Shown here: positions 1 to 64,000 of the stretch, piece after piece
How positions within the stretch are numbered: position 1 is the first letter of the stretch
Layout: each line of letters opens with the position of its first letter
Assembly (NCBI RefSeq): GCF_900115365.1
Contig: NZ_FOWD01000009.1
Location: 62,001 to 126,000, forward strand
Direction of reading: 5' to 3'
DNA: 64,000 nucleotides
Origin: Anaerocolumna aminovalerica
GTDB taxonomy: Bacteria > Bacillota > Clostridia > Lachnospirales > Lachnospiraceae
Made by a program: the position numbers and the translations under genes
The notes under the pieces: model-generated
Told to the model about the DNA's origin: nothing
What the model saw: the letters and a program-made list of their open reading frames with translations, nothing else
Database searches by the model: none

Positions 1-413
1 GGGTAAAACATTATTATTACCCAATAAAGCATTAATAGGAACCATAAATATTCAACATTTCCTAATAATAAATCTTTACCCTTCTCAAAAATCGTAGAAA
101 TTGAAAGCTTCATATCTTGACTAATAAATATATGTGCAGGAAGTATCCAAAATAATGATACAATAAAAGTTGGAATTATTAATCGTTTAAATTTATTTGT
201 AACAACTGTTAAGAATTTGCAATTATTTCGAATTTGTGAATCCATAAAAAGAAATCCCGAAATAAAAACAAACAATGGCATATTATATGAATAAACAACT
301 TTATATACATTAAGCATTATATGGCTTTCATACATTAATGTATGTCCTAAAACTACGCTTATTGTGGCAAAAACTCTTAAAAATGCAATATTATAATACT
401 TAGGCTTATTCAT
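1..413 (-). CDS. acyltransferase 3 family membrane protein, N-terminal part (cut by window edge)
   Basis: The reverse strand encodes an open N-terminal stretch of about 137 residues running off the left edge. It begins MNKPKYYNIAFLRVFATISV, then has a VLGH motif. An Arg and a His in the first membrane segment (LRVFA...VLGH) are the pattern of the acyltransferase-3/OafA family, and a later segment reads EYLWFLLMLYW, matching that family's WFL motif. Such integral membrane enzymes O-acetylate or O-succinylate cell-surface sugars. The start at 413 has an AAAGAGG site about six bases upstream. It lies downstream of the GT4 gene in the same direction, so it probably decorates the same exopolysaccharide. 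The C-terminus is not visible. Confidence 0.8.
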   Translation of the reverse strand, partial: MNKPKYYNIAFLRVFATISVVLGHTLMYESHIMLNVYKVVYSYNMPLFVFISGFLFMDSQIRNNCKFLTVVTNKFKRLIIPTFIVSLFWILPAHIFISQDMKLSISTIFEKGKDLLLGNVEYLWFLLMLYWVIIMFY

Positions 414-480
414 TTTCTACCTCTTTCATTGATTTTATATTAAAAACTTTTAACTATCCAGATAGTTATTACATGTAATT

Positions 481-1590
481 TTAACTTTGATAAACATCTA
501 GAACTTTTTGTAACATATCATCCATACGATAATGTTCCTTCACTCTTATTCTAGCCTTTCTTCCCATTTCTAGCCTTTCTTCTTCGTGCTCAACCATCCA
601 TGTCATAGCATCTGCCAGAGCTTGTACATTATTTGGAGGTACTGTTAACCCAGTTTCATGATCTAAACTTACATAAGGTACTCCACTAGGAAGATTGGTA
701 TTAATCACTGGCTTCCCGTATGCCATTGCTTCTATCTGAACTAGTCCAAATGCTTCACTTTTCATAATCGAAGGAAGTATAAAAACATCACACTCTTTAA
801 AAGCATGATTAAGTTTTTCCTTATCAACATTACTTAAAAAGTGAACTTTATTAGAAATTCTAGCTTTCTTAGCTTGCAACTTTAACTCTTCTTCTAGTTC
901 GCCACTGCCTATAATAGTTAATTCAGCACCTTTTACTTTACTAAATGCTTCTATTAAAACATTACAACCTTTATAATATACTAGTCTACCTACAAACAAC
1001 ATATTTATATTAGCTTTAAGAGTTGGCTGAGAATTCTTTAAATAATAATCACCTTTTTCTTCGATTTCTTTATCAACTCCATAAGGTATAATAATACATT
1101 TACCTATATACTTCAGCAAATAATCTGAACCATCTATATGCCCTTTAGTTGCAACAATAATAACATCTGCCCTTTTTAAAAACTTGTCCATTATAGGCTG
1201 GTATAGTTTCATAAGCCTTTTCTGTCTTACAATATCACTGTGCCACCATACTACTACCTTTCCCTTATATCCTGATAATAAACAAGCTAAATCACCTAAT
1301 GGAAAAGGCATATGGAAGTGTATTACATCTCTATCCCTTGATAGTTTTCTCAATTGCCAAAAAAGAGAGATTGATATCGGCATTGAAAATAAAACTCCGA
1401 AGCTACCTGCCCTTTGTATAGTAACACCATTAATATTTTCAATTACTGTTTTTCCTTTTTTCTGGCAGACAAGGACTTTCATATCCGTTTTTTCATTTAA
1501 TCCCTCTGCAATCTGTTGCACTACTCTTTCTATTCCACCAGTAACTGGATAATATAACTTATTCACTTGCAATACTTTTACTTTTTGCAT
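481..1590 (-). CDS. GT4-family glycosyltransferase
   Basis: A GT-B fold glycosyltransferase of about 369 residues, expected to add a sugar to a lipid-linked repeat unit on the cytoplasmic side of the membrane. The N-terminal half has the PVTGGIERVV loop typical of GT4 enzymes. The C-terminal half carries FVGRLVYYKG and the EAFGLVQIEAMA segment (E-x7-E), which binds the nucleotide sugar. The frame is open 21 codons further upstream to 1653. I chose the ATG at 1590 because GGAG sits five bases before it and because homologues start near MKVLxVNxxYYP. The longer form would overlap the upstream epimerase gene. Donor and acceptor cannot be read from sequence. Confidence 0.9.
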   Translation of the reverse strand: MQKVKVLQVNKLYYPVTGGIERVVQQIAEGLNEKTDMKVLVCQKKGKTVIENINGVTIQRAGSFGVLFSMPISISLFWQLRKLSRDRDVIHFHMPFPLGDLACLLSGYKGKVVVWWHSDIVRQKRLMKLYQPIMDKFLKRADVIIVATKGHIDGSDYLLKYIGKCIIIPYGVDKEIEEKGDYYLKNSQPTLKANINMLFVGRLVYYKGCNVLIEAFSKVKGAELTIIGSGELEEELKLQAKKARISNKVHFLSNVDKEKLNHAFKECDVFILPSIMKSEAFGLVQIEAMAYGKPVINTNLPSGVPYVSLDHETGLTVPPNNVQALADAMTWMVEHEEERLEMGRKARIRVKEHYRMDDMLQKVLDVYQS

Positions 1591-1633
1591 AATTTCTCCA
1601 TAAAATCTTTTGTCTATAGTTATACTTTTTATA

Positions 1634-2425
1634 TTATTCAAGATCTTTGTCATAATAATAATCGCTAAACATCTTGTTTAAACTTTTAATATATCTGCTA
1701 AGTAAATATATCACTTGGTTAAAAGCTCCTGTAACCCAAGTATTTTTCCCCATACCTTTTCGTATGTTAATTACAAGGTCACAGGTATCTACATAATCTT
1801 TGTCCTGCGGGTGAAATACTCCACCTTTTTCATTCTGAATTAACATAGCAAGATATTTATTTAATTCATCGATATGTATCATACTTCTTTTATTATGTAT
1901 CTCAGGAAATACTGGAACCATTCTAGCTAATTTTACGAGTCTTGGATAATTACCCTTACATCCTTCACCATAAACCATGGGTGGTCTTACAACTGTAATT
2001 AGAAATTTATCCGACTTAAGTTTCATAATACCTTTTTCTGCTGCAAGCTTAGATTTACCATAGTAGGTTGTCGGATTGGGAACAGTATGTTTCGTTATGT
2101 GCTTTACTTTTGAACCATATACTGCTGCAGTACTCATAAATATAAATTGTTTAACTCCACTCGCTTGAACTGCTTTTGCAATCTGTACAGCCAGTTTATG
2201 ATTCACTTTATCATAAATATCTTCTAGCGATTTATTCTCCTTCTTATGGACAATACCAGAAAGCATTAGAACAGCATCATAATTCATTAGATTTTCATTC
2301 TTCCATGAATCATCAGAGGCACTGGTCTTATATGCAACTATATCATTTTTACATCTAGTTGAAACATACTGACAGAAACTCTTACCAATATAACTATTAG
2401 CTCCAATTATTAGTACCTTCTTCAT
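1634..2425 (-). CDS. NAD-dependent epimerase/dehydratase (extended SDR)
   Basis: A 263-residue nucleotide-sugar-modifying enzyme. The N-terminus holds the Rossmann glycine motif GANSYIG (residues 8-14). The catalytic pair appears as YYGKSK around residues 121-126 (YxxxK), with STAAVYG upstream providing the catalytic Ser/Thr. It is shorter than classical UDP-glucose 4-epimerases (about 330 residues), resembling the short epimerases of exopolysaccharide operons such as those near WcaJ-type transferases. It overlaps the sugar transferase stop by four bases, implying coupled translation. Probable role: making or modifying the nucleotide sugar used by this cluster. Exact substrate unknown. Confidence 0.87.
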   Translation of the reverse strand: MKKVLIIGANSYIGKSFCQYVSTRCKNDIVAYKTSASDDSWKNENLMNYDAVLMLSGIVHKKENKSLEDIYDKVNHKLAVQIAKAVQASGVKQFIFMSTAAVYGSKVKHITKHTVPNPTTYYGKSKLAAEKGIMKLKSDKFLITVVRPPMVYGEGCKGNYPRLVKLARMVPVFPEIHNKRSMIHIDELNKYLAMLIQNEKGGVFHPQDKDYVDTCDLVINIRKGMGKNTWVTGAFNQVIYLLSRYIKSLNKMFSDYYYDKDLE

Positions 2426-3006
2426 GCCCCCTCCTTTAAACCATCACGACGAATAACGATACTAAAAGTTTTAAGAATACATTTCAAATCAAATATAAAT
2501 CCAACCTTTTTTATGTATTCCCCATCCAGTTTCGCCTTAACTGTAATTGGTAATTCGTCTCTTCCATTTATTTGCGCCCAACCAGTTAAGCCTGGTCGCA
2601 CATCATTGGCTCCATATTTATCCCGTTCCTCAATTAAATCATACTGATTCCATAATGCAGGTCTAGGTCCTACAATCGACATATGCCCAACAATAATATT
2701 GATTAATTGAGGTAATTCATCAAGGCTAGTCCTTCTTAAAAACCTTCCAATTGGTGTTATATATTCATCTGGATTTTTTAGCATATGAGTTGCCACATCT
2801 TTTGGCGTATCAATTCTCATGGTTCGAAACTTAAGTATGTAGAATTCTGACTTATGTATTCCTATCCTTCTTTGACAGAAAAATACTGGTCCTTTAGAAG
2901 TTAATTTAATAGTTATAATCAATGTTAGAAATAACCATGACAAAAATATCAATGCCAAAAGCGCTAATACAAAATCCATCCATCTCTTTATATATTTTAA
3001 ATACAT
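2422..3006 (-). CDS. undecaprenyl-phosphate sugar phosphotransferase (initiating exopolysaccharide transferase)
   Basis: This short (194-residue) bacterial sugar transferase transfers a sugar-1-phosphate to undecaprenyl phosphate, the first step of repeat-unit synthesis. One membrane segment lies at about residues 12-34. The family core follows: GPVFFCQRRIG, LKFRTMR, RRTSLDELPQLINI, SIVGPRP and RPGLTGWAQINGRDELP. Its length matches the catalytic core of the family without the extra N-terminal membrane region of long WcaJ proteins. It is the first gene of the leftward EPS operon and is preceded by a good promoter at 3039-3067. Confidence 0.93.
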   Translation of the reverse strand: MYLKYIKRWMDFVLALLALIFLSWLFLTLIITIKLTSKGPVFFCQRRIGIHKSEFYILKFRTMRIDTPKDVATHMLKNPDEYITPIGRFLRRTSLDELPQLINIIVGHMSIVGPRPALWNQYDLIEERDKYGANDVRPGLTGWAQINGRDELPITVKAKLDGEYIKKVGFIFDLKCILKTFSIVIRRDGLKEGA

Positions 3007-3038
3007 AGTAATACTCTACCTTTCGAATATTTATTTAT

Positions 3039-3067
3039 ATTATAAAGATTTCAGCTTTTTTTTACAA
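3039..3067 (-). promoter_or_regulatory. sigma-70-type promoter of the exopolysaccharide operon
   Basis: Reading leftward, TTGTAA (3067-3062) and TATAAT (3044-3039) are separated by exactly 17 bases and lie about 35 bases before the sugar transferase start. Confidence 0.6.
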
Positions 3068-3223
3068 GCTAATTCGATATCAAAAATACAAAAACACAAT
3101 ATTTGCACATATTATATTTTATCAATTCATTAATATTTATGGTAACACTTGTTTTTTAAGCTATAACATACTACAATATTATAAATACATTAAACCATTT
3201 ACATATGAAGGAGATTTATTTAT

Positions 3224-5074
3224 ATGAAATCTATGAATTTACCTAGGAATAAGAAATCAAAACATTCGACAAGTTATTCTTATCAGCCAAGTAAAGGTTA
3301 TAATAAGTTATATATGTTACCTTTAGTAGCTGTTATGTCTATACTTCCGTTGATTATGTATTTGTATGAATTCGATTCCGGTTTATCCGGTTTTTCGTGG
3401 CACTCCAGCAACGGTGAGGAACTTGACATATTCTTATTCTACAAACAAGTCTTTTTTATTGTGATTTGTCTCATTATGTTGTTTTTTCTTATCTGGAAGG
3501 GCTATATAGAAAAGAAAAAAACAAGATTTTTACCTATCTTTATTCCTTTATCTCTTTATGGACTTTTAGCATTACTCTCTACAGTGTTTTCTGATTATCC
3601 ATCTTTGGGTTTTAAAGGAACATCCGGACACTTTGAGTCCATCTTTGTTATATTAGGTTACTGTCTCCTTGTTTATTATGCATATCTTTTTATCGAAACT
3701 GAGGATGATATTAAGTTCATATTAAAATACTTTTTAATGGGTATATTAATTATGATATTCTTAGGTATTTTACAAGCTACTGGTAACGATTTTTTTGCAA
3801 CTACTATTGGTAAAAAATTATATACACCTGAAAGATATTGGGACCAACTTGATAGTTTTAAACTTACTTTTGGTCCTAAACGAGTTTATATAACTCTCTT
3901 TAATCCAAATTATGTTGGTGTATACGTTTCTTTGATTCTTCCACTTATAGCTGGTTTACTGTTAACTGAGAAAAAATTAAAAACTAGTTTACTATATTTA
4001 GGTATAATATTAGGACTTATTATTTGTCTTTTAGGAGCTGAGTCAAAAGCAGGTTTCATTAGTTTATTTATTGCATTAATTATTACCATAATCTTTTATA
4101 GAAAATATATTTTTCGTAATATTAAAATAACCTTGCTTATTATTGGTATCTTTATTACATTAATTATTGGCTTTAGATCTGCTATTTCATCAACCTTTAA
4201 TAAAGTAGTTAGTAATATAAATATCATTTTAAACAAGAAAGCCGAATTCTCTTTGACAGATATTAAAACAGAAGAAGTATTAACTATAACCTACAAAGGT
4301 AATAATTTAGTCGTTGACCTAAATAAATTCGATGAAAATATTGACATTACAATGAAGGATACAAATGGTAAAGATATTGAAACCACAATAGATACAAATA
4401 CACTAACATCCACTATCACAGATGAAAGATTTTCTGGTATTACAGTCACTCCTGTTGTTTATGATTCTTTACTTTGTGTTCAAATAAACATTGAAGGCAG
4501 AGATTGGGTCTTCTCCAATCAATTTGAGGATGGTACTTTTTATTACCTTAATTATTTTGGTGGATTCGATAAAATTAATAAAGCAGAATCCTCTTTATTT
4601 ACAGGTTATGAGAATTTTGCTTCCGGTAGAGGGTATATATGGTCCCGAACCATTCCTTTGCTAAAGGATAATATTATACTCGGTTCCGGTGCAGATACCT
4701 TTACAATTCAGTTTCCTCATCAAGACTATGTATACCGTACGAATATGGGATATGATACTCAGATAATAACCAAACCTCATAGTTTATATTTACAGATAAG
4801 CGTTCAATCCGGTGTTCTTTCGTTAATTGCATTTCTTGTATTCTTTATTGCATATTTTATATCCTGCATAAAGATATACATAAATGGAAAATTTGATACT
4901 TATTTTAAGAGAGTCGGAGTAGCGATATTTATCGGAGTTGTTGCTTATATGGTTTCAGGAATATCCAATGACTCAACCATTACTGTAGCTCCTATTGCTT
5001 GGGCATTAATTGGTATCGGAATTGCTTGTAATTATAAAGTAAAAGAACAAATTAGTAATAAAGCAAAAGCTTAA
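3224..5074 (+). CDS. O-antigen ligase/polymerase-like membrane protein (Wzy_C family)
   Basis: A 616-residue polytopic membrane protein with roughly ten hydrophobic segments. The Wzy_C signature is around residues 465-490: ASGRGYIWS, then IPLLKDNIILGSGADTF. Such proteins polymerise or ligate lipid-linked glycans on the outer face of the membrane. A hydrophilic domain of about 140 residues (about 330-470) is inserted before the signature; it is unusually long and is predicted to be extracellular. The start has AAGGAGA nine to ten bases upstream. The gene is divergent from the EPS operon and convergent with the ABC exporter, from which it is separated by a bidirectional terminator. Confidence 0.85.
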   Translation: MKSMNLPRNKKSKHSTSYSYQPSKGYNKLYMLPLVAVMSILPLIMYLYEFDSGLSGFSWHSSNGEELDIFLFYKQVFFIVICLIMLFFLIWKGYIEKKKTRFLPIFIPLSLYGLLALLSTVFSDYPSLGFKGTSGHFESIFVILGYCLLVYYAYLFIETEDDIKFILKYFLMGILIMIFLGILQATGNDFFATTIGKKLYTPERYWDQLDSFKLTFGPKRVYITLFNPNYVGVYVSLILPLIAGLLLTEKKLKTSLLYLGIILGLIICLLGAESKAGFISLFIALIITIIFYRKYIFRNIKITLLIIGIFITLIIGFRSAISSTFNKVVSNINIILNKKAEFSLTDIKTEEVLTITYKGNNLVVDLNKFDENIDITMKDTNGKDIETTIDTNTLTSTITDERFSGITVTPVVYDSLLCVQINIEGRDWVFSNQFEDGTFYYLNYFGGFDKINKAESSLFTGYENFASGRGYIWSRTIPLLKDNIILGSGADTFTIQFPHQDYVYRTNMGYDTQIITKPHSLYLQISVQSGVLSLIAFLVFFIAYFISCIKIYINGKFDTYFKRVGVAIFIGVVAYMVSGISNDSTITVAPIAWALIGIGIACNYKVKEQISNKAKA

Positions 5075-5087
5075 CAAGAATAAGATG

Positions 5088-5158
5088 ATAGAGATATAAT
5101 ATAAAAGACAAAAGAATCCTTTGAAAGTTTCTCTTGTCTTTTTATATTATATCTCTAT
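5088..5158. terminator. bidirectional terminator between convergent genes
   Basis: A long near-perfect inverted repeat: ATAGAGATATAATATAAAAG and its complement at 5139-5158, with A/T-rich flanks on both sides. It can serve the rightward ligase gene and the leftward ABC gene. Confidence 0.85.
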
Positions 5159-5164
5159 ATTTTT

Positions 5165-5902
5165 TTATTTCGTCTTCTCCTCATATATAGCACTAACTTC
5201 ATCAATCCCGCCCTGTGCTATAACCTGTCCATGTTCCAGCAATATCGCCTTATCACAGATCTTCTGCACCTGCGCCAATGAGTGAGATACAAACAATACC
5301 GTAACCCCTTTATCAAACATAGATTGGATCTTCGCTTCACATTTCTTCTTAAACTTTGCATCACCAACTGCCAATACTTCATCCAGTATTAATATATCCG
5401 GTTCCACAATGGTTGCGATAGCGAACCCTAGTCTTGATTTCATACCTGATGAATAATTCTTTAATGGCACATTAATAAATTTACCCAATTCTGAGAAAGC
5501 TACTATCTCATCATACTTCTCTGCTATAAACTCTCTTGGATACCCAAGTACAGCTCCATATAGATAGATATTCTCTGCACCTGTATATTGAGGTTCAAAT
5601 CCTGCACCTAACTCCAATAAGGGGGCAATTACGCCTCTTACTGTTACAGAACCTTCTGTAGGCTTTAATACACCTGCTATAATCTTAAGCAAGGTACTCT
5701 TACCAGCACCATTTAGCCCCAGTATTCCAAGACGCTCTCCCTTATTTACTTTTAAGTTTATATCTTTTAAAGCCCAGAACACATTATAAGTAATTTCTTT
5801 TTTAACAAATTTAATAAAATATTCTTTTAGATTATCTACCTTTTCTGAAGATAGGCTAAATCGCATACTAACATGTTGTACATCAACAACGGTCTTACCC
5901 AT
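5165..5902 (-). CDS. tagH: polysaccharide/teichoic acid ABC exporter, ATP-binding subunit
   Basis: A 245-residue ATPase of the Wzt/TagH/RfbE type, which powers export of lipid-linked glycan through an ABC-2 permease. Walker A is GLNGAGKST (62-70), the signature is YSSGMKSRL (150-158), and Walker B is ILILDEV (170-176). The region MRFSLSSEKVDNLKEYF before Walker A and the absence of a long C-terminal glycan-binding domain match the TagH-like subclass. RBS AGGAGG is eight bases from the ATG. It lies 62 bases downstream of its permease. TagH is assigned by family and neighbours; the exported polymer could equally be an exopolysaccharide. Confidence 0.85.
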   Translation of the reverse strand: MGKTVVDVQHVSMRFSLSSEKVDNLKEYFIKFVKKEITYNVFWALKDINLKVNKGERLGILGLNGAGKSTLLKIIAGVLKPTEGSVTVRGVIAPLLELGAGFEPQYTGAENIYLYGAVLGYPREFIAEKYDEIVAFSELGKFINVPLKNYSSGMKSRLGFAIATIVEPDILILDEVLAVGDAKFKKKCEAKIQSMFDKGVTVLFVSHSLAQVQKICDKAILLEHGQVIAQGGIDEVSAIYEEKTK

Positions 5903-5964
5903 GGTATGCCTCCTTTTCTTTTAACACGTATATAAAATGACATTAATGAAGAATGCCATGGCTT

Positions 5965-6741
5965 TTACACATAAAGAATAAATACATCTTGTTTCTTTGC
6001 GAACATAATAGTACCAACTACCAAAAATACTGTACTATAAGCAATTGATATTAATAATGCTCTTTGATCCAATGGTGCACCAAATATGGAATTTCTAAAA
6101 TTGGATACTACTGAATACAACGGATTTATATCCAGTAACCATCCGTAACCGCCATTAATAATTTTTGCCGGTTTATAAAAGATGGCTGAAGTATACATAA
6201 TTAACATCAAGGCTACTGACCATATATACTCCAAGTCGCGGAAGAATACAGCCAATGTTGCCAGTATAAGCCCCAATCCATAAGCCATAACTGCAATAAT
6301 AACTAACGGTACAATAGCTCCAAATAAATAGATAGTCGGCTTTACTTTCAATACTGCAGCGACCGCTACTAATACGATCAGAGATATTAGAAATATAATA
6401 TATTCCGTAAGTACACTTGACAGTGGATACATATATTTAGGAACATACACTTTTTTAATCATAGAACTATGTGTACGTATTGATTTCATTGCTATTTTAG
6501 TACTAATAGAGAAGAAAGAGTATAACAATCTGCCGGATAGAATATATACCGGAAATGTTCGATCGTTATTACCAAATAGTGTACCAAACACTACAGTTAA
6601 TACAATCATGGTAAGTAATGGCTCAATTAAGGTCCACAAGATACCAAGATAAGATCTTCTATATTTAAGGGAAATTCCCTTTTTAACTAATTCTCCTAAT
6701 AGGAATCTATATTTAACAAAATTTTGAATATACTTTTTCAT
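5965..6741 (-). CDS. tagG: polysaccharide/teichoic acid ABC exporter, permease subunit
   Basis: An ABC-2 type permease of about 258 residues with six hydrophobic segments, matching TagG/Wzm/RfbA proteins. KYRRSYLGILWTLIEPLL near the N-terminus is the family hallmark. It forms the channel for the adjacent ATPase. Start choice is uncertain: the ATG at 6741 gives MKKYIQNF, while a TTG at 6756 gives five more residues. Neither has a strong Shine-Dalgarno sequence. Confidence 0.83.
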   Translation of the reverse strand: MKKYIQNFVKYRFLLGELVKKGISLKYRRSYLGILWTLIEPLLTMIVLTVVFGTLFGNNDRTFPVYILSGRLLYSFFSISTKIAMKSIRTHSSMIKKVYVPKYMYPLSSVLTEYIIFLISLIVLVAVAAVLKVKPTIYLFGAIVPLVIIAVMAYGLGLILATLAVFFRDLEYIWSVALMLIMYTSAIFYKPAKIINGGYGWLLDINPLYSVVSNFRNSIFGAPLDQRALLISIAYSTVFLVVGTIMFAKKQDVFILYV

Positions 6742-6844
6742 ATTTTTTATACCCAAATACCTATTTTGATTAGAACAGCATCTTTTATAGGTACCTTTCT
6801 ATATAATTTTAAATCCACTATATCACTTGAATATGTCAATCATT

Positions 6845-6968
6845 CATTGCATTTTGCCATTCTGAGTTAAGGTTAGCTTAATTCTTTACTCTAAAATCTG
6901 GCATATGATTCCATGGAGTTCTTCCTAACCTTTTAATCTCAGAATGACAGCTGATTCATGCAATATTA
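6845..6968. repeat. imperfect palindrome with CATTCTGAG arms
   Basis: In the gap between the exporter and the pyruvyltransferase fusion, TTGCATTTTGCCATTCTGAG on the left is mirrored by CTCAGAATGACAGCTGATTC followed by ATGCAAT on the right. GGTTAG and CTAACC lie inside. It shares the CATTCTGAG word with elements at 17148 and 40948. It may act as a terminator for the leftward fusion gene or be a small dispersed repeat. Confidence 0.5.
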
Positions 6969-6987
6969 TAATTCTTTCTTACAATAT

Positions 6988-9231
6988 TTAAGACTCATTG
7001 GTTTCCTGTTGCTTTAAATCATTATATCCAAGTAGCAGATCATCTATTGGCGTCTCATCCAACTTATCAAATATTTCTAATCGTTCTAATCGGAACGGAC
7101 TGGCCGCAATATGATTCTTCGTAAATGCACTGGTCATATCACTAGTTTTGTAGGTAAAGCGGTCTTTCACATTATTCCATACTTTACTGCCTTTTTCATT
7201 ATTAATTGTCAGTAAACTTACACCCTTATCATCAAACATGTCCGGATCAATATCTCTTATACCCCAGAAGTCACCGATTGTCACATCACCTACTCGGTTT
7301 GTAAAGGTATACTCGCATTTATTACAGCTTGGGCGGGCAATAAAGTCATTAAGGAATGCACGGAAATAATTATTTCTTCTTGCATTTATTCTCAATTCTT
7401 TTCCATTTTCAAATTCGATTACCATAGTAGCTTTGTGAATTAACCAACCCTTTTCTTTATCACGGAAGGTTATATTCTTAACTTTGGAACCAAACTTTTT
7501 CTTTAAGTACTCCATGTATTGTTCTAATATCTTTGGTGATGGAGCAGCATGACAGACTATCTCACATATAATCAAATTGTCGTAGTCTTTTCTTAAGTAA
7601 GAACGAAGTCCGGCACATTCACATGGTAAACCGGAATATAATACAGTATGTCCATCTTTTAATAATTGTTTGATCTGCGGGAAGATACCATCAAATTCAC
7701 TCTTTACATACTTAGAGCCATAAAATGCTTTTAAATCTTCCATGTTATTTGCTATAGAAGCTACTGCCTTCATGTTCTCGTCAAACTTAACACCAACAAC
7801 ATACCCCTTCTTCTCGTCAATTACATATCTGGCAAGTTCAGGGAAGATTGCACCGGAAGAACTCTTCATACGAACTTCTTCCTCTTTGTTCATAACAGAA
7901 TACACTTTAGGGTATTCTTCTTGATAGTCAATGATGTGATTATCTCTTCGAATACAAGCTTTAGCACAGGCGCCACAATCGGTACATCTATCTTCATCAA
8001 CCACAGGATAATAGAATCCTTCTGCATCCTTTATCATTGTAATTGCATTGGTTGGACATATCTCTTTACATGCAAAGCAACCATAACACTCATTCCTGCT
8101 AATATTAGTAGGGCAATCCACTTGCTTATATTTATCACTTAATCTAAGTGCATCTTCTAAGAATAGCAATGATGCTCTTCTAAGTTCTAATACACGGCTT
8201 CTCAGCTTTTCTACATTCTTAATTTCGAATTTTTCAAAGTCTGTAAAATCTTCAATGTTATACAATAAATGTGATTCCAGATTCAATGTATTTAATAAGT
8301 CAATGGTTCTACTGCCTGTATTGGAATGCAGCATGGAAACAAAAGGAGTCTCGTATACAATAGAAAATACCGTTCCATGGAAGGAGTTTGTAATAACATA
8401 CTCTGCATTCTCTATTAATCCAAGGAAGTCCCCTGGGGCAGAAGTATAACAGGTCCCAATTTCATTTTTAAACAGCTTATTAGGCCTCCTCTGAATAATA
8501 GGAAGTCCCGTCATCTTAGATACCCTATTAGCAAAAGTAACTACATCAGGATTATGCTCCATCATGTATACGAAAATATATTTTTCTTTAATATCCGGTA
8601 CTGTCTTAATTTCTTCATAATCTTCTCTTGGTAATAAAAGAGTAGGATCCAGTACAATACTTACAGAATTGCTGGTAAGCTGCTTTACCGCTGCTTTACC
8701 ACTTTTTTCTCTTATAGAGATAGAGGTAAAGGTTTCTAAACTTTCTCTAATTTTATCATGATAAATCGGTAAAATATAATCCTTACCAAGACTTGCAGCA
8801 TAAGCAATTTTAAGAGCACCCGGTTTTGCAAAGTTTAGAAAGTAGGCCGGATCGAAACCTCCTATATGCTCACTATTCCATACCTGATCACTGCCAACTA
8901 TATAGGCATCTAAATCCACATTCCCTGCTTCTAACTCTTTATAAGTAGAATAATCACCTAACAGGTTAAAGCTGTTTTTAATAAAGTTTGTATAGTTATT
9001 AAACCTTATTAGACTTCTTGGGTTTGTCCTCTTTAGATTTAATCTGGCTAATTCTTTCTTTAAACCTGACTTCCCACTAAGAGGATCATACAAATCATCA
9101 ATAATACTTGGATGATAATTAATAACTGAGGCATCTATTTTGTAATTCTTAAGGACTTTTTGTAATGCCCAAGTCTGCAAGCTGGCGCCAAAGTTATGCG
9201 CACTATGAAATGTAATAACACCTGCTTTCAA
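6988..9231 (-). CDS. polysaccharide pyruvyltransferase - ferredoxin - FrhB fusion protein
   Basis: A three-part protein of about 747 residues. Residues 1-330 are a polysaccharide pyruvyltransferase domain (GVITFHSAHNFGASLQTWAL, IVGSDQVWN, TNSFHGTVFS), which transfers pyruvate ketals onto surface glycans. Residues about 365-435 hold two 4Fe-4S motifs (CYGCFACKEICP and CTDCGACAKAC). The rest is a coenzyme F420 hydrogenase beta-subunit (FrhB) type domain with SSSGAIFPELA, YSGLPCECAG, CNKCEYTFTNRVGDVTIGDFWGI. In many clostridia the two enzymes are neighbouring genes. The frame opens with TTG at 9240, but the TTG at 9231 is better placed behind AAAGGAGG and gives the usual MKAGVITFH start. It begins one base after the upstream stop. 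The redox role is unknown. Confidence 0.85.
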   Translation of the reverse strand: MKAGVITFHSAHNFGASLQTWALQKVLKNYKIDASVINYHPSIIDDLYDPLSGKSGLKKELARLNLKRTNPRSLIRFNNYTNFIKNSFNLLGDYSTYKELEAGNVDLDAYIVGSDQVWNSEHIGGFDPAYFLNFAKPGALKIAYAASLGKDYILPIYHDKIRESLETFTSISIREKSGKAAVKQLTSNSVSIVLDPTLLLPREDYEEIKTVPDIKEKYIFVYMMEHNPDVVTFANRVSKMTGLPIIQRRPNKLFKNEIGTCYTSAPGDFLGLIENAEYVITNSFHGTVFSIVYETPFVSMLHSNTGSRTIDLLNTLNLESHLLYNIEDFTDFEKFEIKNVEKLRSRVLELRRASLLFLEDALRLSDKYKQVDCPTNISRNECYGCFACKEICPTNAITMIKDAEGFYYPVVDEDRCTDCGACAKACIRRDNHIIDYQEEYPKVYSVMNKEEEVRMKSSSGAIFPELARYVIDEKKGYVVGVKFDENMKAVASIANNMEDLKAFYGSKYVKSEFDGIFPQIKQLLKDGHTVLYSGLPCECAGLRSYLRKDYDNLIICEIVCHAAPSPKILEQYMEYLKKKFGSKVKNITFRDKEKGWLIHKATMVIEFENGKELRINARRNNYFRAFLNDFIARPSCNKCEYTFTNRVGDVTIGDFWGIRDIDPDMFDDKGVSLLTINNEKGSKVWNNVKDRFTYKTSDMTSAFTKNHIAASPFRLERLEIFDKLDETPIDDLLLGYNDLKQQETNES

Positions 9232-9232
9232 A

Positions 9233-12223
9233 CTATTCAACCTCCTTTACTAATGTCTCATCTAATGTTTCATTATTCAGTAACTTTATAACTTTGTCAA
9301 TGTCTATCGGAAGGGATTCTACCATACGCACTTTTGTTTTCTTATTCAACTCATGAACTTCTTTCATATTCTTCATAGAATCCGGAAGAACTACTAAGTC
9401 ATAATTATCTAGGTGTCTTAGGGCATATTGTATATCTTTACGATATTTTTTAGACTTATTATATTGTGCAATAGTAAAGTTATTAAAGCAATATATCTTC
9501 TTACCTTGTATTTGATCCAGAATATGAAGTAACATCAAGTCCATACCGGAATAATTAATTACATATTCAAAGTTCGTATCTCCAAAATGTTTTCTTAACT
9601 CCCTTAAAGCCAGACTCTGTATTTTACGTTTAGTAAAACCATTCTCAATACCATACTTAAATGTTAAGGTAAATGCTATATATTCTGATAACCTATAATT
9701 CTTACCCGGTTGCATCGGAAGATACCCTATATCTTTATTGAATAAAGATAAAAGGCTGGAGGTCTTCTTCATTCCATTCGCTTTAAAATGAATAAAATAG
9801 TTTCTTTTCTCTAAATTCATTCCATTCATTTTGTGAATGAAACTATTATCTTCTTCCGTATCCTTAAGTGCCTTTACATGAACAAGAACATTAGGCTTCT
9901 TTACCTTTTTGTACTCAATGGTCTTAAGTCCGCATTCTTCCTGCAAAAATACTGTATCACATACATTTCTGGCAGTATCTTCGGAATCGTAACTGCAGAA
10001 GCGTTCAAAGAACAATGGATATTCACAATCTTCTTTTATCTCTTTATTAATTTCATCCATTAATTCTTCCACAGTGTCTACTTTTGGAAGGTCCATTTCA
10101 TCCAAACTAATATAGATACCTCTATCTTTTAAGTACTCTTCTCTGTCATATGTGAATAGAATCATTTTCTTCTTAGAAACTGCATAATCGAACATAATAC
10201 TGGAGTAATCAGTAATTAGCAAGTCACTGGCATTTAAGAAATCATAAGTTTCATATTCACTAGGAAATTGACGTATATGAATGAAATCATCATAATTAAT
10301 TTCACTCTTAACAAAAGGATGTAGTTTTACATATAAAATCTGATTCTCTTGTAGTTTATAATCAATGCGAGCTAAATAACTATAGATTCTGGCTACTTGT
10401 TCTTTGTTTTGCTTCTTATGAAGTAAACCTCTCCAAGTAGGCATATATACAATTACTTGTTTGTCTTCAATTTTACATTCTTTACGGATAATATCTCTTC
10501 TGTCTGTGCGGTAAAAAGCAGAGTTTCTTGGATAACCGGATAATAATACCTTACCTTCATATATCTTATCCAGCATATAATCATTCAAAAATACATCTTT
10601 TGAAAAATCATTCTGATATAACAAATAATCTGCGATATTGAAATTTCTCTGAACATTACCAAGACCGTATTCTCTATCCGGTACGGCCCTACCCATAGCT
10701 TTCAGAGGAGTTCCATGCCAGGTATTTAAATATACCTGTTCCGGTTTCTTGATAAAGTAAGGTGGCAAACTGGTATCCGTAACAAGGTACTTAGCAGTAG
10801 CAATGGCTTTTAGGTATTCATTGGAATGTAATTCAATAAAGCGTACATGACGAATACCATAGTTATTTAATAATGTTCTATAGGTTTCATTCAGTTCTTT
10901 TTTCAGAACAAGAAAAACACGGTAGTCCTTGTATTTATCCCTACCTGTTTCATAAATCATATTAAAGATATTACCGGCTAAATCTTCTCCATGTTTTGAT
11001 TCAAAGAGAATGTCTTTATCATTGACACTTAACTCTTCATAATACTTAGTATATTTTACATCTATAGGCATATGAAATAGCTTAAGAAAAGGTAGTTTCT
11101 TTAACTTCTTCTTAATCAATGCCTTTTTGTTCCTGCTTCTTCTAAATTTTCTCCACTTTCCGTTTAACTTAGTCTTTAATTTCCTTAGTTTCTGAGCAAT
11201 TCGTAATACAAAACCAGGAACCCTGTCACGGAAAGTAATATAACGTATGGTCTTATTCCTGTCTACATAATATTTTAGATGCTTTTTAATAGCAGCACCG
11301 GAGCAATACTTTAGGTATTGGTTATCCTGCCAGCCCGGTATCTCTTTCTCTAAGAAATCTTGTGTTTCGTTAATAATATCTATCTTTAGCTGTAATTGGC
11401 CTTTCTTCTCATCGGCATAGAAAGACTCATAACGATAAAAGAAATGCCTTGTACAGATATATTCTAATTCTTCTTTGAAAGTATCAAACAAATCATGTTC
11501 TTTCATAAAATCAAATAATAAACCAAAGGCTGTAACAATATCCTTGGTTGCTTCTGAAAAACTATTTAAGAACCCACCTTGGGTGGTCTTACGATAATTA
11601 TAGAGAGGCTCATGAACCACTCCAATACTCTCCGCTCTTGTTACTGCTTCAAAGGCAACAACAAGGTCTTCGAACCGTATTCCTTCCGGGAATCTTATTC
11701 CTTCTAATAAAGAACGTTTATAAAGCTTGTCCCAAGGGAATGGTGAAGCATGTGCCAATTCAAACTTTCTCTCAGACATCTTAAAGTTCTGATTCATAGA
11801 AAATATCTTAAGAACCTTACGTCTTGGCTCTTTTTTACCTTCAACTTCGTATACATTATATCTGGCACACATAACCAGGTCATTGTAGTCTTTTATTGCC
11901 TTCCTGTATAACTTCTTTGCCATATCCAGTTCAATATAATCATCGCTGTCAACAAACATAACGTAATCACCAGAGGCTCTATCAAGTCCATAGTTACGGG
12001 CATGGCTAACACCTCGGTTCTCTGTTGAAAACACTTTTACTTTATCCGGGTACTTCTTAGCGTATCTTTCCAATATCTCTATACTATTATCAGGACTACC
12101 GTCATTCACTGTAATAATCTCTATCTCTTGTAAGGTTTGGTTAACCAAACTTTCCATACATTGCTTAAGATACTTTTCAACATTATACACAGGGACAATA
12201 ATACTAACCTTGTACTTATTCAT
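9233..12223 (-). CDS. GT2 glycosyltransferase - TagF-like glycerophosphotransferase fusion
   Basis: About 996 residues. Residues 1-230 are a GT2 (GT-A) domain: VSIIVPVYNVEKYLKQC, VNDGSPDN and VDSDD, the metal-binding DXD. Residues about 390-720 are a CDP-glycerol:polyglycerophosphate glycerophosphotransferase domain (TagB/TagF type): YLNTWHGTPLKAMGR, YMPTWRG, LITDYSSIMFDYAV. The final 250 residues are unassigned; they end like an incomplete GT-B half (YVINYSGMDLMLLHILDQI). It likely builds a phosphodiester-linked wall polymer in the cytoplasm. The ATG at 12223 is chosen over an upstream ATG at 12271 because AGGAGG precedes it and the GT2 motif then starts at residue 5. It is followed immediately by the pyruvyltransferase fusion. 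Confidence 0.88.
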   Translation of the reverse strand: MNKYKVSIIVPVYNVEKYLKQCMESLVNQTLQEIEIITVNDGSPDNSIEILERYAKKYPDKVKVFSTENRGVSHARNYGLDRASGDYVMFVDSDDYIELDMAKKLYRKAIKDYNDLVMCARYNVYEVEGKKEPRRKVLKIFSMNQNFKMSERKFELAHASPFPWDKLYKRSLLEGIRFPEGIRFEDLVVAFEAVTRAESIGVVHEPLYNYRKTTQGGFLNSFSEATKDIVTAFGLLFDFMKEHDLFDTFKEELEYICTRHFFYRYESFYADEKKGQLQLKIDIINETQDFLEKEIPGWQDNQYLKYCSGAAIKKHLKYYVDRNKTIRYITFRDRVPGFVLRIAQKLRKLKTKLNGKWRKFRRSRNKKALIKKKLKKLPFLKLFHMPIDVKYTKYYEELSVNDKDILFESKHGEDLAGNIFNMIYETGRDKYKDYRVFLVLKKELNETYRTLLNNYGIRHVRFIELHSNEYLKAIATAKYLVTDTSLPPYFIKKPEQVYLNTWHGTPLKAMGRAVPDREYGLGNVQRNFNIADYLLYQNDFSKDVFLNDYMLDKIYEGKVLLSGYPRNSAFYRTDRRDIIRKECKIEDKQVIVYMPTWRGLLHKKQNKEQVARIYSYLARIDYKLQENQILYVKLHPFVKSEINYDDFIHIRQFPSEYETYDFLNASDLLITDYSSIMFDYAVSKKKMILFTYDREEYLKDRGIYISLDEMDLPKVDTVEELMDEINKEIKEDCEYPLFFERFCSYDSEDTARNVCDTVFLQEECGLKTIEYKKVKKPNVLVHVKALKDTEEDNSFIHKMNGMNLEKRNYFIHFKANGMKKTSSLLSLFNKDIGYLPMQPGKNYRLSEYIAFTLTFKYGIENGFTKRKIQSLALRELRKHFGDTNFEYVINYSGMDLMLLHILDQIQGKKIYCFNNFTIAQYNKSKKYRKDIQYALRHLDNYDLVVLPDSMKNMKEVHELNKKTKVRMVESLPIDIDKVIKLLNNETLDETLVKEVE

Positions 12224-12331
12224 ATAAAACCTCCTGATTTGATGGCTATCCACTAAGAAGGATTTTAACATAGTTGACGTTTGATTGCAATAATAATCCT
12301 ACAAAGTAACTTTCTTATAAAAGATTCTACC

Positions 12332-12375
12332 AAAAAAAGTTACCTTGAACGGTCATATTGACAGTTCAAGGTAAC
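12332..12375 (-). terminator. terminator of the large Ig-like surface protein gene
   Basis: GTTACCTTGAAC (12339-12350) pairs with GTTCAAGGTAAC (12364-12375), a perfect 12-bp stem. Read leftward it is followed by a run of seven T. It lies about 35 bases past the surface protein stop. Confidence 0.9.
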
Positions 12376-12408
12376 AAAATAACTAATTAATTAATATTAA
12401 GCTAAAGA

Positions 12409-14793
12409 CTATTTTAAATAAAATGGTTTATTAAGAGTAAGTGTTGTTTCAATTTCGTGGTCACCAACTTTATTTATTACAGTAACATTTTCAATGAGCA
12501 CTTGATTAGTAAGTACCTTACCCTTAGCGGACTGAATTGGAAGTTCGTTACCATTAGCATCTCTAACTTTTAATGTTTCTACTGCTGCATCTAATGGAGT
12601 TCCAATAGTATCAATTGTAAGTTTTTCTACTTTAACTGTAGGAAGTACTTGTGTATCTCTTATTGTAAAGTATGAAGTCTTTTCATCTACTTTATTTGTA
12701 ATTTCATTATCAAACTTTGCAACTACTTTATAACGTCCAGTAGGCAGTTTTTTAATTGCTTGACCGGATACTTGAGGAGTAGTCTCTACAGTAAGAGTTT
12801 CAATTCCTGCACCAGTAACTAATACGTCACCATTTGGTTTATAAACTGTAACATCTTTCATTTCCATATAACTATGAAGTACATTACCTTTATATTTACC
12901 TACACTGATGGTAATATTTTTACTATCTAATTTAGTATCTTCATAAATTACTGTATCCAAATTATTTGTTGATAATAAAGGTTGATATGTTGTTGAAGCT
13001 TTATCATTAACTTCTAAAACTCTTACTGTTACACCATATCTCTTATTACCTGCTTCAATTGTAAATGCATGAGTTCCTGCATCTGCACCTAAGCCATTGA
13101 AGATTATTGTTGTACCTTCTACCCTATGTGAAGGAGGTGTAAGTTTTGAATTTTGTGGAGTAACTAAAATCTCTGCATCTGGAATTTTCACTCCATACTG
13201 ATCGTTTACAGTAACTTCAATTCTTGCCTTATCACCACCTGTAACTTTATCTGAATTAGAAACAGTTACACTGCCTTTATCTACTGCTATAGAAGCAACG
13301 GTTCTCTTATCAGAAACAGTTACTGGAAGTGTCCAACTTGTTTTACCAGTAGTTGCAATAACATATACGCTACCTTTTTTGATAGGATATAATTTACCAT
13401 CAGCATCTACTGCAAGTACATCACCATTGGATGAACTATATTTAATATCATCATTATTAACATATTCATCGTTAGAACCTTTTACTCTTACAAAGATTCT
13501 ATAACCGTAATCATCAAGAGCAATTCTTGTATTAGGTGTTACTTTATCCCAGTTTGCTGGCTCATCTTTTGCAATAGTGTATTTTTCATAAGTACCAAAA
13601 GTAATTTCTGAAGCATCTACTGCAACAATTGTGCCTTTTACTGAAACGGTAACTTCTTCACCATCTTTGTAAGTCCAAGTATGGTATGTTAGTGTAACAT
13701 TTGCAATATCACCTTTATTGTATAAAGTGATCTTACCATCATCTGTAGAATAACCAGTCTTAGTATCAACATCCATAGTTACTCTGCTAGCATCAATTAT
13801 ACTTGTAATATCAATGCCATTAGCATCAAATAAAGTATATTCAACTTTTGTTTCTTCACCGAATACAACTTTAGTTGTCTTAAGAGCTATAGATGCAACT
13901 TCTCCAACACTTGCTGTGAAGTTGAATGCTTTTTCGTCATAAGTAAGTTTGTATTCTTTCTTATCAGCAAAGCTTAAATAAGTTTCTAAAGTAACAGTTT
14001 TTCCATCATTTGAGAATGATAAACCTTTAACTGCTTGAACTGAATGAGTTGAAACTTCTTCAATAGCGAAATCTGAAGCTTTAAGAGTCTCAGATACATC
14101 CTTGCTGAAAGTTAAAGAAAGTTTGTTAGCTGCTGTTTGTTTAACACTTAATAAACCATCAACAACTGTTACTTTAACTTCGTCATATTTGTTGTATTTG
14201 CTATTGTTTGCTGTGAACCAAGCACCTTTAGAAGCAACTTTGATAGTAGCTTCACCAGCTGCAACAGCTGTTACGATACCAGTTTTTGTATCAACTGTAG
14301 CTACTTTTTCATCACTTGAAAAATATCTTAAAGTATCAGTTGAGTTAGCTGGAGTCTTAACTGCGTCAAGATCTTTCTTTTCTCCAACTGCTAATTCGAA
14401 ATCTTCTGCACCGATGCTAACGCTTGTAGCACGTAATTTAACATCTAAGTCTAATTTGAATGCTTTGATAAGCTTTCCAGTTGATTTCTTGTAAGCATTA
14501 ACTTTAATTGTAGCTTTACCAGGAGCTACTGGAGTTACAATGCCACCTGTTTGAGTGATTTTAGCGATTTTAGCATTGCTAGTAAACCACTTGTAAGTGT
14601 TTGTTTTGTATACATTGTTTAGGCTGTAATCAACCTTTTTGCCCACATAAACTGTTTGTGGAGCTGTTTTTCCGCCTTGTTCAACAATTTTAGTAGCTGC
14701 AGCTGCAAATGCTGGTGCAGCAGGAGCAAAGCTCGTAACTACCATTGCTAAAGCAAGACCAGAAGCTAATTTCTTAAAGAAATTTTTCTTCAT
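12409..14793 (-). CDS. exported Ig-like (BIG_2) domain surface protein, possible S-layer protein
   Basis: A 794-residue secreted protein. Residues 1-30 form a signal peptide ending APAFA, with a likely cut before AAATK. Two BIG_2-type domains follow (about 45-120 and 125-210), each with the pattern WFTSNAKIAKI...GGIVTPVAPGKATIKV. Several further Ig-like units extend to the C-terminus (for example around 490-530, SSNGDVLAVDADGKLYPIKKG). No SLH or LPXTG anchor is visible. Lysine-rich composition, a strong RBS (AAGGAGG), tandem promoters and a dedicated terminator suggest high expression. The position next to wall-polymer genes and a pyruvyltransferase fits an S-layer or abundant wall protein. 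That role is inference. Confidence 0.78.
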   Translation of the reverse strand: MKKNFFKKLASGLALAMVVTSFAPAAPAFAAAATKIVEQGGKTAPQTVYVGKKVDYSLNNVYKTNTYKWFTSNAKIAKITQTGGIVTPVAPGKATIKVNAYKKSTGKLIKAFKLDLDVKLRATSVSIGAEDFELAVGEKKDLDAVKTPANSTDTLRYFSSDEKVATVDTKTGIVTAVAAGEATIKVASKGAWFTANNSKYNKYDEVKVTVVDGLLSVKQTAANKLSLTFSKDVSETLKASDFAIEEVSTHSVQAVKGLSFSNDGKTVTLETYLSFADKKEYKLTYDEKAFNFTASVGEVASIALKTTKVVFGEETKVEYTLFDANGIDITSIIDASRVTMDVDTKTGYSTDDGKITLYNKGDIANVTLTYHTWTYKDGEEVTVSVKGTIVAVDASEITFGTYEKYTIAKDEPANWDKVTPNTRIALDDYGYRIFVRVKGSNDEYVNNDDIKYSSSNGDVLAVDADGKLYPIKKGSVYVIATTGKTSWTLPVTVSDKRTVASIAVDKGSVTVSNSDKVTGGDKARIEVTVNDQYGVKIPDAEILVTPQNSKLTPPSHRVEGTTIIFNGLGADAGTHAFTIEAGNKRYGVTVRVLEVNDKASTTYQPLLSTNNLDTVIYEDTKLDSKNITISVGKYKGNVLHSYMEMKDVTVYKPNGDVLVTGAGIETLTVETTPQVSGQAIKKLPTGRYKVVAKFDNEITNKVDEKTSYFTIRDTQVLPTVKVEKLTIDTIGTPLDAAVETLKVRDANGNELPIQSAKGKVLTNQVLIENVTVINKVGDHEIETTLTLNKPFYLK

Positions 14794-14959
14794 ATTCTTT
14801 CTTCCTCCTTAAAATATATGTTTGGAATTATATTTTCTTATGTCCCAAGATGTTAATTATCCGACAAATTCATGAAGGATAACCCCACCCCGTAGACACA
14901 CATAAATATAATCATTCCAATAACAAGTTGATTATAACAATATTCAAACAAAAGGTCAA
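14794..14959 (-). promoter_or_regulatory. promoter and leader of the surface protein gene
   Basis: Reading leftward, TTGACC (14959-14954) and TATAAT (14936-14931) are 17 bases apart. The transcript would have an untranslated leader of roughly 130 bases ending in AAGGAGGAAGAAAGA before the ATG. A long leader is common for abundant surface-protein mRNAs. Confidence 0.7.
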
Positions 14960-15210
14960 GTCTTTTTACCTATATTTTTACTTTTTTGGCAATTTTCCAG
15001 TTGGGTTGAAAAATTCGGGTTTTACCTTATTTTTGACACATCTCAGCGGTTTATTATCAAGTCATTCTATGTCAATCTTCTGGTAATCCATTCCAAACGT
15101 CTTATATAGCTTTATGTCCTGTTTGTTTGAAGTTTTGTATGGAATTGACTATATCTAAGTCACTCTAATGGAACAAAGGAAGTTTTATTGTCCGCATTAT
15201 TTTTGACTTG

Positions 15211-15238
15211 CTTATATAATGCACCTTGATTGTGTCAA
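15211..15238 (-). promoter_or_regulatory. second, upstream promoter candidate for the surface protein gene
   Basis: Reading leftward, TTGACA (15238-15233) and TATAAG (15216-15211) are 16 bases apart, about 280 bases before the proximal promoter. The 14.96-15.31 kb stretch between thrC and the surface gene holds no ORF. Confidence 0.45.
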
Positions 15239-15317
15239 ATTTATGTCACGGTTTTGTCATAATCAGTTTATTTTCTTGTAATATATTGGGCAGCGTATAA
15301 ATTAGATTAAATTAAAA

Positions 15318-15359
15318 AGTTATCTCCATTTCTTTCAGTGAACAGAAATAGGGATAACT
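15318..15359 (-). terminator. terminator-like hairpin downstream of thrC
   Basis: AGTTATCTCCATTTCT pairs with AGAAATAGGGATAACT with two mismatches. Read leftward it is followed by TTTTTAATTT. It lies about 160 bases past the thrC stop. Confidence 0.6.
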
Positions 15360-15369
15360 ATTTATGAAA

Positions 15370-15433
15370 TAACTCATTATTAAAGTAACTCATTATTAAA
15401 GTAACTCACTACTAAAGTAACTCACTATTAGAG
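15370..15433. repeat. four tandem copies of a 16-bp unit
   Basis: The unit TAACTCATTATTAAAG occurs twice exactly, then as TAACTCACTACTAAAG and TAACTCACTATTAGAG, followed by a broken fifth copy. It lies between thrC and its terminator hairpin. Confidence 0.9.
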
Positions 15434-15521
15434 TAACTATTTTTGATTCCTATAGATTCATTACTTTGAATCTTAGTAACATAATATCCAGATAATATAA
15501 TATTCGGTATAACGTGCAATA

Positions 15522-17006
15522 TTACATCAGTATATTTTCTACCGTTTCTTGCATCTTATCTTTATCACATACTCTTGTATGAAGCACTGCCGCAGTTTTG
15601 ATTTCTTCAATTGCCTGAGGAATATCTGTTCCGGATAACTTGCTTAATTCATCTACCAGTTCAAACTCACCCAAACCATCATATTTCATATCAACAGCAT
15701 TCATCACACTTCTTGCAAACTTATAAGGGCTGGCCGTGGAAGCAATTATTGTTTTGGAAGTATCTCCGGTTTGTGTTCTATACTTGTTGTACACACTGGC
15801 CGCTACTGCAGTATGAGTATCGATGACATAGCCGGTTTTCTCATATAGCTTCTTTATAGTTTCTGCTGTTTCTGCTTCAGCAGCATATCCGGCTGTAAAT
15901 TCCTGCATCCTGAATTTCATTTCTTCCGTTATCTCGTACTCGCCCTTTGTACTTAAGGCTTTCATAAGTTCCAAAGTCTTATCTGCATCCTCTCCTGCAA
16001 TTTGGAAGATGAGCCGCTCTAAATTACTGGAGATCAAGATATCCATGGAAGGTGAGCTGGTTAGTATAAATTCTCTATTCTTATTGTAGATTCCTGTTTG
16101 GAAGAAATCGAATAATACTTTGTTATCGTTAGAAGCACAAAGTAGTTTGCCTATTGGTACCCCCATACATTTTGCGTAATATGCAGCTAAGATATTACCA
16201 AAGTTACCTGTTGGTACTACTACGTTAATCTTCTCACCTTCTGCAATTTCTTCATTCTTATATAGATTTGCATAGGAATATACGTAGTATACGATTTGAG
16301 GCACCAGACGGCCAATGTTAATGGAGTTGGCTGAGGAGAATTGATAGCCTTTCTCCTTCAATTTTGCTCCAAGCTCTTTATTGTTAAACATTGCTTTTAC
16401 GCCGTTCTGGGCATCATCAAAGTTTCCTCTGATGCCAATTACATAGGTGTTATCACCCTTTTGGGTTACCATTTGTTTTTCTTGTACTACACTGACTCCG
16501 TCCTTAGGATAGAATACGATAATCTTGGTTCCTTCTACATCTGCAAATCCAGCTAAAGCTGCTTTGCCGGTATCTCCTGAGGTTGCAGTCAGGATTACGA
16601 TTTCATCCTGTACCTGATTCTTTTTAGCCGCCGTGGTCAATAGGTGGGGAAGGATGGACAGTGCCATGTCTTTGAAGGCTATGGTTGCACCGTGGAATAA
16701 TTCCAGGTAATATGCCCCATCTGCTTTTACCAACGGTGCTATTTCCTCTGTATCGAACTTAGAATCATAGGCTTTCTCAATACAGGATTTTAGCTCTTCT
16801 TCCGTAAAGTCGGTCAGAAAAAGTTTCATCACTTCGTAGGCTGTTTGTTGGTAATTCAGGTCAGACAGTTCTTTCATAGATAGTTCCAATTTGGGAATAG
16901 ACTTAGGTACGTATAAACCTCCATCGTCAGCCAGTCCCTTTAAGATGGCTTTGGAAGCTGTAATGGGTTCACTATTGCTGCGTGTACTTTGATACATAAG
17001 ATTCAT
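15522..17006 (-). CDS. thrC: threonine synthase
   Basis: A 494-residue PLP enzyme converting O-phosphohomoserine to threonine and phosphate in the cytoplasm. The N-terminus YQSTRSN...GLADDGGLYVP is characteristic of the long fungal/enterobacterial-type threonine synthases. The PLP lysine is in HGATIAFKDMAL (about residues 104-115). TATSGDTGKAALAGF and VVPTGNFGNILAAYYAK provide the phosphate-binding loops. Length and motif order are normal. It is a single-gene unit with its own promoter. No T-box is visible upstream. A second ATG three codons in is an alternative start. Confidence 0.96.
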   Translation of the reverse strand: MNLMYQSTRSNSEPITASKAILKGLADDGGLYVPKSIPKLELSMKELSDLNYQQTAYEVMKLFLTDFTEEELKSCIEKAYDSKFDTEEIAPLVKADGAYYLELFHGATIAFKDMALSILPHLLTTAAKKNQVQDEIVILTATSGDTGKAALAGFADVEGTKIIVFYPKDGVSVVQEKQMVTQKGDNTYVIGIRGNFDDAQNGVKAMFNNKELGAKLKEKGYQFSSANSINIGRLVPQIVYYVYSYANLYKNEEIAEGEKINVVVPTGNFGNILAAYYAKCMGVPIGKLLCASNDNKVLFDFFQTGIYNKNREFILTSSPSMDILISSNLERLIFQIAGEDADKTLELMKALSTKGEYEITEEMKFRMQEFTAGYAAEAETAETIKKLYEKTGYVIDTHTAVAASVYNKYRTQTGDTSKTIIASTASPYKFARSVMNAVDMKYDGLGEFELVDELSKLSGTDIPQAIEEIKTAAVLHTRVCDKDKMQETVENILM

Positions 17007-17077
17007 AGTTATTCATTCCTTTTGATTATTTATATTTATTTATAAGTTTCAATAGTTTAGCGTGTTAAATTCTATGT

Positions 17078-17106
17078 ATTATAACATGTTAATTATGGGA
17101 GAACAA
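17078..17106 (-). promoter_or_regulatory. thrC promoter candidate
   Basis: Reading leftward, TTGTTC (17106-17101) is 17 bases from a perfect TATAAT (17083-17078), about 70 bases before the thrC start. Confidence 0.5.
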
Positions 17107-17147
17107 GAATTTTTAAATTAAAATTTTGAGAAATAGAAAATACAATA

Positions 17148-17186
17148 AAATGCCACTCTGAATGATCTGCACTCAGAATGGCATTT
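17148..17186 (-). terminator. terminator hairpin of the SleB-like hydrolase gene
   Basis: AAATGCCACTCTGA pairs with the segment ending CAGAATGGCATTT, starting about eight bases past the hydrolase stop. Its right arm contains TGCACTCAGAATG, the exact complement of a 13-mer in the 40.9 kb repeat. It ends in an A/T-rich tract when read leftward. Confidence 0.65.
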
Positions 17187-17193
17187 AGTTTGT

Positions 17194-18156
17194 TTAGCGG
17201 AAGAATTCATGTCCGCCGTATTTGAATAAGAATTCCAAATTGTTGTCAAACCAGGACATGCTTCTCTTTTCAGCTCTGGATCTTGCTGAGAAGTATAAAG
17301 CTCCTTTGGAGTAATCTTCTCCGTCCATCACTCTCTCAATGGCAGTAATGGTATCCTTCGAAACTTTAACGGACCAGTATCTTTGATCTTTAATTGGTGA
17401 AAATTGATACGTACCGCCATTTTTTTGGAATACAACACCTTTAACAGTATCCGGGAAGGTTTTACTCTTTACACGGTTTAAAATAACATTGGCTACAAGT
17501 ATTTTACCTTTGATGTCTTCCCCGGTTGCTTCAGCTTCCACAATTCGTTGTAATACTTCCTGATCCTCTAGTGATAAATTAACAACGGTTTTAAGTTTGC
17601 TAGCTGCTTGTGTTTCTTTTGCTGCTTCCCCAGCTTTATTGGATTCGATTTTTTCTGTACTAACTTTCTTTATTTGTTTTTTACTCTTATCCATTTTTGT
17701 ACTTTTATCAGTTGAACTGCTATCAACCTTGGCAGCTGCTCCTTTTTGGGAGTTTGCCTTTGTATTCTCTGTAGTACTTTCTAATGTGTTATCTAACATT
17801 AACCCCTTGGTAAATGGTTTTTTATATTCTTGGTAATTATCTGTTAAATTTAATAGTATGAATGGATTGTTATTCGTTATCTCCTTTGTAAGTCTTTCTA
17901 CTATATCGGTTCGTACTATTGCTTCATTAGCTGTTTCTTCCTCTATTTCTATGGTTTTTGTAATTGTACTCCCAACAAATTGCATTTCATAATTGCTTGC
18001 ACCATAGATATAGTCCGGACTAAGTATGAATAAGACCGTAGCCATCATATAAGCGATGACTGCCATACGGTTCTTATGCTTGCCATTCTTGTTTAAGAAT
18101 ATTGTTTTTAGTGATGGCATCTTAACCCTATGAAGAAACGAGTGTATATTTAGCAT
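17194..18156 (-). CDS. SleB-type cell wall hydrolase, membrane anchored
   Basis: A 320-residue protein. A hydrophobic segment near residues 31-48 (MAVIAYMMATVLFILS) gives a membrane anchor or uncleaved signal. A low-complexity Lys/Ser/Thr linker spans about 125-190. The C-terminal domain (about 195-320) is Hydrolase_2/SleB: VLQRIVEAEATGEDIKGK, VANVILNRV, FPDTVKGVVFQ, YQFSPI, GALYFSAR. In this family the Glu of EAE is the catalytic acid for muramic-lactam or peptidoglycan cleavage. It may be a cortex-lytic or vegetative cell-wall enzyme; sequence alone does not decide. The start has AGAGG eight bases upstream. Confidence 0.88.
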   Translation of the reverse strand: MLNIHSFLHRVKMPSLKTIFLNKNGKHKNRMAVIAYMMATVLFILSPDYIYGASNYEMQFVGSTITKTIEIEEETANEAIVRTDIVERLTKEITNNNPFILLNLTDNYQEYKKPFTKGLMLDNTLESTTENTKANSQKGAAAKVDSSSTDKSTKMDKSKKQIKKVSTEKIESNKAGEAAKETQAASKLKTVVNLSLEDQEVLQRIVEAEATGEDIKGKILVANVILNRVKSKTFPDTVKGVVFQKNGGTYQFSPIKDQRYWSVKVSKDTITAIERVMDGEDYSKGALYFSARSRAEKRSMSWFDNNLEFLFKYGGHEFFR

Positions 18157-18799
18157 GCATACATCCTCTTTTCTTATTTTTTTAGCTCAATTGTAGTATG
18201 GTAATATTTGATTGTTTTACCATTTTTTACAATTCCTCTTTTAAGCTTTAACAATTATATCATCTCACTTAATGGTGTCAATAAGCTTTCGTTAATTTTG
18301 GAACATAATACATATTTTATTTTCCATGCTTTTACATTATGTCGCATTTTAAACAAATATAAGTGTGCTGATATTTATTTTTTTAGTCAGTTTCTCTAAT
18401 CAGTTTTTAACAAATTGTTAACCATTTATTAAATATTTTACACCGCTTTTTTTCTTTTATTCACTTTTTAATAAGTTTTTTTCTTTTAAGTAATGGAAAA
18501 CCCTCATTTTAACTGCTTTTCCTTAGTTTTACTCACGTTATAATTTAACATTTATGTAACAATTACGTAATATTTGTTTTTTAGGTCTTATGGCTTACAT
18601 TGTTGAAAATGCTAGGGAAAAACGAGACTACTTCTGAAGTATATCCAGTTTATTACTTTCTATACATATAGTACGAAAAAATTTTTGATGCTATCCTAAC
18701 ATTGACATTCTATCTGCCTACAGTTTAATATGATAATAATACATTATTTAGAATCAGTGAATTGAGAATACATTCATTTACTTTAAGGAGGAGCATTCT
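18157..18799. other. intergenic region, no gene; promoter candidate for the AP2 protein
   Basis: This 643-base AT-rich stretch lies between divergent genes. Short frames in it have no RBS and low-complexity translations. Near the right end, TTGACA (18702-18707) and TAATAT (18726-18731) are 18 bases apart and could drive the AP2-domain gene. Nothing else is recognised. Confidence 0.4.
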
Positions 18800-19600
18800 T
18801 TGAAACGGGTACAGGGTGTTTACATTGCAAGGAAGAAAAATGGAGATGTCTATTACCGCGCTTCCATTACACACAAATGCAAGCACATTAGTCTAGGCAG
18901 CTATTCTAACGAAAAGTCAGCAGGGTTAGCATACGACACAGCTGTGGCTATTTTACGGGAAAATTGTTATAAGATTGAAGATTATAAGGATAGATATGCT
19001 TTATCCTTTGATAAATGGATTGTGCTTATTAATCTTAGGGATAATGGCATATATTTTAAAAACCCTATTTATCTGAGAAAAAAATACTTTTTATACTATT
19101 TTAATCAGAAAATATTCTTTAAATTTGACGTAGACGACTTATTCTATTATTCAGAACATAAGATCATGAAAAGAGGCGGACATCTTTTTGTTTCTGACTA
19201 CGGAATGCAGGTAAACATTCTGTCCCGTTATGGCATTAAGAATTTTGCCGTGGCAGGAAGGGATTACCGTTTTGTTAACGGAGATTCTACCGATTACCGG
19301 TATGGAAATATTGAGATTGTTAACCCTTATTATGGCGTTACTAAATCATTTATGAAAGGACTGCCGGTATATACGGCTAAATTACATATTAATGGTGATT
19401 ATATAATAGGAAGATATTCTTCAGAAAAGGAAGCTGCCATTGCTTATAATAAGGCAGTTCATATTATGAAAAGTAAAGGTTTTACCAAGGATTATCCTTT
19501 AAACTATATTGATGGTTTGGATGAAATTGATTATGCCCTTCTATATAATAAGGTAAGAATATCTAAGAAGATCAGAGAATATACCATATTCCCTGCTTGA
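18800..19600 (+). CDS. AP2-domain protein with a degenerate HNH-like core
   Basis: A 266-residue protein with two AP2/ERF-like DNA-binding units. The first is at residues 4-55 (GVYIARKKNGDVYYRASI, then LGSYSNEKSAGLAYDTAV). The second is at about 195-235 (VYTAKLHINGDYIIGRYSS, then EKEAAIAYNKAV). Between them, about 155-185, RDYRFVNGDSTDYRYGNIEIVN lines up with the HNH motif of AP2-HNH homing endonucleases (HHIDGNKxxNRxxNLEIV). The expected histidines are replaced by Asp-Tyr, so nuclease activity is doubtful. TTG start behind AAGGAGGAG. It stands alone, with no intron or transposase. Possible roles: a domesticated DNA-binding regulator or a decaying homing endonuclease. Confidence 0.75.
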   Translation: MKRVQGVYIARKKNGDVYYRASITHKCKHISLGSYSNEKSAGLAYDTAVAILRENCYKIEDYKDRYALSFDKWIVLINLRDNGIYFKNPIYLRKKYFLYYFNQKIFFKFDVDDLFYYSEHKIMKRGGHLFVSDYGMQVNILSRYGIKNFAVAGRDYRFVNGDSTDYRYGNIEIVNPYYGVTKSFMKGLPVYTAKLHINGDYIIGRYSSEKEAAIAYNKAVHIMKSKGFTKDYPLNYIDGLDEIDYALLYNKVRISKKIREYTIFPA

Positions 19601-19670
19601 AAATTTCCTCGTATAATGTTATCATTTTCAACACAATAACAAATCATAACAAAAGAAAGGTCTGGAGATA

Positions 19671-19782
19671 GGTTGAAAAAACAAGTTTTTTCAACCGGCA
19701 ATTTGTGCGACACAAATTGTGCCTAAGCACAAAAATTGCTGTCGTTATTAAATGGTGCTAAAGCACCGGAATCGAGGTTAAT
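19671..19782 (+). repeat. structured SD-bearing element, copy A
   Basis: Three hairpins in a row: GGTTGAAAAAA/TTTTTTCAACC, a GCAATTTGTGCG...CAAATTG structure, and GGTGC-TAAA-GCACC. The element then ends GGAATCGAGGTTAAT directly against the ATG at 19783, so its end supplies the Shine-Dalgarno sequence. Homologous copies lie at 35835, 37603 and 33967 on the other strand. Confidence 0.85.
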
Positions 19783-21357
19783 ATGTTTACGAATATAAAA
19801 CTTTTATTGGGAACAGGCGTTGTAATCATAGTGTTAATTCTTTGCCTTGCTTTCTTATTGAACAAGACATTAAATAAGAATAAAAAGAATAGTAAATCCG
19901 AGGATTCGGAACTTATCTATATGAAGGATTCCGACGAAGTGATTTCTCCTTCCTCTGAGAATAATGGGGCTTCCATGTCAAATGGTTCTGAAAGCAATAC
20001 CAACAAGGATTCCGTTGGAACTTCCGATGAGAATTCTGATGCAGATTCTGATGATATTTCAGAAAATGAGACTGATGACTCTGATTCATCTGAAGATTCA
20101 CCCGAGGAAGATTCCGATGATACATCGCCTGTTAAAGTTACTAAAACTCTTACCATATACTCTGGTAACACAGATCGCATAAAAATTAAGTCTATAGAAG
20201 GCAAACCAGAAAATATTACTTATATTTCAGAAGATACCTCTATTGCAGAAGTATTAATTAACGGTCATGTAATTGCTAATCAGGAAGGTACTACAAATAT
20301 TACCACTTCATTTTCACTAAATGGGGAAGACATGTCCTTCCTAACCTCCATTACTGTATTATCTGGCAGGGTATCTGTTACTGCCTCAGAGGTTACGGTT
20401 ATGGAAGGTACTTCTTCAAAAATAAAAACTAAAGTCAACAAAGGTGTATTAAGCGGAGTTACTTATGTGTCAGACAATCCTGAAGTTGCAACTGTAGTTA
20501 ATGACGGTGTTGACGGTATCATAACCGGAGTAGGCCAAGGAACGGCTTCCATTACCGTTACTGCGGATGTATCCGGAACTATTACAGTGAAAGAGGTCTC
20601 CGTTACCGTTTCTGCTTTTAATGCAGAAAGTCTTCCTATTCATAATCCGGTAAACGCAGAAAATTTTACAGAAGAGGATGACTGGCAAGGAAGCCGTGTA
20701 TACTTCGGTGTATTTGAACAGGATAATAAGACCAGCAACGGTAAAGAGCCTATCTTATGGAGAGTCCTTGAAGTAAATGAAGATTCTGCCCTTCTGCTAT
20801 CAGAATACGGTTTGATTTGTAAAAATATCAACGAGACCTTTGAGGATTTCACATGGGAAACCTGTTCTTTACGAAATTGGTTAAATACCTCTTTCTTAGA
20901 TATAGCATTTACTACTCTTGAGAAGAAGGCCATCTTAGACAGCAATATTACAACTCCTGACAGTAAATATTGGGGTACCAAAGGCGGAAATGACACCGTA
21001 GATAAGGTATTCCTTCCAACTATGCAGGATGTTATGAATCCCGCTTACGGATTCAAAAAAGACATGAAGCCTTCTAAAACCAGAATGTTAAAATGCACTA
21101 CTTATGCCCGTAAAAATGGCGGATATAAAAATAAGACCAATGGTAATACCTGCTGGTGGCTCCGCTCACCGGCTCTCCATGAAAAATATGCTGCTTATGT
21201 ATTTACCACAGGTGCTATTACTGCAACCTATTTTGTAGGAAGACGTTACGACGCCATAAGGCCTGCTATTTGGGTCGATTTATCTGCCATACAAATGAAG
21301 CAGCCGGCAGAAACCGGGGAGAATGTATATCCTTATATTAATGTAAAAGAATATTAG
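19783..21357 (+). CDS. membrane-anchored Ig-like/DUF6273 surface protein
   Basis: A 524-residue protein. One N-terminal membrane segment (about 8-27, LGTGVVIIVLILCLAFLL) has few charged residues before it and anchors the protein outside. A highly acidic Ser/Asp/Glu stretch covers about 38-115. Two BIG_2-type units follow (about 120-195 and 200-285). The C-terminal part (about 305-510) is a DUF6273-type domain: YFGVFEQDN...PILWRVLEV, SLRNWLN, WWLRSP and the final RPAIWVDLSA. These resemble the C-type-lectin-like domains found in gut clostridial surface proteins. Function is unknown; binding at the cell surface is a guess. Its RBS lies inside the repeat element just upstream. Confidence 0.82.
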   Translation: MFTNIKLLLGTGVVIIVLILCLAFLLNKTLNKNKKNSKSEDSELIYMKDSDEVISPSSENNGASMSNGSESNTNKDSVGTSDENSDADSDDISENETDDSDSSEDSPEEDSDDTSPVKVTKTLTIYSGNTDRIKIKSIEGKPENITYISEDTSIAEVLINGHVIANQEGTTNITTSFSLNGEDMSFLTSITVLSGRVSVTASEVTVMEGTSSKIKTKVNKGVLSGVTYVSDNPEVATVVNDGVDGIITGVGQGTASITVTADVSGTITVKEVSVTVSAFNAESLPIHNPVNAENFTEEDDWQGSRVYFGVFEQDNKTSNGKEPILWRVLEVNEDSALLLSEYGLICKNINETFEDFTWETCSLRNWLNTSFLDIAFTTLEKKAILDSNITTPDSKYWGTKGGNDTVDKVFLPTMQDVMNPAYGFKKDMKPSKTRMLKCTTYARKNGGYKNKTNGNTCWWLRSPALHEKYAAYVFTTGAITATYFVGRRYDAIRPAIWVDLSAIQMKQPAETGENVYPYINVKEY

Positions 21358-21380
21358 TATAATATTATTAGAACTAATTA

Positions 21381-21434
21381 TGAAAGAAAGCGAAGAATCT
21401 CACATTGTTAATAGATTCTTCGCTTTCTTTCATT
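21381..21434 (+). terminator. strong terminator after the DUF6273 gene
   Basis: GAAAGAAAGCGAAGAATCT pairs perfectly with AGATTCTTCGCTTTCTTTC, followed by ATTACATTTTTATTTT. It contains the GCGAAGAATCTCAC word shared with the 40.9 kb repeat. Confidence 0.85.
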
Positions 21435-21681
21435 ACATTTTTATTTTGCAATCTATTTTATTGAGATTAATTCAAAACCTCACATATGTCCATACCTGTG
21501 ATAATTCAACATTTTTTGCTTTCAGTTTAACCATCAACTAAACCTTTCGTTTTATTTATACTAAACATTTGGTATATATATTTCAATCTCCATTTATAAT
21601 TCTAACTTATAAATATTAATTATATATAAGTAATTTTAAAAGTAAATAAAATACTACACTTTTTTTCGAATACATGTTATA

Positions 21682-21786
21682 ATATGTGTATATTAATTCT
21701 TCTTCCATTTTTCATAGTTTCGGAAAGAGCCACCAGGCGATCTAGTAAGTATTACTTGCAAGATTATTTGGGGGCTCCTTTTTGTT
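21682..21786 (+). ncRNA. candidate small structured RNA of about 90 nt
   Basis: A TATAAT hexamer near 21680 is followed 40-50 bases later by GAGCCACC (21726-21733), which can pair with the downstream GGGGGCTC (21770-21777). That segment runs straight into CCTTTTTGTTTTAATTT. A central GTAAGTATTACTTGC can fold on itself. No ORF is inside and the next gene is convergent, so this would be a free-standing transcript. No -35 box is clear. Family unknown. The rest of the 21.43-21.68 kb gap shows nothing else. Confidence 0.3.
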
Positions 21787-21809
21787 TTAATTTACGTTGT
21801 TCCTTTTAC

Positions 21810-22724
21810 TTAATCCTTCTTTTTAAATCTACGTTTTTCCTTCAAAGGATTTAATAATCTGGATGAAAAATATATAAATATCAAGGACAGTACTCCCTGT
21901 ATTGCTGCACTAATAAAAAACCAATTGCTTTCTATCCAATCAGAGGTAACACCAAATTCTCTTAAAAAGGTTACAAGTCTTGAACCGGTTCCTATCTGAT
22001 TCTCAATCATAGAAAAGCAGGTCATGGCAGGATTAACCAGCAAAATTAATATCCAATATCCTGCATCAGGGGACTTACGTATATAATCTGTTTGAGTAAC
22101 CAAAGCTGCCGCTTTCATATCCTTTAAGATTACTATGGCGGCTATTATGAAGAAAGTTCCCAATGTCAGAAATAACAAGGCTCCATAGGTAGATACGGTA
22201 GCTGCTGTGGTTTTCTTAAATAAGCAGGAGAAAAATATTCCGATACTTCCTATATATATGGCAGTAATAATAATTAAGGCCATGAACTCTAGCAGATCCA
22301 GGAAAGTAACTCCTCCTATAGAGAATACCAAGGATATAATGGGCAGACTGGAGAATGCCAATAGAATCATAATGCTGATAGAGGACGCCAATTTACCTAA
22401 TATAACCTGCATGGGTGTTAATTTACTTGTCAAAAGAATGTCTAAGGTTTGTTTTTCCCTCTCCCCGGATATGGAACCTGCCGTTAAAGCAGGTACGGTA
22501 AACAGTACCAAACCAAACTCTACTGCTGCAATAATAGCGTAAAGTTCTAAAACCTTTGCATAGTTAACGGTTCCACCATATCTGCTGCCATATTCAAAGG
22601 TTGCATAGAATGCAAATAGTCCGAACAATGCCAACAACCCATTATACCCTAATATAATCAGCGCAGTCTTAATGGTGCGGACACCAATTCTTAATTCTTT
22701 TTTATATACCGGGTTAATTTTCAT
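21810..22724 (-). CDS. ABC-2 family transporter permease
   Basis: A 304-residue membrane protein with about six hydrophobic segments. SISGEREKQTLDILLTSKLTPMQVILGKL (about residues 85-115) is the conserved cytoplasmic loop of ABC-2 exporter permeases (GERE...LL.SP). It pairs with the ATPase gene upstream. It is the last gene of the operon that starts with the response regulator. Substrate unknown; peptides or lipids are typical. Confidence 0.88.
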   Translation of the reverse strand: MKINPVYKKELRIGVRTIKTALIILGYNGLLALFGLFAFYATFEYGSRYGGTVNYAKVLELYAIIAAVEFGLVLFTVPALTAGSISGEREKQTLDILLTSKLTPMQVILGKLASSISIMILLAFSSLPIISLVFSIGGVTFLDLLEFMALIIITAIYIGSIGIFFSCLFKKTTAATVSTYGALLFLTLGTFFIIAAIVILKDMKAAALVTQTDYIRKSPDAGYWILILLVNPAMTCFSMIENQIGTGSRLVTFLREFGVTSDWIESNWFFISAAIQGVLSLIFIYFSSRLLNPLKEKRRFKKKD

Positions 22725-22793
22725 GGGAGGACTCCTTTCTGTATATAGGTTTCCATATTAGTATTAATAGCTTTAGAATCAGATCTGCATTTA

Positions 22794-23735
22794 TTATGCT
22801 TCGCCGGTATCTTGTTCTGTATGTCCGGTGATTTGTATAAATAAAGATTCCAAGTCACTTTCTTCCCTTGAGAAGTAATTTACATATGCACCATTCTTAA
22901 TCATGTCAGTGAGCAGCATGGCTTCTTCTTCTTCATTTCCTTTGAATAATATAGATACACTATTATCCCGAATGGTTATGTTATCAACAAGTTCATTCTC
23001 TTTCAGAATTTCGATGGCTTTTTCCTGACCATTTACAAACCGCATCACTAACGGACTAGCCGTACCGCGGGTTGTCATAATTTCTTCCACCGTGCCTGTC
23101 ACCATCATCTTCCCATTCTCAATAATACCAATGTTGGTACACATTTGAGCCAATTCCGGAAGGATGTGGGAACTGATCAGAATGGTTTTGCCTCTTTTAT
23201 TAAGCTCCTTGATAATTTCTTTCATATCATATCTGGCTCTAGGATCCAAACCGGAAGCAGGTTCATCCAGTATCAGGAACTCCGGATTATGAATCAGGCT
23301 TCTGGCAAGGCATAACCTTTGCTTCATTCCTCTGGACAGGCTGTCCACATAGCTATCCGCCTTATCGGATAAGCCTACCAGATCCATAAGTTCCAAGCTG
23401 AGCTTTCTTGACTGCTCTCCCTCAATTCCATAGATAGAAGCATAGAACTCCATATATTCCTTAGCTTTCAGGTTATCGTAAACTCCAAAGAAATCCGGCA
23501 TGTAGCCTATTCTTTCTTTAAATTCCTTAATATGCTCTTTTTGTTCTATTCCGTCCAAATAAACTTGGCCGGAGTCTGGCCTTAGTAATCCGGCTACTAT
23601 CTTCATGGTAGTTGTCTTTCCGGCTCCGTTAGGTCCTACAAAACCGAAGATTTGGCCTTGGTCTATGGTAAGATTTAAGTTATCCAATGCGGTAAATTTA
23701 CCGTATTTTTTTGTAAGATTCCTAATTTGTAACAT
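22794..23735 (-). CDS. ABC exporter ATP-binding protein
   Basis: A 313-residue ATPase of the ABC-2 exporter class. Walker A is GPNGAGKTT (about 34-42), the signature is LSRGMKQRL (about 133-141), and Walker B is EFLILDEP, followed by ASGLDPRAR. The C-terminal 80 residues form the accessory domain common in DrrA/CcmA-like exporters. The ATG at 23735 has GGAGG seven bases upstream and overlaps the upstream gene by 14 bases, implying coupled translation. Confidence 0.92.
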   Translation of the reverse strand: MLQIRNLTKKYGKFTALDNLNLTIDQGQIFGFVGPNGAGKTTTMKIVAGLLRPDSGQVYLDGIEQKEHIKEFKERIGYMPDFFGVYDNLKAKEYMEFYASIYGIEGEQSRKLSLELMDLVGLSDKADSYVDSLSRGMKQRLCLARSLIHNPEFLILDEPASGLDPRARYDMKEIIKELNKRGKTILISSHILPELAQMCTNIGIIENGKMMVTGTVEEIMTTRGTASPLVMRFVNGQEKAIEILKENELVDNITIRDNSVSILFKGNEEEEAMLLTDMIKNGAYVNYFSREESDLESLFIQITGHTEQDTGEA

Positions 23736-26352
23736 GATCTGCCTCCTTCCAATAAGAAATGTACGGCAAAACTACCTGGTATTCATTAGGAGTCAGCCCG
23801 GCTTCATACCGGATTGTGACTTTATTTTCATCTGTTATATAAGAGCTTACATCATCTAACCTTCCAAACTTTCCTGTGGTAAATACCAAATCATAAGTTC
23901 CGGTTCTATAATTTAGAAAGTAGATATCCCCACTAAAATTACTGGAATAATCTTTTTTCACTACTTGATTTCGGTTTTTTAAGTATTCAAAAGATAAGAT
24001 CTTTTCATCAGGGGGCAGCTGATATTCTAAGGTCTTCATTCCATTTTCAAGAGATTTATAATTATAATATTGAGTCTCTCCTATCTCTTCCACCTCTTCA
24101 AAAGGAGCAATAGAAGGTACAAAGGTCTTTCCCTCCTTCGTGTGATCCACATCAAATGGCACAGAAAGAGCTTTTGTTCCATATGCATCCATCTGCTCAG
24201 CTAATTGGCTGATTACACCTTGTTCAGCATCTCCTTGAATAAATCCAATGAGAAAGTTTTCCTTGGAATGCCCTTCCATGCTGGGTTCTAACAGGTGATA
24301 CAAGACGTTGTTCCGGCGGTTTACATCTGCTGTGTTATCCGACAGCTTATCTGTTCCACCTGAAATACGGTTTATGATAGTAGTAGTATATAAATCATCT
24401 CTGGATATAAATATCTGGGATTCTTTATCTTTTATATCAATAGTTTCACCTTGCTTTATGGTTCCGATATTAATTACAAAACCATCACACTTTAATAAGG
24501 CATTGGTTATATCAAATTGAAATCCATTGGTTATACTTCCATACACTTCATCTCCCTCATAGTGAATATCCAAAGTAATTTTATTTTCAAAAGAGTAATG
24601 ATTCTTGGAATAATAATATATTGGCGTAAAGGCAGCATTACGGTTTACTTCCAAGGTTGTTTTTTCAGTTCCGTAATTAATTGCTGTCAGATATCTGTCC
24701 AGGTTTGGTTCCGTAGCTTTGCGATTACTATACATATATCTGCTACTGCTGTCACTTAGTTGAACTACTTGATATTTGTTATCTATATCCACTTTGTATC
24801 TATTGTTATAAGGAGCAGTTAATGCGAAATAAACATTATCCTGCACGATATTTTCCTCTTCAAAAGAGAGTATCTCAACGTATCCTACATAAGGTTCATT
24901 AATTCTCGTATCAGAACCTACCACGTATACAAGAGCAGTAAATATAAGAGAAAATGATGGTACCAAAATCCAGGTCAGGCTCCTCTTATCCAGTTTCTTT
25001 AAAACTATAAATAATACCGGTCCCACTATAATTACATAGATTGCTAAAATAGCAATATACTTTCCGACTTTAGGAATATTTTCAGTGTCCACATAGGACA
25101 TGCCGTTGTATAGATTATAATCCACATAGTTTCCATAGAATTCATTATTCAACTGAGTACGTTTCGTACTGCTTATATTCTTCATAACAGAATAGAACAT
25201 GGCAATTCCAAAGGATTCTTGTTCCCCTTCCACACCCATATCCAAATTAAACAATTGCACATTTCCATATCCAAATGAACTGACTTCCATTAAGATATGT
25301 TTTTTTTCCATTACCTTTGGTACTCCATCTTTTATTGAAGCATGAATTATATTCTTACGAATAGGAACAATCTTTAATTTATCCAACAGATTCTGCACCC
25401 AGCCGGAAGGACCTAAGGCGACTGCATCTTCTGTGGGAGATGAGCCTTTTTCCGTGGCTGCGGAATAACCGTAATACATAGCTTTATTTTGTCTTAAGGT
25501 TTCTGCTAATAGTTTATTTGCCTCATCATATTTTATAAGGTCTCTTTTCAGCCGATCCAGAATCTCCTCATTCATTCCGAATGTCAGCTTATATTCCTCA
25601 AGTTCTTCCCAATATTGTATGGAGAATATATCCTGGAACTTTGCTAATGTGTCTTTTGCATATTCTCCGGTTCCCAGCACTAAGGTTCCGCCATTGTAAA
25701 CCCATTGTTGGATGGCTTTAATTTGTAAATCGCTTAAACGGTTAGTATCAAATTGATTCACTATGATAACATCCAAAAGATCAAGTCCAAGGTAATCTTC
25801 TGCCAGGTTGTTTTCATCAAGATAAAAAACTTGGGATCCTACTTGGTGGGTGTAATCCAATTTGGCAGCATTTTCACTTAATACTCCAACATAGATGTCT
25901 TTTTGATAATTCCCAATCTTTATGCCAATTTCCTTTTCCACTACAGATTTCCCGTCATCATCCAGCAGCTTAACATGTAAGATTCCCGTATCATCTGTTA
26001 AAGGTATATTTATAGATATATTCTCTGTTACATCGGATTCCACCGTTACTTCTTTACGATAAAATACGTTATTATCTAATTTAGGCGCTATTACCTGAAA
26101 CCATCCGTGAAAGTCATCCCCTTCGTTGGTAACATCTGCACGGACATTCATATACCTACCGTATTTGGCATACTGATTGTAACCATAATCAATGGTCATA
26201 GATATATCCCCGGAATAAACCGACAACTGATTCTGGGCTTTATTCTGAAATTTACCTGCTACTTTTATGGATAATCCCATAAAGGTAACCAGGATAATGC
26301 CCAAGGCGATTATAATCCATATAAGCTTCTTTTTATGCCAATACTCTTTCAT
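23722..26352 (-). CDS. large membrane protein partner of the ABC exporter (GATase-like fold)
   Basis: About 876 residues. There is a signal-anchor at residues 7-27 and two further membrane segments near 430-480 (YIAILAIYVIIVGPVLFIVL and WILVPSFSLIFTALVYVV). The long extracellular half includes DVIIVNQFDTNRLSDLQIKAIQQWVYNGGTLV (about 205-235). That pattern resembles class-I glutamine-amidotransferase-like domains in Bat/DUF4350-type proteins but lacks an obvious catalytic Cys. Position and overlap with the ATPase suggest an exporter component. The ATG at 26352 is preferred over 26364 because GGGAG lies five bases upstream and the longer reading uses that RBS as codons. Confidence 0.75.
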   Translation of the reverse strand: MKEYWHKKKLIWIIIALGIILVTFMGLSIKVAGKFQNKAQNQLSVYSGDISMTIDYGYNQYAKYGRYMNVRADVTNEGDDFHGWFQVIAPKLDNNVFYRKEVTVESDVTENISINIPLTDDTGILHVKLLDDDGKSVVEKEIGIKIGNYQKDIYVGVLSENAAKLDYTHQVGSQVFYLDENNLAEDYLGLDLLDVIIVNQFDTNRLSDLQIKAIQQWVYNGGTLVLGTGEYAKDTLAKFQDIFSIQYWEELEEYKLTFGMNEEILDRLKRDLIKYDEANKLLAETLRQNKAMYYGYSAATEKGSSPTEDAVALGPSGWVQNLLDKLKIVPIRKNIIHASIKDGVPKVMEKKHILMEVSSFGYGNVQLFNLDMGVEGEQESFGIAMFYSVMKNISSTKRTQLNNEFYGNYVDYNLYNGMSYVDTENIPKVGKYIAILAIYVIIVGPVLFIVLKKLDKRSLTWILVPSFSLIFTALVYVVGSDTRINEPYVGYVEILSFEEENIVQDNVYFALTAPYNNRYKVDIDNKYQVVQLSDSSSRYMYSNRKATEPNLDRYLTAINYGTEKTTLEVNRNAAFTPIYYYSKNHYSFENKITLDIHYEGDEVYGSITNGFQFDITNALLKCDGFVINIGTIKQGETIDIKDKESQIFISRDDLYTTTIINRISGGTDKLSDNTADVNRRNNVLYHLLEPSMEGHSKENFLIGFIQGDAEQGVISQLAEQMDAYGTKALSVPFDVDHTKEGKTFVPSIAPFEEVEEIGETQYYNYKSLENGMKTLEYQLPPDEKILSFEYLKNRNQVVKKDYSSNFSGDIYFLNYRTGTYDLVFTTGKFGRLDDVSSYITDENKVTIRYEAGLTPNEYQVVLPYISYWKEADHVTN

Positions 26353-26360
26353 AGAAACTC

Positions 26361-26396
26361 CCATCTGCGTGCTTTAGCACGCATACAAATCAAGAT
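26361..26396 (-). repeat. hairpin with CGTGC-TAAA-GCACG core before the 876-residue protein gene
   Basis: CATCT...AGATG flanks encompass GCGTGCTTTAGCACGC. The TAAA-looped stem (read leftward) recalls the third hairpin of the SD-bearing elements at 19671, 35835 and 37603, but the downstream GGAATCGAGG is absent. Confidence 0.6.
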
Positions 26397-26422
26397 GTAC
26401 TTATTTTCTACATTTATTACTT

Positions 26423-27649
26423 TCATTCTTTTTGAATTTTCTCATCCAAGGTCACTTCGAACACTGTTCCATCAAAGTTACTCCTTGCATAAATAGTTCC
26501 TCCATGCATTTCAATAATGCTTTTTGCAATGGCAAGGCCTAATCCGGTTCCGCCTGTTTCACTGGATCTGGAACTTTCCACCCGATAAAACCGTTTAAAT
26601 ATATTCTCTATATCTTCCTCTGGGATCAGTCTTCCGTAGTTGATAATATCAACCATCACCTTCCCATTTTCTTTCCATAATTTAATCTTGATTCTTTTTC
26701 CATCTTTACCGTATTTAATAGCATTACTGATTAGGTTCGCTATTGCTCTGGATAGCTGATTTCCATCCGCCATAACAATAGCCGAATTAACATTTGTGGT
26801 AAATTCATATTCCAATCCACTGTCTTGAAAACTTGGATAGAATTCATCCACCAGCTGATTCATAAACTTCACCATATCCACATCCGTATAGTCCATAGCA
26901 ACTTCACCGAAGCTTACGTTGGTATAAGCAAATAAATCTTCAATTAACTTCTCCAATCTCTTTGACTTGCTATAAGCTACTTCTACGTATTTTTGCTTCA
27001 CTTCATCATCAATATTTTTGCCCGTTGAAACCAAATCCAGATAACCTATAATAGATGTTAAAGGCGTCCGTAAGTCATGAGCAACACTGGTAATCAACTC
27101 ATTCTTTGCATATTCGCTTTTTCGGTTATCTTCAAATATCTGATTCACATCTGCAGCCATCTTATTGATTTTGTCTGCAATAAGGGTGAATTCATCTTCG
27201 CTGTCAATATTTATTTTAGTTTTAAAGTTTCCTGCGGATATTTCTTGAATGCCCCAAGAGATTCGTTCCAGATAAACTATGAATTTCTTAGTTAACAGCA
27301 GGAAATAGACCGTAAATAATATAACTCCTATGGTCAACGCCAAGGTAACCAGAACGGGCACCATGTCGTTTATAGAGCCCATAGTTTGCCTGCTGTTCTC
27401 TGCAGCAGCTCCGTAGCCTGGAATCTGCTGATTGACGTAAGGAAGTGAATTTGTTGTCCCATTCCTTATTGCTTCGGAGTTAAGCACTTTTTCCCGAACT
27501 CCATCATTATGAATAATGTTATAAATGAGATAGATTCCAAAAAACAGTGCTGCTTCCGTTAATATTGTATAAATCAAACTAAGTAGACTGTATAGAACTA
27601 TCTCAAATCTAAAACTTTTAAATATGCTATTTTTCAATTTTATATCCAA
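26423..27649 (-). CDS. sensor histidine kinase
   Basis: A 408-residue two-component kinase. Membrane segments at about 14-45 and 98-120 bracket a short extracellular loop. A HAMP-like linker follows (about 120-175). HisKA is ITSVAHDLRTPLTSIIGYL with the phospho-acceptor His191. The ATP-binding domain has the N box (NLISNAIKYG) and the G box (GTGLGLAIAKS). It overlaps the response regulator gene by 23 bases. A short sensory loop and a downstream ABC exporter are typical of bacterial systems sensing cell-envelope stress or antimicrobials. The signal is not known. Confidence 0.94.
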   Translation of the reverse strand: MDIKLKNSIFKSFRFEIVLYSLLSLIYTILTEAALFFGIYLIYNIIHNDGVREKVLNSEAIRNGTTNSLPYVNQQIPGYGAAAENSRQTMGSINDMVPVLVTLALTIGVILFTVYFLLLTKKFIVYLERISWGIQEISAGNFKTKINIDSEDEFTLIADKINKMAADVNQIFEDNRKSEYAKNELITSVAHDLRTPLTSIIGYLDLVSTGKNIDDEVKQKYVEVAYSKSKRLEKLIEDLFAYTNVSFGEVAMDYTDVDMVKFMNQLVDEFYPSFQDSGLEYEFTTNVNSAIVMADGNQLSRAIANLISNAIKYGKDGKRIKIKLWKENGKVMVDIINYGRLIPEEDIENIFKRFYRVESSRSSETGGTGLGLAIAKSIIEMHGGTIYARSNFDGTVFEVTLDEKIQKE

Positions 27650-28328
27650 CTCCCCAAACGGTTTTTATAATTTGTGCATTACGGGAATCCATTTCTATCT
27701 TCTCTCTCAATCTTCGGATGTGTACCATTACCGTATTATTGGCTTCAAACATTTTCTCGTTCCAAACTCGTTCAAATATCTCATCTGTACTAAATACTCT
27801 GCCCGGATTAGAAGCAAGGAGATGTAAAATATCAAATTCGATGGGGGTTAGTTTTACCTCTTTGCCATAGGAGATTACCCGATGATCTTCTTTATTGATA
27901 ATCAAATGATTGACTATAATTTCTTTTCCAGACTTCTCTTCATGAGAATTTGGATTAAAAGTGGTATATCTTCTAAGCTGTGATTTTACCCTTGCAGTTA
28001 ATTCCAAAGGATTAAATGGTTTAATAACATAATCATCTGCTCCTGTACTAAGCCCGATAATTTTATCCAGATCCGCAGACTTGGCGCTTAGCATAATAAT
28101 GGGAATGGTGCTATTCTTCCGAATGGTCTTACACATGTTTAGACCATCAATTCCCGGCATCATAATATCTAATATGACTAGTTTTATATCTTCTTTTTCT
28201 AATATATCGTAACCTTCTTTAGCACTATAGGCCTTAAAGACTTGGTATCCGTCGCTGACCAAATGAATCTCTACCAGCTCTGCAATTTCTTTATCATCAT
28301 CCACTACCAATATGCTAGTCTGTCCCAT
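27627..28328 (-). CDS. OmpR/PhoB-family response regulator
   Basis: A 233-residue response regulator. The receiver domain has the acidic pair at residues 10-12, phospho-acceptor Asp54 (VILDIMMPG), and Lys in KPFNPLELTARV. The C-terminal winged helix reads LTPIEFDILHLLASNPGRVFSTDEIFERVW...VMVHIRRLREKIE. The ATG at 28328 is preferred over 28346 because AAAGGA lies nine bases upstream and the protein then begins MGQTSILVVDDD. It heads the operon and is likely to control it. Confidence 0.94.
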   Translation of the reverse strand: MGQTSILVVDDDKEIAELVEIHLVSDGYQVFKAYSAKEGYDILEKEDIKLVILDIMMPGIDGLNMCKTIRKNSTIPIIMLSAKSADLDKIIGLSTGADDYVIKPFNPLELTARVKSQLRRYTTFNPNSHEEKSGKEIIVNHLIINKEDHRVISYGKEVKLTPIEFDILHLLASNPGRVFSTDEIFERVWNEKMFEANNTVMVHIRRLREKIEMDSRNAQIIKTVWGVGYKIEK

Positions 28329-28365
28329 GGGTTTCCATCCTTTCATTTAAATATTCAATAGCTCC

Positions 28366-28394
28366 ATTATATTGATTTAATATGTATTTGACAA
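28366..28394 (-). promoter_or_regulatory. promoter of the two-component/ABC operon
   Basis: Reading leftward, TTGTCA (28394-28389) and TATAAT (28371-28366) are 17 bases apart, 38 bases before the response regulator start. The rest of the 28.40-28.58 kb gap has no gene. Confidence 0.65.
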
Positions 28395-28585
28395 GTATTT
28401 ACCATTCTTATCTTTGTACCAATTATTTCCATTATACAATTTGTAGAGTTTTCCTCTAATATGTATAAATATACTAGCATAATTGCTGGAAGAAGTCTTT
28501 AATTTTTTCTTAAGAAAGCTTGTGAATTGCTTTACTTTAGCTAACTTTTGAATAACATAAAATACAATGTTTAAATAACAGAAGA

Positions 28586-28614
28586 AAAAACACTTGCATA
28601 AAGCAAATGTTTTC
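28586..28614 (-). terminator. terminator of the catabolic locus
   Basis: AAAACACTTGC and GCAAATGTTTT form an 11-bp stem with a five-base loop. Read leftward it is followed by TTTTTTCTTCT. It lies about 50 bases past the flavoprotein stop. Confidence 0.85.
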
Positions 28615-28665
28615 TAATTTATTAGTTACTCAAGTATTCTTTTTTATTAAACTTTATATCCTGAA

Positions 28666-30624
28666 TTATACGATGTTACCGTTTTCCCGGTATTCTCTCC
28701 AAACTGTTTCAAAGAAGTTATCTTCCATTGGTAAAGGCCGAACCTGCCGCCAGGTACAGATACATTCCTTGTTTTGATACAATACTTCTTGAATCTGATT
28801 ATTTTTTGAGCCATCATCTATAGTAAAGTTAAAGATATCCGGCAGGAAGTCATATGGTTTTTTGCCTGATTTATCAGAGTATAAAGCAGAACCTCTGCTT
28901 TTACCACCATGTTTCACATAGTCGGTCATGGCAGATAAATACACATATTGACTGGTTAATATATCAAAGAGCCGGTATACTTTTCTTAGCTGCTTTTCTT
29001 CTTTTACTTTAATCAATGCACTAAATTGATTGATTTCCGTCAGCACTTCTTTTGTTATTTTCTCAATGGATTCCTCTGTTCTGATTGCAGCCCCTGCCTG
29101 ACTCATACGTTTTGTGGTATGTTTCCACATATCATCTATATTGTCTTCCGTAGTAATACAGCTTTCTCCAAGACGAATGGTCTCTTCTACCTCTTTTTCT
29201 ACAACCTTTAAAAATTCTTTTGTTGATTCAGAGTCACCCTGTCTGTTTCTTGCTATATACTGAGCAGCTCTTACCGCGCCAACCTGACCTGCATTGAGTG
29301 CTGTTCCTCCCGGTCTGTAAATACCATGACTTCCGCTTACTTCTCCGGCTGCAAAGAAGCCTTCCACATTGGTCTGCCACCAGGCATCCGTAGATAAACC
29401 TCCATTATTATGCTGAGCGCAAAGTGCAATTTCTAACATTTGATTTTCCAAATCGATTCCTTTATTCCTGTAAAAATCTACAGCCGGCTGATTCATATGA
29501 ACCATTCTATCATAGGGGGTTCCAAAGGTAGCACCGGCCCTTTCAAGATATGTTCTTGCTTCATCGGTTAATTGGCTAAAATCTATTTCACTTTTACCCG
29601 GATTCTCTCTGAAATCCAAGAACACACGTCTGCCTTTTAAGCAGGTTTCTATGTAAACCAACAAGTCAATTATGGAAGAGCCTCCATCAATTTTTCTTAC
29701 GTCAAAGGGCCATTGATAACCCTTTAAAAATACTTTACTTAATAAATCATATTTATCCTGGAAATAATCAAATAAGAATTCTCGTTCATCTCCACCCTCT
29801 TCATCCGTTGAGACGAATCTTGGTATTACCTGCATATAGGTTCCGGATACATTCCAGCGTGGTTTTACAGAAGCTAATCCGTATTGCCATTCTGTTAAAT
29901 TCTTTCCTTTTACTCCTGCCTGGAACGCTAAACCAGAAGCACCATAGTGGCCGAAAGGATAAGCAGAGTCTGAATACATCCCGGCAGGTCCCCCTGTTGC
30001 ATAGATTATATTCTTTGCATTAAAAAGTACATATCGGTGGGATTTGTCTACGGAATTCAAATTTAGGCATAAGATGCCATAAAATCTATTATTTTGGGTC
30101 AATACACGTATACACTGCATTTTATCATGTAGGGTAATGTTTTTATCTGACACGGCCTTTTCTAAGCATTCTGTCATAACCTTTGATGTATAAGGCCCTA
30201 CTGAAGTTGCTCTCGTTCTTGGATCATGATCGGTTTTATAACCAACATATTCTCCATAGCGATTTCTTGGAAATGGAACTCCCAGTTCCACTAACTTATA
30301 AAAACTCTGAGAAGATAATGCTGCTTCGCAAAGAGCGGTATCACCATCGACACATCCACCTTCAAATAGAGTCTGAGCCATTTCTGCAACGGAATCAGGA
30401 TTGTCTCCTGACATGGTTAATTTGTAATAAGTTTGTTTATCTGAACCAGTATTTCGGGAAGTACCAGCATTTTTATTCTCAGTTATGATTGCCATATCAG
30501 TTTGTCCATACTGATATAAGCGGTCTGCTGCATTAAAGCCTGCTGCACCAGTTCCAAGAACAATGGTATTATAGGAATATACCTCAACTGGATAACCGTT
30601 TATTTCTACTGTTTCCTTTTTCAT
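28666..30624 (-). CDS. fumarate reductase/succinate dehydrogenase-like flavoprotein
   Basis: A 652-residue FAD protein. The dinucleotide fold is VLGTGAAGFNAADRL near the N-terminus. The flavoprotein family segments are NIIYATGGPAGMYSDSAYPFGHYGASGLAFQAG and the C-terminal FFAAGEVSGSHGIYRPGGTALNAGQVGAVRAAQYIA. This is the same superfamily as fumarate reductase, aspartate oxidase and APS reductase alpha subunits. The familiar HPT/HTP-linked FAD motif of respiratory enzymes is not obvious and no FeS or membrane subunit lies beside it. It probably oxidises or reduces a C-C bond of the locus substrate in the cytoplasm. The ATG at 30624 is preferred to 30642 because of AAGGAAGG upstream. Confidence 0.82.
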   Translation of the reverse strand: MKKETVEINGYPVEVYSYNTIVLGTGAAGFNAADRLYQYGQTDMAIITENKNAGTSRNTGSDKQTYYKLTMSGDNPDSVAEMAQTLFEGGCVDGDTALCEAALSSQSFYKLVELGVPFPRNRYGEYVGYKTDHDPRTRATSVGPYTSKVMTECLEKAVSDKNITLHDKMQCIRVLTQNNRFYGILCLNLNSVDKSHRYVLFNAKNIIYATGGPAGMYSDSAYPFGHYGASGLAFQAGVKGKNLTEWQYGLASVKPRWNVSGTYMQVIPRFVSTDEEGGDEREFLFDYFQDKYDLLSKVFLKGYQWPFDVRKIDGGSSIIDLLVYIETCLKGRRVFLDFRENPGKSEIDFSQLTDEARTYLERAGATFGTPYDRMVHMNQPAVDFYRNKGIDLENQMLEIALCAQHNNGGLSTDAWWQTNVEGFFAAGEVSGSHGIYRPGGTALNAGQVGAVRAAQYIARNRQGDSESTKEFLKVVEKEVEETIRLGESCITTEDNIDDMWKHTTKRMSQAGAAIRTEESIEKITKEVLTEINQFSALIKVKEEKQLRKVYRLFDILTSQYVYLSAMTDYVKHGGKSRGSALYSDKSGKKPYDFLPDIFNFTIDDGSKNNQIQEVLYQNKECICTWRQVRPLPMEDNFFETVWREYRENGNIV

Positions 30625-30665
30625 ATGACGCCTTCCTTTCATTCTTCTAAATTAATTTTAGAAGT

Positions 30666-31433
30666 TTACAATCTGCGGATATGGAAACCGCCGTCTAAAT
30701 CAATATAGTTTCCTGTTGTATATAAGAACTTGCCAGAACAAAATGCAGACACTGCATTGGCAATATCTTCTGGTGTTCCCCAACGTGCAATAGGAAAATT
30801 ACCATTTTCAAACATTTTGTTATACTTTTCTTGTACGGTAGAAGTCATATCCGTAGCAATAACACCTGGACGAACCTCATGAACAAAGATATCTTCTGAT
30901 GCCAAACGATCTGCATATAGTGTTGTTAACATTGATATTCCTGCTTTAGAGATACAATATTCCCCTCTTTGTGTGGAAGATACAACAGAGGAACAGGAGG
31001 AAATATTTACTATGGTCCCTTTTGATTCAAATACTTTTTCTTGTTTAATCATTTGATTAGCAATAATCTGGGTCAAGAACATAGTACCTTTAGTATTGAT
31101 ACCAACCACTCTGTCAAAGCTTTCTTCTTCCATCTCTAATAAATCTTTTCTTTGTATAGGTGCTACTCCTGCATTATTTATTAGTATATCTACCCTGCCG
31201 AATACCTTAAGTGTTTCTGCAAGTAATTTTTCTCTGTCTTCCTTTTTATCAATGCTTCCTTGTACATAGTGATAATCTATATTTAAAGAATCTAATTGGC
31301 TTAAATTATCCTCATATTTTTCTTTTGGCTGTGTAGCTAGGATTACTACATTGCATCCGTCTAATCCTAATTGTTTGGAGATACCAAACCCAATCCCACG
31401 ACTTCCGCCTGTAACTATAGCTGTCTTTTTCAC
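30666..31433 (-). CDS. short-chain dehydrogenase/reductase
   Basis: A 255-residue classical SDR. TGGSRGIGFGI at the N-terminus binds NAD(P). NNAGVAP, Ser in VNISSCSS and YCISKAG (YxxxK) give the catalytic tetrad. PGVIATDM and YTTGNYIDLDGG close the fold. The start is GTG at 31433 behind GGAGG at seven bases. It lies between the flavoprotein and the zinc dehydrogenase genes in the leftward locus. It likely oxidises an alcohol to a ketone in the pathway. Substrate unknown. Confidence 0.9.
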   Translation of the reverse strand: MKKTAIVTGGSRGIGFGISKQLGLDGCNVVILATQPKEKYEDNLSQLDSLNIDYHYVQGSIDKKEDREKLLAETLKVFGRVDILINNAGVAPIQRKDLLEMEEESFDRVVGINTKGTMFLTQIIANQMIKQEKVFESKGTIVNISSCSSVVSSTQRGEYCISKAGISMLTTLYADRLASEDIFVHEVRPGVIATDMTSTVQEKYNKMFENGNFPIARWGTPEDIANAVSAFCSGKFLYTTGNYIDLDGGFHIRRL

Positions 31434-31497
31434 TAGTTTACCTCCATTTTTTCATGTTTCATAATTTATTTTTCATATATTTGCAAAATGTCAAAAG

Positions 31498-31532
31498 CCC
31501 TGTTTAGACGGGACCTTTGACATTGTTTCTTT
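31498..31532 (-). terminator. hairpin downstream of the zinc dehydrogenase gene
   Basis: Around 31486-31523, AATGTCAAAAGCCC and GGGACCTTTGACATT form an imperfect stem. Read leftward it is followed only by a weak T tract, so it could be an attenuator or processing site between the dehydrogenase and SDR genes. Confidence 0.45.
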
Positions 31533-31533
31533 T

Positions 31534-32562
31534 TTATGGTTCTATAAGAACTTTAATCGCTCCTTTTTCCCTGCTTAAGCAAGTTTCAAGAGCTTCTTGA
31601 AGTTGGTCCAATTGGAATTTATGTGTAATTAATTTTTTAAGTGGTATAGAATCTGCTACGCTTAAAGCTACAGGGAAATCCCAGCAATATCCTTGTGAAC
31701 CTTGTATTTTTATCTCATGAGTAATAAAACGAGTTGCCGGAATAGTTATATTTGGATTCTCAAAGATCCCAATAATGGTTGCCAATCCATTTTTCTTAAC
31801 GCTCATCATTGCCTGAATAAAAGTTGCTTCTACCCCCACGCATTCAAAGGATTTATCCATACCGTAACCATCCGTTAGTTCATTAACTATCTGGCATACA
31901 TCTTCATTCTTTGAATTAATGGTTCTTGTAGCTCCCATTTCCAGGGCCATCTGCAATTTTGCATCATTATGGTCTACAACCACCACTTCAGTAGCACCGG
32001 ATCTTCTGGATAAGGCAGCAATAAGTATACCAATGGCACCGCTTCCTATTATGATTACTTTTTCTCCAAGCTTTACCCCGGCTCTTCTTACTGCATGAGT
32101 AGCAACTGATAAAGGTTCGATCAACGCTCCTTCATCATAGGACATAGAATCCGGAAGCTTATAAACATATGGCTCCTGTACAGTAATATAATGAGCCATT
32201 GCGCCATCTCCGTTTCGATAAGTAAAGCTTATATTTTCACAATAGCCATAATTACCGGTACGGCATGCCAAACATTCACCGCATACCAAACAAGGTTCTA
32301 CCGTAACCCGGTCACCTGCCTTAACATTCTTTACCTGACTACCTACTGCTATAACGTCACCTGAAAATTCATGTCCGATTGTTACCGGTAATGGCGCTGA
32401 TGGATGTTTGCCTTTAAATATATGTAAATCACTTCCGCAAATACTGCTGGAAACAATTTTAATTAATACTTCTTTTCCTTCCGGATTCTTTAATGTCTTT
32501 TCAAGAAAATCCACCTTGCCTGGTTCTACAACTCTTCCGATTTTATTTATTAACTTATCCAT
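31534..32562 (-). CDS. zinc-dependent alcohol dehydrogenase (MDR family)
   Basis: A 342-residue medium-chain dehydrogenase. Catalytic zinc ligands are in SSICGSDLHIFKG and GHEFSGDV. The structural zinc lobe is CLVCGECLACRTGNYGYC (four cysteines). The NAD fold is VIIIGSGAIGILIAALSRRSG. It resembles sorbitol/threonine-type dehydrogenases that oxidise a secondary alcohol of a sugar, polyol or sugar acid. The ATG at 32562 (MDKLINKIG) is chosen over 32574 because GGGAGAG is upstream. It follows the FeS flavin oxidoreductase gene with no terminator between. Confidence 0.9.
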   Translation of the reverse strand: MDKLINKIGRVVEPGKVDFLEKTLKNPEGKEVLIKIVSSSICGSDLHIFKGKHPSAPLPVTIGHEFSGDVIAVGSQVKNVKAGDRVTVEPCLVCGECLACRTGNYGYCENISFTYRNGDGAMAHYITVQEPYVYKLPDSMSYDEGALIEPLSVATHAVRRAGVKLGEKVIIIGSGAIGILIAALSRRSGATEVVVVDHNDAKLQMALEMGATRTINSKNEDVCQIVNELTDGYGMDKSFECVGVEATFIQAMMSVKKNGLATIIGIFENPNITIPATRFITHEIKIQGSQGYCWDFPVALSVADSIPLKKLITHKFQLDQLQEALETCLSREKGAIKVLIEP

Positions 32563-32598
32563 AAACTCTCCCATCTAGGCGGCTGGTATCCAATTCCT

Positions 32599-33966
32599 TT
32601 ATCTATCAGCGTTTTTAGCATCAGCCTTTTCCCTATATTCTTTGTAGAGCGGAGCATATTGTGCTGCATCTTTTATTACACAACCTGTACGTCCATGATC
32701 ACGCATAATCTGTGTACACTTACTGCATGCGATACAACATTTCTTCGGGTCCATAGCTTCTGTTCTAAAGATATCCTTTGGTGCATCGGGATATGCAAAT
32801 GCTTCACGTCCCAGTCCAACTAATGAGCAGGAACCATCCTGAATATTTGCAGATCCAGCATATGGCAGGAATTGACGCAACCAGCTATATCCATTACCAA
32901 TTACAGGAACAGTAGAAACCTTTTGAATCTGTCTTGTAAAATTGAATAATCTTGCAATACTTTCTAATGGATGTTCTGGTGGTACTTCTCCTCCAATGAT
33001 AGCGGAATCAAATGGACGGGTAACTTGTGGGAATCTATAGTATGGGTTACCTGCTGAGTTGCTTAATAAGTCAACTCCATTCTCACATAATAATTTTACT
33101 AGTTGTAATGGCTCAGTAAAGTCTTCTTTTGTATAGTCATCTTTATCTACTCCAAAGCCATATGGATATGGATGATAATCGAATACATTGAGTCTGCATG
33201 CTATAATAAAATCTTCACCAACAGCTTTACGAACTTCTTTTACGATTGTTAATAACAAGCGTATACGATTTTCGAAGCTTCCGCCGTATTTTCCTTTTCT
33301 TGTATGGCTGGCTAAGATTTCAGATAACAGATATCTATGGCAGGATTTAATGTCAACACCGTCAAATCCAACTTCTTTTGCAAGTAAAGCAGACTGAACA
33401 TATTTACCAACTAAACTGTCAAGATATTCATCTGTTACAACGGGATAGTCATTAGTAATCCCTACTCTGGGATCTAATAATGGATCATGCTGCGCAATCA
33501 TAGGAGCTCCATTGTCTGCCGGACGGGAATATCTTCCTGAGTGAGTTAATTGTAAGATATTAAGTGGTTTGTGATCACTTCCACAGGAATCTGCAGCAGT
33601 TTTTTTGCAAACTTGAATTAATTTCGCAAATTCACCTTTGTTTTCTTTGGTAATCATCATTTGCAAAGGATTTGCTCTGCCTTCTTGTACCACTGCATTT
33701 GCTTCCCACCATAGAAGTCCGGCACCGCCAGCGGAGAAACGTTCATATCTTCTATATACTAATTCCGATGGACTTCCGTCAGGATTACTGTCGCAGCCTT
33801 CCATTGGAAGAATTGCAATAGAGTTTGGAGCTATTTTATTACCTACCTTAACTGGTTTTTTCAAAGGTTCAAGATTGTGGGATAATGTAATATCCACTCC
33901 TAGTTCTTCAATCTTTCCTTGGATTTCTTCCATTGTTTTAAAGTTAAATTTTTCAAATTGTGACAT
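32599..33966 (-). CDS. old yellow enzyme-like FMN/FeS oxidoreductase
   Basis: A 455-residue protein of the NADH:flavin oxidoreductase (OYE/2,4-dienoyl-CoA reductase) TIM-barrel family. Visible pieces are LQLTHSGRYSRPADN, GFDGVDIKSCHRYLLSEILASHTRKGKYGGSFENR, LLSNSAGNPYYRFP and PVIGNGYSW. A C-terminal cysteine cluster, CCIACSKCTQIM then GC, is at about 412-432 and would bind 4Fe-4S. The FAD/NADH domains of full-length dienoyl-CoA reductases are missing, so an external electron donor is needed. The catalytic HRH of classic OYE appears as KSCHRY. It probably reduces a C=C bond. The RBS is in the repeat element directly upstream. Confidence 0.83.
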   Translation of the reverse strand: MSQFEKFNFKTMEEIQGKIEELGVDITLSHNLEPLKKPVKVGNKIAPNSIAILPMEGCDSNPDGSPSELVYRRYERFSAGGAGLLWWEANAVVQEGRANPLQMMITKENKGEFAKLIQVCKKTAADSCGSDHKPLNILQLTHSGRYSRPADNGAPMIAQHDPLLDPRVGITNDYPVVTDEYLDSLVGKYVQSALLAKEVGFDGVDIKSCHRYLLSEILASHTRKGKYGGSFENRIRLLLTIVKEVRKAVGEDFIIACRLNVFDYHPYPYGFGVDKDDYTKEDFTEPLQLVKLLCENGVDLLSNSAGNPYYRFPQVTRPFDSAIIGGEVPPEHPLESIARLFNFTRQIQKVSTVPVIGNGYSWLRQFLPYAGSANIQDGSCSLVGLGREAFAYPDAPKDIFRTEAMDPKKCCIACSKCTQIMRDHGRTGCVIKDAAQYAPLYKEYREKADAKNADR

Positions 33967-33995
33967 ATTAACCTCGATTCTGGCGCTTTATTGCC
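33967..33995 (-). repeat. structured SD-bearing element, copy D (truncated)
   Basis: Only the third hairpin (GGCAA-TAAA-GCGCC, partly mismatched) and the terminal AGAATCGAGGTTAAT remain, fused to the ATG at 33966. It begins three bases after the stop of the upstream gene. Confidence 0.7.
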
Positions 33996-33997
33996 TT

Positions 33998-34828
33998 CTA
34001 TATATACTGTTTGATTGTTTCCATACCTATTTTTGCAACATTGTCCGGAGTGTCTAATACAATCCAGCCGCTATCAAAAACACCTTCAGTAAAGGTTTCA
34101 ACTGTGATATGCCCTTTATAGTCATAGGCTTTTAATATTTCAAATACCGGCTTAAAGTCGATATGTCCCATTCCGGGGGCACCACGATTGGAGTCACTTA
34201 GTTGAACATGCAGTAATTTTCCTGCTTTACATATGGTTTTTAAAGGTTCATAAATATCCTCTTCTTCTATATTAGCTTGATAAGTATCGTATAAGATTCC
34301 AACATTATCTTTGTTAATATCATATACCATTTGTAATGCCTGTTCTAAGGTATTAACTACGCTTGTCCGGTAACGGTTCAAAGGTTCAATAGCTATGGAT
34401 ATCCCCCATTCAGCAGCAGCCTCTGCCATTTCTCTCAAACCCGTAACAGCAAGCTCCCATTCTTTCCTTTTGTCTTCCCTGCTTAGCAGATGGGCTTTGG
34501 CGCCTCCTGCATATACAGGACCAACAAATAATTTGGAACCAATTTCTTTTCCAAGCAGGAAACACTTTCTCATGTATTCTTTTGTATTTTCTCTAATCTG
34601 CTCATCGAAATTAGAAATATCCTTCCCTTTTGTCATTGCTGCACATAAGGTAACTTGTAAATTGTTATTTTCGATAGCTTCTTTGATTGGTATTGGATCT
34701 ATTGCGGCATTTTCTACTCCAATTTCTATTGCCGTATATCCTAACTTTGCGGCTTTATTTATATACTCAATTTTTGATTGGTTAAAATCTCCTGTCCAAT
34801 TCCACAAATTAATTCCTATTGGATTCAT
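33998..34828 (-). CDS. ketose 3-epimerase-like sugar isomerase (TIM barrel)
   Basis: A 276-residue AP_endonuc_2/xylose-isomerase-like barrel, closest by eye to D-tagatose/D-psicose 3-epimerases. Likely metal ligands are Glu in IAIEPLNRY, Asp in LYDTYQANIEEED, His in LLHVQLSDSNRGAPGMGHID, and Glu in HITVETF. In characterised epimerases the second motif is DTFHMN; here it is DTYQAN, so the neighbouring His is a Gln. Reaction and substrate may therefore differ. A 3-dehydroshikimate-dehydratase-like role in the same superfamily is a less likely alternative. It lies 10 bases downstream of the LacI gene. Confidence 0.8.
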   Translation of the reverse strand: MNPIGINLWNWTGDFNQSKIEYINKAAKLGYTAIEIGVENAAIDPIPIKEAIENNNLQVTLCAAMTKGKDISNFDEQIRENTKEYMRKCFLLGKEIGSKLFVGPVYAGGAKAHLLSREDKRKEWELAVTGLREMAEAAAEWGISIAIEPLNRYRTSVVNTLEQALQMVYDINKDNVGILYDTYQANIEEEDIYEPLKTICKAGKLLHVQLSDSNRGAPGMGHIDFKPVFEILKAYDYKGHITVETFTEGVFDSGWIVLDTPDNVAKIGMETIKQYI

Positions 34829-34838
34829 TGATTTACCT

Positions 34839-35834
34839 CTATTTTGTTGTCTTGCGAATGATAATCTCCGTATCTAACATATCAATTACCGGCTCTGCAG
34901 GTCCATGGCCGTTTATAATATTTAATAATTTCTTTGCTGCCAGACTTCCCATCTGATAAAATGGTTGAGAAACTGTTGAAAGGGGCGGATTCAACAAAGT
35001 ACTTACTGCTATATTATCAAAACCCAGCACCGATATATCGTCTGGTATTTTTAAACCATAGTCCATTATTGCTTTCATGGTTACGATAGCTTTTGGATCA
35101 CTGGTTGCAAAAACAGCATCAATTCTATCTTCCTTTTTCAAAAGTTCCATCATGGCCTGATAAAGCCCATTATCACCACTGGTTTCATAAATTATCAAAT
35201 TTTCATCAAGCTCTAAGCCTGCATTTTGTATGGCATCTTTATAGCCTTGTAATCTCTGTCCATAGACATTCAATTCCGGACGTCCTACTACAATTGCAAT
35301 TTTTTTATTGCCTGTACGGATTAAATAATTGGTTGCATCATAGCCTGCCTGATAATTGTTTATAATAACGGAGTTCATTTTCTCACCATAATATCTGGAT
35401 ACCAATACAACCGGAAAACCATCTTTATGAAGCTGCCTGATACTATCGCTGTCTTTTAGCATGGAGCATACTATAAATCCATCTACAATGTTTTGGCTTA
35501 ATTTATTCACATAATATTTTTCAATTTCTATATCATCATCTATGTCGCATAAAATAATATTGTATCCTCTTTTTCTTACAAAATCTTCAACCCCTCTAAT
35601 AATTGGCGGGAACATTTCGTTTTGAATATTAGGTATTAAGAGTCCAATGTTATTACTACGTCCGCCCTTTAATCCTTTTGCAAGAACGTTTGGGGTATAA
35701 TTCAGCTCTTTAACAGCTTTTAGAACTTTTTCCCTGGTTTCTTTTTTAATATAGTATTGGTTATCACTAAGCACCCTGGATACTGTGCTGGGAGAAACCC
35801 CTGCCCGTTCAGCCACATCCTTTATATTTGACAT
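34839..35834 (-). CDS. LacI-family transcriptional regulator
   Basis: A 331-residue regulator. The N-terminal helix-turn-helix is IKDVAERAGVSPSTVSRVLSDNQYY (residues 4-28), with the hinge helix NVLAKGLKGGRSNNIGLLIP. The periplasmic-binding-protein-like effector domain follows. The effector is presumably the locus substrate or a sugar derivative. Two identical 14-bp palindromes near the start of the importer operon (42496 and 42661) are the best candidate operators. The start codon directly follows the SD-bearing element copy B, so its translation may depend on that structure. Confidence 0.93.
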   Translation of the reverse strand: MSNIKDVAERAGVSPSTVSRVLSDNQYYIKKETREKVLKAVKELNYTPNVLAKGLKGGRSNNIGLLIPNIQNEMFPPIIRGVEDFVRKRGYNIILCDIDDDIEIEKYYVNKLSQNIVDGFIVCSMLKDSDSIRQLHKDGFPVVLVSRYYGEKMNSVIINNYQAGYDATNYLIRTGNKKIAIVVGRPELNVYGQRLQGYKDAIQNAGLELDENLIIYETSGDNGLYQAMMELLKKEDRIDAVFATSDPKAIVTMKAIMDYGLKIPDDISVLGFDNIAVSTLLNPPLSTVSQPFYQMGSLAAKKLLNIINGHGPAEPVIDMLDTEIIIRKTTK

Positions 35835-35937
35835 TTTAACCTCGATTCCGGTGCTTTAGCACCATTATAATAATGGCAGCGATTTGTGCTCGGTACAAAT
35901 CGCCAGTTGAAAAAACCTTGCTTTTTTCAACCTAGCA
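35835..35937 (-). repeat. structured SD-bearing element, copy B
   Basis: Read leftward: GGTTGAAAAAAGC...TTTTTTCAAC, then CGATTTGTACCGAGCACAAATCG, then GGTGC-TAAA-GCACC, then GGAATCGAGGTTAAA against the ATG at 35834. It fills the whole gap between the dehydratase stop and the regulator start. Confidence 0.87.
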
Positions 35938-35943
35938 CCACCC

Positions 35944-37602
35944 TTATTTATTCCAATATACAGTAGCCCCCCTGTGAGCTGATGTGCAGTTCTTCTTGTA
36001 TAATCCTAACCATCCTGGAGATGGTTTTTCTACCGGTTTCCAGTTTTTCTTTCTGTCTTCAATTTCCTTGTCAGTTAAAGCTACTGTCAGCAAACGATTC
36101 TCTATATCGATATCTATTATATCTCCATCTTGAATGATTGCAATATTACCGCCTTCATAAGCTTCCGGTGATACGTGCCCAATTGCCAATCCACCAGTAG
36201 CACCTGAGAATCTTCCGTCTGATACCAATGCAATCTTTGTGCCCATGCCTTTACCTAATACGGCTGCCATAAAGGTTTCCATATGAGGCATACCCGGTGA
36301 TCCCTTTGGTCCCTCATACCGAATGACTACAACATCTCCGGCTTTGATCTCATCTTTCAAAATAGCATTCCATGCATCATCCTGGGAATTATAGACCTTT
36401 GCAGGTCCTCTAAACTTCCATACTGCTTTATCTACCGCGGAAAATTTAACAATACAGCTATCTGTTGCAATGTTGCCGGATAATACAGCTAAACCGCCTT
36501 GCTCATGTATGGGACTGGAAACAGGATGTATAACATCAGTATTTTTATTATCTGATAATGCAATTTTATCTGCTAAAGTACCAAACATTCCTTTTGCACT
36601 TGTTTCTACCAGTCCTGCCTTATCAAGTTCTGACATCACTGCTCCTAATCCACCTGCCATACTAAAATCTGCCATAGTATAGGCAGGGTGATTTGGGTAT
36701 ATAGTACTGATTACCGGTATTTTTCTGCTGATATCATCAAATATTTCCGGGATAATTTCAATATCTGCTTGCCTTGCCATGGCAGGAATATGTAAAATGG
36801 AATTCGTAGATCCGCCGGTTGCCATCATATATTTGACCGCATTTTCAAAGTTCTCTTTCTTAATAATGTCTCTGGGCTTAACTTCTTCTTTCACTAATTC
36901 TACAATTCTTTTCCCTACGATCTTCGCCATTTCATTCCATTCCTTGGACTGGCATCTGACACTTGCATTACCATGTGGTGATAAACCTAATATTTCAGCC
37001 GTTGCACACATAGTGTTGGCAGTTCCCATAAAGGGACAGGCACCTGGGGTTGGACAGGCATTGCGAACTACTTGTTTATATTCCTCTTCTGAAATGTCTC
37101 CTGCAATATAAGAGGCATATGCTTGTTTTGTATGTGTTAAGGTAATCATTTTTCCATCTATGTTACCGGGAGCCATAAAACCGCCTGTCATCATAACGGT
37201 AGGAATATTTACTCTTAAAGCACCCATGATCATACCTGGAACTACCTTATCACAGGTACCTAGCATAACCATACCTTCCAAGCCATTTAATTCTGCTACT
37301 GTTTCCACTTCAGATGATACCATATCACGGGCAGGCAGAGTATAGCGGTCTCCCGGTGTATTGGAACACATACCGTCACAAATACCTGAAATGGGTAATT
37401 CTACTGCATATCCACCTGCGTTATATATTTCATCTTTGATTTTTTGTATTACTTCTTTAAAAGCATAATGTCCCGGGTTCATTTCATTCCAGGAATTTAC
37501 GATACCAATAACGGAACGTTTTGCGTCTGCTTCTGTGACACCCATGGCATATAACAATGCATTTCTGTGATCCAGTGATTCTTCATTCCATTCCCTGATC
37601 AT
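35944..37602 (-). CDS. IlvD/Edd-family dehydratase, probably for a sugar acid
   Basis: A 552-residue FeS-dependent dehydratase. Family segments are [66 protein letters not shown] (cluster cysteines) and [19 protein letters not shown]. It removes water from a dihydroxy acid to yield a 2-keto acid. IlvD of valine synthesis is the alternative. No ilvBNC genes are nearby, and the catabolic neighbours and LacI regulator favour a sugar-acid substrate such as an aldonate. It begins at the SD-bearing element copy C. Confidence 0.85.
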
Positions 37603-37672
37603 ATTAACCTCGATTCCGGCGCTTTAACGCCTTTTAATAATGACTTTTGTGGGACCGTACAAATTGCTACAT
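37603..37672 (-). repeat. structured SD-bearing element, copy C
   Basis: Read leftward: GTAGCAATTTGTACGG...ACAAAAGTCATTATTAAAA, then GGCGT-TAAA-GCGCC, then GGAATCGAGGTTAAT against the ATG at 37602. The stem differs from copies A and B but pairing is kept (T-A to C-G type change plus a G-U), which supports an RNA structure. Confidence 0.85.
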
Positions 37673-37688
37673 CTATCAAAATTTATTA

Positions 37689-38387
37689 TCAGCCACCTAA
37701 ATAAGCTTTCTTTACTGATTCAGAACATAATAACTCTTTTCCGGTTCCTTCCAGAATTATCTCGCCATTTTCCAATACATAGGCTTTGTCACATAGCCCA
37801 AGTGCTTTCTTGGCATTCTGTTCAACTAATAATACGGTAATTCCTCTATCACGAATCTGGGCAATTAATTCATATACCTGATTTACGATAAGGGGAGCCA
37901 GACCTAATGAGGGCTCATCTAATAACATTAGCTTTGGATGTGACATAAGTCCTCTTGCAATAGCAAGCATCTGCTGCTCTCCTCCTGATAGAGTTCCGGC
38001 ATATTGTTCTTTACGTTGTTTCAATATAGGGAATAATTCATAATTCTTCTTTAATTCTTCTTCATTTTCTTTTGCACTGAATAGGTAGCCACCAACTAAT
38101 AGATTATCTTGAATTGATAGTCCTGAGAAAGTTTTTCTTCCTTCTGGTACATGAATGATACCTTTTTTTACTATATCATTTGGTTTCTTTGGTATCTGTT
38201 CTCCTAAGAATTCAATCGTTCCGGAAGTAGGCTTTACCAAACCGGAGATACAGCGAAGTAACGAAGTTTTACCGGCACCGTTTGCACCAATAATAGATAC
38301 AATTTGTCCTTGATCAGCCTTAATTGATACTTCTTTCAAAGCTTTTACGTATCCATAACTTGCAGATAAATTATTTACTTTAAGCAT
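37689..38387 (-). CDS. livF: branched-chain amino acid-type ABC importer, ATPase LivF
   Basis: A 232-residue ATPase, last gene of the importer group. Walker A is GANGAGKTS, signature TLSGGEQQMLAIARGL and Walker B LMLLDEPSLGLAP, the typical LivF form. The ATG at 38387 with AGGAGGA upstream is preferred to 38405 because it gives MLKVNNLSASYG, the usual start. It overlaps livG by eight bases. The substrate is not necessarily an amino acid: Liv-type systems also carry aromatic and other organic acids. Confidence 0.93.
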   Translation of the reverse strand: MLKVNNLSASYGYVKALKEVSIKADQGQIVSIIGANGAGKTSLLRCISGLVKPTSGTIEFLGEQIPKKPNDIVKKGIIHVPEGRKTFSGLSIQDNLLVGGYLFSAKENEEELKKNYELFPILKQRKEQYAGTLSGGEQQMLAIARGLMSHPKLMLLDEPSLGLAPLIVNQVYELIAQIRDRGITVLLVEQNAKKALGLCDKAYVLENGEIILEGTGKELLCSESVKKAYLGG

Positions 38388-39153
38388 TATCTTCCTCCTC
38401 TGCACCTAAATAAGCTTCGATTACAGCTGGGTTGTTCTGAACTTCTTTCGGTGTACCAACTCCTATGGTCTTTCCGAAATTTTGAACAACAATCTTATGA
38501 GAAATACCCATAACCAACTCTAGTCTATGTTCAATCAGCATGGTAGCAAATCCGAAATCTTTACTTAGCTTTAAAATTAATTCTGTTAACTCACCAACTT
38601 CAGTTGGATTAAGACCAGCTGCTGGTTCGTCAAGTAATAATACTTTTGGATTGCACATTAAAGCCCGTGCAATCTCTAAACGTCTCTGGTATCCATAAGC
38701 CAGATTCTCGGGTGCTTCATTTATATAATCTTTTAATCCAACAATCTCTAAGTAATGTTCACATAATTCCTTGCCTCGTTTTTCCTCAGCTTTTCTCTTT
38801 GGCGTTGGAATAATACTGCCAATGAAGGAGTATTTTGATTGTGGATCAAATGCACACATAACATTTTCTATAATAGAAAGTCCTTTAAAAAGACGAATGT
38901 TCTGAAATGTTCTACCAATTCCCAGCTTTGTAATTTCATGTTGGGGTAATTTAGTTACATTCTGACCAGATAATAAAATAGAACCTTCATCTGCAGTATA
39001 TACACCGGATATAACATTAAAAATAGTTGTTTTACCAGCTCCGTTTGGTCCAATGATACCAACTATTTCTCCTTTGTCTACAGTTACACTGAAATCTTTG
39101 GTGGCCTGTACACCTCCAAAGTTTTTACTTATATTACTTACCTGAAGAAGCAT
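38380..39153 (-). CDS. livG: branched-chain amino acid-type ABC importer, ATPase LivG
   Basis: A 257-residue ATPase. Walker A is GPNGAGKTT. The LivG-specific GRTFQNIRLFKGLSIIENV follows, the signature-bearing segment reads LAYGYQRRLEIARAL, and Walker B is VLLLDEPAAGLNPTE. The GYQRR version replaces the usual GQQRR, with no likely loss of function. RBS AGGAGG; it overlaps livM by 20 bases, so the importer subunits are translationally linked. Confidence 0.94.
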   Translation of the reverse strand: MLLQVSNISKNFGGVQATKDFSVTVDKGEIVGIIGPNGAGKTTIFNVISGVYTADEGSILLSGQNVTKLPQHEITKLGIGRTFQNIRLFKGLSIIENVMCAFDPQSKYSFIGSIIPTPKRKAEEKRGKELCEHYLEIVGLKDYINEAPENLAYGYQRRLEIARALMCNPKVLLLDEPAAGLNPTEVGELTELILKLSKDFGFATMLIEHRLELVMGISHKIVVQNFGKTIGVGTPKEVQNNPAVIEAYLGAEEEDNA

Positions 39154-40012
39154 GGGTACCCTCCTTCTTTTTCTGGAATAATTTCTTTACGTTCTTTGGA
39201 GTCAATTCCCAAGTACCAAGCAAACCTGCCGGTTTAAAATTAAGAACCAATAATACCACAACTGCATAGAATACCATTCTAAAATCAGATAAAAATCTTA
39301 ACATTTCTGGTAAGGCAGTAAGTATAATAGCTGAAAGTATAGAACCTGTTAAGCTGCTAACGCCGCCAAAGAAGTTCATGATTACCCATTCACCGCTAAG
39401 TTTCCATCCAAATAATGTAGGATCTACGTAAGTAACATAGAAAGCATACAGAACTCCGGATAAAGATACTAAAGCCACCGAGAAAAGAAAGGCAATCATC
39501 TTCACTTTTGGAACGTTAATGCCCATGGCTTTTGCTGCAAGTTCATCACCTTTTAAAGCAATACATTGTCTTCCATATTTTGATTTTTTAAAAAATGCCA
39601 CTAATATAACACAAATAATTGCAGCGACCAGAACAATAGGAAAACTAATTACTTTAGGGAAGCCGGAGAAACCTGCGGCACCACCTGTAAGTCCAGTCAT
39701 TTGGTTTAAGATAGCAGTTAAAGCTTCACCAAATCCTAATGTTACTAATGATATATAGTCACGTCTAAGTTTTACTGTAGGTAAACCTACAAAAAATCCT
39801 ATAATTACACTAATTAATACTGCTAAAATAGCTGCAGGAAGAAAAGGCCAATTAAGTTTAACAACTAAAATTCCGGATGCATAAGCACCAATTGCCATAA
39901 ATGCCGCCTGTCCTAAGGAGAACATTCCGGCTAAACTGGTAAGTACATATACACCTGCAACTCCTATTATTGTAATCAAAGTTAGAGTAAGTACTGAAAG
40001 ATAAAATTGCAT
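39134..40012 (-). CDS. livM: branched-chain amino acid-type ABC importer, permease LivM
   Basis: A 292-residue permease with eight to nine hydrophobic segments. GVYVLTSLAGMFSLGQAAFMAIGAYASG, the RRDYISLVTLGFGEA loop and FFGGVSSLTGSILSA are diagnostic of LivM. RBS AAGGAGG. It pairs with LivH to form the transmembrane channel. Confidence 0.94.
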   Translation of the reverse strand: MQFYLSVLTLTLITIIGVAGVYVLTSLAGMFSLGQAAFMAIGAYASGILVVKLNWPFLPAAILAVLISVIIGFFVGLPTVKLRRDYISLVTLGFGEALTAILNQMTGLTGGAAGFSGFPKVISFPIVLVAAIICVILVAFFKKSKYGRQCIALKGDELAAKAMGINVPKVKMIAFLFSVALVSLSGVLYAFYVTYVDPTLFGWKLSGEWVIMNFFGGVSSLTGSILSAIILTALPEMLRFLSDFRMVFYAVVVLLVLNFKPAGLLGTWELTPKNVKKLFQKKKEGTHASSGK

Positions 40013-40023
40013 TTGTTGCCTCC

Positions 40024-40899
40024 TTATGCTTTTTCTTGAACTGATTTTCCTGCGATTCCTTGTGGTCTGATAAACAAGAATAAAATCATGATAAGAAATG
40101 TTGCAACCGGTGCATAACCGGAACCTATAAAGAAAATTAAAATAGTTTCTAACAACCCTAATAATACTGCACCAAAAACCGCACCGGATATACTTCCAAG
40201 ACCTCCGATAACAGAAGCAATAAACCCTTTAACTACAAGGTTTCCAAGCTGCGCTGTAAGTGTATAATTATAAATTCCTAAGAATACACCTGCTAAAGCA
40301 CCTAATGCACCTGATATAAAGAAAGCAATGCTTATAGTCTTAAATACATCAATACCCATTAAATATGCAGTATCTCTATCATATGATACGGCACGTAAAG
40401 CACGTCCCATTTTTGTTTTCTGAAGTACAAATACTAATATAATAAGCACAATTGCAGAAATGCCAAGCATTACTACACTACTGGTCTGAATTACAAAATT
40501 TCCAATCCAGATAGCTGGTTTGCTAAAGAACATAGGATATACAAAGTATCCTGCTCCCACAATAATAGTTACAATAGATTCATAAAAAGTACCTAACGTA
40601 ATAGAAGATACAAAATAATAAAATGTTGCTGAGTTTCTTTTTGTAATTCTTCTAAATGCAACGAATTCACCAAATAAACCAATTAAACCGCCTACTAACA
40701 TGGAAACTATCAGGACAGGAATTAATGACCAGCCTGTACCTGCGGATACAAAATAGCCTACAAATGCACTGAGAGTCATTAAAGCACCATGTGAGAAATT
40801 TGAGAATTTTAAAATACTAAAAATTAAAGCAAAGCCGGTAGCTATCAGGGCATAAACTGATCCAACAGCCAAACCGTTCAGTAATAACTGAATAGCCAT
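40024..40899 (-). CDS. livH: branched-chain amino acid-type ABC importer, permease LivH
   Basis: A 291-residue permease. GLAVGSVYALIATGFALIFSILKFSNFSHG is the LivH N-terminal hallmark, and AVSYDRDTAYLMGID plus VIGGLGSISGAVFGA are its coupling and C-terminal motifs. RBS AGGAGG. It follows the binding-protein gene after a gap of 269 bases that contains a 210-bp hairpin-rich element, which probably makes permease mRNA less abundant than binding-protein mRNA. Confidence 0.94.
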   Translation of the reverse strand: MAIQLLLNGLAVGSVYALIATGFALIFSILKFSNFSHGALMTLSAFVGYFVSAGTGWSLIPVLIVSMLVGGLIGLFGEFVAFRRITKRNSATFYYFVSSITLGTFYESIVTIIVGAGYFVYPMFFSKPAIWIGNFVIQTSSVVMLGISAIVLIILVFVLQKTKMGRALRAVSYDRDTAYLMGIDVFKTISIAFFISGALGALAGVFLGIYNYTLTAQLGNLVVKGFIASVIGGLGSISGAVFGAVLLGLLETILIFFIGSGYAPVATFLIMILFLFIRPQGIAGKSVQEKA

Positions 40900-40917
40900 G
40901 TTTCCCTCCTATAAGGT

Positions 40918-41126
40918 TTGTTACAAAGTTAAGCCTTGTTGTTTTACATTCTGAGTGCAGCGAAGAATCCCATGTCATTCAGAATACTGTTGTCTTTCTA
41001 AGCCACCGGAAGAACCTCACAATTATGCAGTGAGATTCTTCGCCTTTCAGGCTTAGTGTGACTTTATATGTTACACTGTCATGGCAAAATGATGGTATAT
41101 TTTATAACAAAGTCAATTTGTAACAA
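40918..41126. repeat. MITE-like 209-bp element with 10-bp terminal inverted repeats
   Basis: TTGTTACAAA at the left end and TTTGTAACAA at the right end are exact inverted repeats. Inside are CATTCTGAGTGCAGCGAAGA (from 40948), TCATTCAGAAT and GTGAGATTCTTCGC. These words recur in the hairpins at 17148 and 21381. It sits between the binding-protein and LivH genes. Confidence 0.65.
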
Positions 41127-41168
41127 CTCTCTTCATTGTCATATCTTTATGTCTTCTAGATTAGTCAA

Positions 41169-42425
41169 TTATTCTGCTGAATATTGTTTGATCATTACAG
41201 ATTGTCCATCTTTGATTTCATGAATATACATTTCAAGACCTTGTGGCTGATGATTCTCTGGATTTATAGAAATAATTCCTGTTAATCCTTCATATCCTGT
41301 TAGCTTTTCAACCGCATCTCTAATAGCAACGGAATCTTCACCAACTTCTGTAATGGTATCTGCAAGAATGTTAACAACATCATAACCTAAGAAGAATTTA
41401 TTAGTTGCATCAGCACCCGTTTCAGCTTTATATTTTTCCATTATTTCTGCGACTTTAGGCTCAGATTCTGTAATATTATTGATATAAATCACATTATTTG
41501 AAGCTGCACCTGCAAGTGAAGCAAATGGAGGAGCTGCATCCAGTCCCATGATAATAGGGCCTGTATATCCAACTGCACGTGCCTGCTGAGCGATAGTGAT
41601 TAATTCCTGTGTATAGTTAGGAGCGTAAATAACATCTGCACCTGCATTCATAAGCTTCATTAACATTGTACTAAAATCCGTATCAGTAGCTGTAAATTGA
41701 ACTTCTTGTACAATTTTTGCATCAGAACCGGATTCTGAAAGGTAACTCTTAAAGCCGTCTACTAAACCTAAAGAATAAGCATTATCACTTCTGTAAATTG
41801 CTCCAATCTTCTTAGAATTTAATTCATTAATAGCATATTTTGCCATGATGGCACCTTGTTGATCATCAGATGGTTGGAATAAGAACATGTTCTTGTATGT
41901 AACACCATCTTTATTCTGTAAAACTGCAGTATCAATAGCAAACCCTAGGATTGGTACATTATACTGTTCTGAAAGAGGTGCAATTGCAAGTCCAATATTT
42001 GCTACTGGAGGTCCAATAATTGCACTAACTCCATCTTGTGTTGCAAGAAGTGTAAAAGCATTGATAGCTTCTGTTACATCACCAGTAGTATCACGTGTTA
42101 TTAATTCAAGTTTCTTACCATTAACACCGCCAGCTGCATTTATTTCATCAATTGCATACTGAGCACCTGCTTGAATCATTTTACCAAGGGTAGCTGTTTT
42201 ACCTGTAATATCTTGCAGCGCACCGATTTTAATTGTGTCTCCGCTGGAAGCTGTACCATTTGTATCAGGTGCTTCTGGTGTTTCTGGTGTTTCTGGTGTT
42301 TCTGTTTTTTCTGTTGTCTCTGTTTCTGTTTCTTTCTTTTCAGAAGTTTCTGTTTTGTTACCAGAACAGGCAACTAATGAAAATGCCACACCTAAAACCA
42401 ACAGAGTTTTCCATAACTTCTTCAT
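41169..42425 (-). CDS. livK: LivK-type substrate-binding lipoprotein
   Basis: A 418-residue binding protein anchored by a lipid on Cys20 (lipobox LVAC). A Glu/Thr/Pro-rich linker at about 22-58 follows, then the type-I periplasmic binding fold: IKIGALQDITGKTATLGKM, QYAIDEINAAGGVNGKKLEL, VSAIIGPPVA and a final domain ending in KQYSAE. It captures the substrate outside the membrane for LivHMGF. The ATG at 42425 with AAAGGAGGA is used; the frame runs open 21 codons further. It is the first gene of the locus and lies behind the dual palindromes and a consensus promoter. Confidence 0.93.
   Translation of the reverse strand: MKKLWKTLLVLGVAFSLVACSGNKTETSEKKETETETTEKTETPETPETPEAPDTNGTASSGDTIKIGALQDITGKTATLGKMIQAGAQYAIDEINAAGGVNGKKLELITRDTTGDVTEAINAFTLLATQDGVSAIIGPPVANIGLAIAPLSEQYNVPILGFAIDTAVLQNKDGVTYKNMFLFQPSDDQQGAIMAKYAINELNSKKIGAIYRSDNAYSLGLVDGFKSYLSESGSDAKIVQEVQFTATDTDFSTMLMKLMNAGADVIYAPNYTQELITIAQQARAVGYTGPIIMGLDAAPPFASLAGAASNNVIYINNITESEPKVAEIMEKYKAETGADATNKFFLGYDVVNILADTITEVGEDSVAIRDAVEKLTGYEGLTGIISINPENHQPQGLEMYIHEIKDGQSVMIKQYSAE
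42272..42303. repeat. 9-bp direct repeats in the lipoprotein linker
   Basis: TTCTGGTGT is repeated about 3.5 times inside the LivK linker, coding for Thr-Pro-Glu repeats. The nine-base period keeps the reading frame, so the linker length can vary without frameshift. Confidence 0.8.
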
Positions 42426-42495
42426 GTAAATCCTCCTTTTAACTCGTCCCATATTTAATAAAGTTTGTAGATAATGAAACCTATACAATTATTTG

Positions 42496-42509
42496 TGAAA
42501 TCGTTTTCA
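42496..42509. promoter_or_regulatory. palindromic operator, downstream copy
   Basis: TGAAATCGTTTTCA is a near-perfect palindrome with central CG, of the LacI/CcpA operator type (cre consensus TGNAANCGNWNNCA). It lies about 70 bases downstream of the -10 box of the livK promoter. Confidence 0.75.
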
Positions 42510-42578
42510 TATGTATCATTACATTGTTTTTGTATATTTCGTATAATTTAGTGTATGTGTTTCATTAAATTCATGTTC

Positions 42579-42607
42579 ATTATATTATCACAATCTACAT
42601 TTGTCAA
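42579..42607 (-). promoter_or_regulatory. consensus sigma-70 promoter of the importer operon
   Basis: Reading leftward, TTGACA (42607-42602), a 17-base spacer and TATAAT (42584-42579): a perfect consensus, about 150 bases before the livK start. Confidence 0.88.
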
Positions 42608-42660
42608 CAAAATAATTGTTATTTTTTAAACAATTCCAATGTTTTTGGCAATATTTTTTG

Positions 42661-42674
42661 TGAAATCGTTTTCA
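42661..42674. promoter_or_regulatory. palindromic operator, upstream copy
   Basis: Exactly the same TGAAATCGTTTTCA as at 42496, including flanking GTG and TA bases. It lies 54 bases upstream of the -35 box and 165 bases from the other copy, so the promoter sits between the two. Confidence 0.75.
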
Positions 42675-42878
42675 TACCATAGAAATCTGGATTTTACCAA
42701 TTAATATGATTCTCATTTATGTTATATTTTCAGAAATCAATCCAAATAAATTGCATAATAAAAGTACTCTAAGTTTTATTTACCATTCATTGACATAGTA
42801 AATTTCAACTTAAAGTACTTTTAATAATACTTTTCAGTATAAATCTAATTTATTTAATTTATATCACGGCTTTAATGG

Positions 42879-43595
42879 CTATTCTTCTAACTTTTTGTTT
42901 TCGTATAGGCCTACCCAGGTTTCATAATATGGATTTTCCCATGTTTTTTCATCAAAGTTTTTATAATCTACCACAATAGCCTTAATAGTTTCAATATTAC
43001 CACAATCCGCATAACTAATAGCCATTCCCTTATCCTCACCATATGTGCTGCCATCTATCATATTAACATCACCAAAGTTACATTCCTTAACATAACTTCC
43101 ATCTGTAAAGTCAATATGACCTACTATTTTAACAGGGAAATTATTTTTATCCCATGCTACAAATGCCACAGTTGCATTTTTTACATCTTCACCAGAATTG
43201 TTTTTAATAACTGCATTTAACATATCCGGATATAATGCCTTATACTCTTCATCTTGTACTACATACTCAGATGATATAACATACATCGGTTGTTCTAATA
43301 AAGCCGCCTCTAATTCTTTACCGGTCATATTCTTATTAGATACTTTTGTATTTTTTCCTTGTTTTGTGTCATCTGATTCTGTATCTAATGCGAAAGAATC
43401 CATTTTAGACTTTAATTCATTATTTTCTTTTATTAGCTCATCGTTTTTTGATTTTAAATTATCAAATTCCGTTTTCAATGTATCAAATTCCCCCATGAGC
43501 CGTTTGTAATCTTCCTCTGTTTTGCTATCCTTAGAGCACCCTGCCAATATGCAGCTTGTTAAAACTAACATCAATAATATTAATTTTCTTTTCAT
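42879..43595 (-). CDS. DUF5780-type lipoprotein
   Basis: A 238-residue lipoprotein, lipid on Cys20 (LAGC). A coiled-coil-like stretch of charged heptads is at about 26-68. The C-terminal 140 residues (VISSEYVVQDEEYKALYPDMLNA to the end) resemble the DUF5780 domain, with an Ig-like fold pattern (NNSGEDVKNATVAFVAWD). Function unknown. The ATG at 43595 has GGAGG eight bases upstream. The preceding 42.68-42.88 kb gap holds no gene. Confidence 0.72.
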   Translation of the reverse strand: MKRKLILLMLVLTSCILAGCSKDSKTEEDYKRLMGEFDTLKTEFDNLKSKNDELIKENNELKSKMDSFALDTESDDTKQGKNTKVSNKNMTGKELEAALLEQPMYVISSEYVVQDEEYKALYPDMLNAVIKNNSGEDVKNATVAFVAWDKNNFPVKIVGHIDFTDGSYVKECNFGDVNMIDGSTYGEDKGMAISYADCGNIETIKAIVVDYKNFDEKTWENPYYETWVGLYENKKLEE

Positions 43596-43761
43596 ACACT
43601 TTCCTCCAAAAAATTTTCTCAAATTGTATAATAACCATATTGTACCAGCTATTTATGTGAATGTAAATCTAATTAAACTTACAAATTACCTTTTAAATTT
43701 GTTATTATTTGTTTTATCCCACCCGTAGATTTGGCTATAATTATAAAATTACAAATAAAAA

Positions 43762-43794
43762 ACGCATACCAATACTTTATTGTATTGTACGCGT
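43762..43794 (-). terminator. terminator of RNase P RNA
   Basis: ACGCATACCAATAC pairs with GTATTGTACGCGT with two irregular positions. Read leftward it is followed by TTTTTTATTTG. Confidence 0.8.
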
Positions 43795-43819
43795 CAGGTT
43801 AAGATTTATATAATATTTA

Positions 43820-44200
43820 AGTGAGCAGCACTATAAGCCGAGTTCTGTATTCGATGATCATCTATCTTTGCTACATGTTACCATATAGCTCATTTGTCAA
43901 AGACAAATCGCGACCTACCCAAAGCACGGCGGGCAACCGTATCGCTTTTAATTCGGTCTTACTTCGAGTGGGGTTTACAGAGCCTTGTTTGTTACCAAAC
44001 AAGCGGTGGTCTCTTACACCACCTTTCCACCCTTACCAAAACATCTGCAAGCAGATGAATCTGGCGGTATATTTCTATTGCACTAGCCTTGGAGTCACCT
44101 CCACCGGACGTTATCCGGCACCCTGCCCTATGAAGCTCGGACTTTCCTCACCTATGACCTTTCGGTACTTATAGGCGCGATCATCTGTGCTACTCAGCTT
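43820..44200 (-). ncRNA. rnpB: RNase P RNA (catalytic subunit)
   Basis: Reading leftward the sequence has the hallmark GAGGAAAGTCCGAGCTTC, then AGGGCAGGGTGCCGGATAAC, GGTAAGGGTGGAAAGGTG and AGGTCGCGATTTGTC, and ends with ACAGAACTCGGCTTATAGTG. This is the conserved core of bacterial RNase P RNA, which cleaves tRNA precursors. P1 forms from GAGTAGCAC near the 5' end and GTGCTGCTC at the 3' end. The order of P-elements suggests the ancestral A-type architecture. End positions are approximate. Confidence 0.95.
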
Positions 44201-44204
44201 TGTT

Positions 44205-44233
44205 ATTTTAACATAATTCATATGTTATGTAAA
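44205..44233 (-). promoter_or_regulatory. rnpB promoter
   Basis: Reading leftward, TTTACA (44233-44228) and TAAAAT (44210-44205) are 17 bases apart, just upstream of the P1 helix. Confidence 0.6.
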
Positions 44234-44336
44234 TAGAAGAATTTTTACATGGAAACTTTATCCTAATTCATGTATAATTAACTCAATGGTATGGTTTATC
44301 AGTAATATTTTTTTTATTAAATTTGGAGGCTATAAA

Positions 44337-45239
44337 ATGGATAAAAATAAAAAGATTATGAAGACAGGGTTAATTCTAATAGGCGTTACCCTTTTACTTA
44401 ATATTTGCACTATCCTGTTTTTAAGAATTAAGGAGCCTGTGTTTCTACATCATTACTATGAACACAAGATGTATCTGCAAAATGAAAATAATTTATTTTA
44501 TTCAGTTGGACTTGACGGTCCAATTAAGCTTCAATATGTAACCAATATTACAGATGACAAACAAGTTATAGGCATTACTTTTTAAGAAGCACCAGATCTT
44601 TATGTTAATGCCTCGGAATATCAACCGGCTATTTTCTCTCCAGGCATGTTTTACTCTACTTCAGATAATAACACATTAGGTACTGAAATTGGCTCCTATA
44701 GCCTGCGCACCGTATATCTTAATATAAATATTCCTATTGATTCCGTATCCGATCAGTTGGAATTGTCAGAAGCAATTATTCTTTTTAGTGGTGGAGGTCA
44801 ACTGGAAGTGAATATTGGTAAGCTGATTTTATATAAAGATGGACTATCTTCAGGAAATTACCTGATGGAATGTAGTGGTTCCAGTTCTTCCTCCGGTAAA
44901 TCGGATATATCTTTTAAATTACTTAATGACATAAGAATAAAAACAATTACCTTTCTTGATGAGTTAAAAAATTATATGAATCTTGAAATAAATAATCTGG
45001 AATATGCCACCGTTAATGACAAAGAATACAAAAAAGGTGATACTATATATATTTCCAATGCCCTGAATCCCCAAATTATTAAGGATTTATCCTTTATCCG
45101 ATTTGGAATATACCCTAGACTTTATTATGAAAACAGTCAGGGCAATACCTATTATGAACCTTTGTTTCGTGTAAGTAATGATAACTATAATAATCCAAAT
45201 TTCCTTGACATTATAAAATATGTAAAGTTTAATCGATAA
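44337..45239 (+). pseudogene. signal-anchored protein of unknown function, interrupted by one in-frame TAA
   Basis: An ATG at 44337 behind TTGGAGG opens a frame that stops at a single TAA (44583-44585) after 82 codons and continues in the same frame for 218 further codons to 45239. Upstream are one membrane segment (about 9-28, TGLILIGVTLLLNICTILFL) and HHYYEHKMYLQN. After the stop, EAPDLYVNASEYQPAIFSPGMF continues without a break in coding character. The whole would be about 300 residues. Either a recent nonsense mutation or stop-codon readthrough explains it. No family recognised. A re-initiation ATG at 44646 lacks a good RBS. Confidence 0.75.
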
Positions 45240-45320
45240 TTTTATTTAGCTTTTAATGTGATGCCAATGTTACGGGAGTTTTAGATATAATAAATGATTT
45301 AGGAAAGGTACGGTGTTAAC

Positions 45321-45896
45321 ATGGAGCAGAATTATAGTTTATTTAAAGGATATAGATTAATCTTCTGGGGTATATTCTTTACATCCTTTAATTTTAATTT
45401 TTTCGGTATCCCTATACTTCCGCAATTTATAGAATGGTTCATTGTATACAGCGGAATCAAAATGTTAAAAGAGGTATATACCTCTAAGTCTTTGATAAGT
45501 GCTGTTAATTGTGGAACATGGATTGTTTTGTTTACCTTAGTGGTAGGTTTTATATCTCTATTCGAGCCGAATATATTTAAAAACGGGACTTTGTTCACTC
45601 TCATATGGTCAACAGGAATTACCACAATGCAGCTTATATTAAAATATTATATATTAGTTGGATCAATTGAACTTTTAGAAGTATTTCATAAACAGGATGT
45701 TGCTGAAAAGTATGTAAAAAGTACGGGAAATTATATAATATCTTATATCTTGGTTACAGTAGCTCAGATTATAGTACTTACTATACCATCAGAGGTGTGG
45801 ATTGCTGCTTTAGGTATCGCTTCCCTTATATTGAACATATGGCTTATGATATTAATTAGTGAACTTAAAAATATCTTTAACAAAGAAGTTGTATAG
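45321..45896 (+). CDS. integral membrane protein of unknown function
   Basis: A 191-residue protein with about five hydrophobic segments (near 12-30, 58-78, 85-105, 133-153 and 160-180). No motif that I recognise. The 81-base gap after the interrupted gene and the same strand suggest a shared unit. A weak AGGAAAGG RBS precedes the ATG. Real coding is supported by the membrane pattern and length. Confidence 0.6.
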   Translation: MEQNYSLFKGYRLIFWGIFFTSFNFNFFGIPILPQFIEWFIVYSGIKMLKEVYTSKSLISAVNCGTWIVLFTLVVGFISLFEPNIFKNGTLFTLIWSTGITTMQLILKYYILVGSIELLEVFHKQDVAEKYVKSTGNYIISYILVTVAQIIVLTIPSEVWIAALGIASLILNIWLMILISELKNIFNKEVV

Positions 45897-45989
45897 GAAT
45901 AAAAGTCAGGTAAAGATGTCACTTTATAGTTAGATTATAGGAAAGTTCAATGTTATGTCAACTTCGTTACTTTGCTACCATTATTCATA

Positions 45990-46037
45990 CTGTTCCGAAC
46001 TGCATGGGGTTCCCTATCCATACAGTTCGTTGAACTT
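45990..46037. other. hairpin between convergent genes
   Basis: CGAACTGCATGG and CCATACAGTTCG can form a stem in the gap between the membrane protein and nucleoside kinase genes. No T run is present, so a terminator role is unclear. Confidence 0.35.
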
Positions 46038-46062
46038 CAGCATGTATTATAGACTAATCATT

Positions 46063-47727
46063 TCAAACCTTAAAGCAGCTTCCTCCTACGAATTCTTTCA
46101 GTATGGAATTCTGAGGCACGGCCTCGCTGCTTACTCCTAAGAAATAATCCAGAAATTTTAACAGTCTCTTTGCTTCCATAAATTCTTCACTATTCCTATC
46201 AATTCCAAATAAAATTGGTTCCGCATATTGCTTCAATATTGCTAATTCATAGATAAGTGCAGAATTGAACATTACATCTACATCTTCCTGGAAAGGAAAG
46301 ATATTTTCTTCTTCACCACGTCTTACTGATGGCCACATGCTAATGGTCCTTTGTCCGGAAGCCCCTCTTGTGCGGGCATCACGAACCATTCTTCGAATTA
46401 ATCTTAAATCTGTGGTAGGTATTCTGTTATGTTCATCAATGTTAAGGGAAGTTAGTGCACTGATATAAATCTTAAATTTACTTTCTCTTGGAAGGCTGTA
46501 GGATAATTTATCATTTAATCCATGAATTCCTTCAATAACAAGTATATCATTGGGTCCTAATGTCTTATAATTGCCTTTATATTCCCTATGACCGGTCTTA
46601 AAATTAAAACTTGGCAGTTCTACTGTTTTTCCTTCCAATAAATTAGTCATATCTTTATTAAACCGTTCCAGATCAATGGCATACAAGGATTCAAAGTTAG
46701 GATTTCCTTCTTCGTCTAAAGGGGTATTATCCCGTTCCACAAAGTAATCATCCACGGCTATTGGATGGGGGGTTAATCCATGGGTCTTTAACTGAATAGA
46801 TAACCTATGGGAAAATGTAGTCTTACCGGAAGAAGATGGTCCCGCAATCATAACGAACTTCTTATCTCCTGCCTCTTTTATCTGCTGGGCGATTTCTCCA
46901 ATCTTCATTTCCTGCAGCGCTTCCTGAGTCAGTATCAACTCATGAATATTGCCTTCTACTATAATGTCATTTAGCGCACCTACCGTATCCACTTCCATAG
47001 TTTTTGCCCATTGGTTGGATTCCTTCAGTGTATGGAACAGTTTATCCAACGGTTTAAAGGGCTCTATTTCTTTTGGATTCTGCTTTCTTGGAAGAAGCAG
47101 AATAGCACCCTCATCATAGGGAAATAAATCAAAATATTTAAGCATTCCTGTACTGGGTGGCATATAACCGTAATAATAGTCTTCAAATCCTTCCAGATTA
47201 TATATATTGGTTTTGGAAACCCTTCGATATTGAAACAGCCTCTCTTTGTCATACATTCTGTACCGGTTGAATAATTCAATGGCTTCGTCGGTTCCAACGG
47301 ATTTTTTTATAATGGGGTAGTCCTCCCGTACGATAGCTTCCATTCTCTCTTTTATCCTGCTGCAAAGTTCTTCCGTCATTGGAACCATCATTTCGATGGT
47401 GCAGTATAATCCATTTCCAAGAGAATACTCTACTGCCGCACGTTTTATTTTATCTGCACCCACTACATTATAGAGTGCTTTTAGCATTACTAAGGTAATA
47501 CCTCTTACATAGGTTTTATGGCCTGCATCATCCTTCGTAGTCAGGAAAGTTACTGTACAGTCTTGCTCCACTGTTTTTGACAGTTCCCGCAGCCTATTTC
47601 CTACAGATGCAAGTATAATGTCAGCGTTATAATCTTTTTGAAACTCTTTGCTGACTTCTAACAAGGAAATTCCTTGAGGATATTCTTTTATGTGACCGTT
47701 AATCTCTATCTTGACTGTATTTTCCAT
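46063..47727 (-). CDS. TGS-domain nucleoside kinase (uridine kinase-like)
   Basis: A 554-residue protein combining a threonyl-tRNA-synthetase-like N-terminal region with a P-loop kinase. Residues 1-65 are a TGS domain and about 65-240 resemble the second additional domain of ThrRS. The kinase domain follows: AGPSSSGKTTFSHRL (Walker A), VDDYFVERDNTP, DILVIEGIHGLND and RRMVRDARTRGASGQRT. This is the uridine kinase/phosphoribulokinase family as seen in many clostridia and Thermotoga; substrate probably a nucleoside. RBS AAGGAGGAG. It follows trmK by ten bases and probably shares its transcript. Confidence 0.88.
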   Translation of the reverse strand: MENTVKIEINGHIKEYPQGISLLEVSKEFQKDYNADIILASVGNRLRELSKTVEQDCTVTFLTTKDDAGHKTYVRGITLVMLKALYNVVGADKIKRAAVEYSLGNGLYCTIEMMVPMTEELCSRIKERMEAIVREDYPIIKKSVGTDEAIELFNRYRMYDKERLFQYRRVSKTNIYNLEGFEDYYYGYMPPSTGMLKYFDLFPYDEGAILLLPRKQNPKEIEPFKPLDKLFHTLKESNQWAKTMEVDTVGALNDIIVEGNIHELILTQEALQEMKIGEIAQQIKEAGDKKFVMIAGPSSSGKTTFSHRLSIQLKTHGLTPHPIAVDDYFVERDNTPLDEEGNPNFESLYAIDLERFNKDMTNLLEGKTVELPSFNFKTGHREYKGNYKTLGPNDILVIEGIHGLNDKLSYSLPRESKFKIYISALTSLNIDEHNRIPTTDLRLIRRMVRDARTRGASGQRTISMWPSVRRGEEENIFPFQEDVDVMFNSALIYELAILKQYAEPILFGIDRNSEEFMEAKRLLKFLDYFLGVSSEAVPQNSILKEFVGGSCFKV

Positions 47728-47737
47728 GTACTCCTCC

Positions 47738-48544
47738 TTATCCTTTATAATACACCAAACCAGCTTCTATATAACCTAATTCTTCTTCTACTTCCTTTAA
47801 CCTTGCCATGGCATTTTCAGTGGGATTTTGTTTTAATGCTTTTATTACCTGAAGGCACTGTATTTTCTCTCTTAATAAGAATTCCTTGGTGATGGGGTCC
47901 CTTTTTTGAAGCAGAAGCTTCCCATACCGGTGGAAAAGTTCCCGGTTGTTATCATGAGTAGTACCAGTATCTTCTGGTAACTTGGCCTTTTCACATTCCC
48001 CTGTTTCATTCGCCCTTTTGGAAACCTTTAATTGTACTGGTTCTTTTTCATTTTCCACGGTATCATTTGACATGGAAATTGCTTTTATTATGGTGTAATA
48101 TTTTCCATCATCAATCAGCATTTGTTCTGCGACGATTTCAAATTCAATTTGTTCTAAAAATTTACGCACAAAAGCTAATTCGGATTGAGGCTGTAGGACT
48201 AATTCCCTGCACTTTTTTACAGAAGCAAGGCCTTCCTCCAGTATCCGAACTGTTAATGCTCCTCCCATTCCTGCTATAAGAATGGTATCAGCTTCTCCGG
48301 GATTCAGTTTATAGAGACCATCCGATAGTCTCGTTTCAATCTGTCCGCCTAATCCAAGGCGTTTAATGTTTTCCTGCCCCCTTTCCAATGGTCCTTTATT
48401 CACGTCCATTGCAATAACACTTGGGGCTATGTTTTGACTAATCAAATATATGGATATGTAGGCATGGTCGCACCCTACATCTGCTACCCTGTTACCTTTT
48501 GTAACAGAGTCCGCAACTGCTTGTAATCTTTTTGATAATTGCAT
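47738..48544 (-). CDS. trmK: tRNA (adenine(22)-N1)-methyltransferase
   Basis: A 268-residue SAM methyltransferase that makes m1A22 in tRNA. The N-terminus LSKRLQAVADSVTKGNRVADVGCDHAYISIYLI carries the SAM loop, and ILIAGMGGALTVRILEEG is the family's second motif. The C-terminal coiled-coil (ATGNAMARLKEVEEEL-type helices) is typical. The usual clostridial order rpoD-trmK is seen. The middle section (about 165-200) is a low-complexity, charged insertion. Confidence 0.92.
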   Translation of the reverse strand: MQLSKRLQAVADSVTKGNRVADVGCDHAYISIYLISQNIAPSVIAMDVNKGPLERGQENIKRLGLGGQIETRLSDGLYKLNPGEADTILIAGMGGALTVRILEEGLASVKKCRELVLQPQSELAFVRKFLEQIEFEIVAEQMLIDDGKYYTIIKAISMSNDTVENEKEPVQLKVSKRANETGECEKAKLPEDTGTTHDNNRELFHRYGKLLLQKRDPITKEFLLREKIQCLQVIKALKQNPTENAMARLKEVEEELGYIEAGLVYYKG

Positions 48545-48658
48545 AACTACCTGCCTTAATACTTATATAAATTTCTGCCATTTCTAAAGGAATTATTTTT
48601 AATAATTATTCTATATAGTTGTTTCATTACTTTGTCAGCTATTCATTTTTTAAGAATC

Positions 48659-49753
48659 TTATTCTAAATAATCCTTTAGTTTACGGCTGCGACTGGGATG
48701 CCTTAATTTACGTAATGCCTTAGCTTCTATTTGACGGATTCTTTCCCTTGTTACGTTAAATTCTTTACCTACTTCCTCCAAAGTACGGGAACGTCCGTCA
48801 TCAAGGCCGAAACGTAATCTTAAAACCTTTTGTTCTCTATCGGTAAGTGTTCCAAGTACATCAATCAACTGCTCTTTCAGCAGAGTAAATGCCGCTGCAT
48901 CTGCCGGTACCGGAATATTATCATCTTGAATGAAATCTCCAAGATGGCTGTCTTCTTCTTCTCCGATAGGTGTTTCTAAAGATACCGGTTCCTGAGAAAT
49001 CTTCTGAATTTCACGAACACGCTCCACCGGCATATTCATTTCTTTGGCTACCTCTTCCGGAAATGGTTCCCTGCCTAATTCCTGCACCAACTGTCTTTGT
49101 ACACGGATTAACTTATTAATCGTTTCCACCATGTGAACCGGAATACGTATGGTTCTTGCCTGGTCTGCTATTGCTCTTGTTATAGCTTGTCTGATCCACC
49201 AGGTAGCATAGGTGCTGAACTTAAATCCTTTTTCGTAATCAAACTTTTCAACAGCCTTTATTAATCCCAGATTTCCTTCTTGAATCAAATCTAAGAATTG
49301 CATACCACGCCCTACATAACGTTTTGCTATACTGACTACCAAGCGAAGGTTGGCTTCTGCCAGTCTCTTCTTAGCTTCCTGGTCTCCGGCTGACATTCTT
49401 TTTGCCAGTTCTATTTCCTCATCAATACTAAGCAAAGGCACTTTACCGATTTCTTTTAGATACATTCTTACCGGATCTTCAATACTGATACCCTCTGGTA
49501 ATGAATAATCAATTTCTTCAATATCTTCATCTTCCGGTTCTAAAACAATATCCTCTTCATCGTTGGCCAATCTAAGAACATCTACGTTATTTGCTTCCAA
49601 ATATTCATAGATTTTCTCGATTATGTTACTATCCATTTCAAAGTCTATGAAAAAGTCGTTAATTTCCTGGTATTCCAATACATTTTTCTTTTTTCTTGCA
49701 TATGCCAGTAACTCTTTTAACTTATCCGTAAATTTTACCATATTTTCGTCCAT
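48659..49753 (-). CDS. rpoD: RNA polymerase primary sigma factor RpoD/SigA
   Basis: A 364-residue housekeeping sigma factor. Region 1.2 is [15 protein letters not shown]. Region 2 is [56 protein letters not shown]. Region 3 has [13 protein letters not shown]. Region 4 is [15 protein letters not shown]...[27 protein letters not shown]. Length and order match firmicute SigA, with the short N-terminal region 1.1-like part. The consensus promoters throughout this window fit its specificity. RBS GGAGG. Confidence 0.98.
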
Positions 49754-49808
49754 AACTATCTATCCTCCTAAATTGCCTCTGCTCAATCTTCTTAGTATTT
49801 TAACCATC

Positions 49809-51575
49809 CTAGAAAGAAATATGCAATTTCTGTAAGTCTGCTTGCTCTCTTATGATATTTTGAAGGCCGATGATGTCATTATTTTCAATCGCTTTCTTAC
49901 TTTTTACATCAAGGCTGTTCTTCTTTATTCGTAATACGGTCTCTTCCAAAGCCTTCTTTCTTTCCACCTCTCCCAGGTCCTCCGGTATCTCAGTGGAGAA
50001 TAAAGAAGCAACTTCATTTTGCTCTTCTTTGCTTTCAAACTGATTGATGATCTTTGCCGGTGTCACTTTATGTTCCGTATGATATTGGGCAAATAACATC
50101 TGTGCAACTTGTTCATACAGTTCCTCCGTAAAATCTTCCGGTGCAATGATTCCCTTTAATTTATCAAATAAACTGGTATCCTCTATAAACCAGGTAAGAA
50201 GAATCTTTTGGGATTGTTTCATTCCATCTTCCCGTTTTTTCTTCTTAGCAGGCTCAGCCACCCTCTTTATATCAGTTTGTCCCACAACTATTTGGGCTCC
50301 ATACCGGTTTACTAATTTCCTTAAATTATCAAATCCAATATTATATTTTTTTGCAACCGTTTCGATATAGATATTTCTTTCGATTTCTTCTGTAAAATTA
50401 AGCATCTTTTTAGCAATCTCATTAAAGAATTTGGTTTTTTGCTCCGGATCGGAAAGGTCATATTCCCCCTCCAACACCTCCACTTCAAAAAGAAAGGAAT
50501 TCTGTGCATTATCAATCCGTTTTTGATATTCTTCCGGGCCTAAGGCTTTGATAAACTCATCTGGATCTTTGTATGGCTTCATATTAATTATTTTTACGGA
50601 TAGACCTGCTTCTTTTAAAATTGGAATAGCTCTCAGAGCTGCTTTGGTTCCTGCTTCATCACTGTCATAAGTAATAAGAACCTCACTTGTGTATCTCTTT
50701 AACAGATTAGCCTGCAAGCCGGTAAATGCTGTTCCAAGCGAGGCCACAGCATTCTTAAATCCTGCCTGATGTAGTGCTATAACATCCATATATCCTTCAC
50801 ATATTAATATGTTTGGTTTTCTGGATATTCTGGCGAAATTCAGGCCGTACAGGTTACGGCTTTTATCAAATAATTTGGTTTCCGGAGAATTTAAATATTT
50901 TGGAAGTCCATCTCCCATAACACGCCCGCCAAAGCCGATAACCCGGTTATTCACATCCATGATGGGGAACATGACACGATTCCAAAACTTATCATATACC
51001 TTGCTCTTGTCAATGGTAATCAGTCCGGATTCCTTTAAAATTCCATCATCATATCCCAAATGTTTCAAGTATTGATATAAATCATCTCCAGTCTTATTAG
51101 AATACCCAAGTCCAAATTGTTTTATTGTATTCTCAGAAAGTTTTCTGCTTAAAAGATAATTTAGGGCAGCTTGTCCGTTTTTTTGCTGTAGTTGGTAATA
51201 GTAGTACTTTGCAGCCTCTTTATTTATCTCCAATAATTTTGTTTTTAAGCTGGCTTGCCGTTTGGCTTCTTCACTGTATTCTGCTTCCGGGAGATTTACT
51301 CCCACTCGGCCAGCCAATGACTTTAACGCCTCCACAAATGTATAATTTTCATATTCCATAATAAAAGTAAAAACATTTCCTCCAACTCCGCAGCCAAAAC
51401 AATGATACATTTGTTTAGAGCTGCTTACACTAAAGGAGGGTGTTTTTTCATTATGGAAGGGACAAAGCCCCATATGGTTACTTCCTTTTTTTTGTAATTT
51501 TACATAGGAGCCTATCACATCTACTATATCGTTCCTTATTCTTATTTCTTCCACTAAATCTTCCGGGTAAAACAT
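49809..51575 (-). CDS. dnaG: DNA primase
   Basis: A 588-residue primase that makes RNA primers at the replication fork. The zinc-binding domain has Cys38, His41, Cys59 and Cys62 (LCPFHNEKTPSFSV...YHCFGCG). The TOPRIM core has NILICEGYMDVIALHQAGF and TYDSDEAG (around 250-310). The C-terminal helicase-interaction region is shorter and diverged. It is followed by rpoD 55 bases on, the classic macromolecular-synthesis operon order. Confidence 0.98.
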   Translation of the reverse strand: MFYPEDLVEEIRIRNDIVDVIGSYVKLQKKGSNHMGLCPFHNEKTPSFSVSSSKQMYHCFGCGVGGNVFTFIMEYENYTFVEALKSLAGRVGVNLPEAEYSEEAKRQASLKTKLLEINKEAAKYYYYQLQQKNGQAALNYLLSRKLSENTIKQFGLGYSNKTGDDLYQYLKHLGYDDGILKESGLITIDKSKVYDKFWNRVMFPIMDVNNRVIGFGGRVMGDGLPKYLNSPETKLFDKSRNLYGLNFARISRKPNILICEGYMDVIALHQAGFKNAVASLGTAFTGLQANLLKRYTSEVLITYDSDEAGTKAALRAIPILKEAGLSVKIINMKPYKDPDEFIKALGPEEYQKRIDNAQNSFLFEVEVLEGEYDLSDPEQKTKFFNEIAKKMLNFTEEIERNIYIETVAKKYNIGFDNLRKLVNRYGAQIVVGQTDIKRVAEPAKKKKREDGMKQSQKILLTWFIEDTSLFDKLKGIIAPEDFTEELYEQVAQMLFAQYHTEHKVTPAKIINQFESKEEQNEVASLFSTEIPEDLGEVERKKALEETVLRIKKNSLDVKSKKAIENNDIIGLQNIIREQADLQKLHISF

Positions 51576-51629
51576 GGTAATCTCCTATTCTATCTATAAT
51601 TGATTATGAAGTTACATCCTTTCATAATT

Positions 51630-52679
51630 TTAATATATACTCCATGATCTTGGTATATTTAATTCCTTGAATTTCGCAACTGCAAACCGGTCCGTCATAC
51701 CTGCAATATAGTCACAAACAACTCTGGTTACTGTTTCGCCTTTTTCTTCAATCATTTCTAAGAATTCCTCCGGCATTAATTCCAGATTCTTTACATAATA
51801 TTCAAAAAGCCATGCTACCATGGATTCGGCTTTGGCTTCTTCACCTTTTGCCACCGGATTGGTATATACGCTTCTGAACATATATTTACGCATTTCAAAC
51901 ATTGCCTGTTCAATCTTTTCCGACATAATTATATCACCGGTGCCTTCACTGTTGATGATAATGTCATGTATAATAGTATTCAAACGCTCTCTTGAGCTGT
52001 GTCCTAATATATCGGTAAATTCTCTGGGAATATCCTCTTCCAGTATGATATGTCCCCGAATAGCATCATCAATATCATGATTAATATAAGCAATTTTATC
52101 AGACAGCCGTACAATCTTTCCTTCCAAAGTCTTTGGTTTTCCCTTTGTCTGATGGTTTAAGATGCCATCCCGTACTTCTTTGGTAAGATTTAATCCCCGC
52201 CCGTGATTTTCTAAGATTTCCACGATACGAATACTTTGTAAATGATGTTCGAACTTCTCAGGACAAACGCGGTTTAACACTCTTTCTCCCGCATGTCCAA
52301 ATGGGGTATGTCCCAGATCATGTCCAAGAGCAATGGCTTCTGTTAAATCTTCATTTAAACGCAATGCCCTTGCAATGGTTCTGGCTGTTTGCGCTACTTC
52401 CAGAGTATGAGTGAGTCTGGTACGGTAGTGATCCCCTTCCGGAGCCAGAAAAACCTGGGTCTTATGTTTTAATCTGCGGAAGGATTTTGAATGTAGAATT
52501 CTGTCCCGGTCTCTTTGATATATGGGACGAATGTCGCAAGGATCTTCATAGATATCTCTGCCTTCTGAACTATCACTAAAGGATGCATAAGGACTTAAAA
52601 TTTCATGTTCCCTCTGCTCCAGTTTCTGTCTAATATTCACACTGCTAACTAATTTATCTTGATTAAAATCCTTTTTCAC
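51630..52679 (-). CDS. dgt: dGTP triphosphohydrolase-like HD protein
   Basis: A 349-residue HD-domain nucleotidase, deoxyguanosinetriphosphate triphosphohydrolase family. Metal-binding residues are in TRLTHTLEVAQTARTIA, AIALGHDLGHTPFGHAGE (H...HD) and SDKIAYINHDIDDA. It controls dNTP pools. GTG start at 52679 is preferred over the GTG at 52688 because GGGGAG then lies eight bases upstream. It lies upstream of dnaG in the same direction, as in many firmicutes. Confidence 0.92.
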   Translation of the reverse strand: MKKDFNQDKLVSSVNIRQKLEQREHEILSPYASFSDSSEGRDIYEDPCDIRPIYQRDRDRILHSKSFRRLKHKTQVFLAPEGDHYRTRLTHTLEVAQTARTIARALRLNEDLTEAIALGHDLGHTPFGHAGERVLNRVCPEKFEHHLQSIRIVEILENHGRGLNLTKEVRDGILNHQTKGKPKTLEGKIVRLSDKIAYINHDIDDAIRGHIILEEDIPREFTDILGHSSRERLNTIIHDIIINSEGTGDIIMSEKIEQAMFEMRKYMFRSVYTNPVAKGEEAKAESMVAWLFEYYVKNLELMPEEFLEMIEEKGETVTRVVCDYIAGMTDRFAVAKFKELNIPRSWSIY

Positions 52680-52688
52680 TTCTATCAC

Positions 52689-52953
52689 TCCCCTTTTTGA
52701 AGTTAATGTACGATCAAATTATGTATTAGTATTTGTGCTATGTTACGGACTATTCTTACTTATATTATTAATATTCTACCAAAGTTGGTGATTTCCTTTT
52801 TTATTTTTCAATTTTCCGTAATATTTTTTATAAATATCAGTTTTGGACAAATTTATATACAAGGAAGCTATTATTAGCAGTGTATTCATGGAGTCACCAA
52901 AGGTGCTTTTAGTCAACTTTTACATATTTTTTATACATCCTATATTGCAAAAT
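52689..52953. other. intergenic region with no gene
   Basis: AT-rich, about 265 bases between dgt and the FeoB-associated gene, with only short ORFs lacking RBS. A small GTCACC-AAA-GGTGCT hairpin near 52890 is the only structure seen. Confidence 0.4.
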
Positions 52954-52998
52954 GAGATTCACCCGGTATTAAACAATAGGAAATACCGAATGAATCTC
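52954..52998 (-). terminator. terminator of the feoAB operon
   Basis: GAGATTCACCCGGTATT pairs with AATACCGAATGAATCTC (one bulge/mismatch) just past the small Cys-rich gene. Read leftward it is followed by ATTTTG. Confidence 0.7.
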
Positions 52999-53007
52999 TA
53001 TCAAAGC

Positions 53008-53142
53008 TTAATGGCACTTTTCTTTTGATGGGCAGTCACTGCAGCCACAGCTGCAGAATTTACCTGCCTTTATATCTTTTACCTTTTTATATATAATATA
53101 AATAACATAGATTGCAATCGCTGCTCCAATTACGTATGGCAT
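53008..53142 (-). CDS. FeoB-associated Cys-rich membrane protein
   Basis: A 44-residue protein. A membrane segment covers about residues 3-18 (YVIGAAIAIYVIYIIY), then a basic stretch (KKVKDIK), then a cysteine cluster CSCGCSDC with a final KCH. This is the FeoB_associated family, found directly after feoB and thought to assist ferrous iron uptake or hold iron near the channel. RBS GAAAGGAGT. It lies 34 bases after the feoB stop and is in the same operon. Confidence 0.9.
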   Translation of the reverse strand: MPYVIGAAIAIYVIYIIYKKVKDIKAGKFCSCGCSDCPSKEKCH

Positions 53143-53176
53143 AATTCCACTCCTTTCAATCAACCGCACAAATCAA

Positions 53177-55234
53177 TTAAATAAGACTACCGATTTGGTA
53201 AACAATAGTTGCTACTGCCCATGCAATCACTAATTGGAATAAGATTGTAAATAAAGTTAATTTCACAGACTTTAATTCTTTTGCAATAACTCCTACGGCT
53301 GCTGCACATGGCGTATACAATAAACAAAATAGCATAAGCGCGAATGCATTTAAGGTTCCAAAACCTAATGGTTGCAGCATATCACTTAATTGAGTCATTC
53401 CTGCCGGGGTATTAATATCTGCAATACCAAACAGAATTCCAAAGCTGGCTACTACTACTTCTTTGGCGGCCAGACCAGAGATCAGCGCTACTCCGATCTG
53501 CCACAGACCTAAGCCTGCCGGAGCCAATACCGGCACCAGAAAACGTCCGATGCTGGCACCAAAGCTTTGTGACATGTCGGTTACCATGCCCTTTGTACCA
53601 AAATTTAAGATAAACCATATAATAACAGAAGCTAAGAATATAGTTGTACCTGCTTTTGACAGGTAATCCTTAATTTTATCCCACACATAAATCAGTATGG
53701 TTCTTACGTTTGGTGCCTTATATTCAGGCAATTCTATAAGTAACGTACTTATTTGCCCCTCTTCTTGTTTATCAATCTTATTCATAATATATGCAGCTAA
53801 GATTCCTATTATCAAACCGATGACATACATGGATAAAGCCACCAATGCTGCATTTTTCTTAAAGAACATACCCGAAAATAAAACATAAATGGGTATTTTG
53901 GCACTACAGGACATAAATGGAGTTACAAATATAGTTTTACGTCTGTCTTTAATATTTTCAAGGGTTCTGGAAGCCATAACCGCAGGAACGGTACATCCGA
54001 ATCCCAGTAACATAGGTATGAAAGCTCTTCCGGATAATCCGATTTTACCCATAATACCATTCATTACATAGGCTACTCTTGCCATATAACCGCTGTCTTC
54101 CAAAATTGCAAGGGCAAGGAATAGAATTGCAATGTTTGGAAGGAAAGTTAGTATTCCACCAACACCTGCAATAATACCATCCACAACCAAGGAGGTTAAA
54201 ATATCACCGGCATGAATAGATATCAAAAAGTTCAATACCAGCTCTGAAAAGGAAGAAATAATTCCTTCAAAATAACCAGCAAATATATTACCTATGGAAA
54301 AGGTCAGGAAGAATACCAAACCAATTACTGCAAAAAAGATAGGCATACCCCAGAATCTATGAGTAAGAATACGGTCTACTTTATCTGTAGAAGCTTCTTT
54401 CTTGCTTTTATTTACCAGAACTTCTTCAATGATTTCTTCAATAAAATCATATTTTTGATTAATAATATCAGTTTCATAATTACGATCTACAATTCCGGAT
54501 AAATTTACAGGATAGCGCTCCATAATCTCTTCATCCTGTTCCAGCAATTTAATAGCATGCCATCTTACATTCTTTATACCGGGATAATTATATAATAAAA
54601 TTTCTGAAATGGAATCAATTTTATCTTCGATATCATCACTATAAACAACAGCATATTCCTTGTGATGCTCATGAACATGTTCACTGTCTTTTTCCTGATT
54701 GCCAATATGATGATGTTCTAAATTATTGTCATTAAGCTTATCTTTGTGATGGGATACCGCATGCATTAAAATATCCAATCCGGTTTTCTTTCTGGCTGAT
54801 ACCGGAATAACCGGGATTCCAAGCATCTCCGGAAGTCTGTGAAGATCTATCTCCATTCCTCTTTCTTCTACAATATCCATCATATTCAAAGCTAAAATTA
54901 CAGGTTTCCCTAATTCAATTAATTGCAAAGTTAAATAGAGATTTCTCTCTAAACTGGAGGCATCAGCAACATCAATAATAACGTCCACATCATCCTCTAA
55001 TATATATTGTCTTGTTAATTTTTCTTCTAACGTATAGGAAGTCAAACTATAGATACCGGGTAAATCCACTAATTTAAATCGTTCATTGTGATACCTCATG
55101 GCACCTTCTTTTTTCTCAACCGTTACTCCCGGCCAATTAGCTACTTTAAGCTTAGCTCCTGTATATGCATTAAAAAGTGTAGTTTTACCGCAGTTTGGAT
55201 TGCCTACAAATCCTACATGAAGTTCTTCTCTCAT
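53177..55234 (-). CDS. feoB: ferrous iron transport protein B
   Basis: A 685-residue GTPase-coupled Fe2+ transporter. G1 is GNPNCGKTTL (residues 11-20), G2 region VANWPGVTVE, G3 DLPG (57-60), G4 NMMD (117-120). A GDI-like domain and the membrane domain follow, including GRAFIPMLLGFGCTVPAVMASR and SCSAKIPIYVLF, the two conserved gate motifs. Between residues 162 and 191 the linker is rich in histidine (about nine), a possible metal-binding tail. It directly follows feoA (stop and start adjacent). Confidence 0.97.
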   Translation of the reverse strand: MREELHVGFVGNPNCGKTTLFNAYTGAKLKVANWPGVTVEKKEGAMRYHNERFKLVDLPGIYSLTSYTLEEKLTRQYILEDDVDVIIDVADASSLERNLYLTLQLIELGKPVILALNMMDIVEERGMEIDLHRLPEMLGIPVIPVSARKKTGLDILMHAVSHHKDKLNDNNLEHHHIGNQEKDSEHVHEHHKEYAVVYSDDIEDKIDSISEILLYNYPGIKNVRWHAIKLLEQDEEIMERYPVNLSGIVDRNYETDIINQKYDFIEEIIEEVLVNKSKKEASTDKVDRILTHRFWGMPIFFAVIGLVFFLTFSIGNIFAGYFEGIISSFSELVLNFLISIHAGDILTSLVVDGIIAGVGGILTFLPNIAILFLALAILEDSGYMARVAYVMNGIMGKIGLSGRAFIPMLLGFGCTVPAVMASRTLENIKDRRKTIFVTPFMSCSAKIPIYVLFSGMFFKKNAALVALSMYVIGLIIGILAAYIMNKIDKQEEGQISTLLIELPEYKAPNVRTILIYVWDKIKDYLSKAGTTIFLASVIIWFILNFGTKGMVTDMSQSFGASIGRFLVPVLAPAGLGLWQIGVALISGLAAKEVVVASFGILFGIADINTPAGMTQLSDMLQPLGFGTLNAFALMLFCLLYTPCAAAVGVIAKELKSVKLTLFTILFQLVIAWAVATIVYQIGSLI

Positions 55235-55459
55235 TTAAGCAACCTCCTCCACAAAAATTGCATCTGCAATTTTTTTACCAATTGCTAAACGGGTACCTCG
55301 TACCTTAAATACAATTGCACCATTATAATTTTGATTAAGCAACTCTACTTTCGTTCCGTCAATTAGTCCTAATGCCTCTAATCTTTGCTTTGTAGTATGC
55401 TCTAACTTAAGTTCTTTAACAAAATAAAACTGACCAATCCGGCCTTCACTAAGGGTCAT
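55235..55459 (-). CDS. feoA: ferrous iron transport protein A
   Basis: A 74-residue SH3-like partner of FeoB: LKLEHTTKQRLEALGLIDGTKVELL and VFKVRGTRLAIGKKIADAIFVEE match FeoA. First gene of the operon. RBS GGAAGGTG. Transcription is controlled by a Fur box overlapping the promoter (55487-55501). Confidence 0.94.
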   Translation of the reverse strand: MTLSEGRIGQFYFVKELKLEHTTKQRLEALGLIDGTKVELLNQNYNGAIVFKVRGTRLAIGKKIADAIFVEEVA

Positions 55460-55486
55460 ATTTGTTCACCTTCCCGCAAGATTAAA

Positions 55487-55501
55487 TGATAATAATTCTC
55501 A
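55487..55501. promoter_or_regulatory. Fur box
   Basis: TGATAATAATTCTCA differs by one base from the firmicute Fur 7-1-7 consensus TGATAATNATTATCA. It starts eight bases downstream of the -10 box, covering the transcription start of feoA. Confidence 0.88.
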
Positions 55502-55509
55502 TTTACTTT

Positions 55510-55538
55510 ATTATACATCGTGATAAATAAAATGTCAA
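55510..55538 (-). promoter_or_regulatory. consensus promoter of feoAB
   Basis: Reading leftward, TTGACA (55538-55533), 17 bases, TATAAT (55515-55510): a perfect consensus, 50 bases before the feoA start. Confidence 0.9.
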
Positions 55539-55616
55539 TTAGGGAAGAAAAATGTTTTAAAATTTTTTTAATGTCCATAAATGATGTCCTAATTAACATT
55601 TCTTTTCACACAAAAA

Positions 55617-55654
55617 GGCGGGTTGAAAGAATGTTTACACCTTTCAATCCCGCC
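55617..55654 (-). terminator. terminator of the PTS operon
   Basis: GGCGGGTTGAAAG pairs with CTTTCAATCCCGCC. Read leftward it is followed by TTTTTGTGTG. It lies about 105 bases past the EIICB stop. Confidence 0.88.
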
Positions 55655-55759
55655 CATCTATTGAGCTATCCTTACCAATATTTTTTTCCTTTACCGGGGA
55701 CGCAAAAGAATTTCATTATTTTTATAGCATCCCCTGTATATATTTGAAATAGTAAGCTA

Positions 55760-57214
55760 TTATAGCATTTTCTTTATTTCATTTGCTACAAATTCTACCT
55801 TAGTACCGATAATTACTTGAACAGACGTTTTACTTGGTCTAATAACACCAGCTACTCCCGCCGACTTAATCTTCTTCTCATTCACTTTAGTATAGTCTTT
55901 AATTTCAAAGCGTAATCTTGTAACACAATTATCAAGATTTGTAACATTTTCTTTACCGCCAACACCCTCTAAAACAATAGCTGCAACCTCAGTAAAATTA
56001 TCATTTGATAAAGTCACTTTTGTCTCTGTTTCTATATCGTCTTCACGACCAGGAGTTTTTAAATTGAATTTGGTAATTACAAAACGGAATACAAAGTAAT
56101 AAACAACTCCCACTACAATACCCACAGGAATAATCATCCAAGGGTTAACAGCCATAGGATTTCTAAAACTTAATATCCAATCTACAAATCCTGCTGAAAA
56201 AGCGAATCCGCAACGTGTAGGCAAAATAACTGATATTGCAACAGAAATACCTGTAAACAGTGCATGAACCACATAAAGACCTGGAGCTAAGAACATAAAT
56301 GCAAATTCAAGAGGTTCCGTTACACCTGTAAAGAAGGCAGATAGTGCGCCGCCTAATAGTACACCTGCGGCAATTTTTTTGTTTTTGTCTTTTGCAGTAT
56401 GATACATTGCTAGAGCACCAGCCGGTAAGCCAAACATCATTACCGGGAAGAAACCGGTTTGATACATACCTGTCACACCACGAATTCCGCCTTCTATAGT
56501 ACCAAGATATTTACCGATATCATTAATACCTGCTATATCAAACCAGAATACAGAATTCAATGCATGGTGCAGACCAAAAGGAATAAGTAATCTGTTAAAT
56601 GTAGCATAGATTCCGGCACCGATTGCACCACTGTCCATAATCATCTTACCAAATCCAACTAGTCCTCCATAGATAATCGGCCAGATGAAAAATAAAATAA
56701 GTGAAGATAATAAAGATGCTATTGCAGTTACAATTGCAACACTTCTCTTTCCGCTAAAGAAGGAAAGGGCATCTGGTAATTTTGTATATTTAAATTTATT
56801 ATAGCAACCAGCTCCAATAATACCTGCTAAGATACCAATAAATGCGTTTTGAATTTTTCCAAAAGCTGGATCAACAAGGCCAACATCAATACCTTTTAAT
56901 GCTGCAACGGTTCCCGGAGCTAACAGTGTTATCATCATCAGCCAGGAAACAAGTCCTGCTAAACCTGCCGTACCGTCATTATCATCAGACATTCCCACAC
57001 CAACACCAATGGCAAATAGAATTGCCATATTATCAATTAAGGCACCGCCGGCTTTTACTAAGAAGCTGGCAATGGCATGTAACGAACCGGGATCCCCTCC
57101 TTGCATGATCGCAGGATCCAGCCAATACCCGATACCCATAAGTAAGCTTGCTGCCGGTAAACAAGCAACAGGTAACATCAATGATTTACCTAACCTTTGA
57201 AGATGTTTCATCAT
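55760..57214 (-). CDS. nagE: PTS EIICB sugar permease (N-acetylglucosamine/glucose type)
   Basis: A 484-residue phosphotransferase permease. The EIIC part (residues 1-375) begins LGKSLMLPVACLPAASLLMGIGYW and has FGLHHALNSVFWFDIAG, typical of GlcNAc/glucose transporters. EIIB (about 400-484) has the phospho-Cys in LDNCVTRLRFEI. EIIA is on a separate gene upstream, so this is a CB fusion. NagE is my best guess on the GLHHALNSVF segment and could be glucose-specific. RBS GGGGA. Last gene of the operon. Confidence 0.85.
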   Translation of the reverse strand: MMKHLQRLGKSLMLPVACLPAASLLMGIGYWLDPAIMQGGDPGSLHAIASFLVKAGGALIDNMAILFAIGVGVGMSDDNDGTAGLAGLVSWLMMITLLAPGTVAALKGIDVGLVDPAFGKIQNAFIGILAGIIGAGCYNKFKYTKLPDALSFFSGKRSVAIVTAIASLLSSLILFFIWPIIYGGLVGFGKMIMDSGAIGAGIYATFNRLLIPFGLHHALNSVFWFDIAGINDIGKYLGTIEGGIRGVTGMYQTGFFPVMMFGLPAGALAMYHTAKDKNKKIAAGVLLGGALSAFFTGVTEPLEFAFMFLAPGLYVVHALFTGISVAISVILPTRCGFAFSAGFVDWILSFRNPMAVNPWMIIPVGIVVGVVYYFVFRFVITKFNLKTPGREDDIETETKVTLSNDNFTEVAAIVLEGVGGKENVTNLDNCVTRLRFEIKDYTKVNEKKIKSAGVAGVIRPSKTSVQVIIGTKVEFVANEIKKML

Positions 57215-57372
57215 AAAAAATAATCCCCTTTCTTTTTACGCTGCTGCCTTATTACAGCCACACGTAATTGTTACATTATAAAGCTTTTAATATAAATATA
57301 TTTCTAGGCTGATATGTAAAGCTATCCCCCCTTTCTATCAGGCTCTTTTTTATTTATAATGAAATATAAATA

Positions 57373-57867
57373 TTACTTCTTAATATTTATAATATCATCC
57401 AGTTCTTTAACCTCTTTACTAGCTATTGCACTTATTTCCTTATATTCCCCTGAATTACATATGATAATTGGAGTAATGATATCGTATCCGGCTTCTTTGA
57501 TTTGTTCCATATCGAACTCTACCAGCAAATCTCCGGCTTTTACCTTATCCCCCGCTTTTACATGGGATGTAAAATATTTTCCTTTTAGATTAACGGTATC
57601 TAATCCAATGTGTATTAATATTTCTTCGCCGTAACCTCCGATGATACTTACCGCATGCTTCGTTTCAAATACTAATGCCACAGTTCCGTCTGCCGGCGAT
57701 ACTACCCTTCCTTTTGAAGGCTTTATAGCAATTCCTTTCCCTAAAATTTCTTGACTAAAAGTGGGGTCATTGACTTCTCTAAGAGGGCATGCATATCCTT
57801 CTATAGGCGCTAATATTGTATTTTTCTTGTCTTTTATGCCTAATGTCTCTTTTAATTTACCAAACAT
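57373..57867 (-). CDS. crr: PTS EIIA (glucose type)
   Basis: A 164-residue EIIA-Glc-type protein. The active His is in ILIHIGLDTV (His86), the supporting one is His71 in FETKHAVSI. It receives phosphate from HPr and passes it to EIIB of the permease. RBS AAGGAT. It lies between the antiterminator and EIICB genes. Confidence 0.92.
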   Translation of the reverse strand: MFGKLKETLGIKDKKNTILAPIEGYACPLREVNDPTFSQEILGKGIAIKPSKGRVVSPADGTVALVFETKHAVSIIGGYGEEILIHIGLDTVNLKGKYFTSHVKAGDKVKAGDLLVEFDMEQIKEAGYDIITPIIICNSGEYKEISAIASKEVKELDDIINIKK

Positions 57868-57921
57868 ATCTAAGCATATCCTTTCTTGTTGTTATGAGAT
57901 TTTATTGTGCTTATGCTTTTA

Positions 57922-58758
57922 CTAATTATCTGCCATTATCACTCTTCTAATATGAACAGTCAGATAAGTAAGTTCTTCTTCAGTAACCTTTTGTCCCAGT
58001 CGTTCTCCCATATAGCCGGCTACTTTTTGGCTGCATAGATATTCCTTAGGATATAATTTTGCTATCATTTCTCTAAAATCTTCTTCCTTATTATCTAATA
58101 ATTCTCTCTTTACCATTCTTTGTGCTAAAAATTTTAAATGAGTAATAAAACGTTCATAATGGAGGGATTCTTCATCTAACTTAATATCAAAATAATCTTT
58201 TACAATTTGAACAAGTTCCGGTATTATCCGGGTAATACTAATTGCTTCACTCATTACCGTATCATATTCAGCATTAACAATATGAAGGGCAATGGAAGCA
58301 ACCTCATCAACGGGAAGATTGACTTTTAATTCTTTTCGAATTAAGGCTACTGCATATTCTCCAATCAAATATTCCTGCCTATAAAAATTTTTAACTTCCC
58401 ACAGCAAAGGATTCTGAAACATCATTCCCTGGTTAAAGCGTTCTATTGCAAAATTAATATGATCCGTCAAGGTGATATAAATATTTTGATTTAATTTTTT
58501 ATTAAGAACTCTTTTTGCATATTCAACTATTTCATTAGTCACTTGAATATGTTCCAACGGTATCGTTATTAGAAGCTCTTTAAATTTATCAACGGCACGT
58601 TGACTATCCATATAAAATATCTTTTCAATCAGATCTTCAGGTACAATATTTCCCGGCTTTCTTTTAAAGCCGATACCTTTTCCCATAATTACTACTTCTC
58701 TTCCCTCCAGATCCCTTGCACTAACTACATTGTTATTAATTATTCTTTCTATATTCAT
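57922..58758 (-). CDS. licT: BglG/LicT-type transcription antiterminator
   Basis: A 278-residue RNA-binding antiterminator. Residues 1-56 form the CAT domain (RIINNNVVSARD, VIMGKGIGFKR). Two PRD domains follow (about 65-170 and 171-278) with conserved His in TLTDHINFAIERF, IALHIVNAE, RFITHLKFLAQRM and LTVHIRRV. These are phosphorylated by PTS proteins. The ATG at 58758 is preferred over a TTG at 58770. Upstream is a matching RAT/terminator, so it probably regulates its own operon. The symbol is by family similarity. Confidence 0.9.
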   Translation of the reverse strand: MNIERIINNNVVSARDLEGREVVIMGKGIGFKRKPGNIVPEDLIEKIFYMDSQRAVDKFKELLITIPLEHIQVTNEIVEYAKRVLNKKLNQNIYITLTDHINFAIERFNQGMMFQNPLLWEVKNFYRQEYLIGEYAVALIRKELKVNLPVDEVASIALHIVNAEYDTVMSEAISITRIIPELVQIVKDYFDIKLDEESLHYERFITHLKFLAQRMVKRELLDNKEEDFREMIAKLYPKEYLCSQKVAGYMGERLGQKVTEEELTYLTVHIRRVIMADN

Positions 58759-58885
58759 AGCACACCCCAAAATTTAATGTAATAGTAAAGCGAACATTTA
58801 CAATCTGCTTTGCTACTTACTCATGAGCAGGCCCCCTTAACTATATTCTAATCATGAATTGTGAGATTATTCCATCACTTTAGCA

Positions 58886-58946
58886 TAAAAAAGACCAAAT
58901 TTCACAAGACAAAGTCATTCTGCTATTGCCTCGTAAAATTTGGTCT
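58886..58946 (-). terminator. leader terminator overlapping the RAT site
   Basis: AGACCAAATTTTAC pairs with GTGAAATTTGGTCT and is followed, read leftward, by seven T. The left arm includes the end of the RAT sequence, so RAT folding and termination exclude each other. Confidence 0.9.
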
Positions 58947-58969
58947 TGCCTGTATTCCAGTAACAATCC
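58942..58969 (-). promoter_or_regulatory. ribonucleic antiterminator (RAT) site
   Basis: Reading leftward, GGATTGTTACTG, a short spacer and CAGGCAAGACC match the LicT/SacT-type RAT consensus closely. Binding of the antiterminator here prevents the overlapping terminator. It lies about 185 bases before the antiterminator start. A promoter should lie near 58.98-59.02 kb but no consensus pair stands out. Confidence 0.92.
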
Positions 58970-59159
58970 AAGTTATATTCTATATTCACTACCTTTATTC
59001 TAACACAATTATATAAAAAAGCAACCTTTTTTTAAATTTTATATTAATTATTATTCATTAATGATAGGTTCTTAATGTACCAGGATGTAATTATGTCTAA
59101 CTGGTAGTTAATGTATCTCTTTATGATTATATCTTTTTGCTATTATATTTTATTATAAT

Positions 59160-60857
59160 CTAAGAATATCGTTTCATCATCTTTACTAATGATATGAATT
59201 CATCCTTATATTCGTCATTGGAATAATTATATTCCTTTAATAGTTCCAGTACCATATCCAAAGAAGCATTTCCCTTAAACTCACTGTCTCGAAGGATCAT
59301 CCCAAATGCTGCCACAGAACTGGCAAATGTCAGGTTCTTTGGCATTACCTTAGTATATACTTTATCTGTTATCGGTACGGAAATTAATCTGCTCTTATTC
59401 CCATCCGGTTCTTTATAGCGTATATTTATGGTTAATAATTCATTACTAAGTTCTCTGTTAGACGTATCATTGTTTCCAGATTGATATTTTAGATCCGTAG
59501 CAGAAACCGGCTGCCTGGAATCTGTTCCGATTAGTTCATAAAGTGCAGTAACACGGTGACCTGCTCCAATCTCACCAGCATCCTTTGTATCGTCATTAAA
59601 GTCTTCGGTATTCAGGGAGCGGTTTTCGTATCCGATCAACCGGTAACTGCCAACTCTTGCAGGATTAAATTCAACCTGAAGCTTCACATCCTTTGCTACC
59701 GTAAATAATGTGCCGCCCATTTCTTCTACCAGAACCTTCTTTGCTTCTAATAAAGAATCAATATATGCATAATTTCCATTACCATTGTCTGCTAATGCTT
59801 CCATTTTATTATCTTTTAGATTGCCTGTTCCAAATCCAAGAACAGATAAGAACACACCGCTTTCTTTTTTCTCTTTAATTAATCTGGTTAATTCTCCTTC
59901 ACTTGTTATTCCCACATTTAGATCTCCATCTGTAGCTAAAATAACACGATTATTTCCGCCCTTTATAAAATATTCTTCCGCTAATTGATAGGCTCTTGTA
60001 ATACCCGAGGCACCTGCAGTGCTTCCCCCTGCACTTAGGCTTTCAATTGCATTCACGATTTTACCCGTTTCATTACCTCTTGCACCTTCTAACACCACGC
60101 TTTCATATCCTGCGTAGGTAACAATGGATACTCTATCTTTTTCCGTCAGATTCTCCGTTAAAAGGACAAATGCTTTTTGCATAAGGGGCAGTTTATCCTC
60201 TTCATCCATTGAACCGGATACATCCAATAAAAATACAAGGTTTGTGTTTGGTCGTTCATCCATATCAATATCTTGTGCCTGAAGACCAATAAGCAGTAAT
60301 TTTGCATCCTTATTCCATGGACAATCAGATAATTCTGTGGTTACGGAAAATGGTTCCCCTCCCCGTGGCTTGGGATAATCATATTGAAAATAATTAATCA
60401 TTTCTTCTATTCTTACTGCATCCGGTACAACTTTCTCGTTATTATACAGCATTCTTCGAACATTACTGTATGACGCAGTATCAACGTCTACTGAGAAGGT
60501 AGATAAGGGATGGTTTTTAACGGATTTAAAATTATTCTCAACAATTGTATTGTACTCTTCTGTATTAAATTCATATTCGTATTCTACTTTTGCTTCAGAT
60601 TGAAAATATCCATTCGTTAGTTCTTCAGATGCATAGTCATAAATATTAGCGGATTCCGAAGGATATGAATCTTCTGCTGTGTTATTATCCTGCTTCGTTT
60701 CCGTCTTCTGATTAAGCTGACCACTGTTAATATCCTGGGGAGCCTGACCTGAGTTTTCTTTGTCTGAACGAACCTTACTGCTGCACCCTGTTAAGTTTGA
60801 AATAAACAGAACAATCACTAATAATAAACTAATTCCTAATTTCATTCCTTTTTTCAT
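59160..60857 (-). CDS. von Willebrand factor type A domain lipoprotein
   Basis: A 565-residue lipoprotein, lipid on Cys25 (lipobox LTGC). The YfbK-like N-terminal domain (about 100-190, HPLSTFSVDVDTASYSNVRRML) is followed by a VWA domain (about 205-380) with the MIDAS motif DVSGSMDEEDKL and a TDGDLNVG loop. The C-terminus (about 400-565) is the DUF3520-type domain. Such proteins bind partners through a metal ion on the cell surface. The ATG at 60857 with AGGAGGAG is used; the frame is open 45 codons further upstream. Confidence 0.87.
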   Translation of the reverse strand: MKKGMKLGISLLLVIVLFISNLTGCSSKVRSDKENSGQAPQDINSGQLNQKTETKQDNNTAEDSYPSESANIYDYASEELTNGYFQSEAKVEYEYEFNTEEYNTIVENNFKSVKNHPLSTFSVDVDTASYSNVRRMLYNNEKVVPDAVRIEEMINYFQYDYPKPRGGEPFSVTTELSDCPWNKDAKLLLIGLQAQDIDMDERPNTNLVFLLDVSGSMDEEDKLPLMQKAFVLLTENLTEKDRVSIVTYAGYESVVLEGARGNETGKIVNAIESLSAGGSTAGASGITRAYQLAEEYFIKGGNNRVILATDGDLNVGITSEGELTRLIKEKKESGVFLSVLGFGTGNLKDNKMEALADNGNGNYAYIDSLLEAKKVLVEEMGGTLFTVAKDVKLQVEFNPARVGSYRLIGYENRSLNTEDFNDDTKDAGEIGAGHRVTALYELIGTDSRQPVSATDLKYQSGNNDTSNRELSNELLTINIRYKEPDGNKSRLISVPITDKVYTKVMPKNLTFASSVAAFGMILRDSEFKGNASLDMVLELLKEYNYSNDEYKDEFISLVKMMKRYS

Positions 60858-61016
60858 AAAAACTCCTCCTATCCATTTCTTTATATTTGTAATGATTAGA
60901 CGATATGGATTAGAAAAGAGTTCCATTTCAGGAATATTTATGTATCCATGTATGAATGAGCATATATCAAGAGTTTTAATATATAATATCACTTGACTTT
61001 AACTTGAAATTAACAA

Positions 61017-61048
61017 CTGGACAGGGGTTTGATTCCCCTCAGCTCCAT
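61017..61048 (+). repeat. tmRNA-3'-end-like relic (possible att site)
   Basis: GGACAGGGGTTTGATTCCCC followed by TCAGCTCCATTTT is a T-arm and acceptor 3' strand as at the end of tmRNA or a tRNA. No matching 5' half is found within the preceding few hundred bases. Such orphan 3' ends are typically left when an integrative element uses an RNA gene 3' end as its target. Confidence 0.55.
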
Positions 61049-61106
61049 TTTATATACCGAACAGCTTCACATGACAACCTCTGTTTATCCAACTAGTTTC
61101 ATACTA

Positions 61107-62396
61107 CTAATTCCTTCGGTTAATATTTTTTAATAGGACTACTGTCAATATTAAAACAAGAAACTCTGTTAATGTCATTGTAAGCCAAACACCTATCATT
61201 CCATACATTGACGATAATATCATCGCCAAAGGGATAATAAAGATAAATCCTCTAAGGATTGAAATAATAAATGCATTTCTTAATTTATCAATAGAACTAA
61301 AATAAGTACAGCATAAAATATTAATTCCTGCAAATAGGAAGGATGTAAAATAAATACGAAGTCCCTGGACAGCTATTCTGGCTAATTCTCTGTCATGTTC
61401 TTTATTAAAAACACCAACTATGGGCTCCGAGAACAAAAAGAAGAATCCATAGATAATCAATGCAAATGTGACTACTGTTACGATACCATAGTTTAGAACC
61501 TTTTTTACATTCTGTTTGTTTTGTTCTCCATAGTTTTTACTAAGTATTGGTTGTACTCCCTGAGCGATACCTATAAATATTGATATGACCACTAGAGCTA
61601 TATTAGCAATGATTCCATATGCCGCTACTCCTAAATTACCTTTGATTCTAAGAATGATACTATTAAATACAATAATTACAATTCCAGAAGAAAGCTCAGT
61701 AACTAATGAGGATACTCCTATTAAAGAAATATCTAAATATGTTCTTGGCTGTGGTCTTAATCTATATAACTGAAATGAGTTTCTTTTCTTAATAAAGTGC
61801 ATAGATAAAATAAGCAAGCTAATAATGGGAGCTATTCCAGTAGCTAAAGCTGCACCGAACATTCCCATTTTTAACGGAAACACAAAAACATAATCAAGAA
61901 TGATATTTGAGAAACTTCCAATTAACATTGCATTCATAGCAAGTTTCGGATTATCGTCATTTCTTACGAAGCAGATGACCAGGTTATTTAGCATAAACAT
62001 AGGTGAAAAGCACAAAATAACTTGTAAATAAGTAGTTGCCATTTGATAGGTATCTGCATTTGCACCAAGTAAATTAGCAAGGCCTCCGGATAATAGGATT
62101 CCAATTGATACGAATATACTGGCCATTATAAGAACATAGTAAAAGGCCTGTGTAAATACGGTCTTTGATTTTGATATAGCAAATCGCGTCGCTCCACCCA
62201 TTCCTATCATTAATCCTGTACCATGTATAAAACTGTAAATGGGAATGGCAAGATTAAGTGCAGTTAATCCGTTTGCACCAACGCCCCTCGCAATAAAAAA
62301 GGTATCTGCAAGTATGTAACAAGATAATCCAATCATCCCAAGTACATTATGGGTAACGTATTTAAAAAATGTCTGTTTAATGTTAGTATTCTCCAT
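61107..62396 (-). CDS. MATE-family efflux transporter
   Basis: A 429-residue membrane protein with about 12 hydrophobic segments. NVLGMIGLSCYILADTFFIARGVGANGLTALNLAIPIYSFIHG is the MATE N-terminal pattern, with GATRFAIS following. It exports cationic drugs or metabolites using a Na+ or H+ gradient. RBS GGAGG. A terminator with an 11-codon ORF inside lies in its leader. Confidence 0.92.
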   Translation of the reverse strand: MENTNIKQTFFKYVTHNVLGMIGLSCYILADTFFIARGVGANGLTALNLAIPIYSFIHGTGLMIGMGGATRFAISKSKTVFTQAFYYVLIMASIFVSIGILLSGGLANLLGANADTYQMATTYLQVILCFSPMFMLNNLVICFVRNDDNPKLAMNAMLIGSFSNIILDYVFVFPLKMGMFGAALATGIAPIISLLILSMHFIKKRNSFQLYRLRPQPRTYLDISLIGVSSLVTELSSGIVIIVFNSIILRIKGNLGVAAYGIIANIALVVISIFIGIAQGVQPILSKNYGEQNKQNVKKVLNYGIVTVVTFALIIYGFFFLFSEPIVGVFNKEHDRELARIAVQGLRIYFTSFLFAGINILCCTYFSSIDKLRNAFIISILRGFIFIIPLAMILSSMYGMIGVWLTMTLTEFLVLILTVVLLKNINRRN

Positions 62397-62480
62397 AATT
62401 CCTCCAAAATCAGCTTAACCCTAGGTTTACCCGAAAACACTCTATTCTAGGTGCCAAAAAATGTAACAGGGAAATTCTTT

Positions 62481-62540
62481 GCAAAAAAATAAGCCCTCGT
62501 TATTTCATACCTTCTACGGCCTATCGGTATGAAGTTCGAG
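62481..62540 (-). terminator. attenuator-type terminator in the MATE leader
   Basis: CTCGTTATTTCATACC (62496-62511) pairs with GGTATGAAGTTCGAG (62526-62540), nearly full length. Read leftward it is followed by ATTTTTTT (62481-62489). It sits about 85 bases upstream of the MATE start, so it must be bypassed for expression. Confidence 0.75.
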
Positions 62541-62549
62541 TGCTTTCAT
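62514..62549 (-). CDS. 11-residue leader peptide in the MATE attenuator
   Basis: Reading leftward, ATG AAA GCA CTC GAA CTT CAT ACC GAT AGG CCG TAG encodes MKALELHTDRP. Its codons run through one arm of the terminator stem and its stop lies in the loop. A ribosome on this ORF would keep the arm from pairing. Weak AGAG site upstream. A second hairpin (CTCTAT/ATAGAG) precedes it. This resembles drug-sensing attenuation but has not been matched to a named family. Confidence 0.5.
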   Translation of the reverse strand: MKALELHTDRP

Positions 62550-62740
62550 TTCTCTATACCCGGCAGCATAGAGTTAAGCATTCTAATTTAATTTGATATC
62601 TCATATTAGAGTATTGTACTATAAATTTCTAATTAAATCTATATCTATTATGCTTTTTAGTCATTTTTGATGTTCTATTCATTTTTGATTTTAAATTAAT
62701 ACCTTAATAGTATCCGAATACTCCACTACCTGTCGCATAA

Positions 62741-62769
62741 AAAGACACCCACTATTTCAGAGTGTCTTT
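62741..62769 (-). terminator. terminator of the Ig-like secreted protein gene
   Basis: AAAGACAC and GTGTCTTT flank a short loop (CCACTATTTCAGA) directly past the stop. Read leftward it is followed by TATGCG, a weak T tract. Confidence 0.6.
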
Positions 62770-62782
62770 ATAAAAAACTAAA

Positions 62783-63358
62783 TCAATCTAATAAAACCTG
62801 CTCTTTTTCAACTAGCTTGCCATCTTTAAATACAACGCTGGCATTTGATACTCCGTCTTCCCCGTACCATGTATATACCGCAGATGTTATTTTTCCATCC
62901 TTATCCTGATCTTGAGTTACTAGTATTCCTTCAGTACCTATAGTTTTTACTGCGTCTTCATAACTCATATCTTTTCTCAGCTTTTCATATGAACTTAATG
63001 TGACATAGTCCTGTTTTTCGGATTGCTCTGTAGATGTATCCGCCATTATAATCGCCTTCTTCGGTTTCGATACATTAATTTCACATTCAATTTTCTTCTT
63101 ACCTATCTTAGCGGTTATTATGGCTTTTCCAACTGCCTTTCCCCTAACCTTCCCCTTAGAATTAACTGCCACTACTTTTTTATCACTACTATACCATTTT
63201 ACTGGTTTTCTATTATCTAAAACTTCCAGCTGATAAGTTTCTCCAAGCATTAATGCAATAATTTCGCTATTTAGCTTTGCTGCTTGCACATTATTTGCCG
63301 TTAATAATGAAATTAACATAATCATAATGACAGTAATTATAAGCTTACACTTTTTCAT
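62783..63358 (-). CDS. secreted Ig-like (BIG_2) protein with C-terminal DUF3862-like domain
   Basis: A 191-residue exported protein. The signal peptide (residues 1-26, ending NNVQA) is followed by one BIG_2 unit (about 27-100: IALMLGETYQLEV...WYSSDKKVVAVNSKGKVRGKAVGKAIITA). The last 70 residues (YEKLRKDMSYEDAVKTIG to the end) resemble SmpA/DUF3862 lipoprotein folds. It has a Ser-Glu linker between. No anchor; soluble or wall-bound. RBS AGGGAGA. Function unknown. Confidence 0.78.
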   Translation of the reverse strand: MKKCKLIITVIMIMLISLLTANNVQAAKLNSEIIALMLGETYQLEVLDNRKPVKWYSSDKKVVAVNSKGKVRGKAVGKAIITAKIGKKKIECEINVSKPKKAIIMADTSTEQSEKQDYVTLSSYEKLRKDMSYEDAVKTIGTEGILVTQDQDKDGKITSAVYTWYGEDGVSNASVVFKDGKLVEKEQVLLD

Positions 63359-63608
63359 ATGTTCATCTCCCTTAACAATAATTTTGTAATCTTATATTTT
63401 ATATTATACTATAATATTACATTACTTCAATCTCTATTATAGCATTTCATGATAGGCGAACCAACGAAATTCCTTTTCATTGAGCACTACCACTATCTTA
63501 CATTATTTATAATGCTAAACACAAATTACAAATTTCGATATAAATAGACACAATATAATATAATTTGCATATTATATTATTGTAGAAACTTCTAACCAAT
63601 ATATAGAG
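63359..63608. other. intergenic region
   Basis: AT-rich divergent spacer between the Ig-like gene and the Arg-rich peptide. TTGCAT-like and TATATTAT-like words near 63568-63585 could be a promoter for the rightward peptide. No gene seen. Confidence 0.3.
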
Positions 63609-63619
63609 GAGTGATTTAT

Positions 63620-63673
63620 ATGGGTTGTCGCTTATGCAGACGTCGTAGACGCCGCCGTAGATGTGGTTTTTAA
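63620..63673 (+). CDS. 17-residue Arg-rich Cys peptide
   Basis: ATG behind GAGGAG at eight bases encodes MGCRLCRRRRRRRRCGF and stops at TAA. It has eight consecutive arginines between CxxC and a third Cys. The codons vary (CGT, AGA, CGC), so this is not a simple nucleotide repeat. An 18-bp stem-loop follows 14 bases later. The good RBS, terminator-like hairpin and extreme composition argue for a real gene. No family is recognised; a nucleic-acid-binding or metal-binding role is possible. Confidence 0.55.
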   Translation: MGCRLCRRRRRRRRCGF

Positions 63674-63686
63674 TCTAATTTCTTCC

Positions 63687-63728
63687 CCACTGTACCGTTA
63701 ATTATTTAATTAATTAACGGTACAGTGG
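63687..63728. terminator. long hairpin after the Arg-rich peptide
   Basis: CCACTGTACCGTTAATTA pairs with TTAATTAACGGTACAGTGG with a short loop. No strong T run follows on either side. Confidence 0.7.
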
Positions 63729-63768
63729 TTAGATATTAAAAGGTGCCCTGCAGAGATGGGGCAATTGT

Positions 63769-63966
63769 GTGAGTTTTCTTATCAGTTGTTTTTATTGCAC
63801 AGGAATTGAAAATGTACCTGATGAATTAACAAGCGGTGAGATTTATACAGGCAATGGAATACAATATCAGTTTGTAGAAAAGTTTGAACATAATGGAAAA
63901 TTCGAAGAGTTTAATCAATTGCATTTTAACAAAGAGGACTTAATTAATAATGGGATTATAAAATAG
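63769..63966 (+). CDS. short fragment of an unknown protein
   Basis: A 65-codon frame opens with GTG at 63769 without a clear RBS and reads ...GIENVPDELTSGEIYTGNGIQYQFVEKFEHNG..., ending in DLINNGIIK. Residues 12-65 look like the acidic C-terminus of a larger protein, so this may be a remnant. An ACCGG...CCGGGG hairpin with a TTTTA tail follows at about 63977-64000. No family recognised. Confidence 0.35.
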   Translation: MSFLISCFYCTGIENVPDELTSGEIYTGNGIQYQFVEKFEHNGKFEEFNQLHFNKEDLINNGIIK

Positions 63967-64000
63967 TGTATCACACACCGGCCAAACGACCGGGGTTTTA

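Follow-up and report, generated by a model that had tools for sequence, protein, structure and literature searches.

A short structured element that probably enters the spacer between Shine-Dalgarno site and start codon in Anaerocolumna aminovalerica and its relatives

Why would the same structured repeat lie, in one bacterial chromosome, immediately in front of the start codons of genes that have nothing else in common? This question is raised by a 64,000-nucleotide stretch of the Anaerocolumna aminovalerica genome, hereafter the window, in which four copies of such a repeat had been predicted, together with the proposal that it might be a mobile 5'-UTR cassette that installs a translation start. 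In this report, we examine the copies of the window, those of its own genome (designated G000; 4.62 Mb in 83 contigs) and those of related bacteria. Our main conclusion, to which we attach a probability of roughly 85%, is that the repeat is a short non-autonomous mobile element that enters the spacer between the Shine-Dalgarno sequence (SD) and the start codon in the sense orientation, and supplies a replacement SD.

Four copies are indeed found in the window at or near the predicted positions, and two of them display the predicted order of hairpins 1, 2 and 3. Copy A is a full-length element on the forward strand (AGGTTG ... GAGGTTA, 19670..19780; covariance-model match of 104.7 bits, E 6e-15, G000:C63:81670-81780); its hairpin 1 (19671..19696) is the left-end palindrome, hairpin 3 (GGTGC TAAA GCACC) occupies 19754..19767, and the new SD, GAGG, lies at 19774..19777, 5 nt upstream of the ATG at 19783 (all +). 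Copy B, the subject of this study, is also full length (35837..35933, -; 98.2 bits, E 9e-14, C63:97837-97933), with hairpin 3 at 35850..35863 and its GAGG at 35840..35843, again 5 nt upstream of an ATG, at 35834 (all -). The common order does not extend to the other two: copy C (37605..37695, -; 50.1 bits, E 4e-5, C63:99605-99695) has decayed hairpins 1 and 2 and retains hairpin 3 (37618..37631, -; GGCGT TAAA GCGCC, with one G-U pair) and the new SD GAGG (37608..37611, -), while copy D (33968..33995, -) is a remnant reduced to a degenerate hairpin 3 and the SD. Each copy ends two bases upstream of the start codon, and not exactly at it as first described. According to Pfam, the genes that follow are as unlike one another as had been claimed: a DUF6273/Big_2 protein after copy A (19783..21357, +), a LacI-family regulator after copy B (34839..35834, -), an IlvD/Edd dehydratase after copy C (35944..37602, -) and an Oxidored_FMN (OYE) protein after copy D (32599..33966, -). 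One feature absent from the original prediction is an SD-like stretch, taken as the native SD, to the left of most full copies. In the sequence of the window it reads GGAG at copy A (19664..19667, +), in keeping with the general left-flank pattern, and GGGTGG at copy B (35938..35943, -), where it adjoins the stop codon of the dehydratase ORF; both are presumed to be displaced native SDs.

The motif GGAATCGAGGTTAA is exact in three of the window copies and carries one mismatch in the fourth; at up to three mismatches it occurs nine times in the window, against a mean of 6.0 after shuffling, and 16 of 100 shuffles reach nine. As the motif is not enriched within the window alone, proof must rest on the whole genome. 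There, GGAATCGAGGTTAA is present 61 times at up to one mismatch (15 exact), compared to 4 for a reversed control pattern. An initial parse gave 14 full copies; the one belonging to another genome was set aside, and the remaining 13 were used to build a covariance model, R1. Searching G000, R1 yielded 137 matches at E up to 1, weak hits included. Only 150 of 4373 candidates were scored in this search, which consequently misses copies, copy D among them. Moreover, placement relative to genes is far from random. In 113 of the 137 matches, an ORF of 50 aa or more (30 aa or more where it runs off the locus) has its start codon within 14 nt of the element end, against 11.5% of random positions from the same loci; in 103 of the 137, the distance from the final A of GAGGTTA to this codon is exactly 2 nt, against about 0.85% per distance at random. 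By reading, the 24 matches without a qualifying ORF comprise 8 outer copies whose right end holds a further, nested element, 9 with an ATG at 2 nt and a shorter ORF, and 7 that look decayed or spurious, one of which is the antisense of the copy A palindrome. Copies are also arranged in tandem, and 5'-truncated ones occur. The genes behind the elements, named from their sequence, include glyS, pheS, pheT, valS, tyrS, metK, accA and ftsW. Ten of the 113 copies stand at other distances from the start codon, and four of these are of a second element type. A second start-associated type (AGGTTGAAAG or GTGTGAAAG plus a TTCTTTCA arm, ending AAAGGAGTATGGTTA-like in G000) is seen at glyS of G008, at aspS of G004 and in G000 at C43:183644, C65:69696 and C40:140426; it is possibly another subfamily that behaves alike.

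The site that is entered can be described from the junctions. The element ends in its own SD, GGAATCGAGG or GGAATGGAG, and a further SD precedes the cut on the left, as in GAAAGGAGGTT|AGGTTG. A match of at least four of six positions to AGGAGG is present left of 60 of the 62 non-nested copies of relatives and of 22 of the 32 non-nested copies of G000, at 0-6 nt from the cut in relatives (26 of 60 at 2 nt) and 0-10 nt in G000. The cut lies 3 nt before ATG in 48 of these 62 and 27 of these 32 copies. Native SD-to-ATG spacing was measured wherever another gene had a clear SD, as did 206 of 641 ORFs from the relatives' loci and 60 of 119 from those of G000 (mechanical longest-ORF starts); it is spread mainly over 5-10 nt. 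As the cut spacing is tight and the SD distance variable, insertion is anchored on the start codon more than on the SD, and such anchoring arises either by recognition or by selection. The base left of the cut is T in 76 of 87 copies, with A at -3 in 60 of 78 and G at -6 in 68 of 87. The left end of the element, AGNDTG, itself resembles ANN followed by a start codon (GTG 58, TTG 16, ATG 11, CTG 2; n = 87), the right end is SD-like, and the two junctions resemble each other. Indeed, the target (purine tract...T|ANNATG), the left junction (T|AGNDTG) and the right junction (GGAGNTT|ANNATG) share a single pattern, SD-T|ANN-start codon, which the presumed circle junction, GGAGATT|AGTGTG, fits as well. 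Among 86 non-redundant parsed relatives, GGAG of the new SD lies 6 nt before ATG in 61, 7 nt in 10, 5 nt in 4 and at other distances in 3; in the remaining 8, the stretch read contains no ATG, and GTG is visible in at least five of them.

It is conceivable, at odds we place somewhat below even, that what the integration machinery recognizes is the translation initiation site as such. In that case, the element would imitate a ribosome initiation site in portable form, home to start codons and put back the SD that it displaces. Selection offers another account, which we hold to be plausible without giving it an even chance: the same mobile element would enter numerous T|A sites preceded by SD-like purine tracts, and the fixed ATG spacing would be explained by the survival of only those insertions that place its own SD at a good distance. 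SD-like purines, with the G at -6, are besides T the strongest feature of the left flank, the SD-to-cut distance peaks at 2 nt, and many targets look essential, as selection would have it. Yet 103 of 113 copies share one spacing where native genes use mainly 5-10 nt, four of the ten exceptions are of the second type, and only 7 of the 137 matches, decayed or spurious by their look, are neither near a start codon nor the outer member of a nested pair.

The likeness of the two SDs of a copy deserves separate mention. Left and right stretches are identical over 7 nt in 13 of 86 copies from all genomes, against 2.9 after shuffling; within G000 (44 copies), one of six positions exceeds the shuffles (P 0.02). 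Over all genomes, this likeness is not predicted by a plain model without duplication. Genome-level preferences and nesting explain part of it, and conversion between the two SDs could account for the remainder; duplication of the target as the source of the right SD would also produce likeness, but is contradicted as a general rule by the empty sites presented below. In many relatives, the element opens with a short ORF (often 20 codons, GTGAAAAATAAG...) at SD distance from the displaced native SD, and this ORF reaches or passes the element end in 30 of 87 copies. A conserved leader peptide was considered: although the start-like triplet persists, the ORFs measure anywhere between 4 and 967 codons, 20 being a common length, which leaves the idea unsupported. 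In 85 of 87 copies a start codon (GTG, TTG or ATG) is available at the left end, from which gene callers may derive false small or extended proteins.

Conservation of the fold was assessed by covariation. In G000, 122 of the 137 matches could be aligned gap-free over hairpin 3, the other 15 being dropped, and 79 distinct hairpins were obtained. Of their 395 cells, 300 are paired, where shuffled arms leave 274.0 (sd 5.4), and double changes number 38 versus 19.1. Retention of pairing despite sequence change, initially noticed in the window copies, therefore holds genome-wide, and covariation extends to a 67-row alignment of relatives. Of the 3065 cells that make up hairpins 1, 2 and 4 and a pseudoknot in the latter, 93.6% are paired (84.1% in shuffled and at most 45.1% in slid controls), with 278 double-change cells against 92 shuffled, counts that are inflated by related rows and refer to a structure derived from one of these rows. 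Double changes affect 19 pairs versus 15.9 shuffled (12 of 500 shuffles reach 19), of which 7, 1 and 8 are in the hairpins and 3 in the pseudoknot; further pair types, 47 versus 44.0, are unexceptional. The pseudoknot joins the loop of hairpin 2 (CCGGAGCG and variants) to CGCTCCGG, directly before AATGGAG, and in many relatives it abuts the new SD. In G000 it appears by eye to be weak or lost, its position being taken by hairpin 3 (GGNGC TAAA GCNCC). Seven chosen copies, when folded as RNA, gave z values of -3.0 to -8.4. Rfam 15 gave no match at the element, either in the window at the gathering threshold or at relaxed thresholds in three own-genome and seven relatives' loci, and no group I or group II intron was matched in the window or in the searched loci. 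The only Rfam match of the window at the gathering threshold is a bacterial RNase P class A RNA (RF00010) at 43818-44196 (-).

A fold conserved in this way could also mean that the mobile form is RNA, the transcribed element entering an mRNA or nascent transcript at the initiation site (a ribosome-bound mRNA, for example) and returning by reverse transcription. The sense orientation, start-codon anchoring, covarying fold with its pseudoknot and lack of target duplication agree with such a route. The same folds are possible in single-stranded DNA, however, and the 5'-truncated copies, which exist, could be products of decay; we judge it unlikely.

Direct signs of mobility come from comparing orthologous loci with and without the element, the empty sites being sought in congeners with concatenated protein queries. 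At glyS, G000 reads GAAAGGAATGAAAGT[98 nt]AAGATG and the sister species G013 GAAAGGAATGAAAGT|AAGATG, with flanks identical base for base. At mreC, GGAGGTT[95 nt]ATTATG corresponds to GGAGGTT|ATTATG in G013, with a short indel further left, and at an ABC ATPase gene, GGAGGAAATT[90 nt]AATATG corresponds to GGAGGGAATT|AATATG, with one flank substitution. At all three, the flanks join at T|A, without target duplication beyond one ambiguous A. A fourth pair involves another family of the order: at valS, G089 has AAGGAGGAGTA[138 nt]ATATG and its congener G043 plain AGGAGGAGATTATG, with a similar terminator upstream that bears a T-box-like motif. These four genes are distinct from those behind window copies A-D. 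For a broader comparison of G000 with G013 (81% complete), 28 genes were queried and 17 loci compared: one is a clean empty site (the ABC ATPase gene), six are element-free in G013 with 5' flanks that cannot be aligned, eight are filled in both species by a full element or a remnant, one is ambiguous and one not orthologous. Copy number differs at some of the loci filled in both: one has one copy versus two, and pheS of G013 shows a tandem array of shortened elements with three successive right ends. By eye, the other members of the genus that were read have no copy of the G000 type at glyS, mreC and aspS, and G010, G008 and G004 carry other variants there. The variant of G010 at glyS, GGTTGAAAAATTTACTTTCAGCC...GGAAATGGAGGAAAAGATG, occupies the same place before the gene, which suggests independent hits on one start site. 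In G089, six copies are 89-98% identical before unrelated genes, so that movement there was recent; the G000 copies, with a mean pairwise identity of 72% over 42 copies, are older. The proposed mobile cassette thus gains support from the congeners' empty sites and the nested and tandem copies, as well as from the 137 matches before unrelated genes and the spread across the family. None of the three outcomes named in advance as refuting it was observed, since additional copies, covariation and a non-random placement relative to starts were all found.

The same loci bear on an ancient, riboswitch-like regulatory leader of many genes, vertically inherited and lost in places. A conserved fold and pseudoknot beside the SD, a fixed position and the eight of 17 loci filled in both sister species would suit it, but it is hard to reconcile with precise empty sites that retain a plausible SD in the sister species, with tandem and nested copies, with near-identical G089 copies before unrelated genes, or with the lack of G000-type copies elsewhere in the genus; orthologous conservation without empty sites was not found, and we regard this origin as highly improbable. 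A role as common regulatory leader may exist as a secondary effect. A classical MITE moved by a DDE transposase, with terminal inverted repeats and target duplication, would likewise be short, multicopy and palindromic with partial left-right similarity, but it too has very little probability, because the ends (left AGGTTG/AGTGTG..., right ...GGAATCGAGGTTA/GGAATGGAGATTA) are by eye not inverted copies of each other and the three empty/filled pairs lack a duplication beyond the one ambiguous base. Broadly speaking, the element belongs to the short interspersed non-autonomous elements, but by these tests it is not a MITE.

For the mobile element that replaces an SD, the following course of events can be proposed. 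An element, mostly of about 80-170 nt, would insert in the sense orientation between the SD of a gene and its start codon. The cut would fall at T|A, in most cases three bases ahead of this codon, and leave the target unduplicated. The native SD would remain on the left, probably disabled by distance, and the element's own SD, at a workable spacing, would now serve the gene; owing to this spacing, even an essential host gene should stay translatable and the insertion be tolerated. In the fold of the inserted element, a terminal palindrome would be joined by a second hairpin and, in many relatives, by a pseudoknot that lies against the new SD. Over time, the 5' part would decay while hairpin 3 and the SD persist, presumably because the gene now needs them.

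As to the enzyme responsible, the absence of duplication, the fixed polarity and the resemblance of the right end to the target point to mobilization in trans by a strand-specific single-strand enzyme of the HUH kind (IS200/IS605 or REPIN-like), an attribution that we make tentatively and at odds well below even; a serine or other recombinase with a TA core is a doubtful candidate. A limited search, of hairpin-1 loci and own-genome Y1 loci, revealed neither a mobilizing enzyme nor an autonomous copy. The hairpin-1 pattern matched four of six genomes, and a long ORF-bearing version was seen neither in the 30 of 47 matching loci that were read nor in 15 long or odd copies. A search of G000 for Y1 transposases gave 17 matches, many at contig ends; in the 10 of these loci that were examined, no element ends were seen at the transposases, and one (L039) has a separate element copy about 0.6 kb away. 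In these 10 loci, the own-genome Y1 transposases gain no support as mobilizers, the nine N-terminal-side loci looking by eye like IS200 types placed behind T-tracts, although a partner may lie elsewhere. These IS200-like (Y1) elements, of at least two types, lie directly behind T-tracts resembling intrinsic terminators, for example TTTTTTTATTG|TATACC (loci L031-L039 on G000 contigs C27, C55, C50, C7, C13, C81, C33 and C28). Of the features of IS200/IS605 elements, the absence of target duplication and the fixed strand polarity are present; a CCTC-like tract before the last hairpin, which might be a guide sequence, was seen by eye in some relatives and not in the window type.

The distribution of the element was determined with a second model, R2. 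Of 91 parsed relatives, 67 went into it, odd-length or divergent ones having been removed by hand, and it contains no G000 copy. At E up to 0.001, R2 matched 66 of 397 genomes of the family (62 of 334 genera), G000 included (best 1.3e-11), and in a 398-genome sample of the phylum only G000. R1 matched 10 of 392 genomes of the order including its own, one of them (G089) from another family. Given the strict filters and the few candidates scored, all these genome counts are lower bounds. A pattern scan of named genomes gave at least 117 stretches, and among the 80 matches listed, most are Lachnospiraceae, Roseburia, Acetatifactor, Eisenbergiella, Anaerocolumna or Eubacteriales; a match in Bathyarchaeota is without element and looks like chance. 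Copies are also present in records of an isolate, 'Bacterium C-53'. Of 118 matches in the named-genome loci, 95 were parsed as elements and 23 skipped (contig ends, N runs, missing arm). The element is spread through many gut-type bacteria. As for possible carriers, viral contigs gave no match to three exact patterns and plasmids none to one 138-nt query; three unverified faecal 'phage' scaffolds match this same query. On one of them, MT836788.1, filed as 'Bacteriophage sp.', the element precedes an ORF whose sequence resembles enolase, so this scaffold is probably bacterial chromosome.

As a rule, mobile elements of bacteria persist because they keep clear of genes or land at sites that can be spared. 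The present element occupies the very bases where insertion should do most harm, even at aminoacyl-tRNA synthetase, metK and ftsW genes, and carries the repair with it. Should our reading be correct, the element provides genes with new 5' leaders across the whole family, about a hundred of them in G000, and is an obvious starting point for placing insertions precisely at start codons. Searches of the openly licensed literature gave no paper recognized as describing it, an absence that carries little weight; its insertion rule and SD replacement are without match in the Rfam searches and the literature found, and it may, though we would not yet wager on it, represent a new principle of target choice.

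Among known systems, the c-di-GMP riboswitch/group I intron of C. difficile is similar in that an RNA derived from a mobile element sets the place of the ribosome binding site relative to the start; it is reported to be one allosteric ribozyme that positions this site by splicing (PMC3984707), whereas our element exists in more than 100 short copies and has no ribozyme match in Rfam. The pneumococcal BOX, RUP and SPRITE repeats are also small, structured and interspersed, and insert into one another; it is further reported that some create ORFs, that convergent genes have more of them in between than expected, that genes can be disrupted by them, and that RUP and BOX resemble IS terminal inverted repeats (PMC3049150). 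The element described here differs in sitting at starts and in being devoid of such inverted repeats.

PATE-type elements derived from IS200/IS605 share with it the absence of target duplication, strand-specific insertion, a terminal hairpin and a target next to a short motif similar to the right end. IS200/IS605 elements usually carry a guide sequence outside the terminal hairpin. Our element has its hairpin 1 from the second base onwards, so that a guide of the usual kind would find no space there; its motif is a translation initiation region, a limited search found no TnpA partner, and the IS200-type copies of its own genome use another site. REP elements, finally, are mostly located outside translation starts. 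The present element is mostly located between SD and start codon and supplies an SD, and the Y1 search of its own genome identified no RAYT-like gene for it; what it has in common with the REP/REPIN sequences moved by RAYT transposases (PMC8049555) is that they are short non-autonomous repeats, many per genome, which persist as sequence populations.
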